A stretch of 64,000 nucleotides of DNA, from IMG/VR virus record IMGVR_UViG_3300012931_000018, positions 1-64,000 of that record; one strand, 5' to 3'. Positions 1 to 64,000 of this stretch are shown here, in pieces (the first letter of the stretch is position 1; each line of letters begins with the position of its first letter). The translations under genes and the position numbers were made by a program. The notes under the pieces were generated by a model. It worked only from the letters and a program-made list of their open reading frames with translations. It did not search any database and was not told where the DNA came from. This DNA is from a virus.

Positions 1-128
1 AAAAAATCAAAGAAAAAATAGAAGATGATGATAAATTATATTTTAATCATATTGAACAACTTCAAAAAAAGCATAAAGATTTTATTTCAAAAGAATGTAT
101 AATTGAAAAGGTAAGTAATGCTGAATAA
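1..128 (+). CDS. C-terminal fragment of a hypothetical protein
   Basis: An open frame enters from the left edge in the third reading frame and stops at the TAA at 126-128, leaving 41 visible residues. They are rich in Lys, Glu and Asp and look helical, with no recognisable motif. The 76-bp intergenic repeat begins on this stop codon, just as its second copy begins on the stop of the gene ending at 17849. The product cannot be named from this fragment. Confidence 0.5.
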   Translation, partial: KIKEKIEDDDKLYFNHIEQLQKKHKDFISKECIIEKVSNAE

Positions 129-202
129 TACCCTTCTAAATCCCCATTTTAACGAACATAGATGTGTTTTTAAGCCTACTTAACCCCTAAATAGAGTAAA
201 AG
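127..202 (+). repeat. 76-bp intergenic repeat, copy 1 (possible promoter region)
   Basis: This 76-bp element matches 17849-17924 with two mismatches, T/C at 167 and T/C at 177. In both places it starts on the stop codon of one gene and ends just before the start of a new gene block. It has C-rich patches (TCCCC, AACCCC) unusual in this AT-rich genome and ends in CTAAATAGAGTAAAAG. No strong inverted repeat is visible. A block-initiating promoter or regulator-binding region is the best inference; an origin or recombination site is also possible. Confidence 0.75.
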
Positions 203-230
203 TTAATAACTAATTAAATGAGGTATAATT

Positions 231-452
231 ATGATAGTTGAATTTGAATTTAGAGATAGATGTATTGCTGCTAATTATTATCATTATTATCAAAAAGATG
301 ATGATGTTTGTGTTAAATTGTATGGTTGTGAAAAAGTATGGTTTGATAATGGGAGATTATGTATTCAAACACAATATAGTACATTTAATTATAATACTTC
401 TGACATAATTAGTAGTTCATTGAAAATAAAAAGAGATATAAATGTCAAATAA
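231..452 (+). CDS. hypothetical protein, 73 aa
   Basis: A small gene with a good ribosome binding site (GAGGT, 8 bases before the ATG). It is the first gene downstream of repeat copy 1, and its last 11 bases overlap the start of the DNA polymerase gene, so translation of the two is probably coupled. The protein is rich in Tyr and Asp with a run of aromatic and acidic residues near residues 14-25. No motif is recognised. It may be a small regulator or an accessory factor of the polymerase, but only position suggests this. Confidence 0.6.
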   Translation: MIVEFEFRDRCIAANYYHYYQKDDDVCVKLYGCEKVWFDNGRLCIQTQYSTFNYNTSDIISSSLKIKRDINVK

Positions 453-3400
453 AATAGTTGATTTTGTTCATTTGCATTGTCATAGTGAATTTAGTACACT
501 TGATGGATTGCCTAAAGTTGAAGATTATATAATTAAATCAGTTGAATTAGGTTTTCCGGCTTTAGCATTAACTGAACATGGTAATTTAAGATCAATGGTT
601 CAATTAATTCAAAAGTGTAATAGCAATTTTATGTATGGTGGTGTTAAATATGATTTTGAACCAATTAAACCTATAATTGGTTGTGAATTTTATTTGTCAC
701 CAAATGATTATAAAATAAAAGGTTTACCTGATAATATCAAAAATAAAATAAAAGAAAAATCAGAATCAACTAAACAATTAAAAGAGCTAACTAAAAAATA
801 TGAATTGAAATATGCTATTAAAAAAAGATGGCATATGTTGATGTTTGCAAAAAATACAATCGGATTAAATAATATTTTGACTATGAATTATTTATCTTGG
901 AAATATGGATTTTATTATAGACCCAGAATAGATATGAATTTAGTTAAAAAATATAGTGAAGGAATAATAGCAACAACTTCATGTATTGGTGGAATGATAC
1001 CGGATTTAATATTGAATGATAAAAAAGATGATGCTTATTTAAAAATGAAGGAAATGAAAAAAATATTCAAGGATGATTTTTATGTAGAAGTTCAACCACA
1101 TAATATAGATGAACAAAAAACGGTTAATAAAGTTATTGTTGACATGGCTAATGATTTGAAAGTAAAAGTAATTGCCACTAACGATTGTCATTATTTGAAT
1201 AAAGGTGATGATTCAGCACATAATATGTTATTGGATATAAATAGCAGAGCAAGTAAATCTACACCAACTGGTGATAGATGGCGTTTTGGAGATACGGAAT
1301 TCTATATGAAAAGTAAAGATGAAATGGCAGCTTCATTTTTATCTAATCATTCATTTTTTAGTAAAAAGGAAATAAATAATTTTTTAGAAAATACAGTTGA
1401 AATTTCAGATAAAGTAGATTTGAAAATTGTTTTATCTAAAAAGAAAGGGATTTTACCTAATGTCACTGTCCCTGATGGTTATGAAAATGAAAATAAGTAT
1501 TTAATTAAATTAGCTAAGGATGGATGGAAGTGGCGAAATATAAATTTAAGAGCAAAAGAATATGCTAACCATTTTAATCTTGAATACAGTGAAGCGAGAA
1601 AAATATATAAAGATAGAATGATATTGGAATTGAAAAGAATATTTAAGATGAAATACACTAAAGTGTTTTTAATAATTCAAGATATGATTAACTGGGCAAG
1701 AAGAAATGATATTTATGTTGGTGCTGGTCGTGGAAGTAGTGCTGCCAGTTTAATATGTTATTTAACAGGTATAACAAGCATTGACCCTTTAAGATATGAT
1801 TTGATGTTTGATAGATTTTTGCATGAAAAAAGAATAGATTATCCGGATGTTGATATGGATTTTCAAGATGATAGGCGAAAAGAAATATTTGGATATTTAT
1901 TTAAAAAATATGGTGCTAATTATACGGCTATGATAGGAACTATTGGAAGGATGAAAGGTAAGCAAGCAATACAGGATGTAAGCCGTGTATTAGGGATTCC
2001 TTCTTATGAAGTTAATGCTGTTACAAAGCATTTAATTATAAGAGGTGGTGGTGATGCAAGATCAAGTCAAACTGTAGAAGATAGTTTTAATGAATTTGAA
2101 GTAAGTAAACAGTTTAATAAAAAATATCCTGAAGTATTGCCATATGTAAAAAAATTAGAAGCCAAAGCCAGACAAGTAGGAATTCATGCAGCGGGAATAG
2201 TTTTATCACCTTTTGTACTATATAAAAATATTCCTATTGAATTTAGAAAATCACCTGGGTTTGAAAAACCTGTACCAGTTACAGCTATTGATGCCAGAGA
2301 TATAGAGAATTATGGATTAATAAAATTTGATTTACTTGGATTATCTGAATTGACTATATTCAAATATGCATTAGCAGAAATAAAGAAAAGATATGGAAAA
2401 GAAATAGATTTAGAGGCAATAAATCTTGAAGATAAAAATGTTTTAAATAATTTTACGAAAGGGAATTTTGCTGGAATATTTCAATTCGATTCCATAGGTA
2501 TGAAAAAGACTTGTGAAAAAATGAGATTTGATTCGTTCGATGACATTATAGTTTTAAATGCTCTTTACAGACCTGGATGCATAATGGAAGGAACTAAAAT
2601 AACAGTTGAAATGGATAATCATAATAGAAGAACATTTTATGAAATAGGTGAATTATATAATAAGTGGATTAATGCTCCATTATGCACAAAAAATGTTAAA
2701 AGAAATTTTAATATTGTTTCATATGATGAAAATAAAAATATCCATATCAATAATAAAATAGTTGATATTGTTAAGTCTGGAAAGAAAGAATGTTTTGAAA
2801 TTATTCTTCAATCTTATGGTGAAGGAAAAGGAATAATTAGGAATAAATGGATTGGTAAATCAGGGTTCAGTAAGAAACATAAAATATTGACATTGGATGC
2901 TGGGTGGAAAAATGTAAAAGATTTACAGTATGGTGATTATGTATTATATAGGTTCCAAAATACTGTTGCTAAAGGTAGAATAAATACAGCTAATAAAAAA
3001 AGAGATAATAAATTTGTAAGAAAAACACCATATAAATCCATTGCTTTATTTTATTATAAAAGTAAATGTGCAATTTGTGGATATGATAAAAAAAATATTT
3101 CTTTAGATTGTCATCATATGGATAATAATCAACAGAATAATGATTATAAAAATTTGATAATATTGTGCCCAAATTGCCATAGAGAGGTGCAAAACAATTT
3201 ATATGATTTTGATTTTTTAGAAAAGAAAAGAAAAGAATCAAGATTGCCTAATTCATATAAAAATAAATTTAGATGGAGCAAAGTTGTTGAAATAAAATCT
3301 TTAGGTGTTCATGAAACTTATGATATTGAAATGACTTCACCTTATAATAATTTTGTTGCTGGTGGATTAGTTGTTCACAATTCAATGCGTTCAGGTATGG

Positions 3401-5121
3401 CAAAGCATTATATTGATAGAAAAATGGGCAGAGAAAAAGTTACTAAACGATATCCATTATATGATGAGATAACTGAAAAGACGTATGGAATTGTAGTCTA
3501 TCAAGAACAGCTGATGCAAGTATTTATGAAAGTTGCTGGATATCAACCTTCGAAAGCGGATATTGTTAGAGTTAAAGTTGCAAAAAGTTCCGGTGTTGAA
3601 AGTATATGGCGTGAGAAAGAAGATTTTATGAATGGCGCTAAAAAAAATAATGTACCTGAAAAAATAGCAAATCAATTATTTAAGGATATGTCATTTTTTG
3701 GTAGTTATACTTTTAATAAAGCTCATGCTGCTGCATATTCTGTTAATAGTTATATTGGTATGTGGTTAAAAACTTATTATCCAACTGAATTTTTTTATGC
3801 AATGCTTAGGAAAGAAAATAAAAATGAAAGAATAAGGGAATTTATTATTGAAGCTAAATTAATTGGGATAAGTATAAAGATGCCTGATATAAATTTAAGT
3901 AATGAACAATTTTCTATTATATCTGAAAAAAATATTTCAGTTGGATTAACTGATGTAAAAGGTGTTGGATTAAAAGCAGCAAAAATAATTTCAGATAATA
4001 AACCTTATACAAGTTTATATAATTTTATAAATAAAGTTGATAGAAGGATTGTGAATAAAAGAGTGATTAACTCTTTGATTGTAGTTGGTGCATTTAAAAA
4101 TATTTATAGTCATACAGCAGCATTATTAAAAGAAGTTTCAATCCAACGGATTAAAAGAGATGGTAGTGAATTAAAAATTACTAAAAAAACATGGGAATGG
4201 ATGATTGAAGAAAAGACTGAATTTAATTCAGAATTATTTTATAAAACAGTTCGAAAAGAAACAATTCCATTTACTATTGATGAAGAACAAAGATTGATGG
4301 CAAAGGTTTCACCACTTCCACCGGATAAGCATGAAATTGAATATTATAAATATTTGGATAAGTATGTTGATAAGTGTTATAAAATTACAGACATAAATAA
4401 AATAAATTATGATGAAAAGAAATTTATTTTAAGAGGGATAATTGTTGATATTAAATATAATCAGATAGGTGATTTTTTCAAAGAACTTCCACCAGATGAA
4501 ACAAAAGAAAGAATTGGTTGGGGCAAAAGATATGTTTCTATAAATATAGATGATGGAACTGGAATAAAAAGAATGAAAGTTGATATTGATACATTTTCTA
4601 CTTTTAGATATATAATAGATAAAGGAATTGGAACACCAGTAATGGTAGCAGTTAGAAGTTTTTCGAAGTTCGAAGCATTGTTTGTTGATAATATGATAGA
4701 CTTGAATGAATTATCATCTATTATTGATTTAAAATCTATTACAATAAAAGAATCTTTTAAAAAGTTAAATAAGTTTCAAAGATATTTTATTCAGCACCCT
4801 ATAAAAAAATATAAAGAGTGTAGAACTAAAGTTGATAAAATAATCGATAAAAAGAATGGTATATTTGAAACCGTATGTTTGATATCAAAAGTAAAACATC
4901 ATTGGACTAATAAAGATGATAAAGAAATGATGTTTATAGATTTAGAAGATGAAACGGGGAATATGGATGTTGTTATATGGAATGATGTATTGATGAAAAA
5001 TAGAAAAAAGCTACAACAAGGTAATATTGTAAAAGTAAATTTGATTAAAAAAGGAAAAAGTATTTTTATCAAAGAAAAAAGTGAAATTATTTTATTAGAA
5101 CAACGATTAAAATATTTATAA
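442..5121 (+). CDS. dnaE: DNA polymerase III alpha subunit (DnaE type) with an in-frame intein
   Basis: This is the replicative C-family DNA polymerase, 1559 residues as translated and about 1291 after removal of a 268-residue intein. It opens with the PHP domain (HLHCHSE at residues 10-16, then LTEHGN). The polymerase core follows: the GRGSSAAS motif, then YPDVDMDF with the catalytic aspartates D469 and D471 (D473 follows in the motif). The ALYRPG motif is split by the intein and resumes with the S-M-R-S-G-M sequence. Later come a helix-hairpin-helix segment (GVGLKAA) and a C-terminal OB-fold near residues 1460-1550. The first ATG overlaps the upstream gene by 11 bases. The rest of the replisome is not in this window, so the phage probably encodes or borrows other parts elsewhere. 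Phage-encoded DnaE-type polymerases are less usual than PolA- or PolB-type ones. Confidence 0.96.
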   Translation: MSNKIVDFVHLHCHSEFSTLDGLPKVEDYIIKSVELGFPALALTEHGNLRSMVQLIQKCNSNFMYGGVKYDFEPIKPIIGCEFYLSPNDYKIKGLPDNIKNKIKEKSESTKQLKELTKKYELKYAIKKRWHMLMFAKNTIGLNNILTMNYLSWKYGFYYRPRIDMNLVKKYSEGIIATTSCIGGMIPDLILNDKKDDAYLKMKEMKKIFKDDFYVEVQPHNIDEQKTVNKVIVDMANDLKVKVIATNDCHYLNKGDDSAHNMLLDINSRASKSTPTGDRWRFGDTEFYMKSKDEMAASFLSNHSFFSKKEINNFLENTVEISDKVDLKIVLSKKKGILPNVTVPDGYENENKYLIKLAKDGWKWRNINLRAKEYANHFNLEYSEARKIYKDRMILELKRIFKMKYTKVFLIIQDMINWARRNDIYVGAGRGSSAASLICYLTGITSIDPLRYDLMFDRFLHEKRIDYPDVDMDFQDDRRKEIFGYLFKKYGANYTAMIGTIGRMKGKQAIQDVSRVLGIPSYEVNAVTKHLIIRGGGDARSSQTVEDSFNEFEVSKQFNKKYPEVLPYVKKLEAKARQVGIHAAGIVLSPFVLYKNIPIEFRKSPGFEKPVPVTAIDARDIENYGLIKFDLLGLSELTIFKYALAEIKKRYGKEIDLEAINLEDKNVLNNFTKGNFAGIFQFDSIGMKKTCEKMRFDSFDDIIVLNALYRPGCIMEGTKITVEMDNHNRRTFYEIGELYNKWINAPLCTKNVKRNFNIVSYDENKNIHINNKIVDIVKSGKKECFEIILQSYGEGKGIIRNKWIGKSGFSKKHKILTLDAGWKNVKDLQYGDYVLYRFQNTVAKGRINTANKKRDNKFVRKTPYKSIALFYYKSKCAICGYDKKNISLDCHHMDNNQQNNDYKNLIILCPNCHREVQNNLYDFDFLEKKRKESRLPNSYKNKFRWSKVVEIKSLGVHETYDIEMTSPYNNFVAGGLVVHNSMRSGMAKHYIDRKMGREKVTKRYPLYDEITEKTYGIVVYQEQLMQVFMKVAGYQPSKADIVRVKVAKSSGVESIWREKEDFMNGAKKNNVPEKIANQLFKDMSFFGSYTFNKAHAAAYSVNSYIGMWLKTYYPTEFFYAMLRKENKNERIREFIIEAKLIGISIKMPDINLSNEQFSIISEKNISVGLTDVKGVGLKAAKIISDNKPYTSLYNFINKVDRRIVNKRVINSLIVVGAFKNIYSHTAALLKEVSIQRIKRDGSELKITKKTWEWMIEEKTEFNSELFYKTVRKETIPFTIDEEQRLMAKVSPLPPDKHEIEYYKYLDKYVDKCYKITDINKINYDEKKFILRGIIVDIKYNQIGDFFKELPPDETKERIGWGKRYVSINIDDGTGIKRMKVDIDTFSTFRYIIDKGIGTPVMVAVRSFSKFEALFVDNMIDLNELSSIIDLKSITIKESFKKLNKFQRYFIQHPIKKYKECRTKVDKIIDKKNGIFETVCLISKVKHHWTNKDDKEMMFIDLEDETGNMDVVIWNDVLMKNRKKLQQGNIVKVNLIKKGKSIFIKEKSEIILLEQRLKYL
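2578..3381 (+). other. DnaE intein with an embedded HNH endonuclease
   Basis: This 268-residue in-frame insertion (residues 713-980) interrupts the polymerase motif ALYRPG / SMRSGM. It begins with Cys1 after Pro-Gly and ends in V-V-H-N, followed by Ser as the +1 extein residue: the standard nucleophile and terminal His-Asn for protein splicing. A block-B-like KKHKILTLDAGW and a final beta strand with NNFVAGGLVVHN are visible. In the middle sits an HNH-type nuclease core with zinc cysteines C876, C879, C909 and C912 and the His pair H891-H892. All splicing and homing residues look intact, so this is likely an active mobile intein. It is 804 nt, a multiple of three, and the polymerase frame resumes cleanly. 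Confidence 0.93.
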
Positions 5122-5122
5122 A

Positions 5123-5142
5123 TTTTGTATATTAATTAAAGG
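5123..5142 (+). promoter_or_regulatory. recurrent TTTGTATATTA motif, candidate promoter (copy 1)
   Basis: The 33-base gap after the polymerase gene contains TTTTGTATATTAATTAAAGG. The core TTTGTATATTA recurs in the gaps before the genes at 19765 and 23955. Each copy is preceded by TA and three bases, then TTTG. In all cases it lies 20-50 bases upstream of a start codon. It could supply a -10-like TATATTA or a Bacteroidota-like TAnnTTTG box with altered spacing. This is inferred from recurrence and position only. Confidence 0.35.
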
Positions 5143-5154
5143 GAATAATATTGT

Positions 5155-5715
5155 ATGGAAAAAAGAGATTTTGAAGATTTAATACAAAAGAAAATATCTG
5201 ATGCTGAAAAGTTTTTAATAGTTGAATTGAATCCTAATGATCCTATGCTTGCTGATCAAATTACTTTAGGGGATGATTGGGATAATCCATTTAAATTAGC
5301 TAAGGCATTAGATAAACATTCTGCATATTATGCAAGATGGGCAACATTGTTAAAGACTTTAAAACAAAAAAGGCAAAGATTAACTGAAAGAAAAAATGTT
5401 TGGGAATCTAAGATTAAGAAGGATATTGAGAACCAAATATTTAAAGAGAATAAAGTAAAAGGAATGACTGCTAATAATGCTAAGCCATCAAGCGTATCTG
5501 TTGAATATAGATTCAATAGTATATACAATGCTAAGAATGAAGATTATGTCAAATATAATAAATCTATAATTAATATCGAAAGGCAAATAGATATTGTTGA
5601 AGTAGTAGTCAAAGCATTTGAACAAAGAAAAGATATGCTTGTTAGTATGGGTCATCTTGTTAGGACTATGATTGAAAAGGATTTACTTGTTTGTAAAAAA
5701 TTGATTAAAAAATAA
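5155..5715 (+). CDS. UvsY-like recombination mediator candidate
   Basis: A 186-residue, mostly helical, charged protein between the polymerase and the single-strand binding protein, with recA further downstream. The pattern DKHS...Y..W near residues 51-60, a long Lys/Arg-rich helix (residues 62-95), then D-Y-x-K-x-N-x-x-I and a closing helix (residues 125-180) resemble the layout of T4 UvsY. UvsY helps load the recombinase onto single-stranded DNA covered by binding protein. The start has an AGGG ribosome binding site, unusually far upstream of the ATG. The assignment rests on weak pattern similarity plus context; it could be another helical DNA-metabolism factor. Confidence 0.45.
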   Translation: MEKRDFEDLIQKKISDAEKFLIVELNPNDPMLADQITLGDDWDNPFKLAKALDKHSAYYARWATLLKTLKQKRQRLTERKNVWESKIKKDIENQIFKENKVKGMTANNAKPSSVSVEYRFNSIYNAKNEDYVKYNKSIINIERQIDIVEVVVKAFEQRKDMLVSMGHLVRTMIEKDLLVCKKLIKK

Positions 5716-5723
5716 TTTGGTTA

Positions 5724-5960
5724 ATGATTATGAAGCTGCATATTTTTCTTGTTAAATTGAAAACTAAACAAATTGAATTATTGATGAAAAAGAATATTGA
5801 TGATTTTAAAAGAAAAAAGTTTATTTATAATAATTCAAAGTTCTATTCAGTTTATAATACTAAAAATGATTATTGGCATGTTTTAATTTTTTCACCTTCT
5901 ATTTCTGAAAAAATTAATATAATTGAATCATTAAATAAAATTGAGGTGCTTGATGATTAG
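5724..5960 (+). CDS. hypothetical protein, 78 aa
   Basis: A small basic protein encoded 8 bases after the UvsY-like candidate. A second in-frame ATG at 5730 is an equally good start. It ends in TAG, one of the few TAG stops in this window, which shows that TAG is a genuine terminator here. No domain is recognised. Its position within the recombination block is the only clue to function. Confidence 0.55.
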   Translation: MIMKLHIFLVKLKTKQIELLMKKNIDDFKRKKFIYNNSKFYSVYNTKNDYWHVLIFSPSISEKINIIESLNKIEVLDD

Positions 5961-6044
5961 GGATTCATAGATAAAAATGTAAAAAATGATTTATATTGTT
6001 TATATAACTTTGTAATTAAATTGATAATAAAAAATGGAGTAAAA

Positions 6045-7274
6045 ATGTCATCTAAAGAAAAAGATATTAATAAAAAGTATGCCGATGCAGCTAAACGTGC
6101 TTCAAGTGGTGATTTTGATGATGCAATAAAACTTGAACAAGGTGAAAATGTAATAAGGATTATTGACCTTGATTTTCAAGAACAATTTGTTGGATGGTTA
6201 ACCGATACAGAAGGAAAGAAAAGAAAAATTCAACTTGGTGTAGATAAAAAAGTAATATTTGAAAAATATCCAATGCTTGAAGATGCTGATGAATTAAAAA
6301 TAAAACATAATTATTATTTCAAAGCCGTTGAAGGGAAAATAATTAAAAAGAAACTCAAAGAAATTGATCCAAAAACTAAAAAGAATAAAATTAAAATTTC
6401 AGTTGAACTTTCTAATGAAGTAAAAGTATTTGAATGTGGATCTACAATATTCAAACAGATAGCGTCTTTACAGCAGGATGATGAATATGGTGACATTACA
6501 GCAATTAATCTTAAAATAAAAAGAAGCGGTGAAGGATTGCTTACTGAATATGAAGTTAATCCTATGCGTGTAACAACAGAATTACCGGATGATTTGGAAG
6601 ATAGTATTGATTTATCAAAATATGCTATTCCTACTCCAATTAAAATAGTTGCTGAAATTGTTGGGGCTGAATTAAATGAAGAAAAATCTTCCAATAAAAA
6701 ATCTTCTAAAAAGGATGAAGAAAAATCTTCCAATAAAAAATCTAAGAAGGATGATGATGAAGATGAAGAATTAGAAGATGATGAAGAATTAGAAGATGAT
6801 GACGATGAAGATGAAAAACCTTCTAAGAAATCTTCTAAAAAATCTTCTAAAAAGGATGACGATGATGACGATGAAGAATTAGAAGATGATGAAGAATTAG
6901 AAGATGATGAAGAATTAGAAGATGATGACGATGAAGATGAAGATGAAAAACCTTCTAAGAAATCTTCTAAAAAATCTTCCAATAAAAAATCTAAGAAGGA
7001 CGATGATGACGATGAAGAATTAGAAGATGATGAAGAATTAGAAGATGATGAAGAATTAGAAGATGATGACGATGAGGATGAAAAACCTTCTAAGAAATCT
7101 TCTAAAAAATCTTCTAAAAAGGATGACGATGATGACGATGATGAAGATGAAGAATTAGATGATGAAGATGAAGAATTAGATGATGAAGAATTAGATGATG
7201 ATGACGATGAAGATGAAAAACCTTCTAAGAAATCTTCTAAAAAATCTTCCAATAAAAAATCTAAAAAGAAATAA
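6045..7274 (+). CDS. single-stranded DNA-binding protein (gp32-like) with long repetitive acidic/basic tail
   Basis: The ATG at 6045 is preferred over one at 6021 because GGAG lies 6 bases upstream. The 409-residue protein has an N-terminal region of about 200 residues typical of phage single-strand binding proteins: a basic start, E-Q-G-E-N-V-I-R-I-I-D, then a beta-rich OB-like region. The remaining 200 or so residues alternate Asp/Glu runs with K-P-S-K-K-S-S-K-K blocks in four repeats of 44-45 residues. Gp32-like proteins normally end in one short acidic tail that binds partners, so this tail is far longer than usual and carries basic blocks. It should coat single-stranded DNA during replication and recombination with the adjacent UvsY-like and RecA proteins. 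Family assignment is good; the tail's role is unknown. Confidence 0.75.
   Translation: MSSKEKDINKKYADAAKRASSGDFDDAIKLEQGENVIRIIDLDFQEQFVGWLTDTEGKKRKIQLGVDKKVIFEKYPMLEDADELKIKHNYYFKAVEGKIIKKKLKEIDPKTKKNKIKISVELSNEVKVFECGSTIFKQIASLQQDDEYGDITAINLKIKRSGEGLLTEYEVNPMRVTTELPDDLEDSIDLSKYAIPTPIKIVAEIVGAELNEEKSSNKKSSKKDEEKSSNKKSKKDDDEDEELEDDEELEDDDDEDEKPSKKSSKKSSKKDDDDDDEELEDDEELEDDEELEDDDDEDEDEKPSKKSSKKSSNKKSKKDDDDDEELEDDEELEDDEELEDDDDEDEKPSKKSSKKSSKKDDDDDDDEDEELDDEDEELDDEELDDDDDEDEKPSKKSSKKSSNKKSKKK
6679..7274 (+). repeat. in-frame tandem repeats coding the SSB tail
   Basis: The 3' half of the SSB gene is built from long near-identical units. The sequence CCTTCTAAGAAATCTTC begins at 6819, 6951, 7086 and 7221, giving periods of 132, 135 and 135 bases, all multiples of three. 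Between these basic blocks lie GAA/GAT/GAC runs coding the E-E-L-E-D-D pattern. Length changes between copies keep the reading frame, as expected for slippage or unequal recombination under coding constraint. Confidence 0.9.
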
Positions 7275-7294
7275 ACTAATTTATTAATTTGCTT

Positions 7295-7328
7295 AAACAG
7301 GTGGATATTTTTAATCCACCTGTTTTAT
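7295..7328 (+). terminator. rho-independent terminator after the SSB gene
   Basis: A perfect 12-bp stem (AAACAGGTGGAT at 7295-7306 with ATCCACCTGTTT at 7314-7325) with a 7-base loop, followed by a T run. It lies 20 bases after the SSB stop codon and separates it from recA, which therefore probably has its own promoter in the following 107 bases. Confidence 0.9.
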
Positions 7329-7434
7329 TAATTATGAGATTAGTTAATAAAATTTTTATAATCTAAAAGTTATTGCTTGAATTTGAATAATGAATAAATT
7401 TTATATCTTAAATTAAACATAGCAAGGTTAAATT

Positions 7435-8424
7435 ATGAAAAAAGGAACTGATGATAATTTGCAAGATGTTCTTAATCAAATTGATAAATTATATGGTACT
7501 GGAGCATTATTCAAATATGGTGAAGGAATAAAATTGAAAAATGTTTCTGTGATTTCATTTGGTAGTGTTAAAATAAATTTGGCATCAGGAATTGGTGGTG
7601 CACCTAAAGGTAGGATTATTGAAGTATATGGTGCTGAAAGTTCAGGGAAAACAACTTTATGTTTACATTTAATAGCAGAAGCCCAGAAAAAAGGTGGTAA
7701 AGCTGCATTTGTTGATGCTGAGCATGCACTTGATCCTATATATGCAACAAATATTGGCGTTAATATGAAAGAGTTATATTTGAGTCAACCGGATTGTGGT
7801 GAACAAGCATTAGATATAACTGAGAAATTAACAAGAACAGGTAAATTTGATATTATAGTAATTGATTCTGTTGCTGCTTTAGTACCAAGATCAGAAATTG
7901 AAGGTGATATGGGCGATGCTCAAATGGGTAATCAAGCAAGACTTATGTCGCAAGCAATGAGGAAACTTACATCAGTAGTTTCTAAATCAGGAACATGTCT
8001 TGTATTTATAAATCAAACAAGAATGAAAATTGGAGTTATGTTTGGAAATCCTGAAACTACAACTGGCGGAAATGCTTTGAAGTTTTATGCTTCACAAAGA
8101 ATTAAAATACAAACTATTGGTATTAATAAAGATGTTAAAGGTAATGTTATTGCTAATAAATCAAAAATCAAATTTGTAAAAAATAAACTTGCTTCACCTT
8201 TTAAGGAATGTGAAATTGAAATTAGGTTTGGAATGGGTATAGATAAATATGGTGAAATTCTTGATCTTGCAATTGAATCAGGTATTATTAAAAAAACTGG
8301 TGGTTGGTTTACATTTAGAGATGATAGATGGCAGGGCAGAGAACAAATGATGGATTTTATTTCTAAACATCCAAAACATTTTAATTATCTTAAAAAGAAA
8401 ATAACTGGTGAAAGTGATGAATAA
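7435..8424 (+). CDS. recA: RecA recombinase
   Basis: A 329-residue RecA of the bacterial type. The ATP-binding Walker A motif G-A-E-S-S-G-K-T-T spans residues 66-74, followed by VDAEHALDP and the Walker B-like strand IIVIDSVAALVPR. The L1 and L2 DNA-binding regions (EGDMGDAQMG...QARLMSQA and FGNPETTTGGNALKF) are well conserved. It should form filaments on single-stranded DNA for strand exchange and recombination-dependent replication, with the SSB and UvsY-like proteins upstream and the Mre11/Rad50 pair downstream. The gene follows a strong terminator, so it likely starts a new transcript. The protein is slightly shorter than cellular RecA at the C-terminus. Confidence 0.97.
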   Translation: MKKGTDDNLQDVLNQIDKLYGTGALFKYGEGIKLKNVSVISFGSVKINLASGIGGAPKGRIIEVYGAESSGKTTLCLHLIAEAQKKGGKAAFVDAEHALDPIYATNIGVNMKELYLSQPDCGEQALDITEKLTRTGKFDIIVIDSVAALVPRSEIEGDMGDAQMGNQARLMSQAMRKLTSVVSKSGTCLVFINQTRMKIGVMFGNPETTTGGNALKFYASQRIKIQTIGINKDVKGNVIANKSKIKFVKNKLASPFKECEIEIRFGMGIDKYGEILDLAIESGIIKKTGGWFTFRDDRWQGREQMMDFISKHPKHFNYLKKKITGESDE

Positions 8425-8692
8425 TAATGCTATTAGTAATTATGAAAATAATACTAAAGTTTATCTTTATCAAAAGGTCGGTAAATTTGATAAGGGTATT
8501 GAAAGAAATTTTATAGGCGAAGGATACATTCATTCGCCTTTAGATGAAAAAATAATTATAGTCACACATCGTACAGATAAATGGGTATATGGGAATGAAG
8601 ATTTATTGACACAAGAAAGAATCAATATTAGAGAAATAAAAATATCTGATAAAGAATTGGAGAAAGATGAAAATGGCAGTCCAATATTTTAG
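8417..8692 (+). CDS. hypothetical protein, 91 aa
   Basis: A small gene overlapping the end of recA by 8 bases and the next gene by about 20-26 bases. The ATG at 8417 is chosen; a GTG at 8408 in the same frame is possible. The product is predicted to be beta-rich in the middle (V-Y-L-Y-Q-K-V then I-I-I-V-T-H-R) with an acidic end. No family is recognised. Placement between recA and the Mre11-like nuclease suggests a DNA-metabolism accessory role. Confidence 0.6.
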   Translation: MNNNAISNYENNTKVYLYQKVGKFDKGIERNFIGEGYIHSPLDEKIIIVTHRTDKWVYGNEDLLTQERINIREIKISDKELEKDENGSPIF

Positions 8693-9848
8693 ATTTATAC
8701 ATACAGCAGATTGGCATTTTTGGGATAAGCATAAATATAGTGTTAATGGTTCAAGGCTTAAACAATTATTCGGAAATGCTTTAAGAATTGTACAGTTTGC
8801 TATTAAAAATAAAGTTGATGTTATTTTTATTTCCGGTGATTTGGTTCATGTATATAATCCAGATGAAAAAATATTAGTACATCTTACTAAAATATTTAAA
8901 ATAGCTATTAAAAATGGAATTAAGATTAGAATAATAAACGGTAATCATGATACGAATGGTTTATCACACAGTTTAGAGTCTATTCAAAATGTGGTTTCAT
9001 CTTATGATCAGGATATGATAAAGATTTTTACTTTTAAAAAAGATGGAAGACCTTGTGCTAATAAAGAATTTTTTACTAAACAAATTGGTGAAGGGATATC
9101 TAATATATTGCAAATATCAATAGCATATATACCATATCAAAAGGATATTGTTTCTGCAATTAAAACAGTTAACAAAACTGCTTGCTTTAATAATTTTGAT
9201 AAAAATATAATCGTTGCCCATGGTGGAATAAATGGAGCTTATACTTCAAGTGGTAAAAAATTGAAAACAAATATTACGCTTGATTTATTTGAAGATTGGG
9301 ATTATGGAGCACTTGGGGATTATCATAAGTGGCAAAAGTTATCTGATGGAATATATTACAGTGGTTCGATTATTAAGATAAATAGAAATGAAAAAAATGA
9401 TCAGAAGTCATTTAATTATGTAACCATTGAAAAAGAAGAACATAAAAAATCTATAATGAAAGTTGAAAGAATAAATTTACCGGATATCGAATTAATAGAT
9501 TTGAAGGTTAAATATGAAAAATTAAAAGATGATTATAAAAAGATATCTAAAATTGGAGATAAAAAAGTCAAAGATGCAATAATAAATATTTTTATTTATG
9601 GAGATATAGGAACTGGTGAAAAAATAGTTAAATTGAAAATAGCTTTATATGCTGGTGGAGCAGCAGAAGTTTATCCAAGATTTATTAATAATAATTTTTC
9701 AAGCATAAGAAATAGTAGTAAGAAAATGAAAAGTAAGATTAAATTAGCTTTAGATGCCGGTGATGCCTGTGTTAAATTTGCGGAATCTAAAAAGATGAAT
9801 CAACAATATATTGATTATGGATTAAATAAAATAAATTCAGTGAGGTAA
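8667..9848 (+). CDS. Mre11/SbcD-type exonuclease subunit (T4 gp47-like)
   Basis: A metallophosphoesterase of 393 residues. The metal-binding motifs are in order: H-T-A-D-W-H near residue 11, I-S-G-D-L-V-H, N-G-N-H-D-T, V-A-H-G-G and finally G-D-Y-H. With the Rad50-like ATPase encoded downstream it should form the nuclease complex that processes DNA ends and hairpins for recombination-dependent replication. In T4 the homologous pair is gp47/gp46. A start at 8673 (second Met) is also possible and better spaced from GGAG at 8659. The gene overlaps its upstream neighbour slightly, indicating coupled translation. Confidence 0.92.
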   Translation: MKMAVQYFRFIHTADWHFWDKHKYSVNGSRLKQLFGNALRIVQFAIKNKVDVIFISGDLVHVYNPDEKILVHLTKIFKIAIKNGIKIRIINGNHDTNGLSHSLESIQNVVSSYDQDMIKIFTFKKDGRPCANKEFFTKQIGEGISNILQISIAYIPYQKDIVSAIKTVNKTACFNNFDKNIIVAHGGINGAYTSSGKKLKTNITLDLFEDWDYGALGDYHKWQKLSDGIYYSGSIIKINRNEKNDQKSFNYVTIEKEEHKKSIMKVERINLPDIELIDLKVKYEKLKDDYKKISKIGDKKVKDAIINIFIYGDIGTGEKIVKLKIALYAGGAAEVYPRFINNNFSSIRNSSKKMKSKIKLALDAGDACVKFAESKKMNQQYIDYGLNKINSVR

Positions 9849-9851
9849 TAA

Positions 9852-10241
9852 ATGAGTAAATATTATGATGCTTGGAAATATTTGATATTATTAAAAAAGA
9901 AATATCCACAAATTGATTTAGATAAAGTTGAATTAAAAATTAAGTCAATTAGAAATTCAAAAGTAAAAATTGGAAATGCCACGGTTAATGTTGATATTAA
10001 AAATGCTCCAGGTAAATTAGATGTTACTGCAAAAATAAAAATAGAGAATTATTTAGATAGTGATGCTGAAAAAATATTATTGTTTAAAGGTATAAAAGTA
10101 AAAGGGAAATTTTCTGATTTGATAAGAATGAAATTTAATAAACGGATTTATTTTAATGTAAAAGATATTTTACTTGGTGATGTTTCTATTATTACTGGTG
10201 CTTATGGAATTCAATTAAAAAATTTTAGAGTTATCCAATGA
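9852..10241 (+). CDS. hypothetical protein between gp47-like and gp46-like genes, 129 aa
   Basis: A 129-residue Lys/Ile-rich protein with a helical N-terminus and a C-terminal two-thirds predicted to be beta-rich. It starts 3 bases after the nuclease gene and overlaps the ATPase gene by 4 bases, so all three are very likely translated together. No family is recognised. T4 also has small genes in this position between 47 and 46. A role in DNA end processing or its regulation is suggested only by context. Confidence 0.65.
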   Translation: MSKYYDAWKYLILLKKKYPQIDLDKVELKIKSIRNSKVKIGNATVNVDIKNAPGKLDVTAKIKIENYLDSDAEKILLFKGIKVKGKFSDLIRMKFNKRIYFNVKDILLGDVSIITGAYGIQLKNFRVIQ

Positions 10242-12313
10242 AACTTTTATCAGCAAGATATGTAAATGTATTTACTTTTAAGGATACATTTTTTGATTTT
10301 CGTTTAATTAATTTTGCACTTTTTCGTGGTAGAAATGGAGTTGGTAAAAGTTATTTTTTCGATGCATTATGTTTAGCTTTATATGGTGTTACGCCGCGTA
10401 AAAAATATAAAAGTGTTTTAAGGGATACACCGAAAAGATATGCAAGTGGTTTTGTAGAAATTGAATTTGAAACTGATTGTGTTTATAAAGTAGAAAGAAA
10501 GTTTGGAAGGGGCAAGTGTCTTAATCTTTATAAAAATGGGACACTTGTTCAATTTAGATTATCATCTATGGTTCAAGAAGAAATTGAAAAGATTATTGGA
10601 ATGAATTTTAAAACATTCCTTAATGTTTGTTATTTTAGTCAAGGTGATATTGGAAAATTTTTATCAAGTGATTCTAATGATAGAATAAATATTATTTCTG
10701 ATATATTGGATTTATTATTATTTGATGATGCAAGAAAAAGTATATCAAATGATATGAGAAAATATGAAACCAGACTTAATATTTTGAGATCAAAACTAAG
10801 TGTTTATACTTCAACAATAAATTTAACAGATGTTAAGAAATTATCTAAATTAAAAAAGATGGCTCAGGTTGTATATGATTCATCTGTTAATGAAACGGCT
10901 AAAATAAGTTTTGAATTAAATAGCACTAATGAAAAAATTAAAATGCTGAATGAATTAGCTTTAAGAAAAAAGGATTATATTCATGCTAAAGAAATAAAAG
11001 AACAATCTGCTGCTGATTATAAAAGAAATATTGTATATTGGAAAAGTAAACAAGTTGATACCAAATCTTTAATTGTAAAATTGAAAGGACAAAATGCTAA
11101 ATATAAAAAGGCGGAAGAAATTTCTGAAGAAATAAAATCTATTAAAGAATCAATGCAAAAAATGCAATTACTATCTTCTAAATTGGAATCAAGAAATGAT
11201 ATTTTCTCCGAATCATTACAATCTTTAATTGAAGTAATTAAATTAAAAGGCAGTCGGTGCCCTACTTGTAAAATTATTGTTAGTGATAATAGTGTTAAAT
11301 ATATAGAATCTGAAATTGAAAGGTTAAAAACGAAAATTGCTGATAATGAGAATAAAATTGCAAGGAATGATTTTAAAATTAATGAAGGTGAAGATTTAAT
11401 ATTGGATATGAATAATGAACTAAAGAAATATGAGTCAATTAAAAAGAATATTGCTGATATTGAATTAAAAATTAAAAATGCTCATTATGCTATTTTTGAA
11501 CAAGCTAAAATTCAAAAGGAATATAATAATGAAAAAATAAAATTAGCTGATAAAGTTAATAATGCAAAGAAAGAGTATAAAAAAATTAAACAAGACCTTG
11601 AACATTATAAAGAATATGATGCTGAGAATATAGAGATACTTGAGAAAAAATGGAACGATAATCAAAATAAAATATATGAATCTGAATCAAGATTAAAATT
11701 AATCAGGTTCAAATTAAATCAGCATAATACCGCTTTGTCTAAATCTAAAAAAATTAGCGAACAAATAAATTCATTTGATGAAAAGTTTAATATAATGAGA
11801 TGGTGGTATGATAATTATCCTAAGATAAAACTTGAAATGATTAATGAAGTTATTCCATTTATAGAAGCCGAAACAAATAAATATTTATCTCAAATATTAC
11901 CAGGTAGATTTATAAAATTTTTACTTGATACAGATAAAAAGAATAATAAACTGGAACTAATAATAAAAGATTATAATACGGGTATCGAAAGAGCATTTGA
12001 AGGTTGGTCGGGTGGTCAAAGAGATCGAATGGCATTGGCAGTTTATTTAGCTTTGAATAAAATGGTTTCGCTTCGTTCTGGTAAGTCTATTAATTTTTTA
12101 ATATTGGATGAAAAATTTGTTGGTGTTGATACAATAAGCATTCCATCAATATTGGAATTATTAAAAACTGAAAATAAATATAGAAAAATTTTCGTCATTA
12201 GTCATATTGAAAAAATAGAAAGTATTTTCAAGCAAGTTGTTACAGTTACTAATAAAAATGGAGTGTCTAATTTTGAAATCACAAATAATAAATTCCAACC
12301 AGCAATCTGTTGA
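10238..12313 (+). CDS. Rad50/SbcC-type ATPase subunit (T4 gp46-like)
   Basis: An SMC-like ATPase of 691 residues. The Walker A motif G-R-N-G-V-G-K-S is at residues 31-38. Long coiled-coil arms flank a zinc-hook C-P-T-C at residues 341-344. The ABC signature S-G-G-Q begins at residue 591, and Walker B ends in D624-E625. The architecture (head, coil, hook, coil, head) is complete. It should clamp DNA and drive the Mre11-like nuclease encoded two genes upstream. The usual Pro after D-E is replaced by Lys (L-D-E-K-F), a small departure from canonical Rad50. The start overlaps the preceding gene by 4 bases. Confidence 0.93.
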   Translation: MKLLSARYVNVFTFKDTFFDFRLINFALFRGRNGVGKSYFFDALCLALYGVTPRKKYKSVLRDTPKRYASGFVEIEFETDCVYKVERKFGRGKCLNLYKNGTLVQFRLSSMVQEEIEKIIGMNFKTFLNVCYFSQGDIGKFLSSDSNDRINIISDILDLLLFDDARKSISNDMRKYETRLNILRSKLSVYTSTINLTDVKKLSKLKKMAQVVYDSSVNETAKISFELNSTNEKIKMLNELALRKKDYIHAKEIKEQSAADYKRNIVYWKSKQVDTKSLIVKLKGQNAKYKKAEEISEEIKSIKESMQKMQLLSSKLESRNDIFSESLQSLIEVIKLKGSRCPTCKIIVSDNSVKYIESEIERLKTKIADNENKIARNDFKINEGEDLILDMNNELKKYESIKKNIADIELKIKNAHYAIFEQAKIQKEYNNEKIKLADKVNNAKKEYKKIKQDLEHYKEYDAENIEILEKKWNDNQNKIYESESRLKLIRFKLNQHNTALSKSKKISEQINSFDEKFNIMRWWYDNYPKIKLEMINEVIPFIEAETNKYLSQILPGRFIKFLLDTDKKNNKLELIIKDYNTGIERAFEGWSGGQRDRMALAVYLALNKMVSLRSGKSINFLILDEKFVGVDTISIPSILELLKTENKYRKIFVISHIEKIESIFKQVVTVTNKNGVSNFEITNNKFQPAIC

Positions 12314-12773
12314 TAAGATAATAAAAGTAACAGGTGAATTTAATAGAAAGAAATTTGCGAGATTGTTGAAAGAAAAAAGAATTCAACTTGGACTCACTAA
12401 AAAAGAATTAGGTTCTTATATTAATCGGAAACAAATGCAAATTCAAAGATATGAAACTGAATCTGATTATGAAGATTTACCACAATTAAATTTGTTTGTT
12501 GATTTATGTGTTCAGCTTCAAATAAATCCTAATGATTTATTAAATGTAAATTTATCGTATGAAGATAATATTGCTAATAAGGAAAAATTAATTGATGATT
12601 ATAATATTTGTAAAGATAGGATGTATTGGAAGTGTAAAGACTGTAAAGGAAAGAATGTTGACTATGATAATTATGTTAAAATAAATAAGAAAAAATTAAT
12701 GAAGAAACAATTTGAATGTGAACACTGCTCATCGTTTTATAATGGAATTAATTTAAGTAAATTAAAATATTGA
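12258..12773 (+). CDS. XRE-type helix-turn-helix protein with C-terminal zinc ribbon
   Basis: A DNA-binding protein whose gene overlaps the end of the Rad50-like gene. The helix-turn-helix of the Cro/cI (XRE) class is visible as FARLLKEKRIQLGLTKKEL followed by I-Q-R-Y-E. The C-terminal part carries two Cys pairs, C-K-D-C and C-E-H-C, about 29 residues apart, as in a zinc ribbon. The start is uncertain: ATG at 12258 is given, but TTG at 12273 has a better spaced GGAG and would shorten the protein by 5 residues. It may regulate phage transcription; its position inside the recombination operon is unusual for a repressor. Confidence 0.7.
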   Translation: MECLILKSQIINSNQQSVDKIIKVTGEFNRKKFARLLKEKRIQLGLTKKELGSYINRKQMQIQRYETESDYEDLPQLNLFVDLCVQLQINPNDLLNVNLSYEDNIANKEKLIDDYNICKDRMYWKCKDCKGKNVDYDNYVKINKKKLMKKQFECEHCSSFYNGINLSKLKY

Positions 12774-12782
12774 GGGAATAAA

Positions 12783-13448
12783 ATGGCAAAAATAATTCTT
12801 GGAATTGATGCAGGCTTTTCTAATATGGGGATAACAGCTATGCTGTTAAGTAAAGGAAAATTGAAATTAATTAATGCTGCTGTACTTACCACGGAAAAAG
12901 ACGAAAGAAAGAAAAGTATTAGAGTTGCTGATGATGATATTGAAAGATTAAAAAAATTGACTAATGATTTGACAGATTTTATTTCCGAAACACAATCGAT
13001 TCTTTATAATAAATTTGAATCTATGCATTTTAGATATTTTGCTGCCGTTGAATTCCCAACAGGCGGTGCACAAGGTTCACGAGCAAATAGATGTATGGGT
13101 ATGGCAACAGGTCATCTTGTTCCTTATTTAATGCTAAAAAATATTACATTTGAAATTATAACACCATCACAAGTAAAATCTATTGTTAAAAATAAAAAGA
13201 CGGTTTCTAAAGATGATGTTATTAAAGAAGTATTAAAATATGTAGATAAAGAAAATATTTGTAAAATAAATTTATCATCAGATGGAAGAAAAAAAATAGT
13301 TATAATATCAACTCCATTATATAACGATATTATAATCCAATATTCTTTATTTGAACATGTAGCTGATTCATTATCAGCTGTAAGATATTCAAAAAATAAT
13401 TCACCGTATTATAATTTATTAGCAACCGGAGTACAAAATGTCCAGTAA
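12783..13448 (+). CDS. RuvC-like Holliday junction resolvase
   Basis: A 221-residue RNase H-fold nuclease. Motifs resembling RuvC are in order: L-G-I-D-A-G-F-S-N-M-G-I-T at the N-terminus (first catalytic Asp), A-A-V-E-F-P-T with the central Glu, then T-P-S-Q-V-K and a final E-H-V-A-D-S-L-S-A with the last acidic residue. The enzyme would cut four-way or branched DNA made during recombination-dependent replication before packaging. It lies directly downstream of the recombination set and overlaps the next gene by 11 bases. Other RNase H-fold nucleases cannot be ruled out, but the motif order fits RuvC best. Confidence 0.8.
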   Translation: MAKIILGIDAGFSNMGITAMLLSKGKLKLINAAVLTTEKDERKKSIRVADDDIERLKKLTNDLTDFISETQSILYNKFESMHFRYFAAVEFPTGGAQGSRANRCMGMATGHLVPYLMLKNITFEIITPSQVKSIVKNKKTVSKDDVIKEVLKYVDKENICKINLSSDGRKKIVIISTPLYNDIIIQYSLFEHVADSLSAVRYSKNNSPYYNLLATGVQNVQ

Positions 13449-13653
13449 AAATAAAAAATATAAGAGTTTGAAATATATAATGATTGTTATTAAGGATGAT
13501 TCAGGAAATGTTAAGACGATTAAATATGAATTTAAGAAAATGATAAAAAAGGATGATGTTTTGCTTGTTGATATAAATGGGGATTCAAATGCTGAATTGA
13601 ATACATTTAATAAAGAAGAATTGCCTGATAATATTAATGAATTATTAAATTGA
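13438..13653 (+). CDS. hypothetical protein, 71 aa
   Basis: A small gene overlapping the resolvase gene by 11 bases. The N-terminus is strongly basic (five Lys in the first eight residues) and the C-terminus acidic. A strand-turn-strand pattern (Y-I-M-I-V-I-K-D-D-S-G-N-V-K-T-I) is predicted in the middle. No family is recognised. The 11-base overlap geometry recurs at several gene junctions in this genome. Confidence 0.55.
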   Translation: MSSKNKKYKSLKYIMIVIKDDSGNVKTIKYEFKKMIKKDDVLLVDINGDSNAELNTFNKEELPDNINELLN

Positions 13654-13664
13654 GAGGTAACTAA

Positions 13665-14030
13665 ATGACACATTTTATGGATGATAGAGCGCCATTGGAA
13701 TTAACAAAAGTTTCTACAAAACAAAAAATTATAGTATGCCCTAAATGTAAGATAGGTAGATATGTTTCTGTGCAATGTATAAGTATTATTTGTGTTTGTG
13801 GAAATTATTTTAGGCAAGAAGAATCATTGAAACCGGAACAAGCTGAGCAAATGCTAAGTGGTAATAGAACAGCACTTGATAAAAGTTATATGGACTTTCG
13901 AGCAAGTATGGAAAAGAAAGCATATGATTATAAAGAAAATGTTATGGATAAGAAGAAAAAAGGTATTAATAAAACACATGAACCTGAGGATGTTCAAAGA
14001 TTAAGAGATAATGGGTTTGTGAAAGATTAA
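13665..14030 (+). CDS. hypothetical zinc-finger-like protein, 121 aa
   Basis: The N-terminal third carries paired cysteines (C-P-K-C at about residues 25-28 and C-V-C near residue 44) that look like a small zinc ribbon. The remainder is helical and highly charged. GAGG lies 9 bases before the ATG. The neighbour downstream also carries a Cys/His cluster and may be a small terminase. The zinc ribbon suggests nucleic-acid or protein binding, but no family can be named. Confidence 0.6.
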   Translation: MTHFMDDRAPLELTKVSTKQKIIVCPKCKIGRYVSVQCISIICVCGNYFRQEESLKPEQAEQMLSGNRTALDKSYMDFRASMEKKAYDYKENVMDKKKKGINKTHEPEDVQRLRDNGFVKD

Positions 14031-14117
14031 AAATATTTTATTCCCTAAAAGGTTTATAGTGTTTTGAATATAAATGATTGGTTATTATTTTTAATGTAGA
14101 ATAAAAAAGGATTTATA

Positions 14118-14822
14118 ATGCCTAAAAGAACAGAACTTGAAAAACGTGCTATTGCTGCTTTGGAAGAAAAGTTGCCGGATAAATTTTGTAATGCCAGAAT
14201 ACCTACTAATGATGAAGGTGCAAGATATTGCAGAAATTTAGCAGGATTTAAGACAGATCACCTTGGATCAGGTAGATGTTATTTGCATGGTGGTGCTTCA
14301 GGTGGCAGACCTATTATTCATGGATTGTTTAGTAAAAAATTAACAAGTACACTTCAAGTTGAATATGATAAACTTGTTAAAGATCCAGCATTGATAGATT
14401 TATACGCAGAAATGGCATTGACTAAATTATTTGTTGGTCAATTATTATCTGCACTAAGAACTAAAATGCTTTCTGAATTTAGTGAATTGGATGAGAAAGA
14501 AATAGAAGAAATGACTGATGAAGATGTAATCAAATCAGGTAATTGGATGGTTCAATATTCTACTAAATCTGGAGCATATACCGCTTCAGCGGAATTAAAT
14601 GCTTTTATTAAAGTAGTTGATATGTCAAGAAAAATTTATAAAGATATCGTTGATACTGAAACTAAATCTATGAATACGCTTAATATAAAACAAGTCTATT
14701 CAATAATTAATCAAATAAAAAATCAAATGATGGAAACATGTGGTATGTGTCCTGTTAGAAATGAAATAGTAAATAGACTTGCCAGAACTAAAATTATGAA
14801 TCTTGATAAGCAACAAGATTAA
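14118..14822 (+). CDS. HGG-motif protein, candidate small terminase subunit
   Basis: A 234-residue protein. Its N-terminal 60 residues carry a Cys/His motif (C-N-A-R-I, then R-Y-C-R-N-L-A-G, then G-R-C-Y-L-H-G-G-A-S-G-G-R) often seen in phage proteins annotated as small terminase or terminase-associated. The rest is helical with acidic stretches, and the C-terminus has a C-G-M-C pair. Small terminases recognise the packaging site and stimulate the large subunit. The large subunit gene here is about 21 kb away, which is unusual, so the assignment stays tentative. An 88-base gap upstream with TATAAAT-like sequence could carry a promoter. Confidence 0.45.
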   Translation: MPKRTELEKRAIAALEEKLPDKFCNARIPTNDEGARYCRNLAGFKTDHLGSGRCYLHGGASGGRPIIHGLFSKKLTSTLQVEYDKLVKDPALIDLYAEMALTKLFVGQLLSALRTKMLSEFSELDEKEIEEMTDEDVIKSGNWMVQYSTKSGAYTASAELNAFIKVVDMSRKIYKDIVDTETKSMNTLNIKQVYSIINQIKNQMMETCGMCPVRNEIVNRLARTKIMNLDKQQD

Positions 14823-14855
14823 TTAATCTAACTAAAAAAAATAGAGAGGTAAAAA

Positions 14856-15317
14856 ATGGGTTACAAAGCAGAACTTAAACAACATATTAAAGTTGGTGCA
14901 GAAATTGTTGCCGTTTATCAAGGGAGACCTTATACAGGCACAGTAGTAAAATATGAAAATACTGCAATACAAGATGCTGTATTAACATTGGAAGATAAGG
15001 CAGGTTTAATTCATATTATTCCTATATCAGTTGGAATGTTTCCTGCTATTACTGTTTTATTGGTAGAAAAAAATAAAACTGATGATATTGATGGTGAAAT
15101 TGATGAAGAATATGATTTAACTGATGACAAAACAGTTAATGCTGAAAAAATAGCTGAGTCTGAATTAATTAATTATAATACATTTGATGATAGTCAGTTA
15201 ATAAGAGCCGCTAAAAAGAAAAATATAGAATTATCTTTTAATGGTAAAAAACGTAAAAGAAAAGAATTAATAAAATTATTGGCTGAATATGATAAAAAAC
15301 AATTGAAGAAAAAATAA
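14856..15317 (+). CDS. hypothetical protein with SAP/HeH-like C-terminus, 153 aa
   Basis: The N-terminal half is predicted to be a small beta barrel (G-A-E-I-V-A-V-Y, Y-T-G-T-V-V-K-Y, then I-P-I-S-V). The C-terminal 45 residues (D-D-S-Q-L-I-R-A-A-K-K-K to L-A-E-Y) resemble the short helix-extended-helix found in SAP or HeH DNA-binding domains. The two halves are joined by an acidic linker. It precedes a terminator and closes this operon. A DNA-bound or terminase-associated role is possible but unproven. Confidence 0.55.
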   Translation: MGYKAELKQHIKVGAEIVAVYQGRPYTGTVVKYENTAIQDAVLTLEDKAGLIHIIPISVGMFPAITVLLVEKNKTDDIDGEIDEEYDLTDDKTVNAEKIAESELINYNTFDDSQLIRAAKKKNIELSFNGKKRKRKELIKLLAEYDKKQLKKK

Positions 15318-15337
15318 TTTATTAAATTCATTTATAG

Positions 15338-15366
15338 TGGCGATAAATTTTTTATCGCCATTTTTT
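15338..15366 (+). terminator. rho-independent terminator
   Basis: A perfect 10-bp stem (TGGCGATAAA at 15338-15347 with TTTATCGCCA at 15351-15360), a 3-base loop and a run of six T. It lies 21 bases after the preceding stop codon and only 14 bases before the next ATG, so the downstream ribosome binding site sits immediately after the hairpin. Confidence 0.88.
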
Positions 15367-15379
15367 ATTTGAGGTGCAA

Positions 15380-16306
15380 ATGAAGGTTATTGGAAAATAT
15401 TTTAATAAGTTAGAAAAGAAATCTGGAAAATATTTAACCAAGAATCAATTATCAGATTGTTCTTTTCATGTTCATGATTATTTTTTTAATGATAGCTGTA
15501 AAATAGTAGTTGCTTTTTGTAATTCCGAAATTAAAAAATCGGTTAGGAAAAATTATTTTTTGAAAATTATAACTAAATTAAATGTTCATGTTCTTATATA
15601 TAGTAAAATAGTTCCAAGACTTTGTTCATTAAATAAGCGTGAAGTTTTTTATTTATTCGAAGTAGAAAAAAATAATAATAAATATTCAATTGTTTTGACT
15701 AAAGAATTACCTATTAAAATGAATAAGTCTTTTAATATTAAAAAAATTTCCAATTCAGGTCATCCAGGTATTGAGCAAAGTGCATTATTGGCAGCAAAAT
15801 ATTTTAATATTCATACTGGTGGATATGCACCTAAACATTTTTTAACAGCCGATGGAATAAATAATAATTTAATGATTAATTTTGGATTAACTGATTGTGA
15901 ACTTTTAAATAGAAATGATTTGATACAAAAAAATATCGAAACAAATCATGGGACTTTAATTATTTGTCCAGATAAAAAAGAGTTAAGGCATTTTAGATAT
16001 TTATTTTCAAAATTAAATAAATCATATTTCAGTTTATCTATTCAGGATATTTACATTATTTCTGAATGTGAAAAGGACAATCCTGTTTATAGGAAAATAA
16101 AATTTAATTTTGTTAAATGGTTAATTGATAATTGGATAACTGAAATAAATATCACCGGAACTAAAAATTCAACAGGGGAAATGAATAAAAGAATATTTAT
16201 GACTCTTGTAAAATTAATGAATAAAAATTTTCCAGACATAGAGAAATTGGAGAAAAAATATTTAATAGTTAAGGAATTGCTTAATGAAACTGAAAAAGCT
16301 GAATAA
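15380..16306 (+). CDS. SLOG-fold protein of the cpYpsA ('putative molybdenum carrier') type
   Basis: A 308-residue protein. Residues from about 125 on carry S-N-S-G-H-P-G-I-E-Q-S-A-L-L-A-A-K-Y, I-H-T-G-G-Y-A-P-K, T-A-D-G, an N-x-E-T-N-H-G-T-L-I-I strand and a late E-I-N-I-T-G-T-K-N-S. These match the order of motifs in circularly permuted YpsA-type SLOG proteins (SGGQTGVD, TGGWCPK, EDG, N..DSDGTLI, NVAGPRES). The first Gly-rich loop is altered from GGQTG to GHPG. SLOG proteins bind or process nucleotide-like ligands and some belong to conflict systems. The N-terminal 110 residues are unassigned. GAGG lies upstream of the ATG; a GTG at 15374 is less likely. The gene overlaps the exonuclease gene by 23 bases. 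Confidence 0.6.
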   Translation: MKVIGKYFNKLEKKSGKYLTKNQLSDCSFHVHDYFFNDSCKIVVAFCNSEIKKSVRKNYFLKIITKLNVHVLIYSKIVPRLCSLNKREVFYLFEVEKNNNKYSIVLTKELPIKMNKSFNIKKISNSGHPGIEQSALLAAKYFNIHTGGYAPKHFLTADGINNNLMINFGLTDCELLNRNDLIQKNIETNHGTLIICPDKKELRHFRYLFSKLNKSYFSLSIQDIYIISECEKDNPVYRKIKFNFVKWLIDNWITEINITGTKNSTGEMNKRIFMTLVKLMNKNFPDIEKLEKKYLIVKELLNETEKAE

Positions 16307-17213
16307 TGAAAATATTATAATAATAGATGGTATGAATTTATTTCACCGTGTTTATTATAAGTTTTTTATGTTAACAAATAAGGATGGATATCCGAGTGGT
16401 GCTGTGTACGGATTTTTAAGTTCATTGTTGAATATTATTTCTGAATGTGATAGCAATAAACTTATTATATGTTGGGAAAGTAAAAAGAAGAATTGGAAAA
16501 AAATTGAATCTGAAAATTATAAATCTAATCGTGATGGAAGATTTACTTCAGAACAACAAGATGCATTTAAGTTATGTTTTAATGATGTAGTTGATTTTTG
16601 TAAAAAGATTGGGATATTGCAAATCAGAATTGATGGTTATGAAGCTGATGATGTTATATTTTTTATTACTAATAAAATGAAAAAAAATATTGTTGTTGTT
16701 AGCAAAGATAAAGATATGCTTCAACTTATTAATGATAAAAATAATATTACTTGTTTTAGGAATAATTCTAAAGGTGGTGGATATGATTCAATTAATGAAG
16801 ATAAAGCGAGTAATATTTTTCACAATTTGAGACCTAAACAAATAGCTTATTTTTTAGCAATAGCTGGAGATGCTGGTGATAATGTTAAAGGGGTAAAAGG
16901 AATTGGTGAAAAGAAAGCATTGAAAATTATAAATCAATATGGTAAAATAACTAAAGAAAATGTTAATAAAATTTTTAATGTTTCTGAAAAACAACAATAT
17001 ATAAGATCATTAAGACTTGTTAAATCTTCATTGATTGTTAAAAGAATTGAAAATATTAAAGAAAGTAATTTTATAGGAATAGATAAGTTTGATGAAAAAG
17101 AAGTTGATAAAATGATAAAAGTTTTCGGAATAAAAAGATTTAGCACAAGTAATTTAAGGCAATTATGTAATACTAATTTCAAAAATGAAATTAGTAGAAC
17201 TTTAATTGGGTGA
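16284..17213 (+). CDS. 5'-3' exonuclease of the FEN / T5 D15 / T4 RNase H type
   Basis: A structure-specific 5' nuclease of 309 residues. Metal-binding acidic motifs are in order: I-I-D-G-M-N-L-F-H-R at the start, C-W-E-S, G-Y-E-A-D-D-V, V-V-S-K-D-K-D-M and A-G-D-A-G-D-N-V. The last is followed by the helix-hairpin-helix G-V-K-G-I-G-E-K-K-A that grips duplex DNA. It would remove RNA primers and flaps during replication. The frame overlaps the SLOG gene by 23 bases and the following gene by 8, so all three are probably co-translated. Confidence 0.92.
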   Translation: MKLKKLNNENIIIIDGMNLFHRVYYKFFMLTNKDGYPSGAVYGFLSSLLNIISECDSNKLIICWESKKKNWKKIESENYKSNRDGRFTSEQQDAFKLCFNDVVDFCKKIGILQIRIDGYEADDVIFFITNKMKKNIVVVSKDKDMLQLINDKNNITCFRNNSKGGGYDSINEDKASNIFHNLRPKQIAYFLAIAGDAGDNVKGVKGIGEKKALKIINQYGKITKENVNKIFNVSEKQQYIRSLRLVKSSLIVKRIENIKESNFIGIDKFDEKEVDKMIKVFGIKRFSTSNLRQLCNTNFKNEISRTLIG

Positions 17214-17526
17214 TAAAATGGAAGATGAAATTTATAAAATAGGATGGTTTTCCGGTGGAATGCCTGTGAGTAAAAAAATAAAAAAGGCATCAGATATTCA
17301 AGTTGGTGATATTTATTATTCAAAAAATATTAGCAAAGATAAGAATTGGGGCGAAACACTAAAAAGAGATAAGTTGATAATAATAAAAATAGCAACTATA
17401 AGAGATGCTAATGGAAAATATAGAATACAATTTATTAAAATAAAGCAAGGTAAGATTTTTGAGAAAAAATATTTAATTAATGCAAATAAATTATTTTTAT
17501 TCATTAAAACAGGAAAGACTAAATAA
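17206..17526 (+). CDS. hypothetical protein, 106 aa
   Basis: The start overlaps the exonuclease gene by 8 bases; the next gene's ATG overlaps this one's stop codon by one base. Strongly basic, with alternating beta strands (I-I-I-I-K-I-A-T-I and Y-R-I-Q-F-I-K-I-K) in the second half. No motif identified. It appears to be a co-translated member of the exonuclease operon. Confidence 0.55.
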   Translation: MGDKMEDEIYKIGWFSGGMPVSKKIKKASDIQVGDIYYSKNISKDKNWGETLKRDKLIIIKIATIRDANGKYRIQFIKIKQGKIFEKKYLINANKLFLFIKTGKTK

Positions 17527-17849
17527 TGAAAACTGTATTAAAAAATCAGCCAACTAAAATTCAAAATGATATTTTAAAATTTATCGCTGATAGAACTAAT
17601 GGTGTGAATAATACTGATCGAGTTACAAATATTGAAATATTCAAATTCTTAAAAGAGAAACCGGAATATAAAAGTATTCAAATTGGAATGGTGAATTCTA
17701 AGTTGACTAAATTTGAAATAAAGAAAATTATTTTGAAAGTTAATACTATTAATGTGAGTAATGATTTATCAAAATATAAGAACATCCCTGGCACTATTCC
17801 ACAATATTCTTATATTTTAACATCCGAAGCATATGAAACTATTTCTTAA
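17526..17849 (+). CDS. hypothetical protein, 107 aa, winged-helix-like
   Basis: The N-terminal segment reads as three short helices (Q-N-D-I-L-K-F-I-A, then V-T-N-I-E-I-F-K-F-L-K, then V-N-S-K-L-T-K-F) followed by a strand pair. This resembles a small winged-helix DNA-binding domain of the MarR/replication-initiator style. It is the last gene before the second copy of the 76-bp repeat, which begins on this gene's stop codon. The DNA-binding suggestion comes from pattern only. Confidence 0.5.
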   Translation: MKTVLKNQPTKIQNDILKFIADRTNGVNNTDRVTNIEIFKFLKEKPEYKSIQIGMVNSKLTKFEIKKIILKVNTINVSNDLSKYKNIPGTIPQYSYILTSEAYETIS

Positions 17850-17924
17850 ATACCCTTCTAAATCCCCATTTTAACGAACATAGATGTGCTTTTAAGCCCA
17901 CTTAACCCCTAAATAGAGTAAAAG
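17849..17924 (+). repeat. 76-bp intergenic repeat, copy 2 (possible promoter region)
   Basis: Second copy of the element at 127-202, identical except for two C/T differences (17889 and 17899). It fills the gap between a stop codon and the ATG at 17934, only 9 bases after the repeat ends. No ribosome binding site is visible there. If the element contains the transcription start, the next mRNA would have an extremely short leader. Confidence 0.75.
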
Positions 17925-17933
17925 ACTATAAAC

Positions 17934-18323
17934 ATGAAAAATACAAAAAATAACCAATTATCAGATGAACAAATTTTAGAAATAATATCTAATGAAAAGA
18001 TTGCTGTGTATAATAATTTTCAGCTTCAAATGAAAGATAGTATATTTCAAGAAATGATATTGAAAATATGGGAAGCGTTATTTATTAGCACTAATCCAGC
18101 AGGTAAAAATAATACACTGAATTTTATCAAATCTTTTAATAGTACAGTATATGAAAATTTTGAAAAGAGTTTTGATGAAAATTATAAATTGTATTGTAGT
18201 AATAATGAATTTGCTATTAGTAAAAGTGATTATCGGGAAAATTTCTATGCAGCAATACAGAATAATGCAGATGATTTAATAAAATATTTTGATCTTGATA
18301 AAAAAATAATTATACCAACATAA
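17934..18323 (+). CDS. hypothetical protein, 129 aa
   Basis: First gene after repeat copy 2. Unlike nearly all its neighbours it has no purine-rich ribosome binding site; the bases before the ATG read GACTATAAAC. The protein is predicted mostly helical, with acidic and aromatic residues (Y-E-N-F-E-K-S-F-D-E-N-Y). No family is recognised. If transcription begins inside the repeat, translation may be nearly leaderless. Confidence 0.6.
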   Translation: MKNTKNNQLSDEQILEIISNEKIAVYNNFQLQMKDSIFQEMILKIWEALFISTNPAGKNNTLNFIKSFNSTVYENFEKSFDENYKLYCSNNEFAISKSDYRENFYAAIQNNADDLIKYFDLDKKIIIPT

Positions 18324-18340
18324 TTAAAAGGTGGAATGAA

Positions 18341-18988
18341 ATGGATGATAGAAGATTTTTTGTATTCAGTAAAATTGATCCAGCATCTACTGATAAAGCA
18401 TATTTGATAATATTTAAGATTAAGGACAAAATAATTGATAAAAATTTTATTATTCCTTGCCATGGGTCTAAAATATCAACTGAAAGCTTTCCAGATAATT
18501 TTGAAATACAAATTTGGTTTCCTAAAAGTATAACGGAAATTAAGGATGAGAATAAAATATTATCAGTTCCAGATTGGTATGTTAAAGAACTTGATGCACG
18601 TTTAATCAAACCTTCAAATTTCAAATTTGAAATGTTGTTTATGTATTTTAAGAAATTGTGGTATTATGGAGAAACAATACCAGTTATTAAAAATAAAGAT
18701 GAAGGATTGGAAGATGGTAATTTTACATATAAAGAAGCTATTGAAAAAGAAAATGTAATTACTGATGCTGATTATAATTCAGAAGATAAACAAATTGGTA
18801 GTGTAGATGAATTATTTGTTAAGGATGCAGCAGAAGCTATTTTTAATAAAGAAGATGAAAAAATATTGGGCGGAGTTAATCTTGATTATGATTCAGAAGA
18901 TGAACAACTTGATCAATTAAATAAAGTAGGTATTACTAAAAAGAAATCAACCGATAAGCCAAGAAAAAAAGGTTGTTCAAGTTGTTGA
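18341..18988 (+). CDS. hypothetical acidic protein ending in C-S-S-C, 215 aa
   Basis: The N-terminal 110 residues appear to be a folded beta-rich domain (F-V-F-S-K-I-D, Y-L-I-I-F-K-I, E-I-Q-I-W-F-P). The C-terminal half is acidic and probably disordered, with two similar D-Y-x-S-E-D segments near residues 146 and 185. It ends in a basic stretch and a terminal G-C-S-S-C that could bind a metal or form a disulphide. GGTGG lies upstream of the ATG. No family is recognised. Confidence 0.6.
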   Translation: MDDRRFFVFSKIDPASTDKAYLIIFKIKDKIIDKNFIIPCHGSKISTESFPDNFEIQIWFPKSITEIKDENKILSVPDWYVKELDARLIKPSNFKFEMLFMYFKKLWYYGETIPVIKNKDEGLEDGNFTYKEAIEKENVITDADYNSEDKQIGSVDELFVKDAAEAIFNKEDEKILGGVNLDYDSEDEQLDQLNKVGITKKKSTDKPRKKGCSSC

Positions 18989-18996
18989 GGTGATAT

Positions 18997-19179
18997 ATGC
19001 CTGGAATAGTAAACAATAGTGTTATTATATTTTCAGCAATTGATAAAAATGATAATGACATTTTAGAAATAGTTGAAAATATATACGTTAAAATTCAACC
19101 AGATGGAATAAAGACAATTGTTGTTAATGATGAATATTTAACGTGTGAAATGAAAACTTGGCAGATATATGAAGAATGA
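18997..19179 (+). CDS. hypothetical protein, 60 aa
   Basis: A small gene with a GAGGTG ribosome binding site and an 11-base overlap with the next small gene. The product is predicted to be mostly beta strands (V-I-I-F-S-A-I, I-Y-V-K-I, T-I-V-V-N). No motif is recognised. Confidence 0.5.
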   Translation: MPGIVNNSVIIFSAIDKNDNDILEIVENIYVKIQPDGIKTIVVNDEYLTCEMKTWQIYEE

Positions 19180-19348
19180 AATAATAACACCAGAAATGAT
19201 AAATAAATTAATAGAAGAAAAGAAAAAGTTAATGACTAAAAAATATCATTTCGAATTAACAGCCAATGATACAAAACGTTTATCTGAATTAAATATTCTT
19301 ATTTATATTAAAAATAAAAAAATGAAGGGGCAGCAATGTATAAATTAA
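19169..19348 (+). CDS. hypothetical protein, 59 aa
   Basis: A short frame from the ATG at 19169 to the TAA at 19346-19348. It overlaps the preceding gene by 11 bases and the following gene by 13. It encodes a basic helical peptide with two helix segments (residues 8-24 and 30-50). The regular overlaps and absence of any competing frame support it as a real, translationally coupled gene. No family is recognised. Confidence 0.5.
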   Translation: MKNEIITPEMINKLIEEKKKLMTKKYHFELTANDTKRLSELNILIYIKNKKMKGQQCIN

Positions 19349-19716
19349 TGAATTTGTCTATTAAAAATATAATTATTTTTGAACCTACTGATTTGCTTGA
19401 TAAGGAAACTTATTTGAAATTAAACAAAGAAGAAAGAAGAGAATATATTAATAAAAGATCATCATTAACATATAATGATTTTTCTTTAAGTATTCCCCAA
19501 AGAAATGAAATACCCAATGCTGAATTAATAATATTTATAGATAATGAAAACCTTGATGAAGCAATTGTTATTAAAATAGGAATCTTGAGAAAAACTAAAA
19601 TATATGGATATCATAAAGGGAAAGATATTCTTGGTTTACAGATATTAAAATCAGAGAAAAATCTTTCTACTGCAATTGTTGCTAAATCATTAGCACTTCG
19701 TGATATTGAAAAATAA
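19336..19716 (+). CDS. hypothetical protein, 126 aa
   Basis: The start is supported by GAAGGGG 6 bases upstream, inside the preceding gene. The protein mixes a charged helix (L-N-K-E-E-R-R-E-Y) with later beta strands (E-L-I-I-F-I-D, I-V-I-K-I-G-I-L). No family is recognised. It ends the small cluster begun at 17934, before a gap with a candidate promoter motif. Confidence 0.55.
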   Translation: MYKLMNLSIKNIIIFEPTDLLDKETYLKLNKEERREYINKRSSLTYNDFSLSIPQRNEIPNAELIIFIDNENLDEAIVIKIGILRKTKIYGYHKGKDILGLQILKSEKNLSTAIVAKSLALRDIEK

Positions 19717-19725
19717 TTAATAATA

Positions 19726-19743
19726 TTTGTATATTATAATAAG
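19726..19743 (+). promoter_or_regulatory. recurrent TTTGTATATTA motif, candidate promoter (copy 2)
   Basis: The gap holds TTTGTATATTATAATAAG, sharing the TTTGTATATTA core with 5123-5142 and 23908-23928. The TATAAT inside it is a consensus sigma-70 -10 hexamer, though no clear -35 is visible. It lies 22 bases before the ATG at 19765. Functional assignment is inference. Confidence 0.4.
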
Positions 19744-19764
19744 AAATTTAAGAAAGGGAATAAA

Positions 19765-20031
19765 ATGGAATTTTCATTTTATGTTTATTTAATATTAATA
19801 ATATGGATAATATTTATAGTAGTACATGCTGCTTGGATAATTAGTATTGAAAATGCTATTGAAAAAGAAAGAGAAAGAAATGCATTTATTAAATTTTCAC
19901 AATCATTAAATAAATATAGCATGGCAATGAGTTCATTAAAATTTTCAATAGGTGGAATGGTAAATAGTTTTAATTGTTTATCTAATGAAATGGAAAAGGT
20001 TCGTAAAAATTTGATATCTTTAAAGGAATAA
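19765..20031 (+). CDS. small membrane-anchored coiled-coil protein, 88 aa
   Basis: Residues 4-28 form a very hydrophobic membrane helix (Y-V-Y-L-I-L-I-I-W-I-I-F-I-V-V). A charged helix with E-K-E-R-E-R-N follows, then a probable coiled coil to the end. The topology suggests an inner-membrane protein with a cytoplasmic coil. AAGGG lies upstream of the ATG. It could be a membrane-active early protein or a superinfection-exclusion factor; nothing in the sequence settles this. Confidence 0.6.
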   Translation: MEFSFYVYLILIIWIIFIVVHAAWIISIENAIEKERERNAFIKFSQSLNKYSMAMSSLKFSIGGMVNSFNCLSNEMEKVRKNLISLKE

Positions 20032-20033
20032 AT

Positions 20034-20291
20034 ATGGCTAAATATGAAAGAAAGAAACCTGTTAGAGATTATTATTTAGAAATAGTGATTAGGAAAACAT
20101 ATAAAATAAAATCATCTACTAAACAAAAGGCACAAGGGATATTATGTGATCTTAATCATAAAGAAGATATTGCTGTTGAAAATGGAGAGATTGAAAAAAT
20201 TGAAGATTGTGTTCTTAAAAAAAGATTGTTAACATATTCTGAAAATAAATTATCTAAAGGTAAAGGAACAGGGAAAAGAAATAGTTGGTAA
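20034..20291 (+). CDS. hypothetical basic protein, 85 aa
   Basis: Starts 2 bases after the membrane protein gene. Strongly basic, with a beta strand (Y-L-E-I-V-I-R), a helix and a second strand, then a Lys/Gly-rich disordered tail. The central part weakly resembles small DpnD/PcfM-type domains, but not enough to assign. The basic tail suggests nucleic-acid binding. Confidence 0.5.
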   Translation: MAKYERKKPVRDYYLEIVIRKTYKIKSSTKQKAQGILCDLNHKEDIAVENGEIEKIEDCVLKKRLLTYSENKLSKGKGTGKRNSW

Positions 20292-20350
20292 TATAAAAAA
20301 TTGGCAGGATAGAATGCCAGTATTTATAACTAAATAAAAAGGATCAGATA

Positions 20351-20650
20351 ATGGCTAAAGCAACAAAACAAAAACCTATGACAAAAAATCAAGTCATTTC
20401 TACATTAGCAGAAAATACCGGATTGTCAAAAAAGGAAACTTCATCTGTATTAGAAACTTTAGTTTCTACTGCATTAAAAAATTGTAAATCAGGTTTTACA
20501 ATTCCTGGTCTTGGCAAATTAATTCTTGTTCACCGTAAAGCAAGAAATGGCAGGAATCCGTTTACTGGTGAAAAAATTAAAATTAAAGCTAAGAATGCTC
20601 TTAAATTTAGAATTGCTAAAGCAGCTAAAGATGCAATTCTTGGGAATTAA
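20351..20650 (+). CDS. HU/IHF-family histone-like DNA-binding protein
   Basis: A 99-residue protein with the HU layout: N-terminal helices (N-Q-V-I-S-T-L-A-E), then I-P-G-L-G-K-L, then the DNA-embracing arm R-K-A-R-N-G-R-N-P-F-T-G-E, and a closing helix (F-R-I-A-K-A-A-K-D-A-I). The arm retains the Arg-Asn-Pro that intercalates in bent DNA. It would compact or bend phage DNA in replication, packaging or transcription. AAGGA lies upstream of the ATG. A structured gap follows the gene. Confidence 0.9.
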   Translation: MAKATKQKPMTKNQVISTLAENTGLSKKETSSVLETLVSTALKNCKSGFTIPGLGKLILVHRKARNGRNPFTGEKIKIKAKNALKFRIAKAAKDAILGN

Positions 20651-20664
20651 TTAACAAATAATTT

Positions 20665-20759
20665 AGGTAACTGCTGCTTGTGTTAATAATAAATTAATTA
20701 ATTGACCCTTAGCTCCATTATTAAATGAAAAGTGAAAGAAAAATAGCAGCAGTTTACCT
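20665..20759 (+). other. long-stem intergenic structure, possible regulatory RNA
   Basis: The 133-base gap after the HU gene holds a 14-bp stem with one bulged base: AGGTAACTGCTGCT at 20665-20678 pairs with AGCAGCAGTTTACCT at 20745-20759. It encloses about 66 bases that include GACCCTTAGCTCC. No T run follows directly, so it is not a simple terminator, and no tRNA-like cloverleaf with a T-arm consensus is present. It may be a structured leader of the next gene, a small RNA or an HU-responsive DNA site. Confidence 0.5.
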
Positions 20760-20783
20760 TAATAATAAAAGAGGAATATAAAA

Positions 20784-21362
20784 ATGATTGCGGAAACAAA
20801 ATTAAATGATAATTTGATAATTACAAGTGATGACTTAATAACTACTAAAAATATAGAAGATTGGGCACAAGCTATTAACAATGTAAAAGGATTGTTTAAT
20901 AAAAGAAATATATTGTGTACTGGTATTTGTGTTAATGAAAATTTATTTAAAAAATTAAAACAAGAAACCGATAGCATATCAGTTCAATATCCTAAAATAA
21001 TTAATCCGCGTGTAGTAAATGATTATTTCATGCAATCACTTAAAATTGGTTTCGTAAATGGAATGAAATTTAAGAGTAATACGGAGAATAATTCATTTTT
21101 TGATTCTGCAATAAAAATAATTTGTTTAGAAAAACAAAAAAGCGGTATTATTTATTTTTACGATTATAAAAAAATGGAAATTTATATTTCTATGTATGAA
21201 TATTTTGTTAATGAATATAAAATTGAAAGATATTTGACTGAGCAAGAAGAAAATAAATTGCTTGAATTATTAAATTTATTAAAAGATAAATTTATACCAG
21301 TATATAAAATAAAAAGTGCATTATTTAAATATTTTGGAGATTATGAAAGTTATGGAAAATGA
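20784..21362 (+). CDS. hypothetical protein, 192 aa
   Basis: Begins 24 bases after the long-stem element with a GAGG ribosome binding site. Predicted alpha/beta, with N-terminal acidic helices, a segment F-L-F-K-K-type helix around residue 53 and a beta pair I-I-Y-F-Y-D-Y near residue 118. No family is recognised. The last 11 bases overlap the MazG-like gene, suggesting coupled translation. Confidence 0.55.
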   Translation: MIAETKLNDNLIITSDDLITTKNIEDWAQAINNVKGLFNKRNILCTGICVNENLFKKLKQETDSISVQYPKIINPRVVNDYFMQSLKIGFVNGMKFKSNTENNSFFDSAIKIICLEKQKSGIIYFYDYKKMEIYISMYEYFVNEYKIERYLTEQEENKLLELLNLLKDKFIPVYKIKSALFKYFGDYESYGK

Positions 21363-22014
21363 AAATAAGAATTGGACTGATGAAATAAAAGATAGATTAG
21401 AAAAGATTCAGAAACTGTGCGATTATGGTTGTGATTTGCATACATATCTTATGGGTGATGGCAGTTGTAATTGTATAAATCGTAAAAAGAATATTTTATT
21501 ATTAGCAACTGAAATAATAAAAATTAGTCGGTCTTTTTATGTAGAAGTTACGGAAAATGATCAGGTAGATTTATTATCATTTGAGAAAAAAGTTACAGAT
21601 TGGCAAGATAAGAATTTTAATAATCATCATCCTATTCCAATAATAAATAATATTAAAGCAGTAATGCAAAAACTTGATGATAATAGTTATCATACTGGTA
21701 ATACGTTTGATGAAGAAAATATTATGCTTAGTCAATGTATAACCGAACTTGAGAAAACTATTGGTTATCGGAATTTGTTAGGTACTGTAGAAGAAATTGG
21801 TGAATTAAGTCACGCTCAATTAAAAGGTGAGCAAGGTATAAGGCATACACCAGAGGAAATTTTGGAAAAGAAAAAGGATGCTATTGGTGATGTGATAATT
21901 TATTTAATAAATTATTGTAATGGTCAAGGATTTACTTTGACTGAATGTATTAATTTAGCTTGGAATGAAGTGAAAGATCGAGATTGGACAAAAAATAAGT
22001 TGACCGGTAAATAA
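21352..22014 (+). CDS. MazG-like nucleotide pyrophosphohydrolase domain protein
   Basis: The C-terminal 75 residues carry the all-alpha NTP pyrophosphohydrolase pattern: G-T-V-E-E-I-G-E-L with the metal-binding E-x-x-E, then K-K-D-A-I-G-D-V-I-I-Y-L with the D-x-x-x-D pair, and a final L-A-W-N-E-V-K-D-R-D-W. Such enzymes hydrolyse nucleoside triphosphates. MazG-like phage proteins are thought to adjust nucleotide or alarmone pools during infection. The N-terminal 140 residues are unassigned and contain several Cys and His. The ATG at 21352 gives the 11-base overlap seen at other junctions; 21343 is an in-frame alternative. Confidence 0.75.
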   Translation: MENENKNWTDEIKDRLEKIQKLCDYGCDLHTYLMGDGSCNCINRKKNILLLATEIIKISRSFYVEVTENDQVDLLSFEKKVTDWQDKNFNNHHPIPIINNIKAVMQKLDDNSYHTGNTFDEENIMLSQCITELEKTIGYRNLLGTVEEIGELSHAQLKGEQGIRHTPEEILEKKKDAIGDVIIYLINYCNGQGFTLTECINLAWNEVKDRDWTKNKLTGK

Positions 22015-22028
22015 AAAAGGTGCATAAA

Positions 22029-22523
22029 ATGAATACAAAATTATATTGTGAACAAAGAGGTAAAGAAATTGCTGATCGATTAATTGAAAGGGTTGGTGGA
22101 GATTGGAAAGTTAATGTATGGGAGAATATGGGTTGGCATTTCAATGTTCAATGTGGAACTTTATCTATAAGTGAATGTGTGAATGGCTATAAAAATAAAA
22201 ATAATAAATTCTATTATTATATTATGGTTTCTAAAGATGAAGATAATATTGATACTGGTCATTCCCCTATTCAAAATTTAATAAAGAATAGTTGTAAAAC
22301 TCCAGAACAAGCTGTTAAGAATGCAATTGATGCTATGGATGAATATACATTTGAAGTGATGAAACTTTATTATTCAAATAAAAGAAAATTTAATGTGTTA
22401 TATCCTGATATTAAGATGGCGGATATGCAAATGAAAGTTGCTATTAATTTAATTCCAGCAATTGAAATTAAATTAAATGAAATATTAAATAATGTTAATA
22501 AACAAATCAATAATAAAAAATAA
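22029..22523 (+). CDS. hypothetical protein, 164 aa
   Basis: The ATG at 22029 has AAGGTG upstream; a GTG at 22020 is possible. The protein reads as a helix, a beta sheet around W-K-V-N-V-W-E-N-M-G-W-H-F-N-V and then helices, including P-E-Q-A-V-K-N-A-I-D-A-M-D-E-Y. That helix resembles the P-x-K-A-x-x-x-F-x-x-A helix in the products at 22535 and 23514, so the three may be distant relatives. Function unknown. Confidence 0.6.
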   Translation: MNTKLYCEQRGKEIADRLIERVGGDWKVNVWENMGWHFNVQCGTLSISECVNGYKNKNNKFYYYIMVSKDEDNIDTGHSPIQNLIKNSCKTPEQAVKNAIDAMDEYTFEVMKLYYSNKRKFNVLYPDIKMADMQMKVAINLIPAIEIKLNEILNNVNKQINNKK

Positions 22524-22534
22524 AAGGTGCTAAA

Positions 22535-22933
22535 ATGTTAAAAGAAGAAAAATTTGAAGAAAAAGTTAAAACAGCATGCAAGATATTAAATAACGTATTT
22601 CCTAAAACGAATTGGTATATTAATAATATTGAAGATGAATATCCAAGAATATTAAATGATACCGTTCCTGCGTTGCAAATAATTTGTAGTACGGATGATA
22701 ACGGCTGTTGTTGGGCTTCGTTGTATGATAAGGATGGTGAGCCATTTTTAGGCGAAGATATGGAAGAAAGGATAAATCAGATAACTAATAATTTTATGAG
22801 AAATGGTGATGCTATACCATTGAATAAACCTATGAAAGCAATTAAGATTTTTATTGATGCTTATAGGATTGTTATTAAAGATATTACGGATATCAATGTT
22901 GATTTAAAAAATCTTTTAGCTGAAATAAAATAA
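22535..22933 (+). CDS. hypothetical protein, 132 aa (paralogue of the product at 23514)
   Basis: Shares an ordered pattern with the product at 23514: L-N-x-x-[FY]-P-x-x-x-W-Y-I, then P-x-L-x-I-I-C, a Cys-rich strand, and N-x-P-x-K-A-x-x-x-F-x-x-A near the end. This indicates an old gene duplication. The ribosome binding site is AAGGTG. The fold is probably alpha/beta. No known family is recognised. Confidence 0.6.
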   Translation: MLKEEKFEEKVKTACKILNNVFPKTNWYINNIEDEYPRILNDTVPALQIICSTDDNGCCWASLYDKDGEPFLGEDMEERINQITNNFMRNGDAIPLNKPMKAIKIFIDAYRIVIKDITDINVDLKNLLAEIK

Positions 22934-22957
22934 TAAATAAAAAAAGAGGAATGTGTT

Positions 22958-23473
22958 ATGAAAGATTTGTTAGATATATTTAAGAAGATGTACAATGAGC
23001 AATTTCTTATACAGGATTTTTCTGAAGAATTGCAAATTGAACTTTTAGATTTAATGAATTTGCTTGATAATATTAAGCAAATTGTAGAAAAATATAAATG
23101 GAAAGCTATTGATTTTATAGATAAAGAAACTGGGTTTAGCACAACTATTATTTTATATGATATTATTTTGAATAATAAATATACAATAGAATTTGAAAAA
23201 CCATTTGTTATTGTTGGCTGGACTGGTAATAATGTTAAAGACGCTGTTGCTCATCTTAGCGCTGAATTACATGGAATGCTGCTGATTAAAGAATATAGTA
23301 TTGATGAAATAAGAGATATTGATGATAATGCTGTAAAGGATTGGTTAAAAAAGGGATATTATAGTTTTCATCATTTGCCAATAAAAGATTTAAGCTATAT
23401 TGAGCAATTAAAATTTACGGATGTTTCGGATTATCATTTAGCAGATTATAGTTTTTATAAATTGGTTGAATGA
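22958..23473 (+). CDS. hypothetical protein, 171 aa
   Basis: Lies between the two paralogous genes. A helical acidic N-terminus (residues 1-45) is followed by a beta-rich centre (F-S-T-T-I-I-L-Y-D-I-I-L, I-V-G-W-T-G-N) and a helix V-K-D-A-V-A-H-L-S-A-E-L reminiscent of the P-x-K-A helix of its neighbours. It could be a more diverged member of the same local family. AGAGGA lies upstream of the ATG. Confidence 0.55.
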   Translation: MKDLLDIFKKMYNEQFLIQDFSEELQIELLDLMNLLDNIKQIVEKYKWKAIDFIDKETGFSTTIILYDIILNNKYTIEFEKPFVIVGWTGNNVKDAVAHLSAELHGMLLIKEYSIDEIRDIDDNAVKDWLKKGYYSFHHLPIKDLSYIEQLKFTDVSDYHLADYSFYKLVE

Positions 23474-23513
23474 GATTTATAATTGTTATAAAAAATAAAG
23501 TAAAGGATAAATT

Positions 23514-23900
23514 ATGAAAAATTCTGAAAAACTTACCGTTGCACAAGTTTTCTATAAAAAAGTAAATAAGGTGAAAGATAAATTGAATGCTGCTTATCCA
23601 GGAATGAAATGGTATATATTATATCATATAGATGATTATTATTCAGGAATAAGAAGTGAATCTTTGCCATTTTTAGTAATTATTTGCTGTCCTGATTCTT
23701 GTTATTGTACTTTTGATATATTTGATTCTAATTTGGAAAGGAATATGGATGAAATTATTTTAAAGAAATATAAAAAACTTACCAATTCAATTAATAATCC
23801 GGTAAAAGCTGTTGAGAAATTTGTATATGCTTTTAATATAATGGCTGTAAGAACAAATAATATTTGTTCACAATTAAATAATTTTATTCCAATAAAATAA
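23514..23900 (+). CDS. hypothetical protein, 128 aa (paralogue of the product at 22535)
   Basis: Related to the product at 22535 through the shared W-Y-I, P-F-L-V-I-I-C and N-P-V-K-A-V-E-K-F segments and similar length. Contains a Cys cluster (C-C-P-D-S-C-Y-C) around residue 63 that might bind metal. AAGGA precedes the ATG. No known family is recognised. Confidence 0.6.
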   Translation: MKNSEKLTVAQVFYKKVNKVKDKLNAAYPGMKWYILYHIDDYYSGIRSESLPFLVIICCPDSCYCTFDIFDSNLERNMDEIILKKYKKLTNSINNPVKAVEKFVYAFNIMAVRTNNICSQLNNFIPIK

Positions 23901-23907
23901 TATTATG

Positions 23908-23928
23908 TTTTGTATATTATTATAAGAA
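23908..23928 (+). promoter_or_regulatory. recurrent TTTGTATATTA motif, candidate promoter (copy 3)
   Basis: TTTTGTATATTATTATAAGA fills the gap after the gene ending at 23900, matching the cores at 5123 and 19726. The next ATG is 26 bases downstream. Three independent intergenic occurrences of the same 11-mer favour a promoter-like role, but the AT-rich background weakens the case. Confidence 0.4.
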
Positions 23929-23954
23929 CAATAAAATATAAGGATGAATAAAAA

Positions 23955-24962
23955 ATGGAAAAATCATTTCAAGATCAATTAATTCAAATAATTGAAAAAA
24001 GAATTTCTTTATTAAAAAAGAATAAAAATAACAACTTAGATGATAGTGTAAGCAGGATGGCAGAATTACAAAAGATTTATATGCTATTACATGGTGAAAT
24101 AACTATAAAAGAATATATAGGTGAAAGTGAAAAAATTAAAGAGCCTGCTATTGAAGCTATTGAAGATAATTCAAAACCTATTAAGGTAAAGTTTGTTGTT
24201 GGTGTAGATAGTGATACTAAAAAAGAAAAGTTGTTTGCTGATAATTTTGATCGTGCATATTTAGATGGATTAGCTAAAGATACGGAGCAAGAAAATGTAA
24301 TTGATGGTGTAAAGAAAGCACCAGTTGTACTTAAAGAATCTGACCAAGCACATGCAGGTGAAGTGATTGATGAAGATGAATATTTTGCTGATTCGTTAAA
24401 TACTATAGAAATGGGAACAAAAGTTAATAAAATACCTATTGTATCTAAAGAACCTGATCAAGAACCTGCTGAACCTAAAAAGAAAAAAGAATATTATACG
24501 ACTTTAGCAGATGTTATGAAAAACTGTGAGTTCATAGTAAATACTAATAATGATAAGAAATGGTTTGAAGAAATAACGAAAATTTATAATAAAAAATTAG
24601 GGAAAAGAAGATTTAAGATCGTTAGCATACAACCGGATATGATTATAAGTAAAAGTAAAAAGTATTATATAGTAGAAAGTGAAGGTATAAGATCGTTATG
24701 GTTAAGGGTTGGAAATAATGGAAATAATAAGAAATGGGATTTACCGCGTCGAATTTTTATGAATAAGGAAATGGAAGAACATTGTGAACTAATACAACGA
24801 GATAATGATAAGAAAGAATTGCTTAATGAAATTGAAAGGGTTGGTGGACGTTGGATTGATTATTATCAAAACCATGCCATTAGTGTACGAAAATATAAAA
24901 GATATTATTGGATATATCGTAAATCATCGGATGCAACGGAACTTTGGAAAGTTAAAAAATAA
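23955..24962 (+). CDS. hypothetical protein with two copies of a phage KYY-LW module, 335 aa
   Basis: Residues 1-170 are charged and partly disordered, with repeated phrases such as I-V-S-K-E-P-D-Q and V-V-L-K-E-S-D-Q. From residue 178 a 70-residue module appears: M-K-N-C-E-F-I-V ... S-K-S-K-K-Y-Y-I-V-E-S-E-G-I-R-S-L-W. A second copy closes the protein: G-G-R-W ... V-R-K-Y-K-R-Y-Y-W-I-Y-R-K-S-S-D-A-T-E-L-W-K-V. The same module forms the products at 24976 and 25449. The Arg/Lys-Tyr-Tyr strand ending in Leu-Trp suggests a small compact beta domain, perhaps nucleic-acid binding. No known family is recognised. Confidence 0.6.
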   Translation: MEKSFQDQLIQIIEKRISLLKKNKNNNLDDSVSRMAELQKIYMLLHGEITIKEYIGESEKIKEPAIEAIEDNSKPIKVKFVVGVDSDTKKEKLFADNFDRAYLDGLAKDTEQENVIDGVKKAPVVLKESDQAHAGEVIDEDEYFADSLNTIEMGTKVNKIPIVSKEPDQEPAEPKKKKEYYTTLADVMKNCEFIVNTNNDKKWFEEITKIYNKKLGKRRFKIVSIQPDMIISKSKKYYIVESEGIRSLWLRVGNNGNNKKWDLPRRIFMNKEMEEHCELIQRDNDKKELLNEIERVGGRWIDYYQNHAISVRKYKRYYWIYRKSSDATELWKVKK

Positions 24963-24975
24963 AAGGAATAATTCT

Positions 24976-25215
24976 ATGGATAAGGTAAATCAAATCTACC
25001 AAACTGTTAAAGAAGTAAAAAACAATTGCCGATTAATAGCTAATAGTGCTAAAGATTATCAGGAATATAAATCTGCTTTAAATAAGATATCTACTGAAAC
25101 GAAAGGAATGGATTGGCAGGAAATTAATATTGATGGTAATGTCCATATTAAAAAGATAAAAGAGTATTACTTGTTGTATTCTTTATATGGTACAGCACAA
25201 CTCTATAAAGCATAA
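24976..25215 (+). CDS. single KYY-LW module protein, 79 aa
   Basis: Almost the whole protein is one copy of the module seen in the product at 23955: V-K-N-N-C-R-L-I-A near residue 14, then K-I-K-E-Y-Y-L-L-Y-S-L-Y-G-T-A-Q-L-Y-K at the end. The ATG at 24976 has AAGGAA upstream; an open frame extending further 5' is only a shadow of the preceding gene. Function unknown. Confidence 0.6.
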   Translation: MDKVNQIYQTVKEVKNNCRLIANSAKDYQEYKSALNKISTETKGMDWQEINIDGNVHIKKIKEYYLLYSLYGTAQLYKA

Positions 25216-25233
25216 AAGGGAGATTTATATATT

Positions 25234-25452
25234 ATGTCATATAATATTAATAAAACTATTAAAATAAGGAATAATAATAGCACATCATCTATAAGGACAC
25301 ATCGTAAACAAATAAGAAGTATAATCAATAGTTTACCTGTTGATATAGAAAAAGCGTTTAAGAATAATAAATTGATAAATATTAATGAAAGTGTTAAGTA
25401 TAGTGAGCAAGTTCCGGTATCTAAAACAATAACAATTGAGATCACGTTATGA
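25234..25452 (+). CDS. hypothetical basic protein, 72 aa
   Basis: Encoded between two KYY-LW module genes, with an ATGA overlap of 4 bases to the next. The N-terminal half is basic and Asn/Ser/Thr-rich (R-T-H-R-K-Q-I-R); the end is a possible beta strand (T-I-T-I-E-I-T-L). AAGGGAG lies 12 bases before the ATG. No family is recognised. Confidence 0.5.
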   Translation: MSYNINKTIKIRNNNSTSSIRTHRKQIRSIINSLPVDIEKAFKNNKLININESVKYSEQVPVSKTITIEITL

Positions 25453-25784
25453 AAGAACTAATAACTGTAAAGGAAATAAAAGAACAGTGTATGCTAATTT
25501 TTGATGCTGAAGATGATATAGTGCTTTATGTACAGGTATTAAATAGAGTTAAGGCACTATATCCTAATGAAAAGTTTAACCAGGTTGCTACATATAATGA
25601 TACAACAATAAGTAGAATGCGGGAATATTATATGGTAAACCATCTTGGTATGCTTAGTTTATGGAAATTAAAAGAAAAAGATAGTGTTCATACTGTTAAT
25701 AACCCTATAGAGCACATTGAAGAACCACATAAAGTAGAACCTAAATCTTGTAAGATGTATATAGGTGAAGGTCTCACGATTTAA
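25449..25784 (+). CDS. KYY-LW module protein, 111 aa
   Basis: Residues 5-75 form another copy of the module: V-K-E-I-K-E-Q-C-M-L-I-F, L-N-R-V-K-A-L-Y-P, then S-R-M-R-E-Y-Y-M-V-N-H-L-G-M-L-S-L-W-K-L. A short hydrophilic tail follows. It is aligned with the products at 23955 and 24976 and ends this cluster. Function unknown. Confidence 0.6.
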   Translation: MKELITVKEIKEQCMLIFDAEDDIVLYVQVLNRVKALYPNEKFNQVATYNDTTISRMREYYMVNHLGMLSLWKLKEKDSVHTVNNPIEHIEEPHKVEPKSCKMYIGEGLTI

Positions 25785-25888
25785 TAGAAAAAGAAAAAGG
25801 ATAATAATAGTAGTAAGGTAAAGGATAGTAAGAAAGAAAACAATTAACTGCATGTATATAGTAATAAGATAGAATAAGGAAAGAAACA

Positions 25889-26653
25889 ATGAATATGTTG
25901 ATGAATAGTAGTAAAGAATATATAATATTAGATGGTAATAGAGTAATTGATTATAGTATATCGAGGAATAAAGTAATGAATAGTGTATTATGCTATTTAG
26001 ATGATAAGTTAAGTGATAATATGTTGAGCAATAAAACAATTTATTTGTTGAGTAATAAAGTAACAGTATTAGATCAAGACCAAAGATTAATAATATCAAG
26101 TAATAAAGGAATAGGGCAAAGATTGTTTTATTTGTTGAGTAATAAGATAATAAATAAAAGATTAAGGCACCACATGCTTCTAAACACACATGGTTCAACG
26201 ATGGCAATCCCCGATAACTCGATAGCTCGAATTGATATAGAAAGTAGTCTATTTACCCCTTACACTGCTGATACTGCCCATATTGTTAGAAGCTCCGTAA
26301 TATTGTTTAGTAGTCCTATAATACTGTTCATACTGTTGCTACTGTTGTATATTATTGATATAGTAATAAAATATATTGTTAGTACTGTCGATGATGTTAG
26401 CAGTATGGCAGTATTAGTAATGTTGAACAGTATATTATTAAATCCCAAGCAGTTAGGGGCGGGGGTATCAACAGTATCAACATTTTCACATTTAAGTATG
26501 AGATGTCTCTTTCGCCCCTACATACAATTTTTTCAAAAATTCTCTACTTTTCCCAACAGTATGAAAAAATTCTCTACTTTTCATAACAGTATTAAAAAAT
26601 TATCAGCATATCACTACTCACACACTGCCCACAATAGCACAATAAATATATAA
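25889..26653 (+). CDS. doubtful open frame in an anomalous repeat-rich segment, 254 aa
   Basis: An open frame with AAGGAAAG upstream but with codon use unlike its neighbours (CTG, TCC, CCC, GTC). Residues about 135-165 form one very hydrophobic membrane-like stretch. Near the N-terminus L-L-S-N-K recurs, and near the end three 10-residue repeats of the form K-K-F-S-T-F-x-N-S occur, from 30-base repeats that keep frame. In-frame repeats favour coding; odd composition and an antisense open frame from 26207 to 25668 argue for non-coding or decaying DNA. If it is not a gene, 25785-26682 is an intergenic segment of about 900 bases. Confidence 0.35.
   Translation: MNMLMNSSKEYIILDGNRVIDYSISRNKVMNSVLCYLDDKLSDNMLSNKTIYLLSNKVTVLDQDQRLIISSNKGIGQRLFYLLSNKIINKRLRHHMLLNTHGSTMAIPDNSIARIDIESSLFTPYTADTAHIVRSSVILFSSPIILFILLLLLYIIDIVIKYIVSTVDDVSSMAVLVMLNSILLNPKQLGAGVSTVSTFSHLSMRCLFRPYIQFFQKFSTFPNSMKKFSTFHNSIKKLSAYHYSHTAHNSTINI
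26322..26346 (+). repeat. three TACTGTT direct repeats at 9-base spacing
   Basis: TACTGTT begins at 26322, 26331 and 26340, giving a regular 9-base array. The inverse AACAGTA(T) recurs in the same segment at 26062, 26426, 26470, 26555 and 26585. Such arrays can be binding sites for a replication or regulatory protein. They may also be incidental to the hydrophobic Leu-rich coding stretch. Confidence 0.5.
26536..26595 (+). repeat. 30-base tandem repeat
   Basis: AAAAATTCTCTACTTTTC...AACAGTAT occurs twice in tandem with a 30-base period and continues into a degenerate third unit (AAAAAATTATCAGC). The period is a multiple of three and codes K-F-S-T-F-x-N-S repeats in the doubtful frame 25889-26653. 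Confidence 0.7.
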
Positions 26654-26682
26654 TTAACATAACAACACAGGGGATAAATAAA

Positions 26683-27261
26683 ATGAATGAAAATAAGATA
26701 ACACATTTATCAATGAATGATAATAATTCTTTATTAACGAAAGAAGAATTAACCAGAGAATTATTAAAAGTACCGGACGTATTAAAGGAACAAATTAAAG
26801 AGGCAATAGAAAATAATCTCGATGTAAGTATATTGATGCATAATACACATGCTATGGATGCTGATGGTAAAATCCAGGTACTTGGTTGCCACTATAGTAT
26901 CTTTGTTCCTTTTAATGTTATGAATACTAAGGAAAAGAATCTTGAAGTAATTGTTAAAAATATTGTATATGTTCCTTTACATGATAATTATTCTGCTAAT
27001 GTAGAAATTTATTACGCGGATAATAAAATATATTCCGAAGATATAATAATTGATAGTGTTGATATGATTAATTATATAGAAACTAAATTTAATCATGATG
27101 TTGTGAATAGAAAATATGGAACAGTGATAAATATGGATGATAATGAAGTACTTGGTTTGGAATTGGCATTGAATCCTGATCCTAATCGGACTTTACAATG
27201 TGATATAGATTGGCAATCTTTATATGTTAATTTCTATTATAAAATAGATGAGATAGAATAA
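26683..27261 (+). CDS. hypothetical protein, 192 aa
   Basis: Starts behind an ACACAGGGG ribosome binding site, the extended form seen before several genes here. An N-terminal charged helix (L-T-K-E-E-L-T-R-E-L) is followed by a largely beta region (Y-S-I-F-V-P-F-N-V, V-I-V-K-N-I-V-Y-V, V-N-F-Y-Y-K-I). No family is recognised. It follows the anomalous segment and precedes the gene with the 45-base duplication. Confidence 0.6.
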   Translation: MNENKITHLSMNDNNSLLTKEELTRELLKVPDVLKEQIKEAIENNLDVSILMHNTHAMDADGKIQVLGCHYSIFVPFNVMNTKEKNLEVIVKNIVYVPLHDNYSANVEIYYADNKIYSEDIIIDSVDMINYIETKFNHDVVNRKYGTVINMDDNEVLGLELALNPDPNRTLQCDIDWQSLYVNFYYKIDEIE

Positions 27262-27263
27262 AT

Positions 27264-27641
27264 ATGCGGACTATGGAAATAGAACTAATGGAAATACAAG
27301 ATGATGGCAATGCTGTATTAAAATTATCTATAAGTGAATTTGTTAATTATAAAATAGTATTGTCTAAGCATATTTCTTTTGAATTTGTTAATTATAAAAT
27401 AGTATTGTCTAAGCATATTTCTCTTGAAAAGAAAGTATTTGCTGAACTCAAGGAAACTAAAATAATGAATGGATTAGATAAGGTTGGAGATAAAAATAAA
27501 GTAGGCGTGTTAAATGTGATAGGTGGCAGTAATTTAAAAAATGGATTGAATAAAAATTTAGATATGAGTTTTGAAGTATCTGAAGATTGTGAAACTATAA
27601 GTGAATTTAGAATATTTGAATTAATAAAGGGAGGAAAATAA
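27264..27641 (+). CDS. hypothetical protein with a recent internal duplication, 125 aa
   Basis: Residues 25-54 are two copies of a 15-residue unit, E-F-V-N-Y-K-I-V-L-S-K-H-I-S-F/L, made by a 45-base tandem duplication. The rest is beta-rich with a Gly/Asn/Lys centre. A start at 27273 (M-E-I-E-L) is also possible. No family is recognised. One unit alone would look like a normal beta strand, so the duplication probably extends a sheet or is tolerated in a loop. Confidence 0.55.
   Translation: MRTMEIELMEIQDDGNAVLKLSISEFVNYKIVLSKHISFEFVNYKIVLSKHISLEKKVFAELKETKIMNGLDKVGDKNKVGVLNVIGGSNLKNGLNKNLDMSFEVSEDCETISEFRIFELIKGGK
27336..27425 (+). repeat. 45-bp tandem duplication
   Basis: 27336-27380 and 27381-27425 are identical except for one T/C change near the end. 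The unit is 45 bases, so the reading frame is preserved. The near-identity indicates a recent event. Confidence 0.95.
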
Positions 27642-27642
27642 A

Positions 27643-28242
27643 ATGAAAAATAATTTATTACAAGACTTGGAAGCAATACTGTTTTTAATAGGCATGACGA
27701 TAACACTGGTTATATTAACCAGGTGTACTTCGATTGGTAATAATACTGAAAAACCTATTCCGTTAGCTAACGATACGGAGCGTTTTCGGTATCTTTCAAT
27801 TCTAATAAAAGAGTGTAATGATAGTTTAATAGTTCATGGGAATACGGGTGATACTATAAAAATGAAATCTGATTATGGGTTAGTACAATCCCTGGAACAA
27901 AATCGCTTATTATTATTAAGACGTGTATTAGATTATTATAAAAGTCCTATTGCTGATGAAATAGAAATAGATACCTTGAATAAAATGGTGAGATGGAAAG
28001 ATGAAATCTTGTTTCATCAAGGTGATTGTATAAATCACAATAAATTTTTAACAGGTGTGATATTAAATAATAAGTATCTTCAAGATGATGCTGGTGCCAC
28101 GATGGTACTTGGATATTTTCGAGATGGTATGCATTTTGTAAAAATTAGGGATATAAAAAAAATAAGGTGTGAAGATATTCAGAAAGATTTTAAAGCAGAA
28201 GCCCGTATTTATATAAATAAATTGAATCGTAAACGAAAATGA
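27643..28242 (+). CDS. membrane-anchored hypothetical protein, 199 aa
   Basis: An N-terminal hydrophobic segment (residues 10-27, A-I-L-F-L-I-G-M-T-I-T-L-V-I-L) anchors the protein. It is followed by a Cys in L-T-R-C, which is not a good lipobox because Arg precedes the Cys. The remainder is a soluble alpha/beta domain. GGAGG lies upstream, and the end overlaps the GT-C gene by 4 bases, so it is probably co-translated and may assist that membrane glycosyltransferase. No family is recognised. Confidence 0.6.
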   Translation: MKNNLLQDLEAILFLIGMTITLVILTRCTSIGNNTEKPIPLANDTERFRYLSILIKECNDSLIVHGNTGDTIKMKSDYGLVQSLEQNRLLLLRRVLDYYKSPIADEIEIDTLNKMVRWKDEILFHQGDCINHNKFLTGVILNNKYLQDDAGATMVLGYFRDGMHFVKIRDIKKIRCEDIQKDFKAEARIYINKLNRKRK

Positions 28243-29504
28243 AACGTTTAATTTATTTACTGCCGTTTGTGTTATTGATAATATTTCAATTAATATTAAT
28301 AGATAAAGGAATATTATCGATATCCGCTGATGAAAGCGGTCATACCTTAAATGCTTATAATTATTATATAGGCAAAGGGAGTTTGTGGGGTATGTGGCTG
28401 CCAGGGCAACAGCTTATTTATACGGCGGGATTTATGGTATGGAAAGATTTAGTGTGGATGCCACGAATAGTGAGTATGATGTTTGGAATATTTACATTGA
28501 TAAGTTTAATGCTGGTGACTAAAGAATTATTTAAGGATAAGAATATAATTGTTATGACTGGAGTGTTTGGAAGTTTATTTGTTGGAATAAATTTATATAG
28601 CGTATTGCCCTTGACTGAAATATATTTCTTTGCTTTTATATTATTGGAAATATATTTAATGCTATATTATTTACGGACTGGTAAGAAAGAATGGCTGGTA
28701 ATTATAGTTGGAATAATAGCAACAATGTTTCGTTATGATGGTTGGGTATTTATACTGGTTGTGGGCGGTATGATGATAAAGAAATTAAAATATAAAACTA
28801 TACTGTTGTTTTTATTTCCGGTGGTATGGGTAATGTATGGATGGATAATGACAGGGGATATGTTTGGGTTTATACATAGTGTTGCTGAAAGAAGAATAGC
28901 GTTGCGAAATGATGAAGGTATGATATATAACTATATTCTTCTAACATTGGAATCTACTTTATTGGCTGGATTATTTTTTATTAATAAAAATAAAAAATAC
29001 TTAATGTTATATGTGATAACTTTTATTATTTGGGCAATAGCTTTATCTCGAACCGGAGCAATGCCGACTCATAATGTATGGCGTGTACCGTTGATATGGA
29101 ATATTATGATGATACCGTTTCTTGCTTATGTTGTGATGAAACCTAAACAAAAAATATTGAGCGTTGTAGTAATTATAATTATTTCACTTTTATTCATAAA
29201 GCAAACTGTTAAATATATTTCATTACCACAAAAATACATTTTAACGTGGAATGAAATTGAACTGGGTAAGAAAATTCAACAGCTCGATGGGGGAATTATT
29301 ATTCCTAAGATGGGTTGGGAATACTCGAATATTCTTGTGGTAAGTCAACGACCTGAAAGAATTTCTTTTAAAGATGGAATTAACTATATGGATTTAATAT
29401 TGTACGATTATTTAATTGTACCGCGCCGGATTTATATTGATAAGGAAGAAATATGGAATAATAAAGATTGGTTTATTTATAAATTAAAAAACACAGGGGA
29501 ATAA
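28239..29504 (+). CDS. multi-pass membrane glycosyltransferase, GT-C type
   Basis: A 421-residue integral membrane protein with about nine to eleven hydrophobic helices and a soluble C-terminal region. The first loop after helix 1 has S-A-D-E-S-G-H-T-L-N-A, the acidic Asp-Glu placement typical of GT-C enzymes that use lipid-phosphate sugar donors (PMT/ArnT/GT39-like). Later loops contain F-R-Y-D-G-W and S-V-A-E-R-R. It would transfer a sugar from a polyprenyl carrier on the periplasmic side of the inner membrane. Codon use is richer in CTG, GTG and GGG than neighbours, hinting at recent acquisition. Its own start overlaps the upstream gene by 4 bases. Donor and acceptor cannot be read from the sequence. 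Confidence 0.65.
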   Translation: MKRLIYLLPFVLLIIFQLILIDKGILSISADESGHTLNAYNYYIGKGSLWGMWLPGQQLIYTAGFMVWKDLVWMPRIVSMMFGIFTLISLMLVTKELFKDKNIIVMTGVFGSLFVGINLYSVLPLTEIYFFAFILLEIYLMLYYLRTGKKEWLVIIVGIIATMFRYDGWVFILVVGGMMIKKLKYKTILLFLFPVVWVMYGWIMTGDMFGFIHSVAERRIALRNDEGMIYNYILLTLESTLLAGLFFINKNKKYLMLYVITFIIWAIALSRTGAMPTHNVWRVPLIWNIMMIPFLAYVVMKPKQKILSVVVIIIISLLFIKQTVKYISLPQKYILTWNEIELGKKIQQLDGGIIIPKMGWEYSNILVVSQRPERISFKDGINYMDLILYDYLIVPRRIYIDKEEIWNNKDWFIYKLKNTGE

Positions 29505-29505
29505 A

Positions 29506-29892
29506 ATGAAGAACACATTATTGAAAATATTAATTGTGATTGGCATAATAGTGCTAATAATATCAGCATCATTTACTACATTGAATGGTCAGACAATTTT
29601 GTGTACTAAACATTATCATCTAAGTACGGCAACTTGTACAGTTCCATTTATGGATGATACTTTATATGTAACCGGAAAATATTTAACAGCTGAATTTGAA
29701 TTTATATTAATAGAAATACAATTCCATGGTCTTGAATATTTGGATGCTTTACAAAAAACCAAAATAGGTGTTTGGCATATATCAGAATATATTGATGAAC
29801 AAATTAGATTTATTTATAATAGATGGATTGCTAAAAAAAGATTGCAAACAATCGATGATGATTTTTGGCAAGATGTAAATAAAAAAAGGTGA
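29506..29892 (+). CDS. hypothetical protein with N-terminal membrane anchor or signal peptide, 128 aa
   Basis: Residues 6-25 are a strong hydrophobic stretch (K-I-L-I-V-I-G-I-I-V-L-I-I-S-A), followed by S-F-T-T-L-N-G-Q that could be a cleavage region. The rest has two Cys and aromatic residues and is predicted to lie outside the cytoplasm. The gene has an ACACAGGGGA ribosome binding site and sits between the GT-C enzyme and GDP-fucose synthase, so it likely belongs to the surface-glycan set. Function unknown. Confidence 0.55.
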   Translation: MKNTLLKILIVIGIIVLIISASFTTLNGQTILCTKHYHLSTATCTVPFMDDTLYVTGKYLTAEFEFILIEIQFHGLEYLDALQKTKIGVWHISEYIDEQIRFIYNRWIAKKRLQTIDDDFWQDVNKKR

Positions 29893-29897
29893 ATAAA

Positions 29898-30890
29898 ATG
29901 GAAAAGAAAAATATTTTAATAACAGGGCATAATGGATTGGTGGGATCTGCTTTAGTAAAAATGTTTAAGAACGATGATAGAGAATATAATGTCATTGTTG
30001 CACCCAGAAGCAGTTTAGACTTAAAAAGTGAACAAAGTACCAGAAAATGGTTTGATCAAAGAATTAAAGAAGGCGTTAAGATTGATATGGTAATTTGTTG
30101 TGCTGGAAAGGTTGGTGGTATAGTTGCAAATTCTAAATATCCAGCTGAATTTTTATATGATAATGCTTTGATTGGATTGAATACAATTTCTGCTGCTTAT
30201 ATTTATAACGTAGATAAATTAATTTACTTAGGGAGTAGTTGTGTTTATCCAAAAACTTTAAAAATTATTGATGAAAATAAATTATTATCCAGTAAACTTG
30301 AACCTTCGAATGAAGGATATGCTATTGCTAAAATAATGAACATAAAACTTGTTGAAAAATTTCATATTGAATATGGTAAAAATTATTATTCAGTAATGCC
30401 TTGTAATGTTTATGGATATGGTGATAATTATAATCTTGAAAGTTCTCATGTTATTCCAGCATTGATTAGAAAATTGCATGAAGCTAAAATGAATAACAAT
30501 ACTGAATTTAATGTTATGGGTAATCCTGAAACACGACGTGAATTTACATTTTCAGATACATTGGCTGCTAAGATATATAATTTGATTGAATTTGTTAGTG
30601 CAGATTATTTAGATATAGTGTATGGTACTAATTTATTGAACCTTGGTAGTGGTGTGGAATATACGATGGATAAATTAGTGAAAACAATTTCTAAGGTTGT
30701 TGGCTATAAAGGAAAAATAAATTGGACTAATACTGGTGCTGGAGTTGAAAGAAAATTAATGGACTCGAAAAAACAAAAAGAAATTTTTTCATCATTTGGT
30801 TGTTATAATGATTTATATGAACCAGAATTAAGTGAAGGAATAAAAGTAACATATAATGATTTTTTAACTAATGAAGGATTAAGAAAATAA
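29898..30890 (+). CDS. fcl: GDP-L-fucose synthase (epimerase/reductase)
   Basis: A short-chain dehydrogenase-like enzyme of 330 residues. The nucleotide-binding G-H-N-G-L-V-G-S is at residues 10-17. The catalytic set is visible as L-G-S-S-C-V-Y-P and Y-A-I-A-K, and the substrate segment E-P-S-N-E-G-Y precedes the Tyr. The family marker C-C-A-G-K-V-G-G-I is present. The enzyme turns GDP-4-keto-6-deoxymannose, made by the Gmd encoded at 32151, into GDP-L-fucose using NADPH. The ATG at 29898 is chosen over a GTG at 29889 because AAAGGTG lies upstream. Sequence and catalytic residues look intact. Confidence 0.9.
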   Translation: MEKKNILITGHNGLVGSALVKMFKNDDREYNVIVAPRSSLDLKSEQSTRKWFDQRIKEGVKIDMVICCAGKVGGIVANSKYPAEFLYDNALIGLNTISAAYIYNVDKLIYLGSSCVYPKTLKIIDENKLLSSKLEPSNEGYAIAKIMNIKLVEKFHIEYGKNYYSVMPCNVYGYGDNYNLESSHVIPALIRKLHEAKMNNNTEFNVMGNPETRREFTFSDTLAAKIYNLIEFVSADYLDIVYGTNLLNLGSGVEYTMDKLVKTISKVVGYKGKINWTNTGAGVERKLMDSKKQKEIFSSFGCYNDLYEPELSEGIKVTYNDFLTNEGLRK

Positions 30891-31001
30891 TTTGTTAATA
30901 ATCGTCATATATTCATTAGACATGAAAAAATGGCACCAAGATAAGAAAACACAGGTGCAATAAATAATTAATTATACTACAATTTATTTCGGAGATTATT
31001 A

Positions 31002-31151
31002 ATGGAAAAAGAAAAAGAAAAAAATGAAACTGAAAGTAAATCAAATGAAGTTAAGACGGAATTTGATAAACTTTCAAAAGTTCAGAAAGATGTTGTCATG
31101 TCTGAATTAAATAAAAATCAGAAAACATCTGAGGTAAAAAATGAAAATTAA
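31002..31151 (+). CDS. hypothetical charged peptide, 49 aa
   Basis: A short frame preceded by CGGAG 7 bases before the ATG and overlapping the next gene by 11 bases. It codes a Lys/Glu/Asn-rich, probably coiled-coil or disordered peptide. The overlap geometry and good ribosome binding site support it as a real gene. The 111-base gap upstream holds only a weak hairpin and no clear terminator. Confidence 0.5.
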   Translation: MEKEKEKNETESKSNEVKTEFDKLSKVQKDVVMSELNKNQKTSEVKNEN

Positions 31152-32070
31152 TTGTCAATCAAAATCAGGTATGTCAGTATCTTCGGCATGGGGATGGACA
31201 CCATTATTTGGTGGTGTATCGACTTGTACACTTACATTTAGTCCAGGCATAGCGGCACAAGGCATAGATATATTAAATGTCAATATTATTCATGCTTGGA
31301 TGGTAAATGGGCAAATTATTGCTTCACAAAGTAATTTTGTTGATCAAATAAATAGTAATGGAATATTAAAGACAAGTCAATCTTTAATAATGGGTGGAAT
31401 TCCAACAGCACAAGCGGAATTAGTTTTTGTAGTTGACATAGGTATTCAGAATCCAGATGGTTCATATACTACTTGGAGAGGTACAACTCATACAGGTGTA
31501 TATAATTTTTCTGCACCCGGTCAAGTTCAAGCTAATGTTCCTGAAGGTTCACCTATACAATCAGGTATTGCTTATAATGCATATTGTGGTATTGATTATA
31601 ATGGAACAAATACTCATTATGAAGCAGAAGTCCAAAATGGATCAATAGTGAATATTAGTGGAAATCATTTTGCTATAATTCCAAATGCACCTAATTGTTC
31701 TTGGAGAGCAAGAGCGGTTAATGATCAAGGTACTGGTGCATGGAGTAGTTGGTGTTCATTTTCTGTTGATACATATATTAATAATCCTGTTGTTAGTGCT
31801 TATGCTGTGCAGCACCCATCTAAACCAATTATTGCTTTATATATGAATGGAAGTATTTCTGTTCCATCTGGTGTTGTTATAACAAGTAGTAAATTTATTT
31901 ATGGTGGTACTACAATTAATAATGGAACAACTTCAAGTCCATCTGCTTCAGTAAATAGTGTTAGTTTACCTATAACTGTGCAATTGCAAGTTATTTATTA
32001 TGATTCTGTTTGTGCAAAATCGGTTAGTAAAGAAGTATCAGTTGTAGTTAATGATACTGGTTTAGAATAA
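31141..32070 (+). CDS. beta-rich Ig/fibronectin-like protein, possible virion adhesin, 309 aa
   Basis: The protein is rich in Ser, Thr, Gly and Asn and consists of predicted beta strands throughout. The middle (W-R-A-R-A-V-N-D-Q-G-T-G-A-W-S-S-W) is a typical fibronectin type III or Ig-like strand pair. No signal peptide is present, in contrast to the island proteins downstream of the capsid gene. Such proteins often decorate capsids or tails and bind glycans. It lies between the two GDP-fucose genes, which may reflect a link to fucosylated structures or simple shuffling. Confidence 0.55.
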   Translation: MKINCQSKSGMSVSSAWGWTPLFGGVSTCTLTFSPGIAAQGIDILNVNIIHAWMVNGQIIASQSNFVDQINSNGILKTSQSLIMGGIPTAQAELVFVVDIGIQNPDGSYTTWRGTTHTGVYNFSAPGQVQANVPEGSPIQSGIAYNAYCGIDYNGTNTHYEAEVQNGSIVNISGNHFAIIPNAPNCSWRARAVNDQGTGAWSSWCSFSVDTYINNPVVSAYAVQHPSKPIIALYMNGSISVPSGVVITSSKFIYGGTTINNGTTSSPSASVNSVSLPITVQLQVIYYDSVCAKSVSKEVSVVVNDTGLE

Positions 32071-32093
32071 TTATCACAAAATAATAATTCAAT

Positions 32094-32123
32094 AACAGTC
32101 TGGTTGAAATATATCAGACTGTT
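32094..32123 (+). terminator. stem-loop after the beta-rich gene, weak terminator candidate
   Basis: A 9-bp stem AACAGTCTG / CAGACTGTT (32094-32102 with 32115-32123) with a 12-base loop, 24 bases after the stop codon. The bases that follow are AAAATTAATTT rather than a T run, so termination may be weak or the structure may serve another purpose. Confidence 0.5.
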
Positions 32124-32150
32124 AAAATTAATTTGATGAGGTTATATAAT

Positions 32151-33203
32151 ATGATAGATAAAAATAAACAAGTTGCATTGATAACTGGAATAACCGGGCA
32201 AGATGGAAGTTACCTTGCTGAACTTCTTTTAGAGAAAGAATATATTGTTCATGGTGTGATTAGAAGGTCAAGCAGTTTTAATACTGAAAGGATTGATCAT
32301 CTTTATAATGATCCAACATTGTTAGATAAAAAATTGTTTCTTCATTATGGTGATTTATCGGACAATAGTGTTTGTGAATTAATAAAAGAAATTAGACCGG
32401 ATGAAATTTATAATCTTGCTGCTCAAAGTCATGTTGCTGTAAGTTTTAAGATTCCTGAATATACTTCTGACATTAATTATATGGGTGTAGTTAGAATGTT
32501 GGAATGTATTAGGCATCTTGATTATCGTGTAAAGTTTTATCAGGCAAGCACAAGTGAAATGTTCGGCAAAAGTCTTCCACCACAAAATGAATCAACGTTA
32601 TTTCAGCCACAAAGCCCATATGCTGTTAGTAAAGTTGCTGCCCATAACATATGCACTAATTATAGAAATAGTTACAAGTTATTTATATGCTGTGGTATTT
32701 TATTTAATCATGAAAGCCCAAGACGTAATGAAACATTTGTAACAAGAAAAATTGTTAATGGTTTATGTAAGGTAAAACTTGGATTGCAAGACTGTGTAGT
32801 GTTAGGGAATATATTTGCTCAAAGAGATTGGGGTTGGGCACCTGATTATGTAGAAGCAATGTGGCTGATGATGCAAAGAAGTTTGCCTGATGACTATGTT
32901 ATTGCTACAGGGGCAAGTTATACTGTGAAAGAGTTTATAGAAGCGGTGTTGCTTTGTCTTAATATTGAATATGAATGGTTGGAACATACAGGTGGTTCAT
33001 TTCATGTACTGGATAAAAAAGATAGTAAAATTATTCTTTCAACTGATAGTATTAAATATATTAGACCATCTGATGTTGATTGGTTGTGTGGAGATTATAC
33101 AGCAGCAAAAAGATTATTAGGGTGGAAACCAACTAAATATATGGATCAAATAATAGATGAAATGGTCAAATCAGATTTTGAAAAATTAAATAGAGGACAA
33201 TAA
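32151..33203 (+). CDS. gmd: GDP-mannose 4,6-dehydratase
   Basis: A 350-residue extended short-chain dehydrogenase. The NADP-binding T-G-I-T-G-Q-D-G-S-Y-L lies at residues 12-22. H-G-V-I-R-R-S-S-S-F-N-T, N-L-A-A-Q-S-H-V, the catalytic T-S-E-M-F-G, and S-P-Y-A-V-S-K-V follow, with G-I-L-F-N-H-E-S-P-R-R as the substrate loop. It converts GDP-mannose to GDP-4-keto-6-deoxymannose, the substrate of the fucose synthase encoded at 29898. The ATG at 32151 has GAGGT upstream and is preferred over an earlier TTG at 32133. All key residues are intact. Confidence 0.95.
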   Translation: MIDKNKQVALITGITGQDGSYLAELLLEKEYIVHGVIRRSSSFNTERIDHLYNDPTLLDKKLFLHYGDLSDNSVCELIKEIRPDEIYNLAAQSHVAVSFKIPEYTSDINYMGVVRMLECIRHLDYRVKFYQASTSEMFGKSLPPQNESTLFQPQSPYAVSKVAAHNICTNYRNSYKLFICCGILFNHESPRRNETFVTRKIVNGLCKVKLGLQDCVVLGNIFAQRDWGWAPDYVEAMWLMMQRSLPDDYVIATGASYTVKEFIEAVLLCLNIEYEWLEHTGGSFHVLDKKDSKIILSTDSIKYIRPSDVDWLCGDYTAAKRLLGWKPTKYMDQIIDEMVKSDFEKLNRGQ

Positions 33204-33373
33204 TGACAAGACGTGAATTAAAAGATGAAATAAAAGAATCAATAAAGGATTCAAAAAGTTTTGATGACATTATTGAAAATGTATCTGAATATATTGTGAA
33301 CAATTTCAAATTAAAAAGAAGGGTGATTGTTTATGGAAAAGACAAGAACAGCAAAAGCAAAAGCAAAAGATGA
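33203..33373 (+). CDS. hypothetical protein, 56 aa
   Basis: The ATG overlaps the last base of the gmd stop codon, with GAGGACA just upstream. The product is a short acidic helix pair followed by a very basic K-S-K-S-K-S-K-R end. It overlaps the next gene by 41 bases. Real expression is likely from the spacing, but the long overlap leaves doubt. Confidence 0.45.
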   Translation: MTRRELKDEIKESIKDSKSFDDIIENVSEYIVNNFKLKRRVIVYGKDKNSKSKSKR

Positions 33374-33650
33374 TAAAAATTCAATGGTGGTATTTGACAA
33401 TATTATTTTTGAAACAAAATCTAATAACGAACTATTGATAATTAAAATAAATGATAAAAATTTAGATGAGCATCTTGATAATATTGCTAAAAATTTGAAA
33501 ACGTTGATAGATGCAAGCGGTTGGAATGGTAAAATAATTATTTTAAGAAGTGATGATGAAATAGTTTATGGCTCGATTAGTTTATTTAGATATGCTATTT
33601 ATTGCATAAAAAATAAAATTAAATTATTAAAAAAATGGAGTAAAAAATGA
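33333..33650 (+). CDS. hypothetical protein, 105 aa
   Basis: The ATG at 33333 has AGAAGGG upstream; a TTG at 33327 is possible. A basic start (K-T-R-T-A-K-A-K-A-K) precedes an alpha/beta region (V-V-F-D-N-I-I-F, L-L-I-I-K-I, K-I-I-I-L-R-S-D-D-E-I-V-Y-G) and a basic helix at the end. It directly precedes the lysis genes with a 4-base overlap. No family is recognised. Confidence 0.55.
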   Translation: MEKTRTAKAKAKDDKNSMVVFDNIIFETKSNNELLIIKINDKNLDEHLDNIAKNLKTLIDASGWNGKIIILRSDDEIVYGSISLFRYAIYCIKNKIKLLKKWSKK

Positions 33651-34270
33651 AAACTATATTTTCTAAAATTATTTTATTGAGTTCAATTTTAATATTAGTA
33701 TTATCCTTAAATGGATGTGGATTAATTACTGGAATGATATTCCAAGATGACCCTAATAAGTATTATAAACCAGATACCACATTAATCACACAAACTGATT
33801 CAGTGTATCCAGATTTAGATTATGATAATTTATATGGATATGATGAATCAGCGGAAATGAAAATTGATTCTTCTGAAATTAAAAAAATGAAAAATAATAT
33901 CGATAGTCTTAAAACAATATTAAATAGTGTTATCGGAGAAAAGAATAAAATTTTATTTGATTTTGATATAGAGAAAAATATAAAAGAAAATAATATCTTA
34001 TCAATACAATCAAAAATGTATAAATTAAAAAATATAATAGATAGTCTGGAACAAAATACAACTGATTCTACTTTGCTTAAGCAATTAAATGATGCTAAAT
34101 TATATATAGCTAAAAATGATTCTGCTATGGTAAATGCTATGAAGAAAAATAAAAATATGATAGGATCAATTGGTGATGAAAAGAATACATTAATAATGGG
34201 TATGTGTTTGATTGCAATATCGTTTATTATTTTATTTGTATATAGCATCTTTAATAAAAAGAAATCTTAA
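33647..34270 (+). CDS. candidate unimolecular spanin (lipoprotein with C-terminal membrane helix)
   Basis: A 207-residue protein with a lipoprotein signal: hydrophobic helix then L-N-G-C with Cys24 as the lipidation site and Gly at +2. A long, predicted helical, Asp/Asn/Lys-rich periplasmic region follows. A membrane helix (about residues 184-203, M-G-M-C-L-I-A-I-S-F-I-I-L-F-V) and a short basic tail K-K-K end the protein. Outer-membrane lipid anchor plus inner-membrane helix in one chain is the u-spanin architecture, which fuses the two membranes at the end of lysis. It lies immediately before the endolysin. The helical middle differs from the beta-rich T1 gp11 type. It implies a host with an outer membrane. 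Confidence 0.6.
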   Translation: MKTIFSKIILLSSILILVLSLNGCGLITGMIFQDDPNKYYKPDTTLITQTDSVYPDLDYDNLYGYDESAEMKIDSSEIKKMKNNIDSLKTILNSVIGEKNKILFDFDIEKNIKENNILSIQSKMYKLKNIIDSLEQNTTDSTLLKQLNDAKLYIAKNDSAMVNAMKKNKNMIGSIGDEKNTLIMGMCLIAISFIILFVYSIFNKKKS

Positions 34271-34346
34271 AGGGTATTATTGCCATATTTTTTTTCTTTT
34301 ATTAATAGATGACAATTATTTTTATTACACAAGAATGGAATTAATT

Positions 34347-34973
34347 ATGAGAACACTAAAACTTGTCAGGGATTATATAAAAAGTTTTGAATCGTTAAAA
34401 TTAACAGCTTACCTATGCCCAAGTAGTGTTTGGACTATTGGATTTGGAACAACTATCTATCCTAATTATCAACGGGTAAAAGAAGGTGATAAATGCACTA
34501 TTGAACAAGCTGAAGAATATTTTAATCACAATATTAATGAAATAGAAAAATTCTTAAATAATAAAATAAAATTAATTGTTGATGACTTAACTGATTATGA
34601 ATATAGTGCATTAGTTAGTTTAATCTATAATATTGGAAGTGGAAATTTTGAACATAGTAAGGTTTTTTATTACTTACAAAGAAAAGATCATTGGTATGCT
34701 GCTAATTCGTTTCTTGATCATATATATGCTTGGGATAAAAATAAAAAGTGTCGTGTAAAATTAAAAGGTCTTGAAATAAGAAGAAAAAAAGAAGTAGAAA
34801 TTTTTAATTATAATAAATATGAAAAAGTTGTTAGTAAAACTGTTAAGCCGATTGAGAAAATAATTGATTTTAATTTTGCTAAAAAAATAATTGTAAAAGG
34901 ACTTACAAAGATATATAATATAAAAGAAAATATTTTGGTAATGCCTAAATATTTGGATGAAAGAATTTTATAA
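34347..34973 (+). CDS. endolysin, GH24 phage lysozyme
   Basis: A 208-residue muramidase of the T4/P22 lysozyme class. The catalytic triad follows the family spacing E-x8-C-x5-T: E15 in S-F-E, C24 in Y-L-C-P and T30 in W-T-I-G-F-G. The A-L-V-S-L-I-Y-N-I-G-S-G-N-F segment is also typical. The enzyme cleaves the glycan strand of host peptidoglycan. There is no signal peptide, so release needs a holin. About 70 extra C-terminal residues are basic and unassigned, perhaps wall-binding. GGAA lies 6 bases before the ATG; earlier in-frame Met codons lack a ribosome binding site. Confidence 0.9.
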   Translation: MRTLKLVRDYIKSFESLKLTAYLCPSSVWTIGFGTTIYPNYQRVKEGDKCTIEQAEEYFNHNINEIEKFLNNKIKLIVDDLTDYEYSALVSLIYNIGSGNFEHSKVFYYLQRKDHWYAANSFLDHIYAWDKNKKCRVKLKGLEIRRKKEVEIFNYNKYEKVVSKTVKPIEKIIDFNFAKKIIVKGLTKIYNIKENILVMPKYLDERIL

Positions 34974-35008
34974 TTTATTAATCTATTATTAATCTAAGAG
35001 GCAATAAG

Positions 35009-35344
35009 ATGAAAGAAATAATAATAACAACAGTTGTTACATTATTGTTAACAACAGGAACAAGCTTCATAGTTTCATTAATTAAGAAAGGTCAATTTGA
35101 AACATGGGGAATTGCTTGTGGTAAGGCACTTAGTAAAATAGGTGATTTAAAGTTAGGTAGAAGTAAATGGGAAAAAGTTGAAGATGCATTAATGATTGCT
35201 ATTGTATCATTTGCTCAAGGTTTGAAAAAAGGTGCTGATTTAGATGATAGTTTATCAGATGATGAAGTAAAAGCTCAAGTTGAAGCAGGTGCTCAAAGAA
35301 TTGCCCGACGTTCTAATTCTGAAAAAAACAAGGCATCAAGTTAA
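35009..35344 (+). CDS. small membrane protein, holin candidate, 111 aa
   Basis: Residues 3-27 form one N-terminal membrane helix (I-I-T-T-V-V-T-L-L-L-T-T-G-T-S-F-I-V-S-L-I) and the rest is a charged helical domain. It follows the endolysin by 35 bases, a usual place for a holin or holin-related gene, and AGAGG precedes the ATG. Most holins have two or three helices, though single-helix types exist. A virion or regulatory role is possible. Confidence 0.5.
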   Translation: MKEIIITTVVTLLLTTGTSFIVSLIKKGQFETWGIACGKALSKIGDLKLGRSKWEKVEDALMIAIVSFAQGLKKGADLDDSLSDDEVKAQVEAGAQRIARRSNSEKNKASS

Positions 35345-35382
35345 TGCTGTTAAAAATATAATACACAGGAAAGGTTTTTATT

Positions 35383-37161
35383 ATGGCACGTACATTAACA
35401 AAAAAGCAGCCAACAAGAAAAATATTTGTAAATGGACTGATGGATATTCTTTCAGCACCAAGTGATAATGAACAATTAATAGATAACAGTGATTGGATTG
35501 AAATTCCTGTACCAATAGATTATTTTTGTGAAAAATATTTAGGTGAACCTTTATTTGATAAGCAGAGTGAATTTTCCAGTGCAATGATTGATGGGACTAA
35601 AAGAAAACTTGCAGGGAAACCTATTATAACAACGCGATGGAATAGGCAATATGACGAAGGTCATGCCTTTTGGGGCAAGGGATCAGGCAAAGATAGAACG
35701 ATTGCAAAAATTGTTGTTTATATAGGGTACAAATTAAAATGTCATAAGAATCCTCAAAAATGGTTAAGAGAAAAATATGGTGCATCGATAGGTGATGATG
35801 ATAATTTAGATATTGCTAATATTTCTATTAATGCACGTCAAGCACAAAATGTATTTTTTAAGAAACTAAAATCATTTGTAAAGAAATGCAAGAATCCTAA
35901 AACTAAAAAGAATTGGTTTGAAGAACATGGCATGGATTTAAGGGATGGTTATGATATCTTGCAAAATGAAATAAGATTTAGTGATTCAATAACAGCACAT
36001 TCTTTAAATTCAGAAACATATACAGGTGAAGGACTTAATTTATTAATAGTAGTAATAGATGAATATGGTGGATTCCCTGAAAAGAGAGCTTCTGATTTAT
36101 ATGATAGTTTAAGAACTTCTGTTGATTCACGTTTCCCTGGCGGTATTGGGAAGTTAATGATTTTGTCATATAAATATCACAATAATGATCCAATGGATAT
36201 TATATACAAGCAAGGTTCAAAAGAAGAAACAACATTTTCTTCTAAAGCATCAACATGGGATATAAATCCATTAAGAAAGAAAACTGATTTTGCTAAGCAA
36301 TATAAAAAGAATCCTGAAAAGGCAAAGATGACATTCGAATGTGAAGGCGGTGATATTGAAGGTGGTTATGTTACTAAGAAATATTTATTGTCTAAAGGTT
36401 TTGACCCACATTATGTTAATCCTATTGTTGGAGATTTACTATCTATAAAATCAAGCCATCTTACAAGTTTAAAATTTCATTCAGATTTTCAACCAGCAGT
36501 AGGAAAAATATATGCAGCACGTTTTGACTTAGCTACTGGAAAAAGAGATGGAAAAAGAGATATGGCAGGATTTGCTTTAGTACATCCTGAAAAAATGTTT
36601 CCGGTTTTTGATCCAAGATTAAAACGCGATTTAGCTAAAGAAGGTATAGTGATTGAATTTGCAGAAGGAACCGAACAAAATCCTGTTGCGAGAAAAGGAA
36701 TTCTAACAGACCTTGCTTTTCAAATAGTTGCTCCAACTGGTTCGGAAATTCAATTCAGTGATTTAAGGGAATTTGTATTGATGTTGAAAAAATTAGGGTG
36801 GAATATTGTTTATACAACTTATGATGGATGGGAAAGTAGAGATTCAATACAAATAATGAATCAAAATGGAATTGACGCATATCAAAGTTCGGTTGATAGA
36901 AATAATGATGCTTATGATTTGTGGAAAGAATTAATGTATCAGCAATTATGGAAATGTTATCCACAATCAATAGCACAACGTGAAGCTAAAGAATTAATTT
37001 TAACTGATCAAGGTAAAGTTGATCATCCTGAAAAATCATGGCAAAGATTTTTAATGGAAGGGATTAATCTTGGCTCTAAGGATGTTATGGATAGTATTGT
37101 TGGAGCAGTTCAATGTGCATATGAAAAAATACCTATTGAAGCAGATATATTTTTCGGATAA
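35383..37161 (+). CDS. terL: terminase large subunit
   Basis: The DNA packaging motor, 592 residues. The ATPase part carries a Walker A-like G-K-G-S-G-K-D at residues 98-104 and a Walker B strand L-L-I-V-V-I-D-E ending at D226-E227. The C-terminal nuclease domain begins with A-A-R-F-D-L-A-T-G-K-R-D near residue 382, with further acidic residues in T-Y-D-G-W and V-M-D-S-I. An ACACAGGAAAGG sequence upstream acts as ribosome binding site. It begins the head module. The candidate small subunit is 20 kb upstream rather than adjacent. Confidence 0.9.
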   Translation: MARTLTKKQPTRKIFVNGLMDILSAPSDNEQLIDNSDWIEIPVPIDYFCEKYLGEPLFDKQSEFSSAMIDGTKRKLAGKPIITTRWNRQYDEGHAFWGKGSGKDRTIAKIVVYIGYKLKCHKNPQKWLREKYGASIGDDDNLDIANISINARQAQNVFFKKLKSFVKKCKNPKTKKNWFEEHGMDLRDGYDILQNEIRFSDSITAHSLNSETYTGEGLNLLIVVIDEYGGFPEKRASDLYDSLRTSVDSRFPGGIGKLMILSYKYHNNDPMDIIYKQGSKEETTFSSKASTWDINPLRKKTDFAKQYKKNPEKAKMTFECEGGDIEGGYVTKKYLLSKGFDPHYVNPIVGDLLSIKSSHLTSLKFHSDFQPAVGKIYAARFDLATGKRDGKRDMAGFALVHPEKMFPVFDPRLKRDLAKEGIVIEFAEGTEQNPVARKGILTDLAFQIVAPTGSEIQFSDLREFVLMLKKLGWNIVYTTYDGWESRDSIQIMNQNGIDAYQSSVDRNNDAYDLWKELMYQQLWKCYPQSIAQREAKELILTDQGKVDHPEKSWQRFLMEGINLGSKDVMDSIVGAVQCAYEKIPIEADIFFG

Positions 37162-37172
37162 AGGATAAGATT

Positions 37173-37373
37173 ATGAAAATAAATAAAGAAGAATTTAATA
37201 AAAAAGAATATGAAGCAAATTTATTTGCTTGCTATTTATTAATTCCTAAAGAAAAATTTGATAGTGAAATTAAAAACGGGAATAATACAGTAATAGGTCT
37301 TGCTGATTATTTTAATGTTCCAATACTTTCTATTTTGTTTTATGCAAGGCAGCTTAAATATCGAATAACTTAA
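37173..37373 (+). CDS. ImmA/IrrE-like fragment without catalytic motif, 66 aa
   Basis: The sequence E-Y-E-A-N-L-F-A-C-Y-L-L-I-P-K-E-K-F and the later G-L-A-D-Y-F-N-V-P-I-L-S match the segment that follows the H-E-x-x-H motif in ImmA/IrrE (M78) metallopeptidases. The catalytic helix itself is absent, and the terminase gene occupies the DNA directly upstream. It is either a remnant or a stand-alone domain used for binding. ImmA-like proteins normally cleave phage repressors. Confidence 0.5.
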   Translation: MKINKEEFNKKEYEANLFACYLLIPKEKFDSEIKNGNNTVIGLADYFNVPILSILFYARQLKYRIT

Positions 37374-37389
37374 ACACAGGAAAAATAAA

Positions 37390-37944
37390 ATGAACAATCA
37401 AAATAATAATCAAGCACCATTACCACTTGATGGAAATGATGGTACTAATAATGAATTAAATAAAGAGTTGGAAGATGGCACAATTGAACTTGAAGGAAAT
37501 AGCAATAAACAAAGTTCTTTCATTAGTGACGAAAGAAGCAAAGAATCTATTCAACAAATATCTGGTGAAGTCGAAATTGCAGCGCCAGACAGAAGATTCA
37601 AAAAATCTTCAAAAGGAATTGGACGAAATGAGTCAGGAAAAAATAAACAATTGGAAAATGAATTCAAGCGACAAAATAAAAAACAAAATAAAATAAAAAG
37701 AAATAGTCAAAGGATAAAAAATATTAAAATGCTATTTAGATTTGATGGCAATAATATATTGTTTAGTTTAATTAAAAAATTATTTGGTTTGGTAGATGTT
37801 ATTTTGAATATTGTAACTATTTCAGCTATGGTGATTGGATTATATTGGGCAATTAAATATATAATTGATGGTAACTATTATATGGTTGCTGCTTGTTGCT
37901 TATTTATTTTTATAGTTGCATATGTAAATGAAAAAATACAATAA
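37390..37944 (+). CDS. membrane protein with disordered N-terminus, 184 aa
   Basis: Residues 1-110 are hydrophilic and probably disordered, acidic and Asn/Gln-rich first, then Lys-rich. Two membrane helices follow near residues 130-153 and 158-178 (V-I-L-N-I-V-T-I-S-A-M-V-I-G-L-Y-W, then M-V-A-A-C-C-L-F-I-F-I-V-A-Y-V). A hairpin in the membrane could be a holin or antiholin, though its place between terminase and portal is unusual. The ACACAGG ribosome binding site is present. An overlapping frame at 37475-37696 is a shadow. Confidence 0.55.
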   Translation: MNNQNNNQAPLPLDGNDGTNNELNKELEDGTIELEGNSNKQSSFISDERSKESIQQISGEVEIAAPDRRFKKSSKGIGRNESGKNKQLENEFKRQNKKQNKIKRNSQRIKNIKMLFRFDGNNILFSLIKKLFGLVDVILNIVTISAMVIGLYWAIKYIIDGNYYMVAACCLFIFIVAYVNEKIQ

Positions 37945-37963
37945 TATAAAATGAGGTTAGGAA

Positions 37964-39523
37964 ATGATATCATTAAAAAAATCTTTACCAGCTGTTGATA
38001 TATATAAATCTAATTCAAAAATTTCTGTATTAGATAGCGATGAATTAGGATATGGCAGCAGAACAAACACTGGAGAAAAAGATTCATATGCGCAAAAATT
38101 AGCAGCCAGAGGACTTTCTTTTGAAGAAATGGAAATGATTTATGTGGCTAATGTATGGGTAAGATCAGCTGTGGATAGAATTGTTGAAAGAGTCTCCGGT
38201 GTACAACCATTAATTAAACCACTTGGATTAAAGATAGAAGATTATCAGGATGGTAAAGTTCCCGATAGTGTAAAAAGAGATATGGATGCTATTGGTGAAT
38301 TAATAATAAGACCAAATGATAATAATGAAACATTTACAGATATAAGAAAAAAATATTCAAGAGATTTATTGAAATTTGATGCCTCTGCTATTGAAATTGT
38401 AACCGATATGGATATAAATAGAAGTAAAAATAAGGCAAGACTTTATAATGTGTCGGGTGATCAGGTAAAAGTAAATGTTGATAACAATGGAATGATAAAA
38501 AATTATAAACAAGTAAAAAGAAATATGCAAGTTGTTGCCACGTGGTCTAAATCTGAAATGATTTATGGAATGTTAAATCCACAATCAAATAAAGTATATG
38601 GTTTAAGTCCGGCGGAATCTCTAATCCAAACAGTAACTGCTGAATTATATGCAAGTCAATATCAATTAGATTTTTATTATAACAACGCAACACCAAGATT
38701 TGCTGTAATGATGGAAGGACTTGGAATTGGACAAGGTTCAACTGCAATGAACAGATTTAGAAAATGGTGGGATGATGAATTAAGAGGCAATCCACATCGT
38801 CCTATTATTCTTGGAACTGAAAATGGGAAAATTTCATTTCAACAAGTTGGTCTTTCTAATCAAGATATGGAATTTCAACAATATAGTATTTGGTTATTGA
38901 ATAAGATTTGTTCTGTATATAAAATAATGCCATCGTTAATTGTTTCATTACCATCTTTACAAAATAAAGGTGAATATAAAGATATGAATGATCAGTTTAA
39001 TCTTGAAGCTATTAAACCACATCTATCTTTATTTGCAGAGCAAGTAAATCAGCAAATTATTTTTTCTGAAGATGTTATGGGAATAAAAAGTGCATATCTT
39101 GATTTTGATCTTGTTATTGGTGATAAAAAAGAACAAGCGGAAATTCATGAACGTTATGCGCGTATGGGTGTTTTAACAATTAATGATATTAGAACACGCG
39201 GATTAGGATTAGCTCCAGTACCTTGGGGTAATGTTCCTTATCTTCAAAATAATTTAGCACCATTTGGTGCAGGGAAAAATGGTCAAGTTTTGCCGGGCAA
39301 TTTAGATGAAGCAAATCAACAACTTAATGATGGTATTTCTGTTGATGATATATCTAATGTTCCAAATACATCAATAGCATCTAAAAAAATAATTGAGCAA
39401 TACTTATCTAAAACTAATAAACCTATTGGGTGGGAAAATTTAGAAGTAAATGAAAGACTTTTTATTGTTGAAAAATTATTAAAAGAAAAAGAAGATTGGT
39501 TGTCTAAAGTATATATTTATTAA
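37964..39523 (+). CDS. portal protein
   Basis: A 519-residue HK97-type phage portal protein. Recognisable are the N-terminal V-A-N-V-W-V-R-S-A-V-D-R-I segment, the stem/clip region with V-Y-G-L-S-P-A-E-S-L-I-Q, and the I-C-S-V-Y-K-I-M-P-S-L-I-V segment typical of the crown. It forms the dodecameric ring at the vertex through which the terminase pumps DNA. It precedes the MuF-type head protein, as is standard. GAGG lies upstream of the ATG. Confidence 0.9.
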   Translation: MISLKKSLPAVDIYKSNSKISVLDSDELGYGSRTNTGEKDSYAQKLAARGLSFEEMEMIYVANVWVRSAVDRIVERVSGVQPLIKPLGLKIEDYQDGKVPDSVKRDMDAIGELIIRPNDNNETFTDIRKKYSRDLLKFDASAIEIVTDMDINRSKNKARLYNVSGDQVKVNVDNNGMIKNYKQVKRNMQVVATWSKSEMIYGMLNPQSNKVYGLSPAESLIQTVTAELYASQYQLDFYYNNATPRFAVMMEGLGIGQGSTAMNRFRKWWDDELRGNPHRPIILGTENGKISFQQVGLSNQDMEFQQYSIWLLNKICSVYKIMPSLIVSLPSLQNKGEYKDMNDQFNLEAIKPHLSLFAEQVNQQIIFSEDVMGIKSAYLDFDLVIGDKKEQAEIHERYARMGVLTINDIRTRGLGLAPVPWGNVPYLQNNLAPFGAGKNGQVLPGNLDEANQQLNDGISVDDISNVPNTSIASKKIIEQYLSKTNKPIGWENLEVNERLFIVEKLLKEKEDWLSKVYIY

Positions 39524-39538
39524 TAATAGGTTTATATC

Positions 39539-41284
39539 ATGTGTGAACTATGTGAACAAAAATCATTACCTATAAGAACATATAATATTGCTAATAAATT
39601 AGCAGATATTATATTTAGAAAAAAATATGAAGATAATCCTGTATTCTTTTTTATGGATTGGATAATACTTCAAGAAGAAAAATTGCAATTATTGATAGAA
39701 CAATGGTTGGATGATCAAAAGAATGAAACAATAAAAAAGTTTGATGAATTGGCTGAAAAATTTACTGAAAAAAGAGCAGAGTATGATTCGGAATATTTAT
39801 CTTTAACAGATAAGTTAAATAAATTTTCATTTGATCCAAAAATAATTTATGCACAATTTTGGAATTTTAGATTTGAACGATACACTTTCCCAATTGAATT
39901 AAAAGATATTATTAAATCCGGAAATAAGATTTCAGATAATATTGAAATAATAAGTGCTATAAATACAAATCCATTTTTAGAAGCTATTGATCAGGCAAGT
40001 CTTGATGCTTTATCACAAGGTGGTCAATCAGCATTCACTTCAATTAATATTAATATACAATTTAATATGAGAGATAAATTGATTGAGAATGCTATAAAAA
40101 ATTCACATATAGTATTATCTGATCAGGTTAAACAAAATTTACAATCTAAAATTAAATTTGAATTATATACTGGTGTTAAAAATGGAGAGAGTTTAAAACA
40201 ATTGCGTGATAGAGTTTTGTCTGTGTATGATAAACCTATTACTGTAAATGTTCCACCTAAGATTAAAGATAATGAAATTATTAGATCAGGTTACTCTTAT
40301 CAAATGTCGCCTAAAGATTGGGCTGCTGCTGTTGCTGGAACAGAAGTTGCAAAAGGCTTTATGGAAGGCAAACTTGAAGGATATAGACAGATGGGAGTTG
40401 TTGAGCAAGTTCAATTCATAACAACACCAGATGAACGTATGTGTGAACAATGTGGTGAATATACGGATAAAGTTTTTAGATTAGATGAAGCTGGTGGATT
40501 AATCCCATTACATCCACGTTGTCGTTGTACTCTTATTCCTTATTTCCCTAAAGAAAATATTGAAAGTGTTAGAAACAAAGCTACTGAAAATATTAATAAT
40601 TATTATGCACCTGATTTAACAAGTAATTTAGTTAAGTATGAAGATGAAATTGCTGATTTGAAAAAAGGAAAATTATATATAGTTGATAAAAATGGGAACA
40701 TGCTTTATACTAAAACAGGTTCTTCAAGTAAAATAAAAATAAATAAAGATGTTTTATCAAAAATAAAAGATAATATAATAACTCATAATCATACTATGGG
40801 TAATCCGGCATTTTCATCATCTGATATAAGTCTTGCTATTAAATTTAATGCTAAACAAATGCGTGCCGTTTCTGGAAAAACTAATCAAATAGGAATTATG
40901 ACAAGACCTAAAAATGGATGGGGTAATATTGACTATAATAATATTGCTAAATTATATGAACAAGTAGATCAGCAAATAGCATTGGAAAATTCATCAAAAA
41001 TTTTATCTGAAAAACTTGATTCAGCTAAAGCGGAATTAGAACATTATATAAATGTTAATAAAAGAATATCAGAACAACTTGGATATAAGTTTAATGTTGT
41101 TGATTTGAAAAGAATTAAAAAATCTATGAAGTTTTATAAATCAGCTGTAAATGATATAATGGATGAACCAATTATTATAGATGATTCAATTCTTAAAACA
41201 AAACATTATACTAAAGAAAAATTAAAAGAGTTATTTGATTATTATGAATATTTCAAGGGCATGTTTGACTTGATTAGTAAGTGA
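39539..41284 (+). CDS. MuF/SPP1 gp7-type head morphogenesis protein fused to a JAMM-like domain
   Basis: A 581-residue protein. The MuF signature is at the centre: D-E-R-M-C-E-Q-C-G-E-Y with C302 and C305, then L-H-P-R-C-R-C with H325, C328 and C330. From about residue 370 a second domain starts (Y-I-V-D-K-N-G-N-M-L-Y) and carries T-H-N-H with H416 and H418, then seven residues and S-S-S-D with S426 and D429. H-x-H-x7-S-x-x-D is the metal-site spacing of JAMM/JAB metalloproteases, and an acidic residue upstream could complete the site. The rest is coiled coil. The protein is likely inside the capsid or injected; the second domain may be an effector or a maturation protease. Confidence 0.8.
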   Translation: MCELCEQKSLPIRTYNIANKLADIIFRKKYEDNPVFFFMDWIILQEEKLQLLIEQWLDDQKNETIKKFDELAEKFTEKRAEYDSEYLSLTDKLNKFSFDPKIIYAQFWNFRFERYTFPIELKDIIKSGNKISDNIEIISAINTNPFLEAIDQASLDALSQGGQSAFTSININIQFNMRDKLIENAIKNSHIVLSDQVKQNLQSKIKFELYTGVKNGESLKQLRDRVLSVYDKPITVNVPPKIKDNEIIRSGYSYQMSPKDWAAAVAGTEVAKGFMEGKLEGYRQMGVVEQVQFITTPDERMCEQCGEYTDKVFRLDEAGGLIPLHPRCRCTLIPYFPKENIESVRNKATENINNYYAPDLTSNLVKYEDEIADLKKGKLYIVDKNGNMLYTKTGSSSKIKINKDVLSKIKDNIITHNHTMGNPAFSSSDISLAIKFNAKQMRAVSGKTNQIGIMTRPKNGWGNIDYNNIAKLYEQVDQQIALENSSKILSEKLDSAKAELEHYINVNKRISEQLGYKFNVVDLKRIKKSMKFYKSAVNDIMDEPIIIDDSILKTKHYTKEKLKELFDYYEYFKGMFDLISK

Positions 41285-41384
41285 TTAAATATAGTTATCC
41301 TTTTAGGATATTGACTGTTATTATTTTTCTATTTCATTACACTACCATTTATATTAATAGCGGGAATAAAAATAGGTTTTCAAA

Positions 41385-42848
41385 ATGCCATATACATCAA
41401 CTAATTATCCAGCACAATTAAAAAATTTACCTGCTGGTGCAAGGGAATTATGGATAAGAACATTTAATGCTGTATTGGAATCTACTCATAATGAAAACTC
41501 AGCGCGTCAAGCTGCTTGGAGTAATGTAAAAAATAAATATAAAAAAGTTGGGAATAAATGGGTGAAGAAAAGTATTAATTTTATTATAGATTTATTTAAA
41601 AAAGAAACTATGGTTTTACAAACTTTAATATTTGATAAAAATAAATTTTCTTCTAAAGATGATGCAATTAATTGGGCAACGAATCATGGATTTAAACATG
41701 ACTCAATTAGAGAAACTGGATCAAGTTATCGATTGCGTCAAGTATCTAAAAATGATTTTATACCTAATACATATAGAACAAAGAATATGTCTGATGGTGT
41801 TACTGCTGTCTATGGAAAATTAAAAGTGAATAATAAAAAATCATTTAATTATGAGGATGAAATGAAAATAAAAACTGATAATATTATTATCAAAAAGAAT
41901 GGTGTAACTGAAATTACCAACAATTCGGAAGATCAAGGAATATTTAAGGCATTTATTCCATTGGTAAAAAAGAATGGTAGTTATATCATAAAGAAAAGTG
42001 AAGGTGAAGGAATGCCGGAAAATTATTTTTTAGTTGGTGAGGCATCTAACACTAAAGTTGATAAAGCTGATGATCGAATGTCAAAGAATTTTGTAAGATC
42101 GATGAAAGCACAAATACAAGGTTTGAATGTATTTGCTGAGCATGAATATGATATTGAAAAAACATTAGGATATGTTTCAGCAACTGATGGAAATGATGAT
42201 ATGGTTATTGTAGAAACTGCTTTAGAAAATCCTGCTGAAAATTCACTTGTTGATAAGATAATAAAGAAGATAGCACATGGAACTAAAATATATTATTCTG
42301 TTGCTGGTAAAATAACTAAAGCATGTAAAAAAATTGATGAGTCTTTAAATAAAACTGTTAGAGAAATTGAAGATGGAATAATTTATGAAGTTTCCTTAAC
42401 CGCTCTACCAGAAGGTGATGTAGGGTTTGTATCACCAATAATGAAATCATTTAAGACATTTATGAAAGCAATAGATTCGAAAGATGATGATAATGATTTA
42501 GATGAAGATGAAGAAAATGAAGATGAAGATGAAGATGAAGAATTAGAAGATGAAGAAACTGATATCAATAAAAATGCATCAAATCTTGAAAACTTTTCTA
42601 AAGCATTACAAGAAATGATGCAAAGTCATGATATTAGTGATAAAATATATACTTTATTTTATACTTTCCGTGAGGCGATGTATCAAGTTACAAATGATGA
42701 AAATCTTAAACCAGCAGAAAAGAAAGAAAAAATAATGAATCTGGCTTCTGAATATGGAACAGAAGTTGAAAATTTATCTAATCAATTAGCTGAATTGACT
42801 GAAACGATTAATCAGCAGTTGTCATCTGAAAGTAGTTCAACTGAATAA
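41385..42848 (+). CDS. ChaB-like domain fused to a prohead protease
   Basis: A 487-residue protein. The N-terminal 60 residues match ChaB: M-P-Y-x-S, L-P-A-G-A-R-E-L-W-I-R-T-F-N, then A-A-W-S-N-V-K and W-V-K-K. The middle resembles caudoviral prohead proteases: Y-F-L-V-G-E-A-S, a catalytic His in F-A-E-H-E-Y-D, and the serine in Y-E-V-S-L-T-A-L-P-E-G. The acidic, helical C-terminal 120 residues look like a scaffold extension that the protease may remove. It precedes the scaffold and capsid genes. A 100-base gap upstream contains TTGACT and may hold a promoter. The role of ChaB in phage heads is unknown. Confidence 0.75.
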   Translation: MPYTSTNYPAQLKNLPAGARELWIRTFNAVLESTHNENSARQAAWSNVKNKYKKVGNKWVKKSINFIIDLFKKETMVLQTLIFDKNKFSSKDDAINWATNHGFKHDSIRETGSSYRLRQVSKNDFIPNTYRTKNMSDGVTAVYGKLKVNNKKSFNYEDEMKIKTDNIIIKKNGVTEITNNSEDQGIFKAFIPLVKKNGSYIIKKSEGEGMPENYFLVGEASNTKVDKADDRMSKNFVRSMKAQIQGLNVFAEHEYDIEKTLGYVSATDGNDDMVIVETALENPAENSLVDKIIKKIAHGTKIYYSVAGKITKACKKIDESLNKTVREIEDGIIYEVSLTALPEGDVGFVSPIMKSFKTFMKAIDSKDDDNDLDEDEENEDEDEDEELEDEETDINKNASNLENFSKALQEMMQSHDISDKIYTLFYTFREAMYQVTNDENLKPAEKKEKIMNLASEYGTEVENLSNQLAELTETINQQLSSESSSTE

Positions 42849-42919
42849 ACTTTTGTTAAACTTAATTCAAAAAGACATATTAATTAAAAATAACTAAACA
42901 AAAAAGTATGGAGTTAAAA

Positions 42920-43477
42920 ATGAAAAAGAAAATTGATGCAAAATTAATTGCTAAGGCATTGACTGATACACTTACTAATATGGCTAAATCTGCTGCTGAT
43001 GCAATAAAAGATGATCAAGATAAAAAAGATGGGAACGCTGGAGATAATAAAAATAATCCACCCGTAACAAATGTTTCTAAAAACATAGAAATAAAAATTG
43101 ATGAAGCAAAGTTAGCAGAAGAAATTGCAAAACGACTTAATTTATCTGACGATAATTCAGATGATGCTAATGATGATTCTGTTGATGATTCAAAAGTACC
43201 TTCTGAAGAACAAATAAGCAGTGCTGTAAAAGATGTTGCTAAAAAATTAGGCATTAAACCTTCTGATATTCAAATCACAGCTAAAGGTGTAAAAAAATCT
43301 AAAACTAATGCTGATGATGAAAATGATGAAGAAAGCGATGAAGAATTTGCTAAAAAACTTATTGGTGAAGATAATGATTATGAATCAGATGAATATAAAA
43401 AGAAATTTAGCAAAATGTCTTCAGAGGAAAAAGATGCTGAACTTGATGATTATTTCGGGAATATATTAGCAAGATAA
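42920..43477 (+). CDS. candidate scaffold protein, 185 aa
   Basis: The ATG at 42920 follows GGAG by 6 bases; an ATG at 42908 is less likely. The protein is very acidic, low in aromatic residues and predicted helical with disordered Asp/Asn linkers, typical of capsid scaffolds. Its gene sits exactly between the protease and the major capsid protein. The C-terminal K-K-K-F-S-K-M-S-S-E-E-K helix could bind the capsid protein. The assignment is by position and composition. Confidence 0.6.
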   Translation: MKKKIDAKLIAKALTDTLTNMAKSAADAIKDDQDKKDGNAGDNKNNPPVTNVSKNIEIKIDEAKLAEEIAKRLNLSDDNSDDANDDSVDDSKVPSEEQISSAVKDVAKKLGIKPSDIQITAKGVKKSKTNADDENDEESDEEFAKKLIGEDNDYESDEYKKKFSKMSSEEKDAELDDYFGNILAR

Positions 43478-43555
43478 ATCATTATTAACATTAGTAAAAG
43501 TAAAAATAAAAATAAAAATAAAAATATTTATTGATAATTTAAATCGGAGTTAAAA

Positions 43556-44551
43556 ATGAAAAAGAATCTTAGAGATGCACTCAGAAAAGCATTATCCACA
43601 ACCGCTGGTTCAGGTGGCGATTTTCTTCCAGCACCTTTAGCTGATCAATTTATTCAACATGTTCGGGATAAAAACTTTTTGCGTCAAGCATTTACTACAA
43701 CAACAATGACGTCAAAAACTAAAGATTATCCGAAAGTTCTTGGTGGTACAAAAGTTTATTATCAATCCACAGAAGGCGGAACTGCTAATAAGACTACGAT
43801 GAACACAGGAACAATTCGCTTAACAGCTAAAAAGTTTATGGCTCAGATTGATATGTCAACAGAAGTTATTGAAGATGCACAAGGCGATATTAAATCGGTT
43901 GTTCGTCAACATTTTTCAGATCAATTTGCTGCTGCTGAAGAAGAAGCAATGTTACAAGGTAATCCAGATCATACACCAACAACTGCAACTGAAGCATCTG
44001 CTGATGATACAACATGGTTTAACAAAGATCATCGTTTATCGTTTTATGGATTGTTAACCTTATCCGCCGATATAGCTGGAGATATTGCAGATGATACAAG
44101 AGCAGCAAACAGAGTTGATGCTGCTGGTAACGATATGTCAACTGCAATTGCGCGCCAAGCAATGTTCAATATGGGTAAGTATGGACGTGTAATGAGTGAT
44201 ATATTAATGATCTTGAATCCATGGTCAGCTAATCAATTACTTGATGATCCAAAATTAGTAACTGCTGAAAAATATGGCCCAAATGCTACAATATTAACAG
44301 GTGAATTCGGAAAGTTGTATGGGAAAATTTCTGTAATTAATTCAGCTTATTGTACAGATACTTATGGAGTTGTAACCCATAGAATGAATCCTTTAATTGG
44401 TGATAGACGGTTAATAAAAATTAAAGAGCAAGAATGGATATCGGATGATGTTGTTTATTATGTTCTCACAGCACGTTTAGATTTTACAGTTAATTATAAA
44501 GGTGCTCTTTGTCAAATTCATACTCTTGATACTGCTTCCACGGAATCTTAA
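43556..44551 (+). CDS. major capsid protein, HK97 fold
   Basis: A 331-residue capsid protein. Features of the HK97-fold family include the N-terminal A-G-S-G-G-D-F-L-P-A-P-L segment, M-A-Q-I-D-M-S-T-E-V-I-E-D-A, the long helix V-R-Q-H-F-S-D-Q-F-A-A-A-E-E-E-A-M-L-Q-G-N and a closing sheet. Codon use is more even than elsewhere, with CGT, CGC and GGC, as expected for a highly expressed gene. GGAG precedes the ATG and a strong terminator follows at 44578. Confidence 0.92.
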   Translation: MKKNLRDALRKALSTTAGSGGDFLPAPLADQFIQHVRDKNFLRQAFTTTTMTSKTKDYPKVLGGTKVYYQSTEGGTANKTTMNTGTIRLTAKKFMAQIDMSTEVIEDAQGDIKSVVRQHFSDQFAAAEEEAMLQGNPDHTPTTATEASADDTTWFNKDHRLSFYGLLTLSADIAGDIADDTRAANRVDAAGNDMSTAIARQAMFNMGKYGRVMSDILMILNPWSANQLLDDPKLVTAEKYGPNATILTGEFGKLYGKISVINSAYCTDTYGVVTHRMNPLIGDRRLIKIKEQEWISDDVVYYVLTARLDFTVNYKGALCQIHTLDTASTES

Positions 44552-44577
44552 TCTCTTATTAATTTGATTAATTTATT

Positions 44578-44612
44578 TATAAGCCGGTAAATAATTTACC
44601 GGCTTATATTTT
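44578..44612 (+). terminator. rho-independent terminator after the capsid gene
   Basis: A perfect 14-bp stem (TATAAGCCGGTAAA with TTTACCGGCTTATA) with a 3-base loop, then TTTT. It closes the head transcript and marks the left border of the accessory island. Confidence 0.92.
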
Positions 44613-44629
44613 AACTAATGAGGATGATG

Positions 44630-45145
44630 ATGAAAAAATATTTTTATTTTTTAATTATTTTACTCATCATGGTAATAAAAACCAATGCTCAAAGTCATAT
44701 GTGCAGACCTATTAGAGCATTTGCATCTATATATACTGTAGAAAATTCTATTGTTCAATCAGTGCCAACAGGTTCTACTTATATAAAGGTAACTTGCTAT
44801 TCTAAAAATGGTAGAAATTTTAATTGTATTGCTGATGTAACTAATGATCAAATAATAATATCTGTATCAGGCACATATGATCTTACAAGTAATTTTAGTA
44901 CAATAGCTTCAACTGCTGGTGTGACATTTACAACTGCTTTATTTGTAGATGAAACTGAAATTGAAAATATCTATACCAAAAGAAGGTGGGTGAATGCAAA
45001 TGATAATAGTTCAGCATCAATGAGCTGTCAAATTTATTTAATTGCAGGTCAAAAAATTACAGCAAGATGTAAACATGATAGTGGTAATTCAGTAGATATC
45101 ACTGTTATATATGCAAATTTAAGTGTAAATTATATTGGAGAATAA
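44630..45145 (+). CDS. secreted beta-rich protein with Sec signal peptide, 171 aa
   Basis: The ATG nearest the Lys pair (44630) has GAGGA upstream; other Met codons lie at 44618, 44624 and 44627. The first 17 residues are a clear signal peptide (K-K-Y-F-Y-F-L-I-I-L-L-I-M-V-I) ending in T-N-A-Q. The mature part is all beta and resembles jelly-roll domains of the C1q/TNF type near its end (I-Y-L-I-A-G-Q-K-I-T-A-R). It has four Cys. Proteins inside phage virions are rarely exported, so it may act on the host surface. It is the first of three such genes. Confidence 0.65.
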   Translation: MKKYFYFLIILLIMVIKTNAQSHMCRPIRAFASIYTVENSIVQSVPTGSTYIKVTCYSKNGRNFNCIADVTNDQIIISVSGTYDLTSNFSTIASTAGVTFTTALFVDETEIENIYTKRRWVNANDNSSASMSCQIYLIAGQKITARCKHDSGNSVDITVIYANLSVNYIGE

Positions 45146-45146
45146 A

Positions 45147-45707
45147 ATGAAAATATTTAATAAAATTTTTTTAATAATATTGCTTTTATCGGGTATTATT
45201 TATTCACAAACTGTTATACCTAAAGATAAAATACATTATAAAATACCTGGTGATGGTAGTAATGGAAAATTTTCTATTATGGCATATTATAATCCATCAA
45301 CAAGTCAATATTATTATTATGAACCTACAGCTATTGGAACTATTAGTTTACCGGATTCAACAGCCTTACAAATTAGTGATCTTGAATCTTCAATAAATAT
45401 TTTAAGAAGTTATTTTCATCCATCTGAAAGATATGGTGGTGATGATAGTGTTACGGTAACTACTGAGACAGATACAATTCGTGCACCAACAAATACAACA
45501 ACTTGGTGGAAAATAGATATAACCAACATTTCAAGTTCTATAAATTTAGAATGGAGTTTTGATGCAGGGTGGAGTTGGCAAAGGGAAATTTTACCAACTA
45601 TGTCATTTTATACAGAAGTTGCTTTATCTGTAACTTCTGTTGTTGTTGTACGTAGGCGTTCAGCATCAGGAACTGGATTGTACGATTATATTACTTTTGG
45701 TTATTAA
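45147..45707 (+). CDS. secreted protein with Sec signal peptide, 186 aa
   Basis: The ATG at 45147 follows GGAG and leaves one base after the previous stop codon. The signal peptide (F-L-I-I-L-L-L-S-G-I-I-Y-S-Q) is followed by a beta-rich mature part containing W-W-K-I-D-I-T-N-I-S-S-S-I and W-S-F-D-A-G-W-S-W. The all-beta composition with paired Trp residues suggests a carbohydrate- or surface-binding role. No family is recognised. Co-translated with its secreted neighbours. Confidence 0.6.
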   Translation: MKIFNKIFLIILLLSGIIYSQTVIPKDKIHYKIPGDGSNGKFSIMAYYNPSTSQYYYYEPTAIGTISLPDSTALQISDLESSINILRSYFHPSERYGGDDSVTVTTETDTIRAPTNTTTWWKIDITNISSSINLEWSFDAGWSWQREILPTMSFYTEVALSVTSVVVVRRRSASGTGLYDYITFGY

Positions 45708-45722
45708 AAAATGGAGTGTGAT

Positions 45723-47789
45723 ATGAAAAAAATAATTTTATTCTTCTTAATTATAAACTGTGTTTTGATTGCACAATCAAGATGGTCTAATACAAATATC
45801 AGTTCGTTATCTCAAGCTACAAATGTTTTATATGTTGATAATAAGAGAACCGACGTTTATACAGAGGTTGGCACTTATAATTTACCATATAAGACTATCA
45901 TGGGTGCTATGAATGCTATTACAGGAAATAGTGCAAGCAACAGATTTTGCATTAAGATTGCTACTGGAGCTTATTATACTGAAAACATAACAATTAATAA
46001 AGATTTTGTAACATTAGAAGGATATGGAGAAACCCTTCTAAGTGGAACAATAACACTTACAGCTCCACATTTTAGATTAAAGAATCTTAAAACAACAGGT
46101 GTAGTTACAGGTACATATACTTCAGCATTTCTTGCTGAAATTTCTGATTGTTCAGTATCAACTGGAAAGTGGACGGTATCTTGTAGTGTTACTGGCGCTT
46201 ATGTGCAGATAAGTGGAGGTACTACATTATGGACATCTGATATAGATTTATCAGGAGTAACTGGTGTAGTGTCTTGTCAGAGTGGATACTTTGAAGGAAC
46301 ACATACTTTCACAAATTGTTATATGGAAATAATAGGTTTTGAAAATTATAATGGGGTTATAAATCTTGAAACTGGTACCGAAATTCATATTGGAGCTTCA
46401 CTTTGTATAGGAACGACAGTTAACCTTAAAACTGGAGCTACAGCTTATATAGATGCGACATCAGCCAGTGGAATAACACTTAACAATACAGGTGGTACTT
46501 TAGTACTAACTACAGAATCAAACAATATAAACTATGATAATACAACAAGTGGCATGACCGCTTCCAATGTAAAAACAGCAATAGATGAATTAAAAACTGA
46601 GCTAATAGGAGCTGGAGGAAATTTTGAGCTAATAACAATGACGGGAAGAAGTATCCTATATGGAGTAGAAGGCACTACCTATAGACCCTTTGCTTCTTAT
46701 GGTACAACTATTTTTTACGTTGATGGAATTAATGGAACTGATGATTTAGAGCATGGTTACGGAACAGGAACATCAGCTTTTGCTACCGTGCAATATGCGG
46801 TAGATCAAATACCTGCTTTATGCTATGGAAATGTATATATATACCTTGCATCAGGTCAAGCATTTGCTGAAAATGTAGTTATACAAGGTAAACAGGTAAT
46901 AGGGGATTATAATATATATATATCAGGTACTACAACTACTTTGACTACAGGTACAACTACTTCTGGTAGTGTTGCTGGTACAGGAAGTACGTTGGGAACT
47001 TTAGTAAATAATGCAAGTACTTGGACAGCAAGTGCCTATACATACCAATATGTCAAAATAACCAGTGGTGCTTTAAGTGGTCAAATAAGAATGATTAAAG
47101 ATAACACAGCAAGCACTTTAAGTATACTTGGAGGTTGGGCTACCGCTCCTGTAAGTGATGTAACTTTTGATATATTGTCAGGCTCTTCAACTAATAATCC
47201 ACGGTTAAATTCTCTTACTATGAAAGGACAACAGAATGTAATAGTGGAATTTGTTGCCTTTATTTCAGACACTTCTGGTGTATCAATATGGGGAGAAGCA
47301 AACTCACAATCAACAATTAGATATTGCTTTCTTCCTGGCTGTGTACTAACTACAGCATGTAAAATGGCTATAATTTCTTGTAATAGTATTGCCTGCACTA
47401 CAGGTAATGGAGGCATGACAGTAGATTGTTATTCCGGATTAAACACTTGGTTTAGGACTTCACGTATTGATATAAAATCTTGTTGGTTTAGAACACTTTT
47501 TACAACACAAGTAGGAATAATAAATTTTGACCATTGTTCTGCAGGTTTTATCTTTGGCAATACTGAAATTACAGGAAATACTTCTGGAGCGTATGCTCCA
47601 AGGGGTGTATGGATTGGTAATAATTCATTAGTAGATTTTGAAGGTACTAATTATAATATCATAGAGTATCTTACAGTAGGCGTATATGCTACACATGGTG
47701 GGGTGGGTTCACCTATAGCTTACAATACATATACAAGTTGCACTACAAATAACTCAGCCAATACTACATCTTATGGTTACATAGATTAA
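45723..47789 (+). CDS. secreted right-handed beta-helix protein (pectate lyase-like fold), 688 aa
   Basis: The ATG at 45723 follows GAGTG and gives a signal peptide (K-K-I-I-L-F-F-L-I-I-N-C-V-L-I-A-Q). Two long beta-helix regions are predicted. Each begins with a similar phrase (L-Y-V-D-N near residue 36 and F-Y-V-D-G-I-N-G-T-D-D near 335), an A-V/A-M-x-A-I-type helix and strands as in pectin-lyase-like adhesins. Between them is N-T-T-S-G-M-T-A-S-N-V-K-T-A-I-D-E-L, common in phage tail fibres. It could be a tailspike-like depolymerase or a surface adhesin. A signal peptide on such a protein is atypical. Its base composition is more GC-rich than that of its neighbours. Confidence 0.65.
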   Translation: MKKIILFFLIINCVLIAQSRWSNTNISSLSQATNVLYVDNKRTDVYTEVGTYNLPYKTIMGAMNAITGNSASNRFCIKIATGAYYTENITINKDFVTLEGYGETLLSGTITLTAPHFRLKNLKTTGVVTGTYTSAFLAEISDCSVSTGKWTVSCSVTGAYVQISGGTTLWTSDIDLSGVTGVVSCQSGYFEGTHTFTNCYMEIIGFENYNGVINLETGTEIHIGASLCIGTTVNLKTGATAYIDATSASGITLNNTGGTLVLTTESNNINYDNTTSGMTASNVKTAIDELKTELIGAGGNFELITMTGRSILYGVEGTTYRPFASYGTTIFYVDGINGTDDLEHGYGTGTSAFATVQYAVDQIPALCYGNVYIYLASGQAFAENVVIQGKQVIGDYNIYISGTTTTLTTGTTTSGSVAGTGSTLGTLVNNASTWTASAYTYQYVKITSGALSGQIRMIKDNTASTLSILGGWATAPVSDVTFDILSGSSTNNPRLNSLTMKGQQNVIVEFVAFISDTSGVSIWGEANSQSTIRYCFLPGCVLTTACKMAIISCNSIACTTGNGGMTVDCYSGLNTWFRTSRIDIKSCWFRTLFTTQVGIINFDHCSAGFIFGNTEITGNTSGAYAPRGVWIGNNSLVDFEGTNYNIIEYLTVGVYATHGGVGSPIAYNTYTSCTTNNSANTTSYGYID

Positions 47790-47864
47790 TAATACACTAC
47801 TCAATAATATTCTAATATGGGAAATTAATTAACCCAATAAACAATTTTTATTAATGGGGTTTAT

Positions 47865-48155
47865 ATGGATATGGAAAAAGAAGTCAAAGATTTAAAAGAC
47901 AGTGTTCAAACTCTTAGAGATAATGTTCATATTTTACTTGGACGTAATAATGATTTTATAATTAAAGTAATTAATGGTAAAACAGATGAACGTCTTGCAT
48001 CAGAACTTATTGGTGAAATGTATCTTGCTATTAAAGAACTGAAGAAAGAAACACCAAAAAAAATATGGTCTAATTTTGGAGCTTCTTTAATGCCGTTGGT
48101 TCAATTATTAACATTAATTGGTTTATTAATAACAATGTTCAAAGTTTTTTCTTAA
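47865..48155 (+). CDS. tail-anchored coiled-coil membrane protein, 96 aa
   Basis: The N-terminal 60 residues form a charged helix with heptad-like Leu/Val spacing. The final 20 residues are a membrane helix (L-M-P-L-V-Q-L-L-T-L-I-G-L-L-I-T-M-F). This resembles small holin-like or haemolysin XhlA-like phage proteins. A hairpin-capable sequence (AACCCAATAAA with TTTATTAATGGGGTT) surrounds the GGGGT ribosome binding site at 47833-47862 and might control translation. Function remains a guess. Confidence 0.5.
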   Translation: MDMEKEVKDLKDSVQTLRDNVHILLGRNNDFIIKVINGKTDERLASELIGEMYLAIKELKKETPKKIWSNFGASLMPLVQLLTLIGLLITMFKVFS

Positions 48156-48170
48156 AAAAGGAGGAATCTT

Positions 48171-48482
48171 ATGTCTATTTCAAATGCAAGATTAAGAGCT
48201 ATTGCTGATTATGAAAGTTCAGGTAATGGCAGTTGGTACATTCTTTTTAAAGATGGTGCAGAATTAGAATATTACCTGGCAGGTAGTGCAATGAATCCTA
48301 ATGGTGTAGCAGGTTAGTGGTTCACAGCAGCAAATGAATATGATTCAGTTTTCTATCCAGATAATGGAAGCCAAACAACTATGTGGTCAAATGATTCATA
48401 TCCTTATAGTTGTGTTTCTGTTAATGGTGGTGTTAGTGGGTATCCAATTAATTCTAAATACCATTTCCCAACAACTCCGTAA
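48171..48482 (+). pseudogene. small gene interrupted by an in-frame TAG codon
   Basis: An excellent ribosome binding site (AAAGGAGG, 8 bases before the ATG) starts a frame of 48 codons to a TAG at 48315-48317. The same frame then continues for another 54 codons to TAA at 48480-48482 with the same composition, ending W-F-T-A-A-N-E-Y and so on. The protein on both sides is Ser/Gly/Tyr/Asn-rich and looks like one beta-rich domain. It may be a nonsense-mutated gene or a site of TAG readthrough giving two products. TAG is a normal stop in other genes here, so code reassignment is unlikely. Confidence 0.6.
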
Positions 48483-48496
48483 ATAATATTTTTAAA

Positions 48497-48524
48497 TGGT
48501 GATAAAATTTTATCACCGTTTTTA
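48497..48524 (+). terminator. rho-independent terminator
   Basis: A stem GGTGATA (48498-48504) with TATCACC (48511-48517), extendable inward by AAA/TTT, followed by a T-rich run (GTTTTTATTT). It separates the secreted-protein cluster from the glycan-synthesis cluster. Confidence 0.8.
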
Positions 48525-48551
48525 TTTATATAAATAACACAGGAAAATAAA

Positions 48552-50675
48552 ATGGACACAGGAAAAAAAATTCTTAATGAAAAAAAAGAACATCAAACTA
48601 AAACTATATCCATAAGAAGTGATGAAAAATATATTCATCTAACTATTAATAAAGAATTTTTAACCACAAAAAATAATTTTGAAATTTATCAAAGCATAAT
48701 GCTTGCAACATCTCCAATATTTACTAATGAAAATAAAGTCTTATTTAATAATAGAATAACTGCGGTTCCAAATAAATCTATTACCAAAAAATTATTCCCT
48801 CATATAGCATTTTTTATAGAAAATAAATCTCATTATACAGGTGGTAGATATTCAATGTGGCAACAAGCTGTATTGCTTTCTAATGTTGCTGATGTCACTA
48901 TTGTAACAAATGCAATTCCAAAATTTAGAGATGATTTTAAACCATATGAAACTGATTTTTTAAAAATCATTGTTAACAATAATTATTTGATTGATAATGA
49001 AAATAATGAATTTGATTTGATAATAGGCGTTCCGATAATAGCTGGTGAATTTGCAACTCAATATGCAAAGAAATTTAATTTACCATTATATCTTCAATTA
49101 TTTGAAAGTCCAAATTGGGTCAAACAATTTAGAGATTCATCACCTGATGCTACTGAAGAATTTTGGTCAGGATATAAAGAATGTTTAAAACAAGCTGATA
49201 AAATTTTAGTTCCAAGTATTGAAAGTTCAAATTGGTTAAGAAAATGGGATGAAAAATTTAATGATATTCCTATATCTGTTATTTATCCTTGCATAAATCA
49301 ATTTGCTGCTGATTATGTTAAACTTAATTATGGAAGTAAAAGATGTAAAAATGAAAAAGTTAATCTTGTGATGTCATCAAGAATGACTGATTTCAAATCA
49401 CCTATGGCAATAATAAAAAAACTCAACAAAGATAAATATGCTTTTCATTTTATAGGAAAAGTTTGGGATATAACTAATAAAGGTTTGGAAGAACTGAAAA
49501 ATAAAGGATATGATATAACAGTACATGGAATGATTAATGATGTGGAAAAATTCAAAATATTAGCAGATTGTGATATCCTTATCCACCCGTCTATTTTTGA
49601 AGGTTATGGTATGCCACCGCTTGAGGGTTTTTACGCTAATAGAAGCGTTATAGCGTATGATTTACCCGTTTTGAGGGAAATATACGGGGATAATATAATT
49701 TACGCTAAATTAGGTGATGCTAATGATTTTGCAAATAAAATAGAAAAAGAAAGTGAAAAAATAAAAAATAATGGATGTTATTATGCTGATAGCAATGTAA
49801 TTAAATATGCAACAGTCAAATATAATTTAAGTTGTTTAATGACTGAACTTGATATTCCTAAAATAACTGCCGGTATGATTGTTTATAATGGAATGGATTA
49901 TATAAAGCAATCAATAGGTTCTATTTATAAAAATTTATTTGAATTGATTATTGTTGAAGGTGCTGTTAAAGGTTATACTGATGAAAATAATTATACAAGT
50001 GCTGATGGAACTATTAAATATTTAGAAGAATCTTTATTAAATGATCATATTCATAAAATAAATCTTATCAAGAAAGATAAATTTTGGGAAAATAAAATTG
50101 AAATGCAAAATCATATTGCTGAAAATGTAAATGGTGATTTTTATCTTAAACTTGATCATGATGAAATTTGGAAACCGGAAACTTTAATTGAAGCTATTAA
50201 TGAATTTTATAAAGATAAAAATTTAATAATGCTTAAAATGCCATTTTATCATTTTTGGCTTAACTTCAAAACAATAGCTAAAGATGCTGGTGGTAAATGG
50301 TCAACTTGCCACCCAAGACTTTGGAGATGGAAAAAAAGTTATAAGCATACAATTAGTTTTAATCATTTCATAGATACTGAAAATGGTTTACCAGTTATAT
50401 CTCCATCAAAAGATTTTATTGGAGATCGAATTTATCATTTTGGTTATGTAAGAAAATTAAAAATATTGCAAAATAAAATTCATTATTATTCAAATCGTGG
50501 AATTGAAAAATTTGTTCAAGATACAGTTACAGATTATTCTGATGGTAAACCTACTCAACCAACACAAAAAGTAGAATCATGGGCAATTGATTTTGAAGGA
50601 ACACTTCCAAAAATATTAGATAATCACCCATATAAATCTTTATTAGACATTAGAAAATATCAAGATGAGGAATAG
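48552..50675 (+). CDS. two-domain glycosyltransferase (GT-B then GT-A)
   Basis: A 707-residue protein. The first domain (about residues 80-430) is a GT4-like GT-B enzyme: P-S-I-F-E-G-Y-G-M-P-P-L-E-G near residue 350 is the donor-binding signature. The second domain (from residue 440) starts with I-T-A-G-M-I-V-Y-N-G-M-D-Y-I and holds L-K-L-D-H-D-E near residue 535, the acidic metal-binding motif of GT2-like GT-A enzymes. Both domains look complete, so it may add two sugars in sequence. The ACACAGGA ribosome binding site is present. It opens the glycan cluster after a terminator and ends in TAG, with the next ATG directly following. Confidence 0.85.
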   Translation: MDTGKKILNEKKEHQTKTISIRSDEKYIHLTINKEFLTTKNNFEIYQSIMLATSPIFTNENKVLFNNRITAVPNKSITKKLFPHIAFFIENKSHYTGGRYSMWQQAVLLSNVADVTIVTNAIPKFRDDFKPYETDFLKIIVNNNYLIDNENNEFDLIIGVPIIAGEFATQYAKKFNLPLYLQLFESPNWVKQFRDSSPDATEEFWSGYKECLKQADKILVPSIESSNWLRKWDEKFNDIPISVIYPCINQFAADYVKLNYGSKRCKNEKVNLVMSSRMTDFKSPMAIIKKLNKDKYAFHFIGKVWDITNKGLEELKNKGYDITVHGMINDVEKFKILADCDILIHPSIFEGYGMPPLEGFYANRSVIAYDLPVLREIYGDNIIYAKLGDANDFANKIEKESEKIKNNGCYYADSNVIKYATVKYNLSCLMTELDIPKITAGMIVYNGMDYIKQSIGSIYKNLFELIIVEGAVKGYTDENNYTSADGTIKYLEESLLNDHIHKINLIKKDKFWENKIEMQNHIAENVNGDFYLKLDHDEIWKPETLIEAINEFYKDKNLIMLKMPFYHFWLNFKTIAKDAGGKWSTCHPRLWRWKKSYKHTISFNHFIDTENGLPVISPSKDFIGDRIYHFGYVRKLKILQNKIHYYSNRGIEKFVQDTVTDYSDGKPTQPTQKVESWAIDFEGTLPKILDNHPYKSLLDIRKYQDEE

Positions 50676-52364
50676 ATGGATAACTTAAATTCAAAAAATA
50701 TTCTTAATGGAAGACCTAAATATATTGAAAATATTGAAAATGATATTGAATCGTTTACAGGCAATATAAATTTATTCATTTCATGGTATAATGAAAAAGA
50801 TGAAAATAGAAAAAAAGAATTTATTAATTGTTTGTTAAAAAATATTTCAAATCGATATATAAACAAAATATATTTATTTGTTGAAAATAATTGTGAATGT
50901 GATTTTATAGAAGATAAAATTGAAAAAATATTTATCGATAAAAGAATAACATATTTAGATGCCTTTACATTTATAAATTCAATAACAAATAAAAATGATA
51001 TTAATATTTTATCTAATACTGATATTTATTTCGATGAAACTATAAAATTTGTATTTAACAAAATTGATTCTAATAAAGTTTTTTGTTTAACAAGATGGGA
51101 TATATTATCTAATGGTAAAATTGAATTTCACAATAGGCGTGATAGTCAAGATGCTTGGATATTTTATGGGAGTATAAAAAATAATATTCAATGCAATTTT
51201 AATTTAGGAATTCCTGGATGTGATAATAAGATAGCATATGAATTAGAAAAATCTGGATATTCTATTTTTAATCCAAGTTTATCTATTAAAATATTGCATA
51301 TCCATACAAGTAATATAAGAAATTATTCAAATAACACTCCAAAACTTTCAAGACCTTATCAGTTTATTTCACCTTGTACAATTGATTCTATAAAAAGTAA
51401 TAGAAAAAAGATATTGCATATAGGTCTGAATTTTGAAGGTCAACAAACTTTGACTAAAGCACTTAAAATGATGGGTGAATATATTTATATAAATTGGAGA
51501 AAAAAAGTTGATGAAATAGGTATTATAAATTTTAATAAATTTTTAATTCAAGCTATTAGAAATATAGAACCTGATTTTGTTTTTATGCAAATACAAACGC
51601 CGGATATAATATTACCAGCATCAATAATCAAAATAAATGAATTTAATAAAGTTCCAATATTAAATTGGAATGGAGATATCAGAAAACAAACTCCATTATG
51701 GATGTTAGAATTGGCAAAAGTAAGTGATAATATTCATACAGCTTTTACAAATGGTAGGGATATTAAAACATTCAAAATGAATGGCATTAATAATGTTCAT
51801 TATATACAAATTGGTTTCGAAGAAAATATTTATAATGCTGATGTTAAGCCAATGCAAAATGTACCAAAAATAATTTTTACTGGTTCATATTATGGTGATC
51901 ATTTTCCTTTATCTGAATTAAGATTAGAAATGTTTAATAAATTGAAAAGTTCATTTGGTTCTAATTTTATGGCATATGGTGGAAATTGGAAAAAAATGGG
52001 TGGTAACGATTCTTTGACTCCAAAAGATACTGCATCATTATATAAAGGTGCAGAAATAATAATATCCGTTAATAATATAAATGCTTTCAGATATACATCG
52101 GATAGATTGCTTAATATACTTGGAACAAATTCATTTTGTTTGGCTAATTATGTGGATGGTTTGAATTTGGATTTTCAAAATAATAAGCATTTAGTTTATT
52201 GGAATAATATTGATGAACTTATTGATTTGATAAAAGAATATTCTAAAAGTGAAAATAAAAATAAAAGACAAGAAATTGCATACAATGGTATGACTGAAGT
52301 TTGGTCAAATCATAGATGGCTTAATCGTATTGAACAAATGAAAACTGAAATATTGAAATGGTAA
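50676..52364 (+). CDS. two-domain glycosyltransferase (GT-A-like plus CgeB-like GT-B), 562 aa
   Basis: The ATG follows the previous stop with no gap. The N-terminal 230 residues resemble a GT-A nucleotide-sugar fold (I-N-L-F-I-S-W-Y-N-E, then I-L-S-N-T-D-I-Y-F-D with a D-x-D-like centre and R-D-S-Q-D-A-W). The C-terminal part (from about residue 245) begins K-I-L-H-I-G-L-N-F-E-G-Q and includes W-N-G-D-I-R and K-G-A-E-I-I-I-S-V-N, as in CgeB/DUF3880-type group 1 glycosyltransferases. With the preceding enzyme it probably builds one glycan. Acceptor unknown. Confidence 0.75.
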   Translation: MDNLNSKNILNGRPKYIENIENDIESFTGNINLFISWYNEKDENRKKEFINCLLKNISNRYINKIYLFVENNCECDFIEDKIEKIFIDKRITYLDAFTFINSITNKNDINILSNTDIYFDETIKFVFNKIDSNKVFCLTRWDILSNGKIEFHNRRDSQDAWIFYGSIKNNIQCNFNLGIPGCDNKIAYELEKSGYSIFNPSLSIKILHIHTSNIRNYSNNTPKLSRPYQFISPCTIDSIKSNRKKILHIGLNFEGQQTLTKALKMMGEYIYINWRKKVDEIGIINFNKFLIQAIRNIEPDFVFMQIQTPDIILPASIIKINEFNKVPILNWNGDIRKQTPLWMLELAKVSDNIHTAFTNGRDIKTFKMNGINNVHYIQIGFEENIYNADVKPMQNVPKIIFTGSYYGDHFPLSELRLEMFNKLKSSFGSNFMAYGGNWKKMGGNDSLTPKDTASLYKGAEIIISVNNINAFRYTSDRLLNILGTNSFCLANYVDGLNLDFQNNKHLVYWNNIDELIDLIKEYSKSENKNKRQEIAYNGMTEVWSNHRWLNRIEQMKTEILKW

Positions 52365-52381
52365 ATTATAGGAAAATTGTT

Positions 52382-53170
52382 ATGAATGAAAATAGAATAA
52401 ATGTGTTTCATCATCAATCACCTAACTTTGGTGATTATATTGCTTTGGAAATAGTTAAAAGATTAAGTGGCAAGAATGTGAAAAGTATAAATCAAAATGA
52501 TTCTGAATTTATGCAAGAACACTATGTAACAACAGGAAGTATATTAACTCAAATAAATGAACATTCGATAGTATGGGGCACTGGATTAGCATTTTATTCA
52601 GATAAATTTATCAAAGCAAAAGAATTTCGTGCAGTCAGAGGTAAACTATCATTAATAAAAGTAAATGAATTAGGAATTGCTTGTCAAGTATGTGGTGACC
52701 CTGTTTTATTAACGCCGGAACTTTATAAAATATCTAAAATAGAAACAAGATATAAACTTGGTATAATACCACATTGGATAGATTATTATTCAGCAATGCT
52801 TGCATATAGAGATTGTGATGATGTATTAATAATTGATATTCTTAAAAAGCCGGAATTGATAATTGAAGATTTATTAACTTGTGAAAAAACAATATCAAGT
52901 TCATTACATGGTATTATTTTATCTCATTCATATGGCATACCTTGTCTTTGGGTAAAATTTTCAGATAAAATAATAGGTGATGATTTTAAATATCATGATT
53001 ATTTTACATCTGTTAATATTCCTATTTATAATGCTTTAGATTTGACACTTAAACAACCAATTGAAAATATAATATCTAAAATAATTAATTATGATATAGT
53101 TTTCAATAAAAAAGAATTTTTAATGTCATGTCCATTTTTATCTGATGAATGGAAAAACAAAATAAAATAA
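52382..53170 (+). CDS. polysaccharide pyruvyl transferase-like protein
   Basis: A 262-residue protein with motifs of the polysaccharide pyruvyl transferase family: N-F-G-D-Y-I-A near residue 13, the G-S-I-L and V-W-G-T-G turn, V-R-G-K-L-S, V-C-G-D-P-V-L-L, G-I-I-P-H-W and S-S-S-L-H-G-I-I-L-S-H-S-Y-G-I-P. It would add pyruvate ketals to a sugar in a surface glycan. The protein is shorter than most family members. AGGA lies 10 bases before the ATG at 52382; an earlier ATG at 52358 overlaps the previous gene. Confidence 0.82.
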   Translation: MNENRINVFHHQSPNFGDYIALEIVKRLSGKNVKSINQNDSEFMQEHYVTTGSILTQINEHSIVWGTGLAFYSDKFIKAKEFRAVRGKLSLIKVNELGIACQVCGDPVLLTPELYKISKIETRYKLGIIPHWIDYYSAMLAYRDCDDVLIIDILKKPELIIEDLLTCEKTISSSLHGIILSHSYGIPCLWVKFSDKIIGDDFKYHDYFTSVNIPIYNALDLTLKQPIENIISKIINYDIVFNKKEFLMSCPFLSDEWKNKIK

Positions 53171-53183
53171 CTTGGAGAATATT

Positions 53184-53762
53184 ATGGATGCTTTTAACAG
53201 AGATTCATTTATTAAAAAAGAATTAGGAACATTGATTGGAAAATTTGGAATAAAAACTATAATAGAAACCGGAACATATCTTGGTCAAACTACTGAGGAA
53301 TTTTCAAAAATTGTTGATAATGTTTTAACAATAGAAATTAATGAAAGTTATTATGCATCATCTAAAAGCAAATTAAAAAAATATCCTAATGTTAAATGTT
53401 TGCTTGGCAGTTCACCAAATAAAATGTCAGAAATATTAAGTGCATCTGAATTAAACAAACCTGTTTTATTTTATCTTGATGCACATTGGGGAAACTATAA
53501 TCCATTAATTGATGAATTAAAAAGAATTTCATTGCATAAAATGAAGTGTTCAGTAATAGCAATTCATGATTTTAAAGTTCCTAATAAAGATTTTGGTTAT
53601 GATAATTTCCCAAATGGTGAACCATATTCTTTTGAAATTATTAAAAGTGAGATTGAAAATATCTATGGTAAAGATGGATATGAATATAAATATAATGATG
53701 TAGCAGAAGGTGCTTGTAGAGGAATAATTTATATTTATCCAAAAAAAATAAGGATATATTGA
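53184..53762 (+). CDS. SAM-dependent methyltransferase-like protein, 192 aa
   Basis: A Rossmann-type pattern is visible: I-I-E-T-G-T-Y-L-G-Q-T-T as the glycine-rich motif I, L-T-I-E-I-N-E as the acidic strand end, K-C-L-L-G-S-S, and F-Y-L-D-A-H-W-G. These resemble the class I methyltransferases that follow glycosyltransferases in polysaccharide clusters. It may methylate a sugar in the glycan made by its neighbours. GGAG lies 6 bases before the ATG at 53184; a TTG at 53172 is less likely. Confidence 0.7.
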   Translation: MDAFNRDSFIKKELGTLIGKFGIKTIIETGTYLGQTTEEFSKIVDNVLTIEINESYYASSKSKLKKYPNVKCLLGSSPNKMSEILSASELNKPVLFYLDAHWGNYNPLIDELKRISLHKMKCSVIAIHDFKVPNKDFGYDNFPNGEPYSFEIIKSEIENIYGKDGYEYKYNDVAEGACRGIIYIYPKKIRIY

Positions 53763-53763
53763 A

Positions 53764-54312
53764 ATGAAAAATAATAACACAGGATTGAGATTTAAATTTT
53801 TCTTTAAAGGTGAAAACCAAAAAGATTATAATTGGATGGATTCTGAATTCATTCGACAATTAAGAAGTAATATAAATGTAAATAAATTTTTATTTCAAAC
53901 TAAAAATATTACAAAAATAGAACAAGAATATTGGTGGGAGCATGAATATAGTAAAAATGAAAATTGGAAAATATGGATTATATATGATGAAAAAATTGAA
54001 TGCCCTATCGGCTATATAAATATGCATATCGATAGTATTGCTCATCGGAGATGTCAAGTTGATTATATTATATCGCCTGATTTTGATGAAATGAAATATG
54101 AAACTAAAATAATTAAATGGATGATAAATTCTGCTAAAAAAATTGAAATAGATATTCATAAAATATGGTTATATGTTTTCCCTGAAAATGAAAGAAAGAT
54201 AGAATTGTTAAATAAAAAATTTGGATTTGAAATTGATGGCATTATTAGAGATCATGTTTATAAAGATGGGAAATTTAGAAGTGTATATTTAATGAGTCTT
54301 TTAGTTTCTTAA
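53764..54312 (+). CDS. GNAT-family N-acetyltransferase, 182 aa
   Basis: A GNAT domain with the order F-I-R-Q-L-R-S, W-K-I-W-I-I-Y, C-P-I-G-Y-I-N-M-H-I-D, V-D-Y-I-I-S-P-D-F, then N-E-R-K-I-E-L-L-N-K-K-F-G-F-E that closes the acetyl-CoA-binding side. It resembles RimJ/RimL-like and sugar N-acetyltransferases. Its place at the end of the glycan cluster suggests it acetylates an amino sugar. It starts one base after the methyltransferase gene. Confidence 0.8.
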   Translation: MKNNNTGLRFKFFFKGENQKDYNWMDSEFIRQLRSNINVNKFLFQTKNITKIEQEYWWEHEYSKNENWKIWIIYDEKIECPIGYINMHIDSIAHRRCQVDYIISPDFDEMKYETKIIKWMINSAKKIEIDIHKIWLYVFPENERKIELLNKKFGFEIDGIIRDHVYKDGKFRSVYLMSLLVS

Positions 54313-54393
54313 AAGGTATTAAATGTGAAAGTAATTTCTGAAAATATAAACCTATAATTATATTTTAATCAGTTAATAAAAGGAAAATATAAG

Positions 54394-54993
54394 ATGGCGG
54401 TAACATTTTATGGAAGCGCTGAAAAAGCAGCAGACCTTGCTGGCGTTGATGAAACTGAAATAACAGATGAAATGATAGAGGCAATAAATTCTGTTATAGA
54501 TTCTGAAATCAGAACAGAAGGATTTACAAAAAAAGAAGTAACAGAATATTATGATATCAATGATAATAATAAAAAACAATTGATGTTAAAAAAATATCCT
54601 GTTATTATTAATACACTTGAAATAACTGATAATTGTGATGATGAAAGTTCAGGTATTGTTGATTCAGATAATTATAAAATAGATTTAGAAACTGGTATTG
54701 TTCAATTCAAATCTACTGTTGCTGCATTAACAAAAGGTTTTAAAACAGTTAAAGCGAAATATAGTCATGGTTTTGATACAGTACCTGCAATAATTATAGA
54801 ATTGGCAACATTATTGATGGCTAAATATGCAAAAGTAAAAGATCAAAATGGAGATGCTGATGGATTGGCAAGTTTCAGTGCTGGTAATTATAATGAAAGA
54901 AGGGATTTGCAATTTTTAAATGTAAATTCTGAATTCGATTCTATGATAAAAAAATTAACTGATAAAGCAAAAATACTTTATTATTTAGAATAA
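54394..54993 (+). CDS. head-tail connector (gp6/gp15-like adaptor)
   Basis: A 199-residue protein with two helical segments around a beta insertion. The N-terminal A-D-L-A-G-V-D-E-T-E-I-T-D-E and the later V-P-A-I-I-I-E-L-A-T-L-L-M-A are typical of phage adaptor proteins that bind the portal. AAGGA lies upstream. It resumes the structural module after the 9.8 kb accessory island and is followed by the usual neck genes. Confidence 0.75.
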   Translation: MAVTFYGSAEKAADLAGVDETEITDEMIEAINSVIDSEIRTEGFTKKEVTEYYDINDNNKKQLMLKKYPVIINTLEITDNCDDESSGIVDSDNYKIDLETGIVQFKSTVAALTKGFKTVKAKYSHGFDTVPAIIIELATLLMAKYAKVKDQNGDADGLASFSAGNYNERRDLQFLNVNSEFDSMIKKLTDKAKILYYLE

Positions 54994-54995
54994 TA

Positions 54996-55361
54996 ATGAA
55001 ACCTATTAGATTAAAAATATTGAATAAAAGAGTTACAATAGTATCTATTGGGAATACTATTGGATCAACAGGTTCTGTTAGTGGTGGAGATACTACTGTA
55101 TATAGCAATTTACCAATTAGAATAACAAAAGCTAAAGGTGATAACAATGTAAAAGATTTAGGCATTTCGGCTTCGAGTAATTATCTTGGTTTTATTCAAT
55201 GTGAATTAACTATAAATAATGTTGTGACTACAATTGTTATTAAAACAGGTTATATAGTTATTGATGGTTCTGTTAGATATAAAGTTGATTATGTAGATAG
55301 TGCCCCAGGTGGTCTTGAAGGACACCATCAAGAATTATATATGTCAACATTAGGAAAATAA
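54996..55361 (+). CDS. head closure / stopper protein candidate, 121 aa
   Basis: A small, mostly beta protein placed between the connector and the gp10-like neck gene, where siphoviruses code for the stopper (SPP1 gp16-like, head-tail joining). It starts 2 bases after the connector gene. Strands such as R-V-T-I-V-S-I-G and C-E-L-T-I-N-N-V and an ending Y-K-V-D-Y-V-D fit a beta barrel. The assignment is by position and predicted fold. Confidence 0.6.
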   Translation: MKPIRLKILNKRVTIVSIGNTIGSTGSVSGGDTTVYSNLPIRITKAKGDNNVKDLGISASSNYLGFIQCELTINNVVTTIVIKTGYIVIDGSVRYKVDYVDSAPGGLEGHHQELYMSTLGK

Positions 55362-55362
55362 A

Positions 55363-55791
55363 ATGGCAACTTTTACTGGAAAAGCTAATGCAAGATTTGG
55401 TTTTTATGTAGTTAATCCTAATTCTGCATTTAATAAATTATTATCATATTCAAAAAAAGTAATTGAACCAGCATTATTTATAGGATTCAAAAAAGCATTA
55501 TATGTTATAGAACGTGAAGCAGTTAGATTAATAAATCAAGGTTATTATAAACCAGCAGTTGATACAGGTCATATGAGACGTTCTGTAACATCGAAAATTC
55601 TTTATTCAACTCATAGAGAAATAGCTGGTGCTGTTGGTGTAATTGATACAAGTTATACTATTTATGTTCATGAAGGGACTTATAAAATGGAAAAGCGTCC
55701 TTTCTTGACTGATGCAGTTGAAAATAAAAAAGAAGAAATAATTGATTTATTTAGAGGAATTATAAAGACTGCTATCAAGGTGAAAAAATGA
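55363..55791 (+). CDS. HK97 gp10-like neck/tail completion protein
   Basis: A 142-residue protein with the gp10 family pattern: I-E-R-E-A-V-R-L-I followed by V-D-T-G-H-M-R-R-S-V, then a G-A-V-G-V-I-D strand, Y-T-I-Y-V-H-E-G-T and R-P-F-L-T-D-A-V. It joins head and tail. The end overlaps the next gene by 4 bases. Confidence 0.85.
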   Translation: MATFTGKANARFGFYVVNPNSAFNKLLSYSKKVIEPALFIGFKKALYVIEREAVRLINQGYYKPAVDTGHMRRSVTSKILYSTHREIAGAVGVIDTSYTIYVHEGTYKMEKRPFLTDAVENKKEEIIDLFRGIIKTAIKVKK

Positions 55792-56270
55792 ATCAAAATT
55801 ATGCAAAAGAAAATGTTATTTTAGAAGCTATAAGGACAATATTGGTTGGTGATAATGCTATATTAACAACTCAGGTGAAATCAATACACCAATATTGTGA
55901 AGATAGAATAATAAAGAAGACAGCATTTACTGAACCACCAGGCAATACATTAATAATGATGGAAATTATTCGTAGAGGTGGTCAAGATGGAATTCCATCA
56001 AGTAATTGGTTCTTAACTATAACAGCAGTTATACCAATGGATTCATTAAATGCTCAAGACATTGTAGTTGAGATGGCATCGAGAATAGAATTCTTATTAA
56101 ATAGAAAACCTGCTAATCTAAATTCTGTTGTTAGCTCAACAAAATATTTAAGATGCCGATATATAAATCATATTGGGACAATACCTGTTGATGATGATGT
56201 AAAAAAACTTTATAAAAGAGATGTTACATTTGATATTATTGTAGATGATGAAATAATGAAACTTAATTAA
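55788..56270 (+). CDS. tail terminator / tail completion protein candidate, 160 aa
   Basis: Follows the gp10-like gene with a 4-base ATGA overlap and precedes the tail tube gene, the usual place of the tail terminator. A helix-strand fold is predicted (I-L-E-A-I-R-T-I-L-V-G, W-F-L-T-I-T-A-V-I-P, V-T-F-D-I-I-V). Individual motifs are weak, so the name rests mainly on synteny. Confidence 0.6.
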   Translation: MNQNYAKENVILEAIRTILVGDNAILTTQVKSIHQYCEDRIIKKTAFTEPPGNTLIMMEIIRRGGQDGIPSSNWFLTITAVIPMDSLNAQDIVVEMASRIEFLLNRKPANLNSVVSSTKYLRCRYINHIGTIPVDDDVKKLYKRDVTFDIIVDDEIMKLN

Positions 56271-56307
56271 TTTATTAAAACAAACATTAAATAATGTGAG
56301 GTAGAAA

Positions 56308-56760
56308 ATGGCAGTTCAATTTGGTATGGCAACAATGGTTATGGGTGGAGTTGAAATAGGGTGCTTACAAAACGTAAGTATTGATTTTAGCTTCGATACA
56401 GCGGAATTATTTTGTGGTTCTGCATTATATCCAAAAGATGTAAGAACTCATACAGCACATATTACAGGTAATGCAGAATATGCTGAAATAACCGCCGTTG
56501 GATTGGAAAAAATTCTTGGAGCAACAAGAACTGGTAGTTCATTGGCATTAGATAATACTAATGCACCACAAAAATTTCAATTGGTTACTTCTTTAATAAC
56601 CGATGGAATTACTTTTTCAATAACATTTAAGAAAGTTCAATCAACTAAATTATCATTAGCATTTGCAAGAGATGGACACTTAATTCCTAATTTTGATTTT
56701 CAAGTTCAATCTGATACAGATGGTAGTGTTGCTACAATTGAAGTTGGTGATGTATCTTAA
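56308..56760 (+). CDS. major tail tube protein, 150 aa
   Basis: A beta-rich protein beginning M-A-V-Q-F-G-M-A-T-M-V-M-G-G-V-E with strands typical of siphophage tail tubes (L-Q-N-V-S-I-D-F-S-F-D, I-T-F-S-I-T-F-K-K-V) and few Lys or Cys. It lies between the tail terminator and the chaperone pair, as expected. No sheath gene is adjacent, so the tail is probably non-contractile. GAGG lies 7 bases before the ATG. Confidence 0.72.
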   Translation: MAVQFGMATMVMGGVEIGCLQNVSIDFSFDTAELFCGSALYPKDVRTHTAHITGNAEYAEITAVGLEKILGATRTGSSLALDNTNAPQKFQLVTSLITDGITFSITFKKVQSTKLSLAFARDGHLIPNFDFQVQSDTDGSVATIEVGDVS

Positions 56761-56786
56761 TAATAATTTAGCTATATGCTGATCTA

Positions 56787-56844
56787 TGCACTGGCTTAAA
56801 TGAAATCAGTTTCCTGTGTCTGAGAGTAGTTTAAGTCAGTTGCA
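56787..56844 (+). other. stem-loop between tail tube and chaperone genes
   Basis: TGCACTGGCTTAAA (56787-56800) pairs with TTTAAGTCAGTTGCA (56830-56844) to form a long stem with one bulge and one G-U pair around a 29-base loop. No T run follows directly. It may reduce read-through from the highly expressed tube gene or stabilise its mRNA 3' end. An ACACAGGAATCACAGGA sequence follows. Confidence 0.5.
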
Positions 56845-56893
56845 TTAATTTATATTAACACAGGAATCACAGGAAAATATTATTGAGGTTAAT

Positions 56894-57331
56894 ATGTCTA
56901 ACAGTGAAAAAACTCCAGCAGCATTTATCGAAGATCAAGAACAAAAGGTTAAAAATATTCTTGGCTATGGTCAAAAATTAAAAGTATTTATAGGGAAAAA
57001 TGAAAAAAATGAAGATGAATTCAAAGAATATCATTTTTGTCCAGTTTCATTATCGGATATTCCTGACTTAACTAAATCATTAAATGAATTTGGTAAGACT
57101 GCTAAAAATAAAAATTGGACAAAAGAATCATTAGAAACTGTTGCTAAAATTATTCAACTTAGTCTTAAAAGAGCACATGGTGAAATCCAAATTGATACAT
57201 TATTAAATGAATTTGATTTTGGATCATTAGCTAAAGCAGTTAGAATAGCAATAAATGTAAATGATTTTTTATCAGAGATGCAAACAATTCAGCAGACATT
57301 CGAAACCATGGACAAAATGGACAAGAAGTAG
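56894..57331 (+). CDS. tail assembly chaperone G-like protein, 145 aa
   Basis: The upstream partner of the frameshifted chaperone pair, just before the tape measure gene. It is helical and acidic with an A-F-I-E-D-Q-E-Q-K start and a C-P-V-S-L-S-D-I-P-D segment. The frame ends at TAG 57329-57331. A T-TTT-TTA slippery heptamer at 57265-57271 allows a share of ribosomes to continue in the -1 frame. GAGG lies 7 bases before the ATG. Confidence 0.8.
   Translation: MSNSEKTPAAFIEDQEQKVKNILGYGQKLKVFIGKNEKNEDEFKEYHFCPVSLSDIPDLTKSLNEFGKTAKNKNWTKESLETVAKIIQLSLKRAHGEIQIDTLLNEFDFGSLAKAVRIAINVNDFLSEMQTIQQTFETMDKMDKK
57265..57271 (+). other. -1 programmed frameshift site, T TTT TTA
   Basis: In the G frame the codons are GAT TTT TTA, so the heptamer T TTT TTA is in the correct phase for tandem slippage. 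After slipping, reading resumes at ATC (57271) in the frame that stays open to 57660. The only stop upstream in that frame is TGA at 57262-57264, so the overlap begins at the heptamer. Confidence 0.85.
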
Positions 57332-57660
57332 GGGAACAATTAGATATATATGGAATTGTTGCACTACTTTCTGAAAAAGGATGGACTATTGAATATATAA
57401 TGAACTTAACTTGGGTTCAATTGAATTGTTTGCTTAAAGGAATAGGACAAGTGAATGATATTAGAAGTAAGGAAATTGAAAAGAATAAAAATAAGAATAA
57501 AATAAAAAGTGGTAAAAAAAATAATTCAACACCAGAAATTAATGATGCTATGAGCTTGCTTACATTGCCAGGTTTTAATCTATCTAAACAAGCTAAAGAA
57601 AAGTTGATACAGATAATGAAAGATAGAAAGCAGAAAAAAGAGGAACAGAAAAATGGTTGA
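57265..57660 (+). CDS. T part of the tail assembly chaperone GT fusion
   Basis: This frame is open from just after TGA at 57262-57264 to TGA at 57658-57660 and has no well-placed start codon with a ribosome binding site. It should be made as a fusion to the first 126 residues of the G-like protein, giving a product of about 255 residues. The T part is W-T-I-E-Y-I-M-N-L-T-W-V-Q-L then a Lys-rich linker and a final helical K-L-I-Q-I-M-K-D-R-K. The fusion recruits tape measure and tube proteins. An internal ATG at 57400 is probably not used. Confidence 0.78.
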   Translation, partial: FFIRDANNSADIRNHGQNGQEVGEQLDIYGIVALLSEKGWTIEYIMNLTWVQLNCLLKGIGQVNDIRSKEIEKNKNKNKIKSGKKNNSTPEINDAMSLLTLPGFNLSKQAKEKLIQIMKDRKQKKEEQKNG

Positions 57661-60600
57661 TGATAAAAATTTCATAGAAGAATTGTGGATAAAACTTCGA
57701 GCGGATATATTAGAGTTTCATAATGGAATGATTAAAGCATCTGCTGATCTAAAAGCATTTACTGCAAAAGTTGGAGCATCACATGCTGAAATGCAAAAAT
57801 TTGGTAAAGGTGTTGGAGTTGTATCTACTGCATTAGCAGTTATGGGTGGATATGCTGCAAAAACATTTGCTGATTTTGAACAAGCAATGGCTAATACATT
57901 TTCAGTTCTCGGTGCAACTAAATCGGAAATGGAAAAGATGACGACGGTTGCCAGAGAATTTGGAACAACTTCTGTTTTTCAAGCTAAAGAAGTTGGAAAT
58001 GCTATGTATTTTTTAGCAAGTGCTGGTTATAATGCTAAGCAAACTGTTGATGCTTTGAAAGGAACATTAATGTTGGCAGCATCTACTCAAGCAGATTTAT
58101 CTGATGCTACAAAGATTGTTGTTAATACATTAAATGCTTTTGGTATGCAAGCAAATGAAGCAGAAAGAGTTTCTAACGCTTTTGCTGCTTCTATTGCTTA
58201 TTCACAAGCAGAAATAGATAAGATTGGTGAATCTATGAAATTTGTTGCACCAATTGCTTCACAATTAGGAATAAGTCTTGAGCAAACAACGGCAGCACTT
58301 GGTGAATTATATGATGCTGGTTTAGATGCAAGTCAAACTGGAACAAATTTAAGACAAGCATTTCTTAAATTATTGAATCCAACTAAAGAAGCTAAAGAAG
58401 CATTATCGAAATTAGGTTTGAAAGTTAGTGATGTAAGTCCACAAGCAAAAGATTTAGTTGGAATAATTCAATCATTTGAAAAAGTTGGTGCTGGAGCTAA
58501 AGATAAACTTGATGAACTTGCAGCAATATTTGATGCCAGAGCAGTAACAGCTATGGCTGTTCTTATTAATAAAGGTTCTGAAGCATTATTGGATATGGAA
58601 AAAAGAATTACCGGAACATCTAAAGCATCTGAAATGGCAAATATACAAATGAATACATTAACTGGATCAACAAAATTATTTATGGGCAATCTTAATAATC
58701 TATTAATAACAATAGGTGAGGTATTAGCTCCAACAATTAGAAAGATAGCCGATGTATTTATAAATTTGATAAAATATTTTCAAAGTCTCAATCCAGCATT
58801 CAAAACTTTATTAATAACAATACCGGCATTGGCAACTGTATTTGGTTTATTAATATCTCCAATAGCTTTATTGATAGGATATTTACCAAAAATAATTGCT
58901 GGTATTGGTGTATTAAAAGTAGTTATGACTGGTGCTGGTGGAGCGGTACTTGGTTGGGTTTCGGTTATTGGTTTATTAATTGCTGCTGTTGGATATCTTG
59001 TATCAGCAAATGAAACAACATCACGGAGTACTGATGAATTAATAGGTAAAATGAATGAATATACTACATCAGCAATACAACAAAAGGAAACTCAAAAACA
59101 GTTACTTGATAGTTATTTAAACTTAGCATCTAAAACTAAAAAAAATAGCGAGGAAACTGAAAAGCAGAAATTAATATTTGAAAAAATAAAAAGATTATAT
59201 CCTGATTTAATATCTGCAACGGATGATTATAGGTCAGCACAAAGTAAATTAAAAACTGTTTCTGAAAATGTAAATGCTGAATTAGCTAATTTATATGCTC
59301 AGCAAAAAAGATTAAGAGAACTTGAACTAACAATTAATACTTCTAAGTTACAACAGCAAATGAAAGAATTAAAAACAGATATGGAAGATACTTCATTGGG
59401 ACTGTGGCAATCTTTAAAATCTGGTTTTAAAGATATTTCAGGAACTAATTTATTTGGCAATGCTTTTAATACAAATTTAGAAATAACAAAAGAAAAATTT
59501 GATAAATTAGCAGCAAGTACAGAAGGATTAAAAAAATTAGAAAGTGGTTTAGAACTATTATCACAAGGTTCACGTGCATTATCAATAGATTTAGCTGAAG
59601 TTGAAACAAAGATACAAAATATAGGTAATAGAAGTGATTTAACTAAAATTGGTAAAAAGGCAGAAACTGATATACTTGAAAAACAAAAAACATTATTAGA
59701 ATCAAGATTAGACACAACTGATAAATTTGTTGATGCATATATTTCCGCTATTGAAAAAGGAAAGCAATTATTATCAATTGATACAAATATAAAAGAAAAT
59801 CAAATCGAATTAAATAATTTAAAAATGGGTCTTAAAACTGAAACACCTGTTACTGCTGAAACTGTTGATATAAATGCATTGAATGAAGTGGAAAAGGAAA
59901 CTCAGAAAAAATTAAATGAGCAATTATTTGAAATTGTAAAAAATAGATTAGAATCTGAATTGGCAATTTTGAAATTAAATAAAGATAAGAAATTATCCAT
60001 TGCTTTAGAATATGCTGATAAAGAATCTAAACTTGAAAAAGCTCAAAATGATAAAGATAAAGCTGATGCTTTAATTGATGCTAAGGAAACCGGTGCTAAT
60101 GTTATTGAAATAAAAAAATCTTTTGATGCTAAAGAAAAAAGTCGTGTAGAAGTATTAGCATTCAATATTAATGAAATAAGACAACAATTTAGAGATAAAG
60201 ATGTAAAAGAAGAGTGGAATAAATTGAGTGTTCAAAATGTAATTAATGAAGATGAACTTAATAATTATAAAAAACATCTTCAAGATAAATTATCATTTTT
60301 AGAATCTATGGATGAAAAATGGACTGATGAATATACACAAACGGTAAATGAAATTAAAAAAATAAATGAAATGATTGCAGCACCACAAGAACAAAAACTA
60401 AAATTTAATGTTGACATGAGTCAATACTCTATTGACGAAGATCAAAAAGAACTTGCTTTAGAAAATTATAAAGCATATTTAGATGAGAAATTAATATATG
60501 AAGAAGAATTTAGTGAACAATGGTATGAGATTGCATCTGAAAGAGCAAGAATTGAAAAAGAATTAATTGATATGCAAATGAGTGATATGCAAATATATTT

Positions 60601-61150
60601 TGATAGTTTTGCTGAAGTAATAAATGCTGGTATAGGTCAAATGTCAGAAGAATGGTTGGTTGTTTCAAGGAAAGCTAAAAGTCAATTAGATGCTATTTGG
60701 TTGGCAGTTGAAAATGCAGCAATTAGAGCTATGACAAATATTATACAATCTCAAATTACAGAAATGTTTACTAAATTATTATTTAAGATAGCTTCATTTT
60801 TAGGTAGTGGTGGAACAAGTAGTTTTAGTGAAGCAGTAATGGGGAATTTTGATTTATCTACTGTTAGTAGTATTGCAGATACTGGTGGAATAGTTAAAAG
60901 AGGTGGATGGATAAATGTAAAACCACAAGAGGTTGTTGTATCCGGTGAAGTTGTAAGAGGAACTAAAGATAAGTATCAATCAGCATTAGGTGCTGATTCT
61001 AAATCAATGAATCAAACAGTTGAAAATAATAATACATTTTTGCTTGTTAATCCTATGGTTGATGATCAAAAATATTGGGAATCTGTTATGGAAAATCAAC
61101 TTAATCCAATACAAGAAAAACTTGATAAAAGATTTGGACGGAAAACATAA
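57653..61150 (+). CDS. tape measure protein, 1165 aa
   Basis: The longest structural gene and the ruler of tail length. The N-terminal part has the phage tape-measure core (F-E-Q-A-M-A-N-T-F-S-V-L-G-A, A-R-E-F-G-T-T-S-V-F, L-A-S-A-G-Y-N-A, A-L-G-E-L-Y-D-A-G-L-D-A-S-Q-T-G-T-N-L). Hydrophobic helices lie near residues 380-450 (A-L-A-T-V-F-G-L-L-I-S-P-I). A long coiled-coil region follows to residue 1000. At about 0.15 nm per residue the tail would be about 175 nm. It overlaps the T frame by 8 bases, with GAGGAA upstream of the ATG. Confidence 0.93.
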   Translation: MVDDKNFIEELWIKLRADILEFHNGMIKASADLKAFTAKVGASHAEMQKFGKGVGVVSTALAVMGGYAAKTFADFEQAMANTFSVLGATKSEMEKMTTVAREFGTTSVFQAKEVGNAMYFLASAGYNAKQTVDALKGTLMLAASTQADLSDATKIVVNTLNAFGMQANEAERVSNAFAASIAYSQAEIDKIGESMKFVAPIASQLGISLEQTTAALGELYDAGLDASQTGTNLRQAFLKLLNPTKEAKEALSKLGLKVSDVSPQAKDLVGIIQSFEKVGAGAKDKLDELAAIFDARAVTAMAVLINKGSEALLDMEKRITGTSKASEMANIQMNTLTGSTKLFMGNLNNLLITIGEVLAPTIRKIADVFINLIKYFQSLNPAFKTLLITIPALATVFGLLISPIALLIGYLPKIIAGIGVLKVVMTGAGGAVLGWVSVIGLLIAAVGYLVSANETTSRSTDELIGKMNEYTTSAIQQKETQKQLLDSYLNLASKTKKNSEETEKQKLIFEKIKRLYPDLISATDDYRSAQSKLKTVSENVNAELANLYAQQKRLRELELTINTSKLQQQMKELKTDMEDTSLGLWQSLKSGFKDISGTNLFGNAFNTNLEITKEKFDKLAASTEGLKKLESGLELLSQGSRALSIDLAEVETKIQNIGNRSDLTKIGKKAETDILEKQKTLLESRLDTTDKFVDAYISAIEKGKQLLSIDTNIKENQIELNNLKMGLKTETPVTAETVDINALNEVEKETQKKLNEQLFEIVKNRLESELAILKLNKDKKLSIALEYADKESKLEKAQNDKDKADALIDAKETGANVIEIKKSFDAKEKSRVEVLAFNINEIRQQFRDKDVKEEWNKLSVQNVINEDELNNYKKHLQDKLSFLESMDEKWTDEYTQTVNEIKKINEMIAAPQEQKLKFNVDMSQYSIDEDQKELALENYKAYLDEKLIYEEEFSEQWYEIASERARIEKELIDMQMSDMQIYFDSFAEVINAGIGQMSEEWLVVSRKAKSQLDAIWLAVENAAIRAMTNIIQSQITEMFTKLLFKIASFLGSGGTSSFSEAVMGNFDLSTVSSIADTGGIVKRGGWINVKPQEVVVSGEVVRGTKDKYQSALGADSKSMNQTVENNNTFLLVNPMVDDQKYWESVMENQLNPIQEKLDKRFGRKT

Positions 61151-64000
61151 TGAAAACTGTATCAACTACATTATTAAATAATTTTAATAAAAGTGAAGTT
61201 AGGATTATCGATAAAGTTTATATTTATCAGCAATTTAATAATCCTATATTAACAGCATCTACTAATATTATAACATTAAATGGAGATGCTTCATTTTTAT
61301 TATCTGATGATTCAATAGTTTTTCCGTTAAAATCATTAACTGATGAATATATTATTGAGTCGGTAATATATGATGAAGAAACAGATATAACTGAAATAGT
61401 TATTACTGACATTACATTAGATAGTACATATATTGGCAATTATTTAGCTAAGGTTGTAAATATAACAGAGAAATTGACAAAAAAATCAGTTGATAGTGTT
61501 AAGCAAACTATTGAAGGAAAATATTTTAATGAATTTGATTCAGGAAGTATGACTGCTGTTGTTAGTAATGATGCTGGATATTTTAGAAATAAAAATAAAA
61601 CAGGTTTATTAGATGGTGATTATACTTTTTGGATAAAATATATTATGAAGTTTCAAGGGTATGATGATGAATTTATATATTTTGCAGGGATAATTGAAAT
61701 ATCTGATTGTGAACCGGATTTATATAATAAAACTGTTTCTATTATTGCTTATGGTCATAGTTATGAATTAGAAAGATATCCGGCTTTTTATTTAAGTGAT
61801 GACGAAAATACAATATTGCCTAAGATAAATGGAATAAAAATTATTGGTTATACTCCATCTGATGATTCTGAAGAAGGTATTAAAGAGATATCATTCAAAC
61901 CTTTTGGAACTTCTGATTTTGGTAATATCACTGTTGATTCAATTAATGCTAATGGAACTAAAACTATTAGAATTCTTGAATTCAAATATCCAAATTTATT
62001 TAAATGGGATAATGGCAGTTGGGTTGCAATAACTACATTACCAACTGATGGTATTCAAAAATTAACAGGTAAAGATGGTTCAAGTGCACAAGTTATTGTA
62101 GGTGATGGAGATGAACTATATGATTTTCCTTTGAAAGATACTGAAATGTGGGTGATTGATAATAATATTCCTAATTGGGTATTAGATAATATTTATAAAT
62201 CTGAAAGTGAGGATAATACACTTTCACAGGGCAAACCTACTATAACATTTGATAATGGTACTGAAGAAATGTTGAGAATATATTTTCAATATATATTAAG
62301 AAAAGTTTCCAGTACTTATACTGATATTACACAAGATATAAATGATCAAATAGAAAATGAAACAATTTTCAGTAGTGCTGCTGATGAATTGATAATAGTT
62401 TCCCCTAATAGATTTTGGGGAATAGATTTTAAATTTAATACCTTATTATCTACTGTTGCTGAATTTACTATTCATTATAGTATAGGTGGACAATTATGGA
62501 GTGCTGATTTTAGTTCATTAATAACTGATGAGACTTTAGGATTTACTAATCACGGTAAAATAAAATGGAATGAAGCTGGCAATTGGTCATCTAATAATAT
62601 AACTATTGACACCAGTACAAATTATTCTGGATATATGATTAAAATAGTAATTACAAGTATAACTGGAACATCAATCGCAAATTCTATAAAAAGAATATTA
62701 AGAGCACAAGGTGAAAATGGTGACTTCATAGATTTTGAAGCTGATATAAATCAAATGAATATTTCAGATACTACTGATGATGTAATTATTAAAAAAGATG
62801 ATAATGGTGATTGGAAATATGCTGTTTGGTATTATTCAGCAACACCAAATAAAATGCTTACAAAATTTAAAGAGATTGCTAAGTATGATGATGAAGATGT
62901 TATAAATGATAGTATGGAATATAATTTATCAGAACCTACTTTTAATATATACGGAAGACAACCAAGATATTCTTTGTATGAATATCCAACAGCATTTTAT
63001 ATAGATTTTATTAATGGATATATTTATATTGCAAATAAATTAGAAATTTATAGAAATAAAATGGATGGTACTGATTCATGGGTAAAATTATTTGATCTAA
63101 ATGGAACAGGTCTTCAAGATACAATAACACAATATATGCATATTTTTAGTATAGATATATATGGTGATAATGTTCATGTATTAGTTAGTAATGGTTTATT
63201 CAGAAATGGGATGACTATATATAAATTTACATATAATATAGTCACAAGTATTATAACTGATGATGGATATAATACGAAGCAATATAATGGAGAAGTAACA
63301 TCGAGATATGGTCAATCTATTTTAGAAGGCATAAATAAAAATAGATATATTGGGTGGTTTTCTACAAGAACTCCGGCTGGTGAAAATCTTTGTATTGCTT
63401 ATCCTCAATTAAATGAATGTGATGAATGGACAAGAACAGTGGCAATGTATCCAACGAGTGATGAGAAAACAAATACTGTTGGATATCCAGAATATTATTT
63501 TGATAATACAGCAGATCCACAAACTTTATTATTTAATTCTAAAATGGGTTTTTACGCTGTTCAAAATAATACATCACAAACTGGAGTATATCCTGATATT
63601 TATAATTTGACAATTAGATTTGGTCAAAAAGGAATAATTGCCAAAAGAACAATATCTGATGTTATATATAATTATATGTTTACTAAAACAGAATTTGCTG
63701 GTGAAGAAGTGTATTGGCAATTTTTATGTTTAGAAGATGTTTTAAAATTTATGAATTCTAATGTATTTACTTTTATAAGGCACATAGCTGGTCATATACC
63801 AATATCAATGGCAGGAAGTTTAGAAACAATTTCATATTGGTCGTGGACAGAATGGAAAGATTTTGATGGTGATGTAAAGTCATATTCTTATATAAGTAAA
63901 ATAGATGGTTTGATGGATTGGAAATATATAGCATCATTAGATAGCAGTCAAGTTCAAGTTGGGTTTAATATGGCTGATTCTATTAATGAAGGAACACAAG
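61150..64000 (+). CDS. large tail protein (distal tail / baseplate or fibre), incomplete at the right edge
   Basis: Starts at ATG 61150 as a TAATG overlap with the tape measure stop and stays open to the end of the window, at least 950 residues. No stop occurs in this frame; the frame is left open. The N-terminal 230 residues (I-I-D-K-V-Y-I-Y-Q-Q, D-Y-T-F-W-I-K-Y-I-M-K-F-Q-G, Y-F-A-G-I-I-E-I) fit the first tail-tip protein that follows the tape measure in siphoviruses. Later parts contain beta-propeller-like repeats (G-Y-I-Y-I-A-N-K-L, N-V-H-V-L-V-S-N-G-L-F) and many Trp/Tyr strands. It is probably a tail hub or receptor-binding component. Confidence 0.75.
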   Translation, partial: MKTVSTTLLNNFNKSEVRIIDKVYIYQQFNNPILTASTNIITLNGDASFLLSDDSIVFPLKSLTDEYIIESVIYDEETDITEIVITDITLDSTYIGNYLAKVVNITEKLTKKSVDSVKQTIEGKYFNEFDSGSMTAVVSNDAGYFRNKNKTGLLDGDYTFWIKYIMKFQGYDDEFIYFAGIIEISDCEPDLYNKTVSIIAYGHSYELERYPAFYLSDDENTILPKINGIKIIGYTPSDDSEEGIKEISFKPFGTSDFGNITVDSINANGTKTIRILEFKYPNLFKWDNGSWVAITTLPTDGIQKLTGKDGSSAQVIVGDGDELYDFPLKDTEMWVIDNNIPNWVLDNIYKSESEDNTLSQGKPTITFDNGTEEMLRIYFQYILRKVSSTYTDITQDINDQIENETIFSSAADELIIVSPNRFWGIDFKFNTLLSTVAEFTIHYSIGGQLWSADFSSLITDETLGFTNHGKIKWNEAGNWSSNNITIDTSTNYSGYMIKIVITSITGTSIANSIKRILRAQGENGDFIDFEADINQMNISDTTDDVIIKKDDNGDWKYAVWYYSATPNKMLTKFKEIAKYDDEDVINDSMEYNLSEPTFNIYGRQPRYSLYEYPTAFYIDFINGYIYIANKLEIYRNKMDGTDSWVKLFDLNGTGLQDTITQYMHIFSIDIYGDNVHVLVSNGLFRNGMTIYKFTYNIVTSIITDDGYNTKQYNGEVTSRYGQSILEGINKNRYIGWFSTRTPAGENLCIAYPQLNECDEWTRTVAMYPTSDEKTNTVGYPEYYFDNTADPQTLLFNSKMGFYAVQNNTSQTGVYPDIYNLTIRFGQKGIIAKRTISDVIYNYMFTKTEFAGEEVYWQFLCLEDVLKFMNSNVFTFIRHIAGHIPISMAGSLETISYWSWTEWKDFDGDVKSYSYISKIDGLMDWKYIASLDSSQVQVGFNMADSINEGTQ

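Follow-up and report, generated by a model that had tools for sequence, protein, structure and literature searches.

What is a 76-nt intergenic sequence doing when it recurs, almost unchanged, ahead of separate gene blocks in one phage genome? It was noticed in the window (the whole 64,000-nt stretch of DNA that was analysed, positions 1 to 64,000 of IMG/VR record IMGVR_UViG_3300012931_000018), and we have followed it through the full record and its relatives. The record is 87,945 nt long and both of its ends carry the same 123 nt; this exact terminal repeat makes it a complete phage genome of circular type (circular or circularly permuted) of ~87.8 kb (about 87,822 nt), and the first copy of the 76-mer is placed just past the join of the record ends. 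The non-coding share of the genome is ~5%.

The earlier note had reported two copies (copies 1 and 2 in Table 1); its coordinates proved exact, as did its count of two differences, at positions 41 and 51 of the element (T in copy 1, C in copy 2). Chance is excluded by the BLAST E-value of the 76-nt pair within the genome, about 1e-29. The note had also held that a lack both of further copies and of a transcript start would refute its interpretation; the complete genome contains a third copy, on the same strand and likewise set between a stop and a start codon, with five differences from copy 2 and seven from copy 1 (91%). A three-copy profile, run at full sensitivity over the whole genome, retrieves exactly these three copies, all co-oriented with transcription, the rest being noise. 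Similarity varies in extent by pair and is pairwise longer, rather than being fixed at 76 nt. For copies 1 and 3, 127–233 aligns with 79584–79692 at 91% (107–109 nt), passing through TAATAACTAATTAAATGAGGTATA(TA)ATTATG, that is, from the Shine-Dalgarno GAGG to the start codon, and ending after the ATG. For copies 2 and 3, 17833–17924 aligns with 79568–79659 at 93% (92 nt), starting 16 nt farther upstream; copy 2 is without the ribosome-binding site common to the other two.

Table 1. Positions of the three copies, their extensions, the neighbouring genes and the second motif (window positions unless marked as record)
Feature	Position	Strand	Basis or remark
TAA stop of 143-aa gene crossing the record ends	126..128	+	frame checked across join
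Copy 1, 76-nt core	127..202	+	97% to copy 2, 91% to copy 3
Spacer, Shine-Dalgarno GAGG and ATG, common to copies 1 and 3	203..233	+	local alignment
First gene after copy 1, 73 aa, no family	231..452	+	ORF list and profile searches
DnaE-type DNA polymerase III alpha subunit, HNH-containing insert	442..5121	+	PHROG_405 E 7e-278, NCBIfam polc
Upstream extension, common to copies 2 and 3	17833..17848	+	local alignment
Copy 2, 76-nt core	17849..17924	+	2 differences from copy 1
First gene after copy 2, 129 aa, no family	17934..18323	+	ORF list and profile searches
Copy 3, 76-nt core	record 79584-79659	+	whole-record search
Second-motif gap sites	5124-5134, 19726-19736, 23909-23919; record 71372, 71883, 83228		

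The copies had been described as beginning on a stop codon. There is indeed a TAA at the left edge of copies 1 and 2, but neither copy starts strictly on that codon, which the element overlaps: the stop upstream of copy 2 lies at 17847–17849, the left edge of that copy encoding the last codons of a 107-aa gene, and the stop codon preceding copy 3 is at 79569–79571. Given these stop codons and the pairwise extents, the repeated unit is the whole control region, from the end of the upstream gene to the start of the downstream gene. None of the proteins encoded downstream of the three copies (73, 129 and 83–88 aa) looks related to the others, which means that copying was confined to the control region; the protein after copy 3 is the only one with a relative among the related phages (in G010). 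We rejected a mobile element with its own gene, the repetition being limited to the control region. The element is real, then, and somewhat more extensive than first stated; its sequence is new, but its kind is known.

As the earlier note had it, copies 1 and 2 end before the first gene of a block, the boundaries here being judged from gene content. Copy 1 heads a block at 0.2–17.8 kb with DnaE, RecA, SbcD/SbcC-like, RuvC-like and 5'-3' exonuclease genes; copy 2 heads a block of small genes of no assigned function from 17.9 kb onward; and copy 3 heads a block from record position 79.7 kb to the join that includes a sigma-like gene and thyX. Some observations on the genome stand apart from the element. 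The DnaE gene is split by an insert at about residues 740–1000, which is probably an intein, given its HNH endonuclease match and a weak match to intein C-terminal splicing. A 417-aa ORF at 6021–7274 has long alternating basic/acidic repeats at its end (window 6650–7270), and a 226-aa protein (record 79962–80642) consists largely of ~20 repeats of the type IWEYG/IWKGG/TWKDG. The DNA primase gene is followed by a 683-nt ORF-free gap (record 77932–78614) with no Rfam family above threshold; the related G001 has a 407-nt ORF-free gap near that place, without clear sequence similarity.

Beyond this genome, searches did not find the 76-mer in viral contigs (three patterns), bacterial and archaeal genomes (one pattern) or plasmids, and phage records gave only four short, weak matches, none of them significant. 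Nor was it found in about 35 related records, reached via terminase and major capsid protein, searched whole and all at protein-level distance; G001 matches over 24 nt (E 0.002), outside the core and within the extension that holds the ribosome-binding site. Since the copies are 2.6–9% apart and were found in none of these relatives, we take them to be recent duplicates, young relative to the family. The argument that conservation of the whole sequence implies function therefore does not carry: between recent duplicates, identity alone cannot prove constraint.

The main support for reading the 76-mer as an expression-start cassette comes from the relatives. We read the larger related records through for repeated intergenic sequences, and several carry gene-start repeats of their own, unrelated to the 76-mer. 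G015 has eight sites, the full ones composed of TTGACA, 17–18 nt, and TATACT or a close variant, with CCGATAT largely conserved in the spacer; in G022, TTGACA is combined with TGTGGTATACT at four sites, and a short form stands at two further sites. G016 (seven sites) and G031 (eight sites) have a conserved TTACCTTTA(A/G) block ahead of start codons, with more variable upstream blocks of CTTTACTT or ACTAGGAAACTCAG types; this element has the look of a family of promoters whose -7 box is of TAnnTTT type. G010 has two small repeat families, and before two of its small genes it carries duplicates of a TTGACA-TATATT promoter together with the leader behind it, which holds a boxA-like GGTTCTTTGAAAATCG and perhaps serves antitermination (L094 14432–14590 and 15261–15404). 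G011 has no repeated gene-start sequence by the same criterion. Repeated gene-start sequences are common in this phage group and, where readable, are predicted promoters.

It is mainly on this ground, and not on the identity of the copies, that we call the 76-mer the core of a duplicated, dispersed expression-start cassette heading three early/replication blocks, a reading that we give about an even chance of being correct. The cassette, at most about 125 nt, would carry a transcription start (promoter), or a 5' leader immediately after one, and copies 1 and 3 would also supply the ribosome-binding site up to the ATG. Recombination would have duplicated it to the heads of three blocks on the early/replication side of the circular genome, where transcription would start in or near the 76-mer and the copies would co-regulate their blocks. 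In its favor, all three copies are on the transcribed strand of a compact genome, with an exact fit from stop codon to next gene; the similarity of copies 1 and 3 stops at the start codon, before unrelated proteins; and the position at block borders argues for function. Against it stand the composition of the core, which has neither a sigma70 pair nor a TAnnTTT box and is less AT-rich than its surroundings; the youth of the copies and their absence from relatives, such that relaxed duplication could explain their identity; and the lack of the common ribosome-binding site in copy 2.

The suggestion of a phage-specific promoter, made in the earlier note, thus survives in part: the promoter-type repeats of the relatives favor a promoter-bearing cassette, but the 76-mer itself has no recognisable promoter, and a second motif described below is the better candidate. 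No sigma70 hexamer pair lies within the 76-mer, and the matches near copies 1 and 3 reach only 9–10 of 12, overlap the ribosome-binding site and are badly placed. No TAnnTTT or Bacteroidota TTTG-TAnnTTTG promoter was found in the 76-mer, these scans being for known consensuses, to which a promoter for another factor is invisible. We also tried and rejected several specific candidates. The same promoter as in G016 and G031 (CCCCTAAATAG versus ACCTTTAARTAG) was scored with a profile that placed copies 1 and 2 at rank 203 and copy 3 at rank 768 among 175,612; these ranks are not convincing, as each is the best of about 60 positions. As coding sequence, no ORF spans all copies on either strand, and although copies 2 and 3 have a minus-strand frame of 20 codons, its amino acids are not the same in the two and copy 1 has lost it. 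Of two possible operator dyads, TTAAG-N4-CTTAA is at shuffle level and ACAT-N2-ATGT is too short to weigh; each copy has one 5-bp inverted repeat, likewise at shuffle level, and no long dyad exceeds chance. No tRNA was found at the element.

Several known systems resemble the proposed cassette in part. T4-type phages reportedly have mobile regulatory cassettes (attributed to Arbiol et al., 2010, a work cited in PMC4177764). These are short regulatory stretches between genes that, like the 76-mer, occur in duplicate in one phage genome, and they may help module shuffling; they are said to combine a readable sigma70-type early promoter with a stem-loop terminator, whereas the 76-mer core has no sigma70-type promoter, stable fold or terminator hairpin. 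The Cluster K mycobacteriophages carry many copies of the 13-bp SAS, and ESAS with 17-bp imperfect inverted repeats, mostly co-oriented and immediately upstream of the start codons of unrelated phage genes (PMC3203893); the 76-mer is also repeated, co-oriented and placed before unrelated genes, but its unit is 76–125 nt, in three copies, with no inverted repeats beyond chance. A further precedent is the set of intergenic repeats of halovirus HF2 (class I of 58 bp and class II of 29 bp), all with promoter activity; one of them stands at the 5' end of an 18-kb transcript that includes PolB, and another at that of a late transcript of 35 kb (PMC8707807). Both systems have near-identical non-coding repeats of tens of bases that are co-oriented with the genes they head, including the start of a polymerase block. 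HF2, however, is an archaeal virus; in its repeats a TATA box can be read and starts have been mapped, and their position is conserved across the genus (PMC8707807), whereas the 76-mer has no visible promoter consensus and was not found in the relatives searched (about 35 records, all at protein-level distance).

The rival that survives best, although we consider it unlikely, is passive duplication, in which recombination or template switching copied a segment to new gaps, where it has no function or serves as a homology patch for module exchange. It agrees with the young age of the copies, and the element gave no sign of a promoter, an RNA structure, a dyad or an array of protein-binding sites. 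RecA, SbcCD and a 5'-3' exonuclease are among the proteins that the phage encodes. It sits less well with three of three copies being co-oriented and fitting exactly from stop to start, two of them with a ribosome-binding site, and spare segments of 76–125 nt would be expected to decay in a compact genome.

A regulatory RNA leader is rather doubtful in our judgement. Transcription would start upstream, and the transcribed, C-rich 76-mer would act on RNA, for example through antitermination, a translational regulator or a small RNA. The whole length is kept, not two hexamers; the downstream operons hold intrinsic-terminator-like hairpins (at 7295 and 15336 in the DnaE block, and at record 84.5 kb); and the boxA-like leader in G010 follows a promoter that is itself duplicated. 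The lambda nut and HK022 put elements are likewise near-identical, tens of bases long and at the head of early operons; these have a boxB hairpin or stem-loops, whereas the 76-mer folds no better than shuffled sequence on either strand (z-scores 0.82 and 0.07). Rfam gave no match in the window, and in the rest of the record none with E<=1 that reaches the gathering score; no compensatory support comes from the few positions at which the copies differ, and whatever resembles boxA in the 76-mer is short and rich in A and T.

A further reading, which we hold to be quite improbable, makes the 76-mer a regulatory site specific to the phage and of a kind not described before, either a non-sigma70 promoter or a C-rich RNA leader, the latter in control of entire early blocks; its reader, in the case of a promoter, could for example be a phage-altered host RNA polymerase or the sigma-like protein discussed below.

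The C-rich patches, which had been called unusual for this genome, are so: the C content of the coding strand is 10%, and CCCC occurs 13 times on the whole plus strand, five of these inside the three copies. This composition bears on the weakest rival, a Rho-dependent terminator at the block boundary, where C-rich, G-poor RNA would load Rho and end transcription of the upstream block: the copies rank in the top 0.08–0.6% of coding-strand 78-nt windows by C minus G, and their three boundaries have no intrinsic-terminator-like hairpin, whereas such hairpins are present elsewhere in the genome, but other windows are equally extreme, several within genes, the YC dimers are clustered and the spaced rut-like pattern matches no copy, and Rho sites need no sequence identity, which leaves the near-identity of the copies unexplained, so that we regard this explanation as very unlikely.

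Apart from the proposed cassette, a second motif, TTTTGTATATTA (with small variations; core GTATATTA), lies in six gaps of the genome, upstream of genes (Table 1). The core, an 8-mer, occurs 14 times in all, six of them in the 4.5% of the genome counted as non-coding (p 2e-5, an optimistic value, as the motif was first noticed in the same genome). It is also enriched in the gaps of G001 (4 of 7 occurrences), G011 (4/5) and G032 (7/15), and a GTATA[CT]T form in those of G016 (7/13); G011, G032 and G016 are near-independent tests, the G016 form being one of three tried. There was no enrichment in the gaps of G010 or G012. The motif stands directly after the DnaE gene in the present genome, G011 and G032, and upstream of an SNF2-type helicase gene in the present genome, G001 and G011, and in G016 as CGTATAC. 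This motif, rather than the 76-mer, is the better candidate promoter for the phage family.

A candidate reader is encoded 3 kb downstream of copy 3, where the product of a 194-aa ORF (record 82595–83179) resembles the sigma-70 family, although divergent from it (TIGR02937 at E 8e-5, which is below its cut-off, and PHROG_1740 at E 1e-3). The relatives yielded no orthologue of this protein, and its AlphaFold model (mean pLDDT 43) was set aside. This protein could read one of the two classes of site, the 76-mer or the GTATATTA motif.

Should the copies prove to be control regions, they would mark three transcription units with a coordinated start, in a phage whose uncultured family has a DnaE and, possibly, a sigma factor of its own. 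Each of several related lineages has its own repeated gene-start sequence, a pattern that the 76-mer fits, and such repeats may provide a usable guide to transcription units in phages without RNA data. A concrete phage-promoter prediction comes from the GTATATTA motif, which several relatives carry at the same gene borders.
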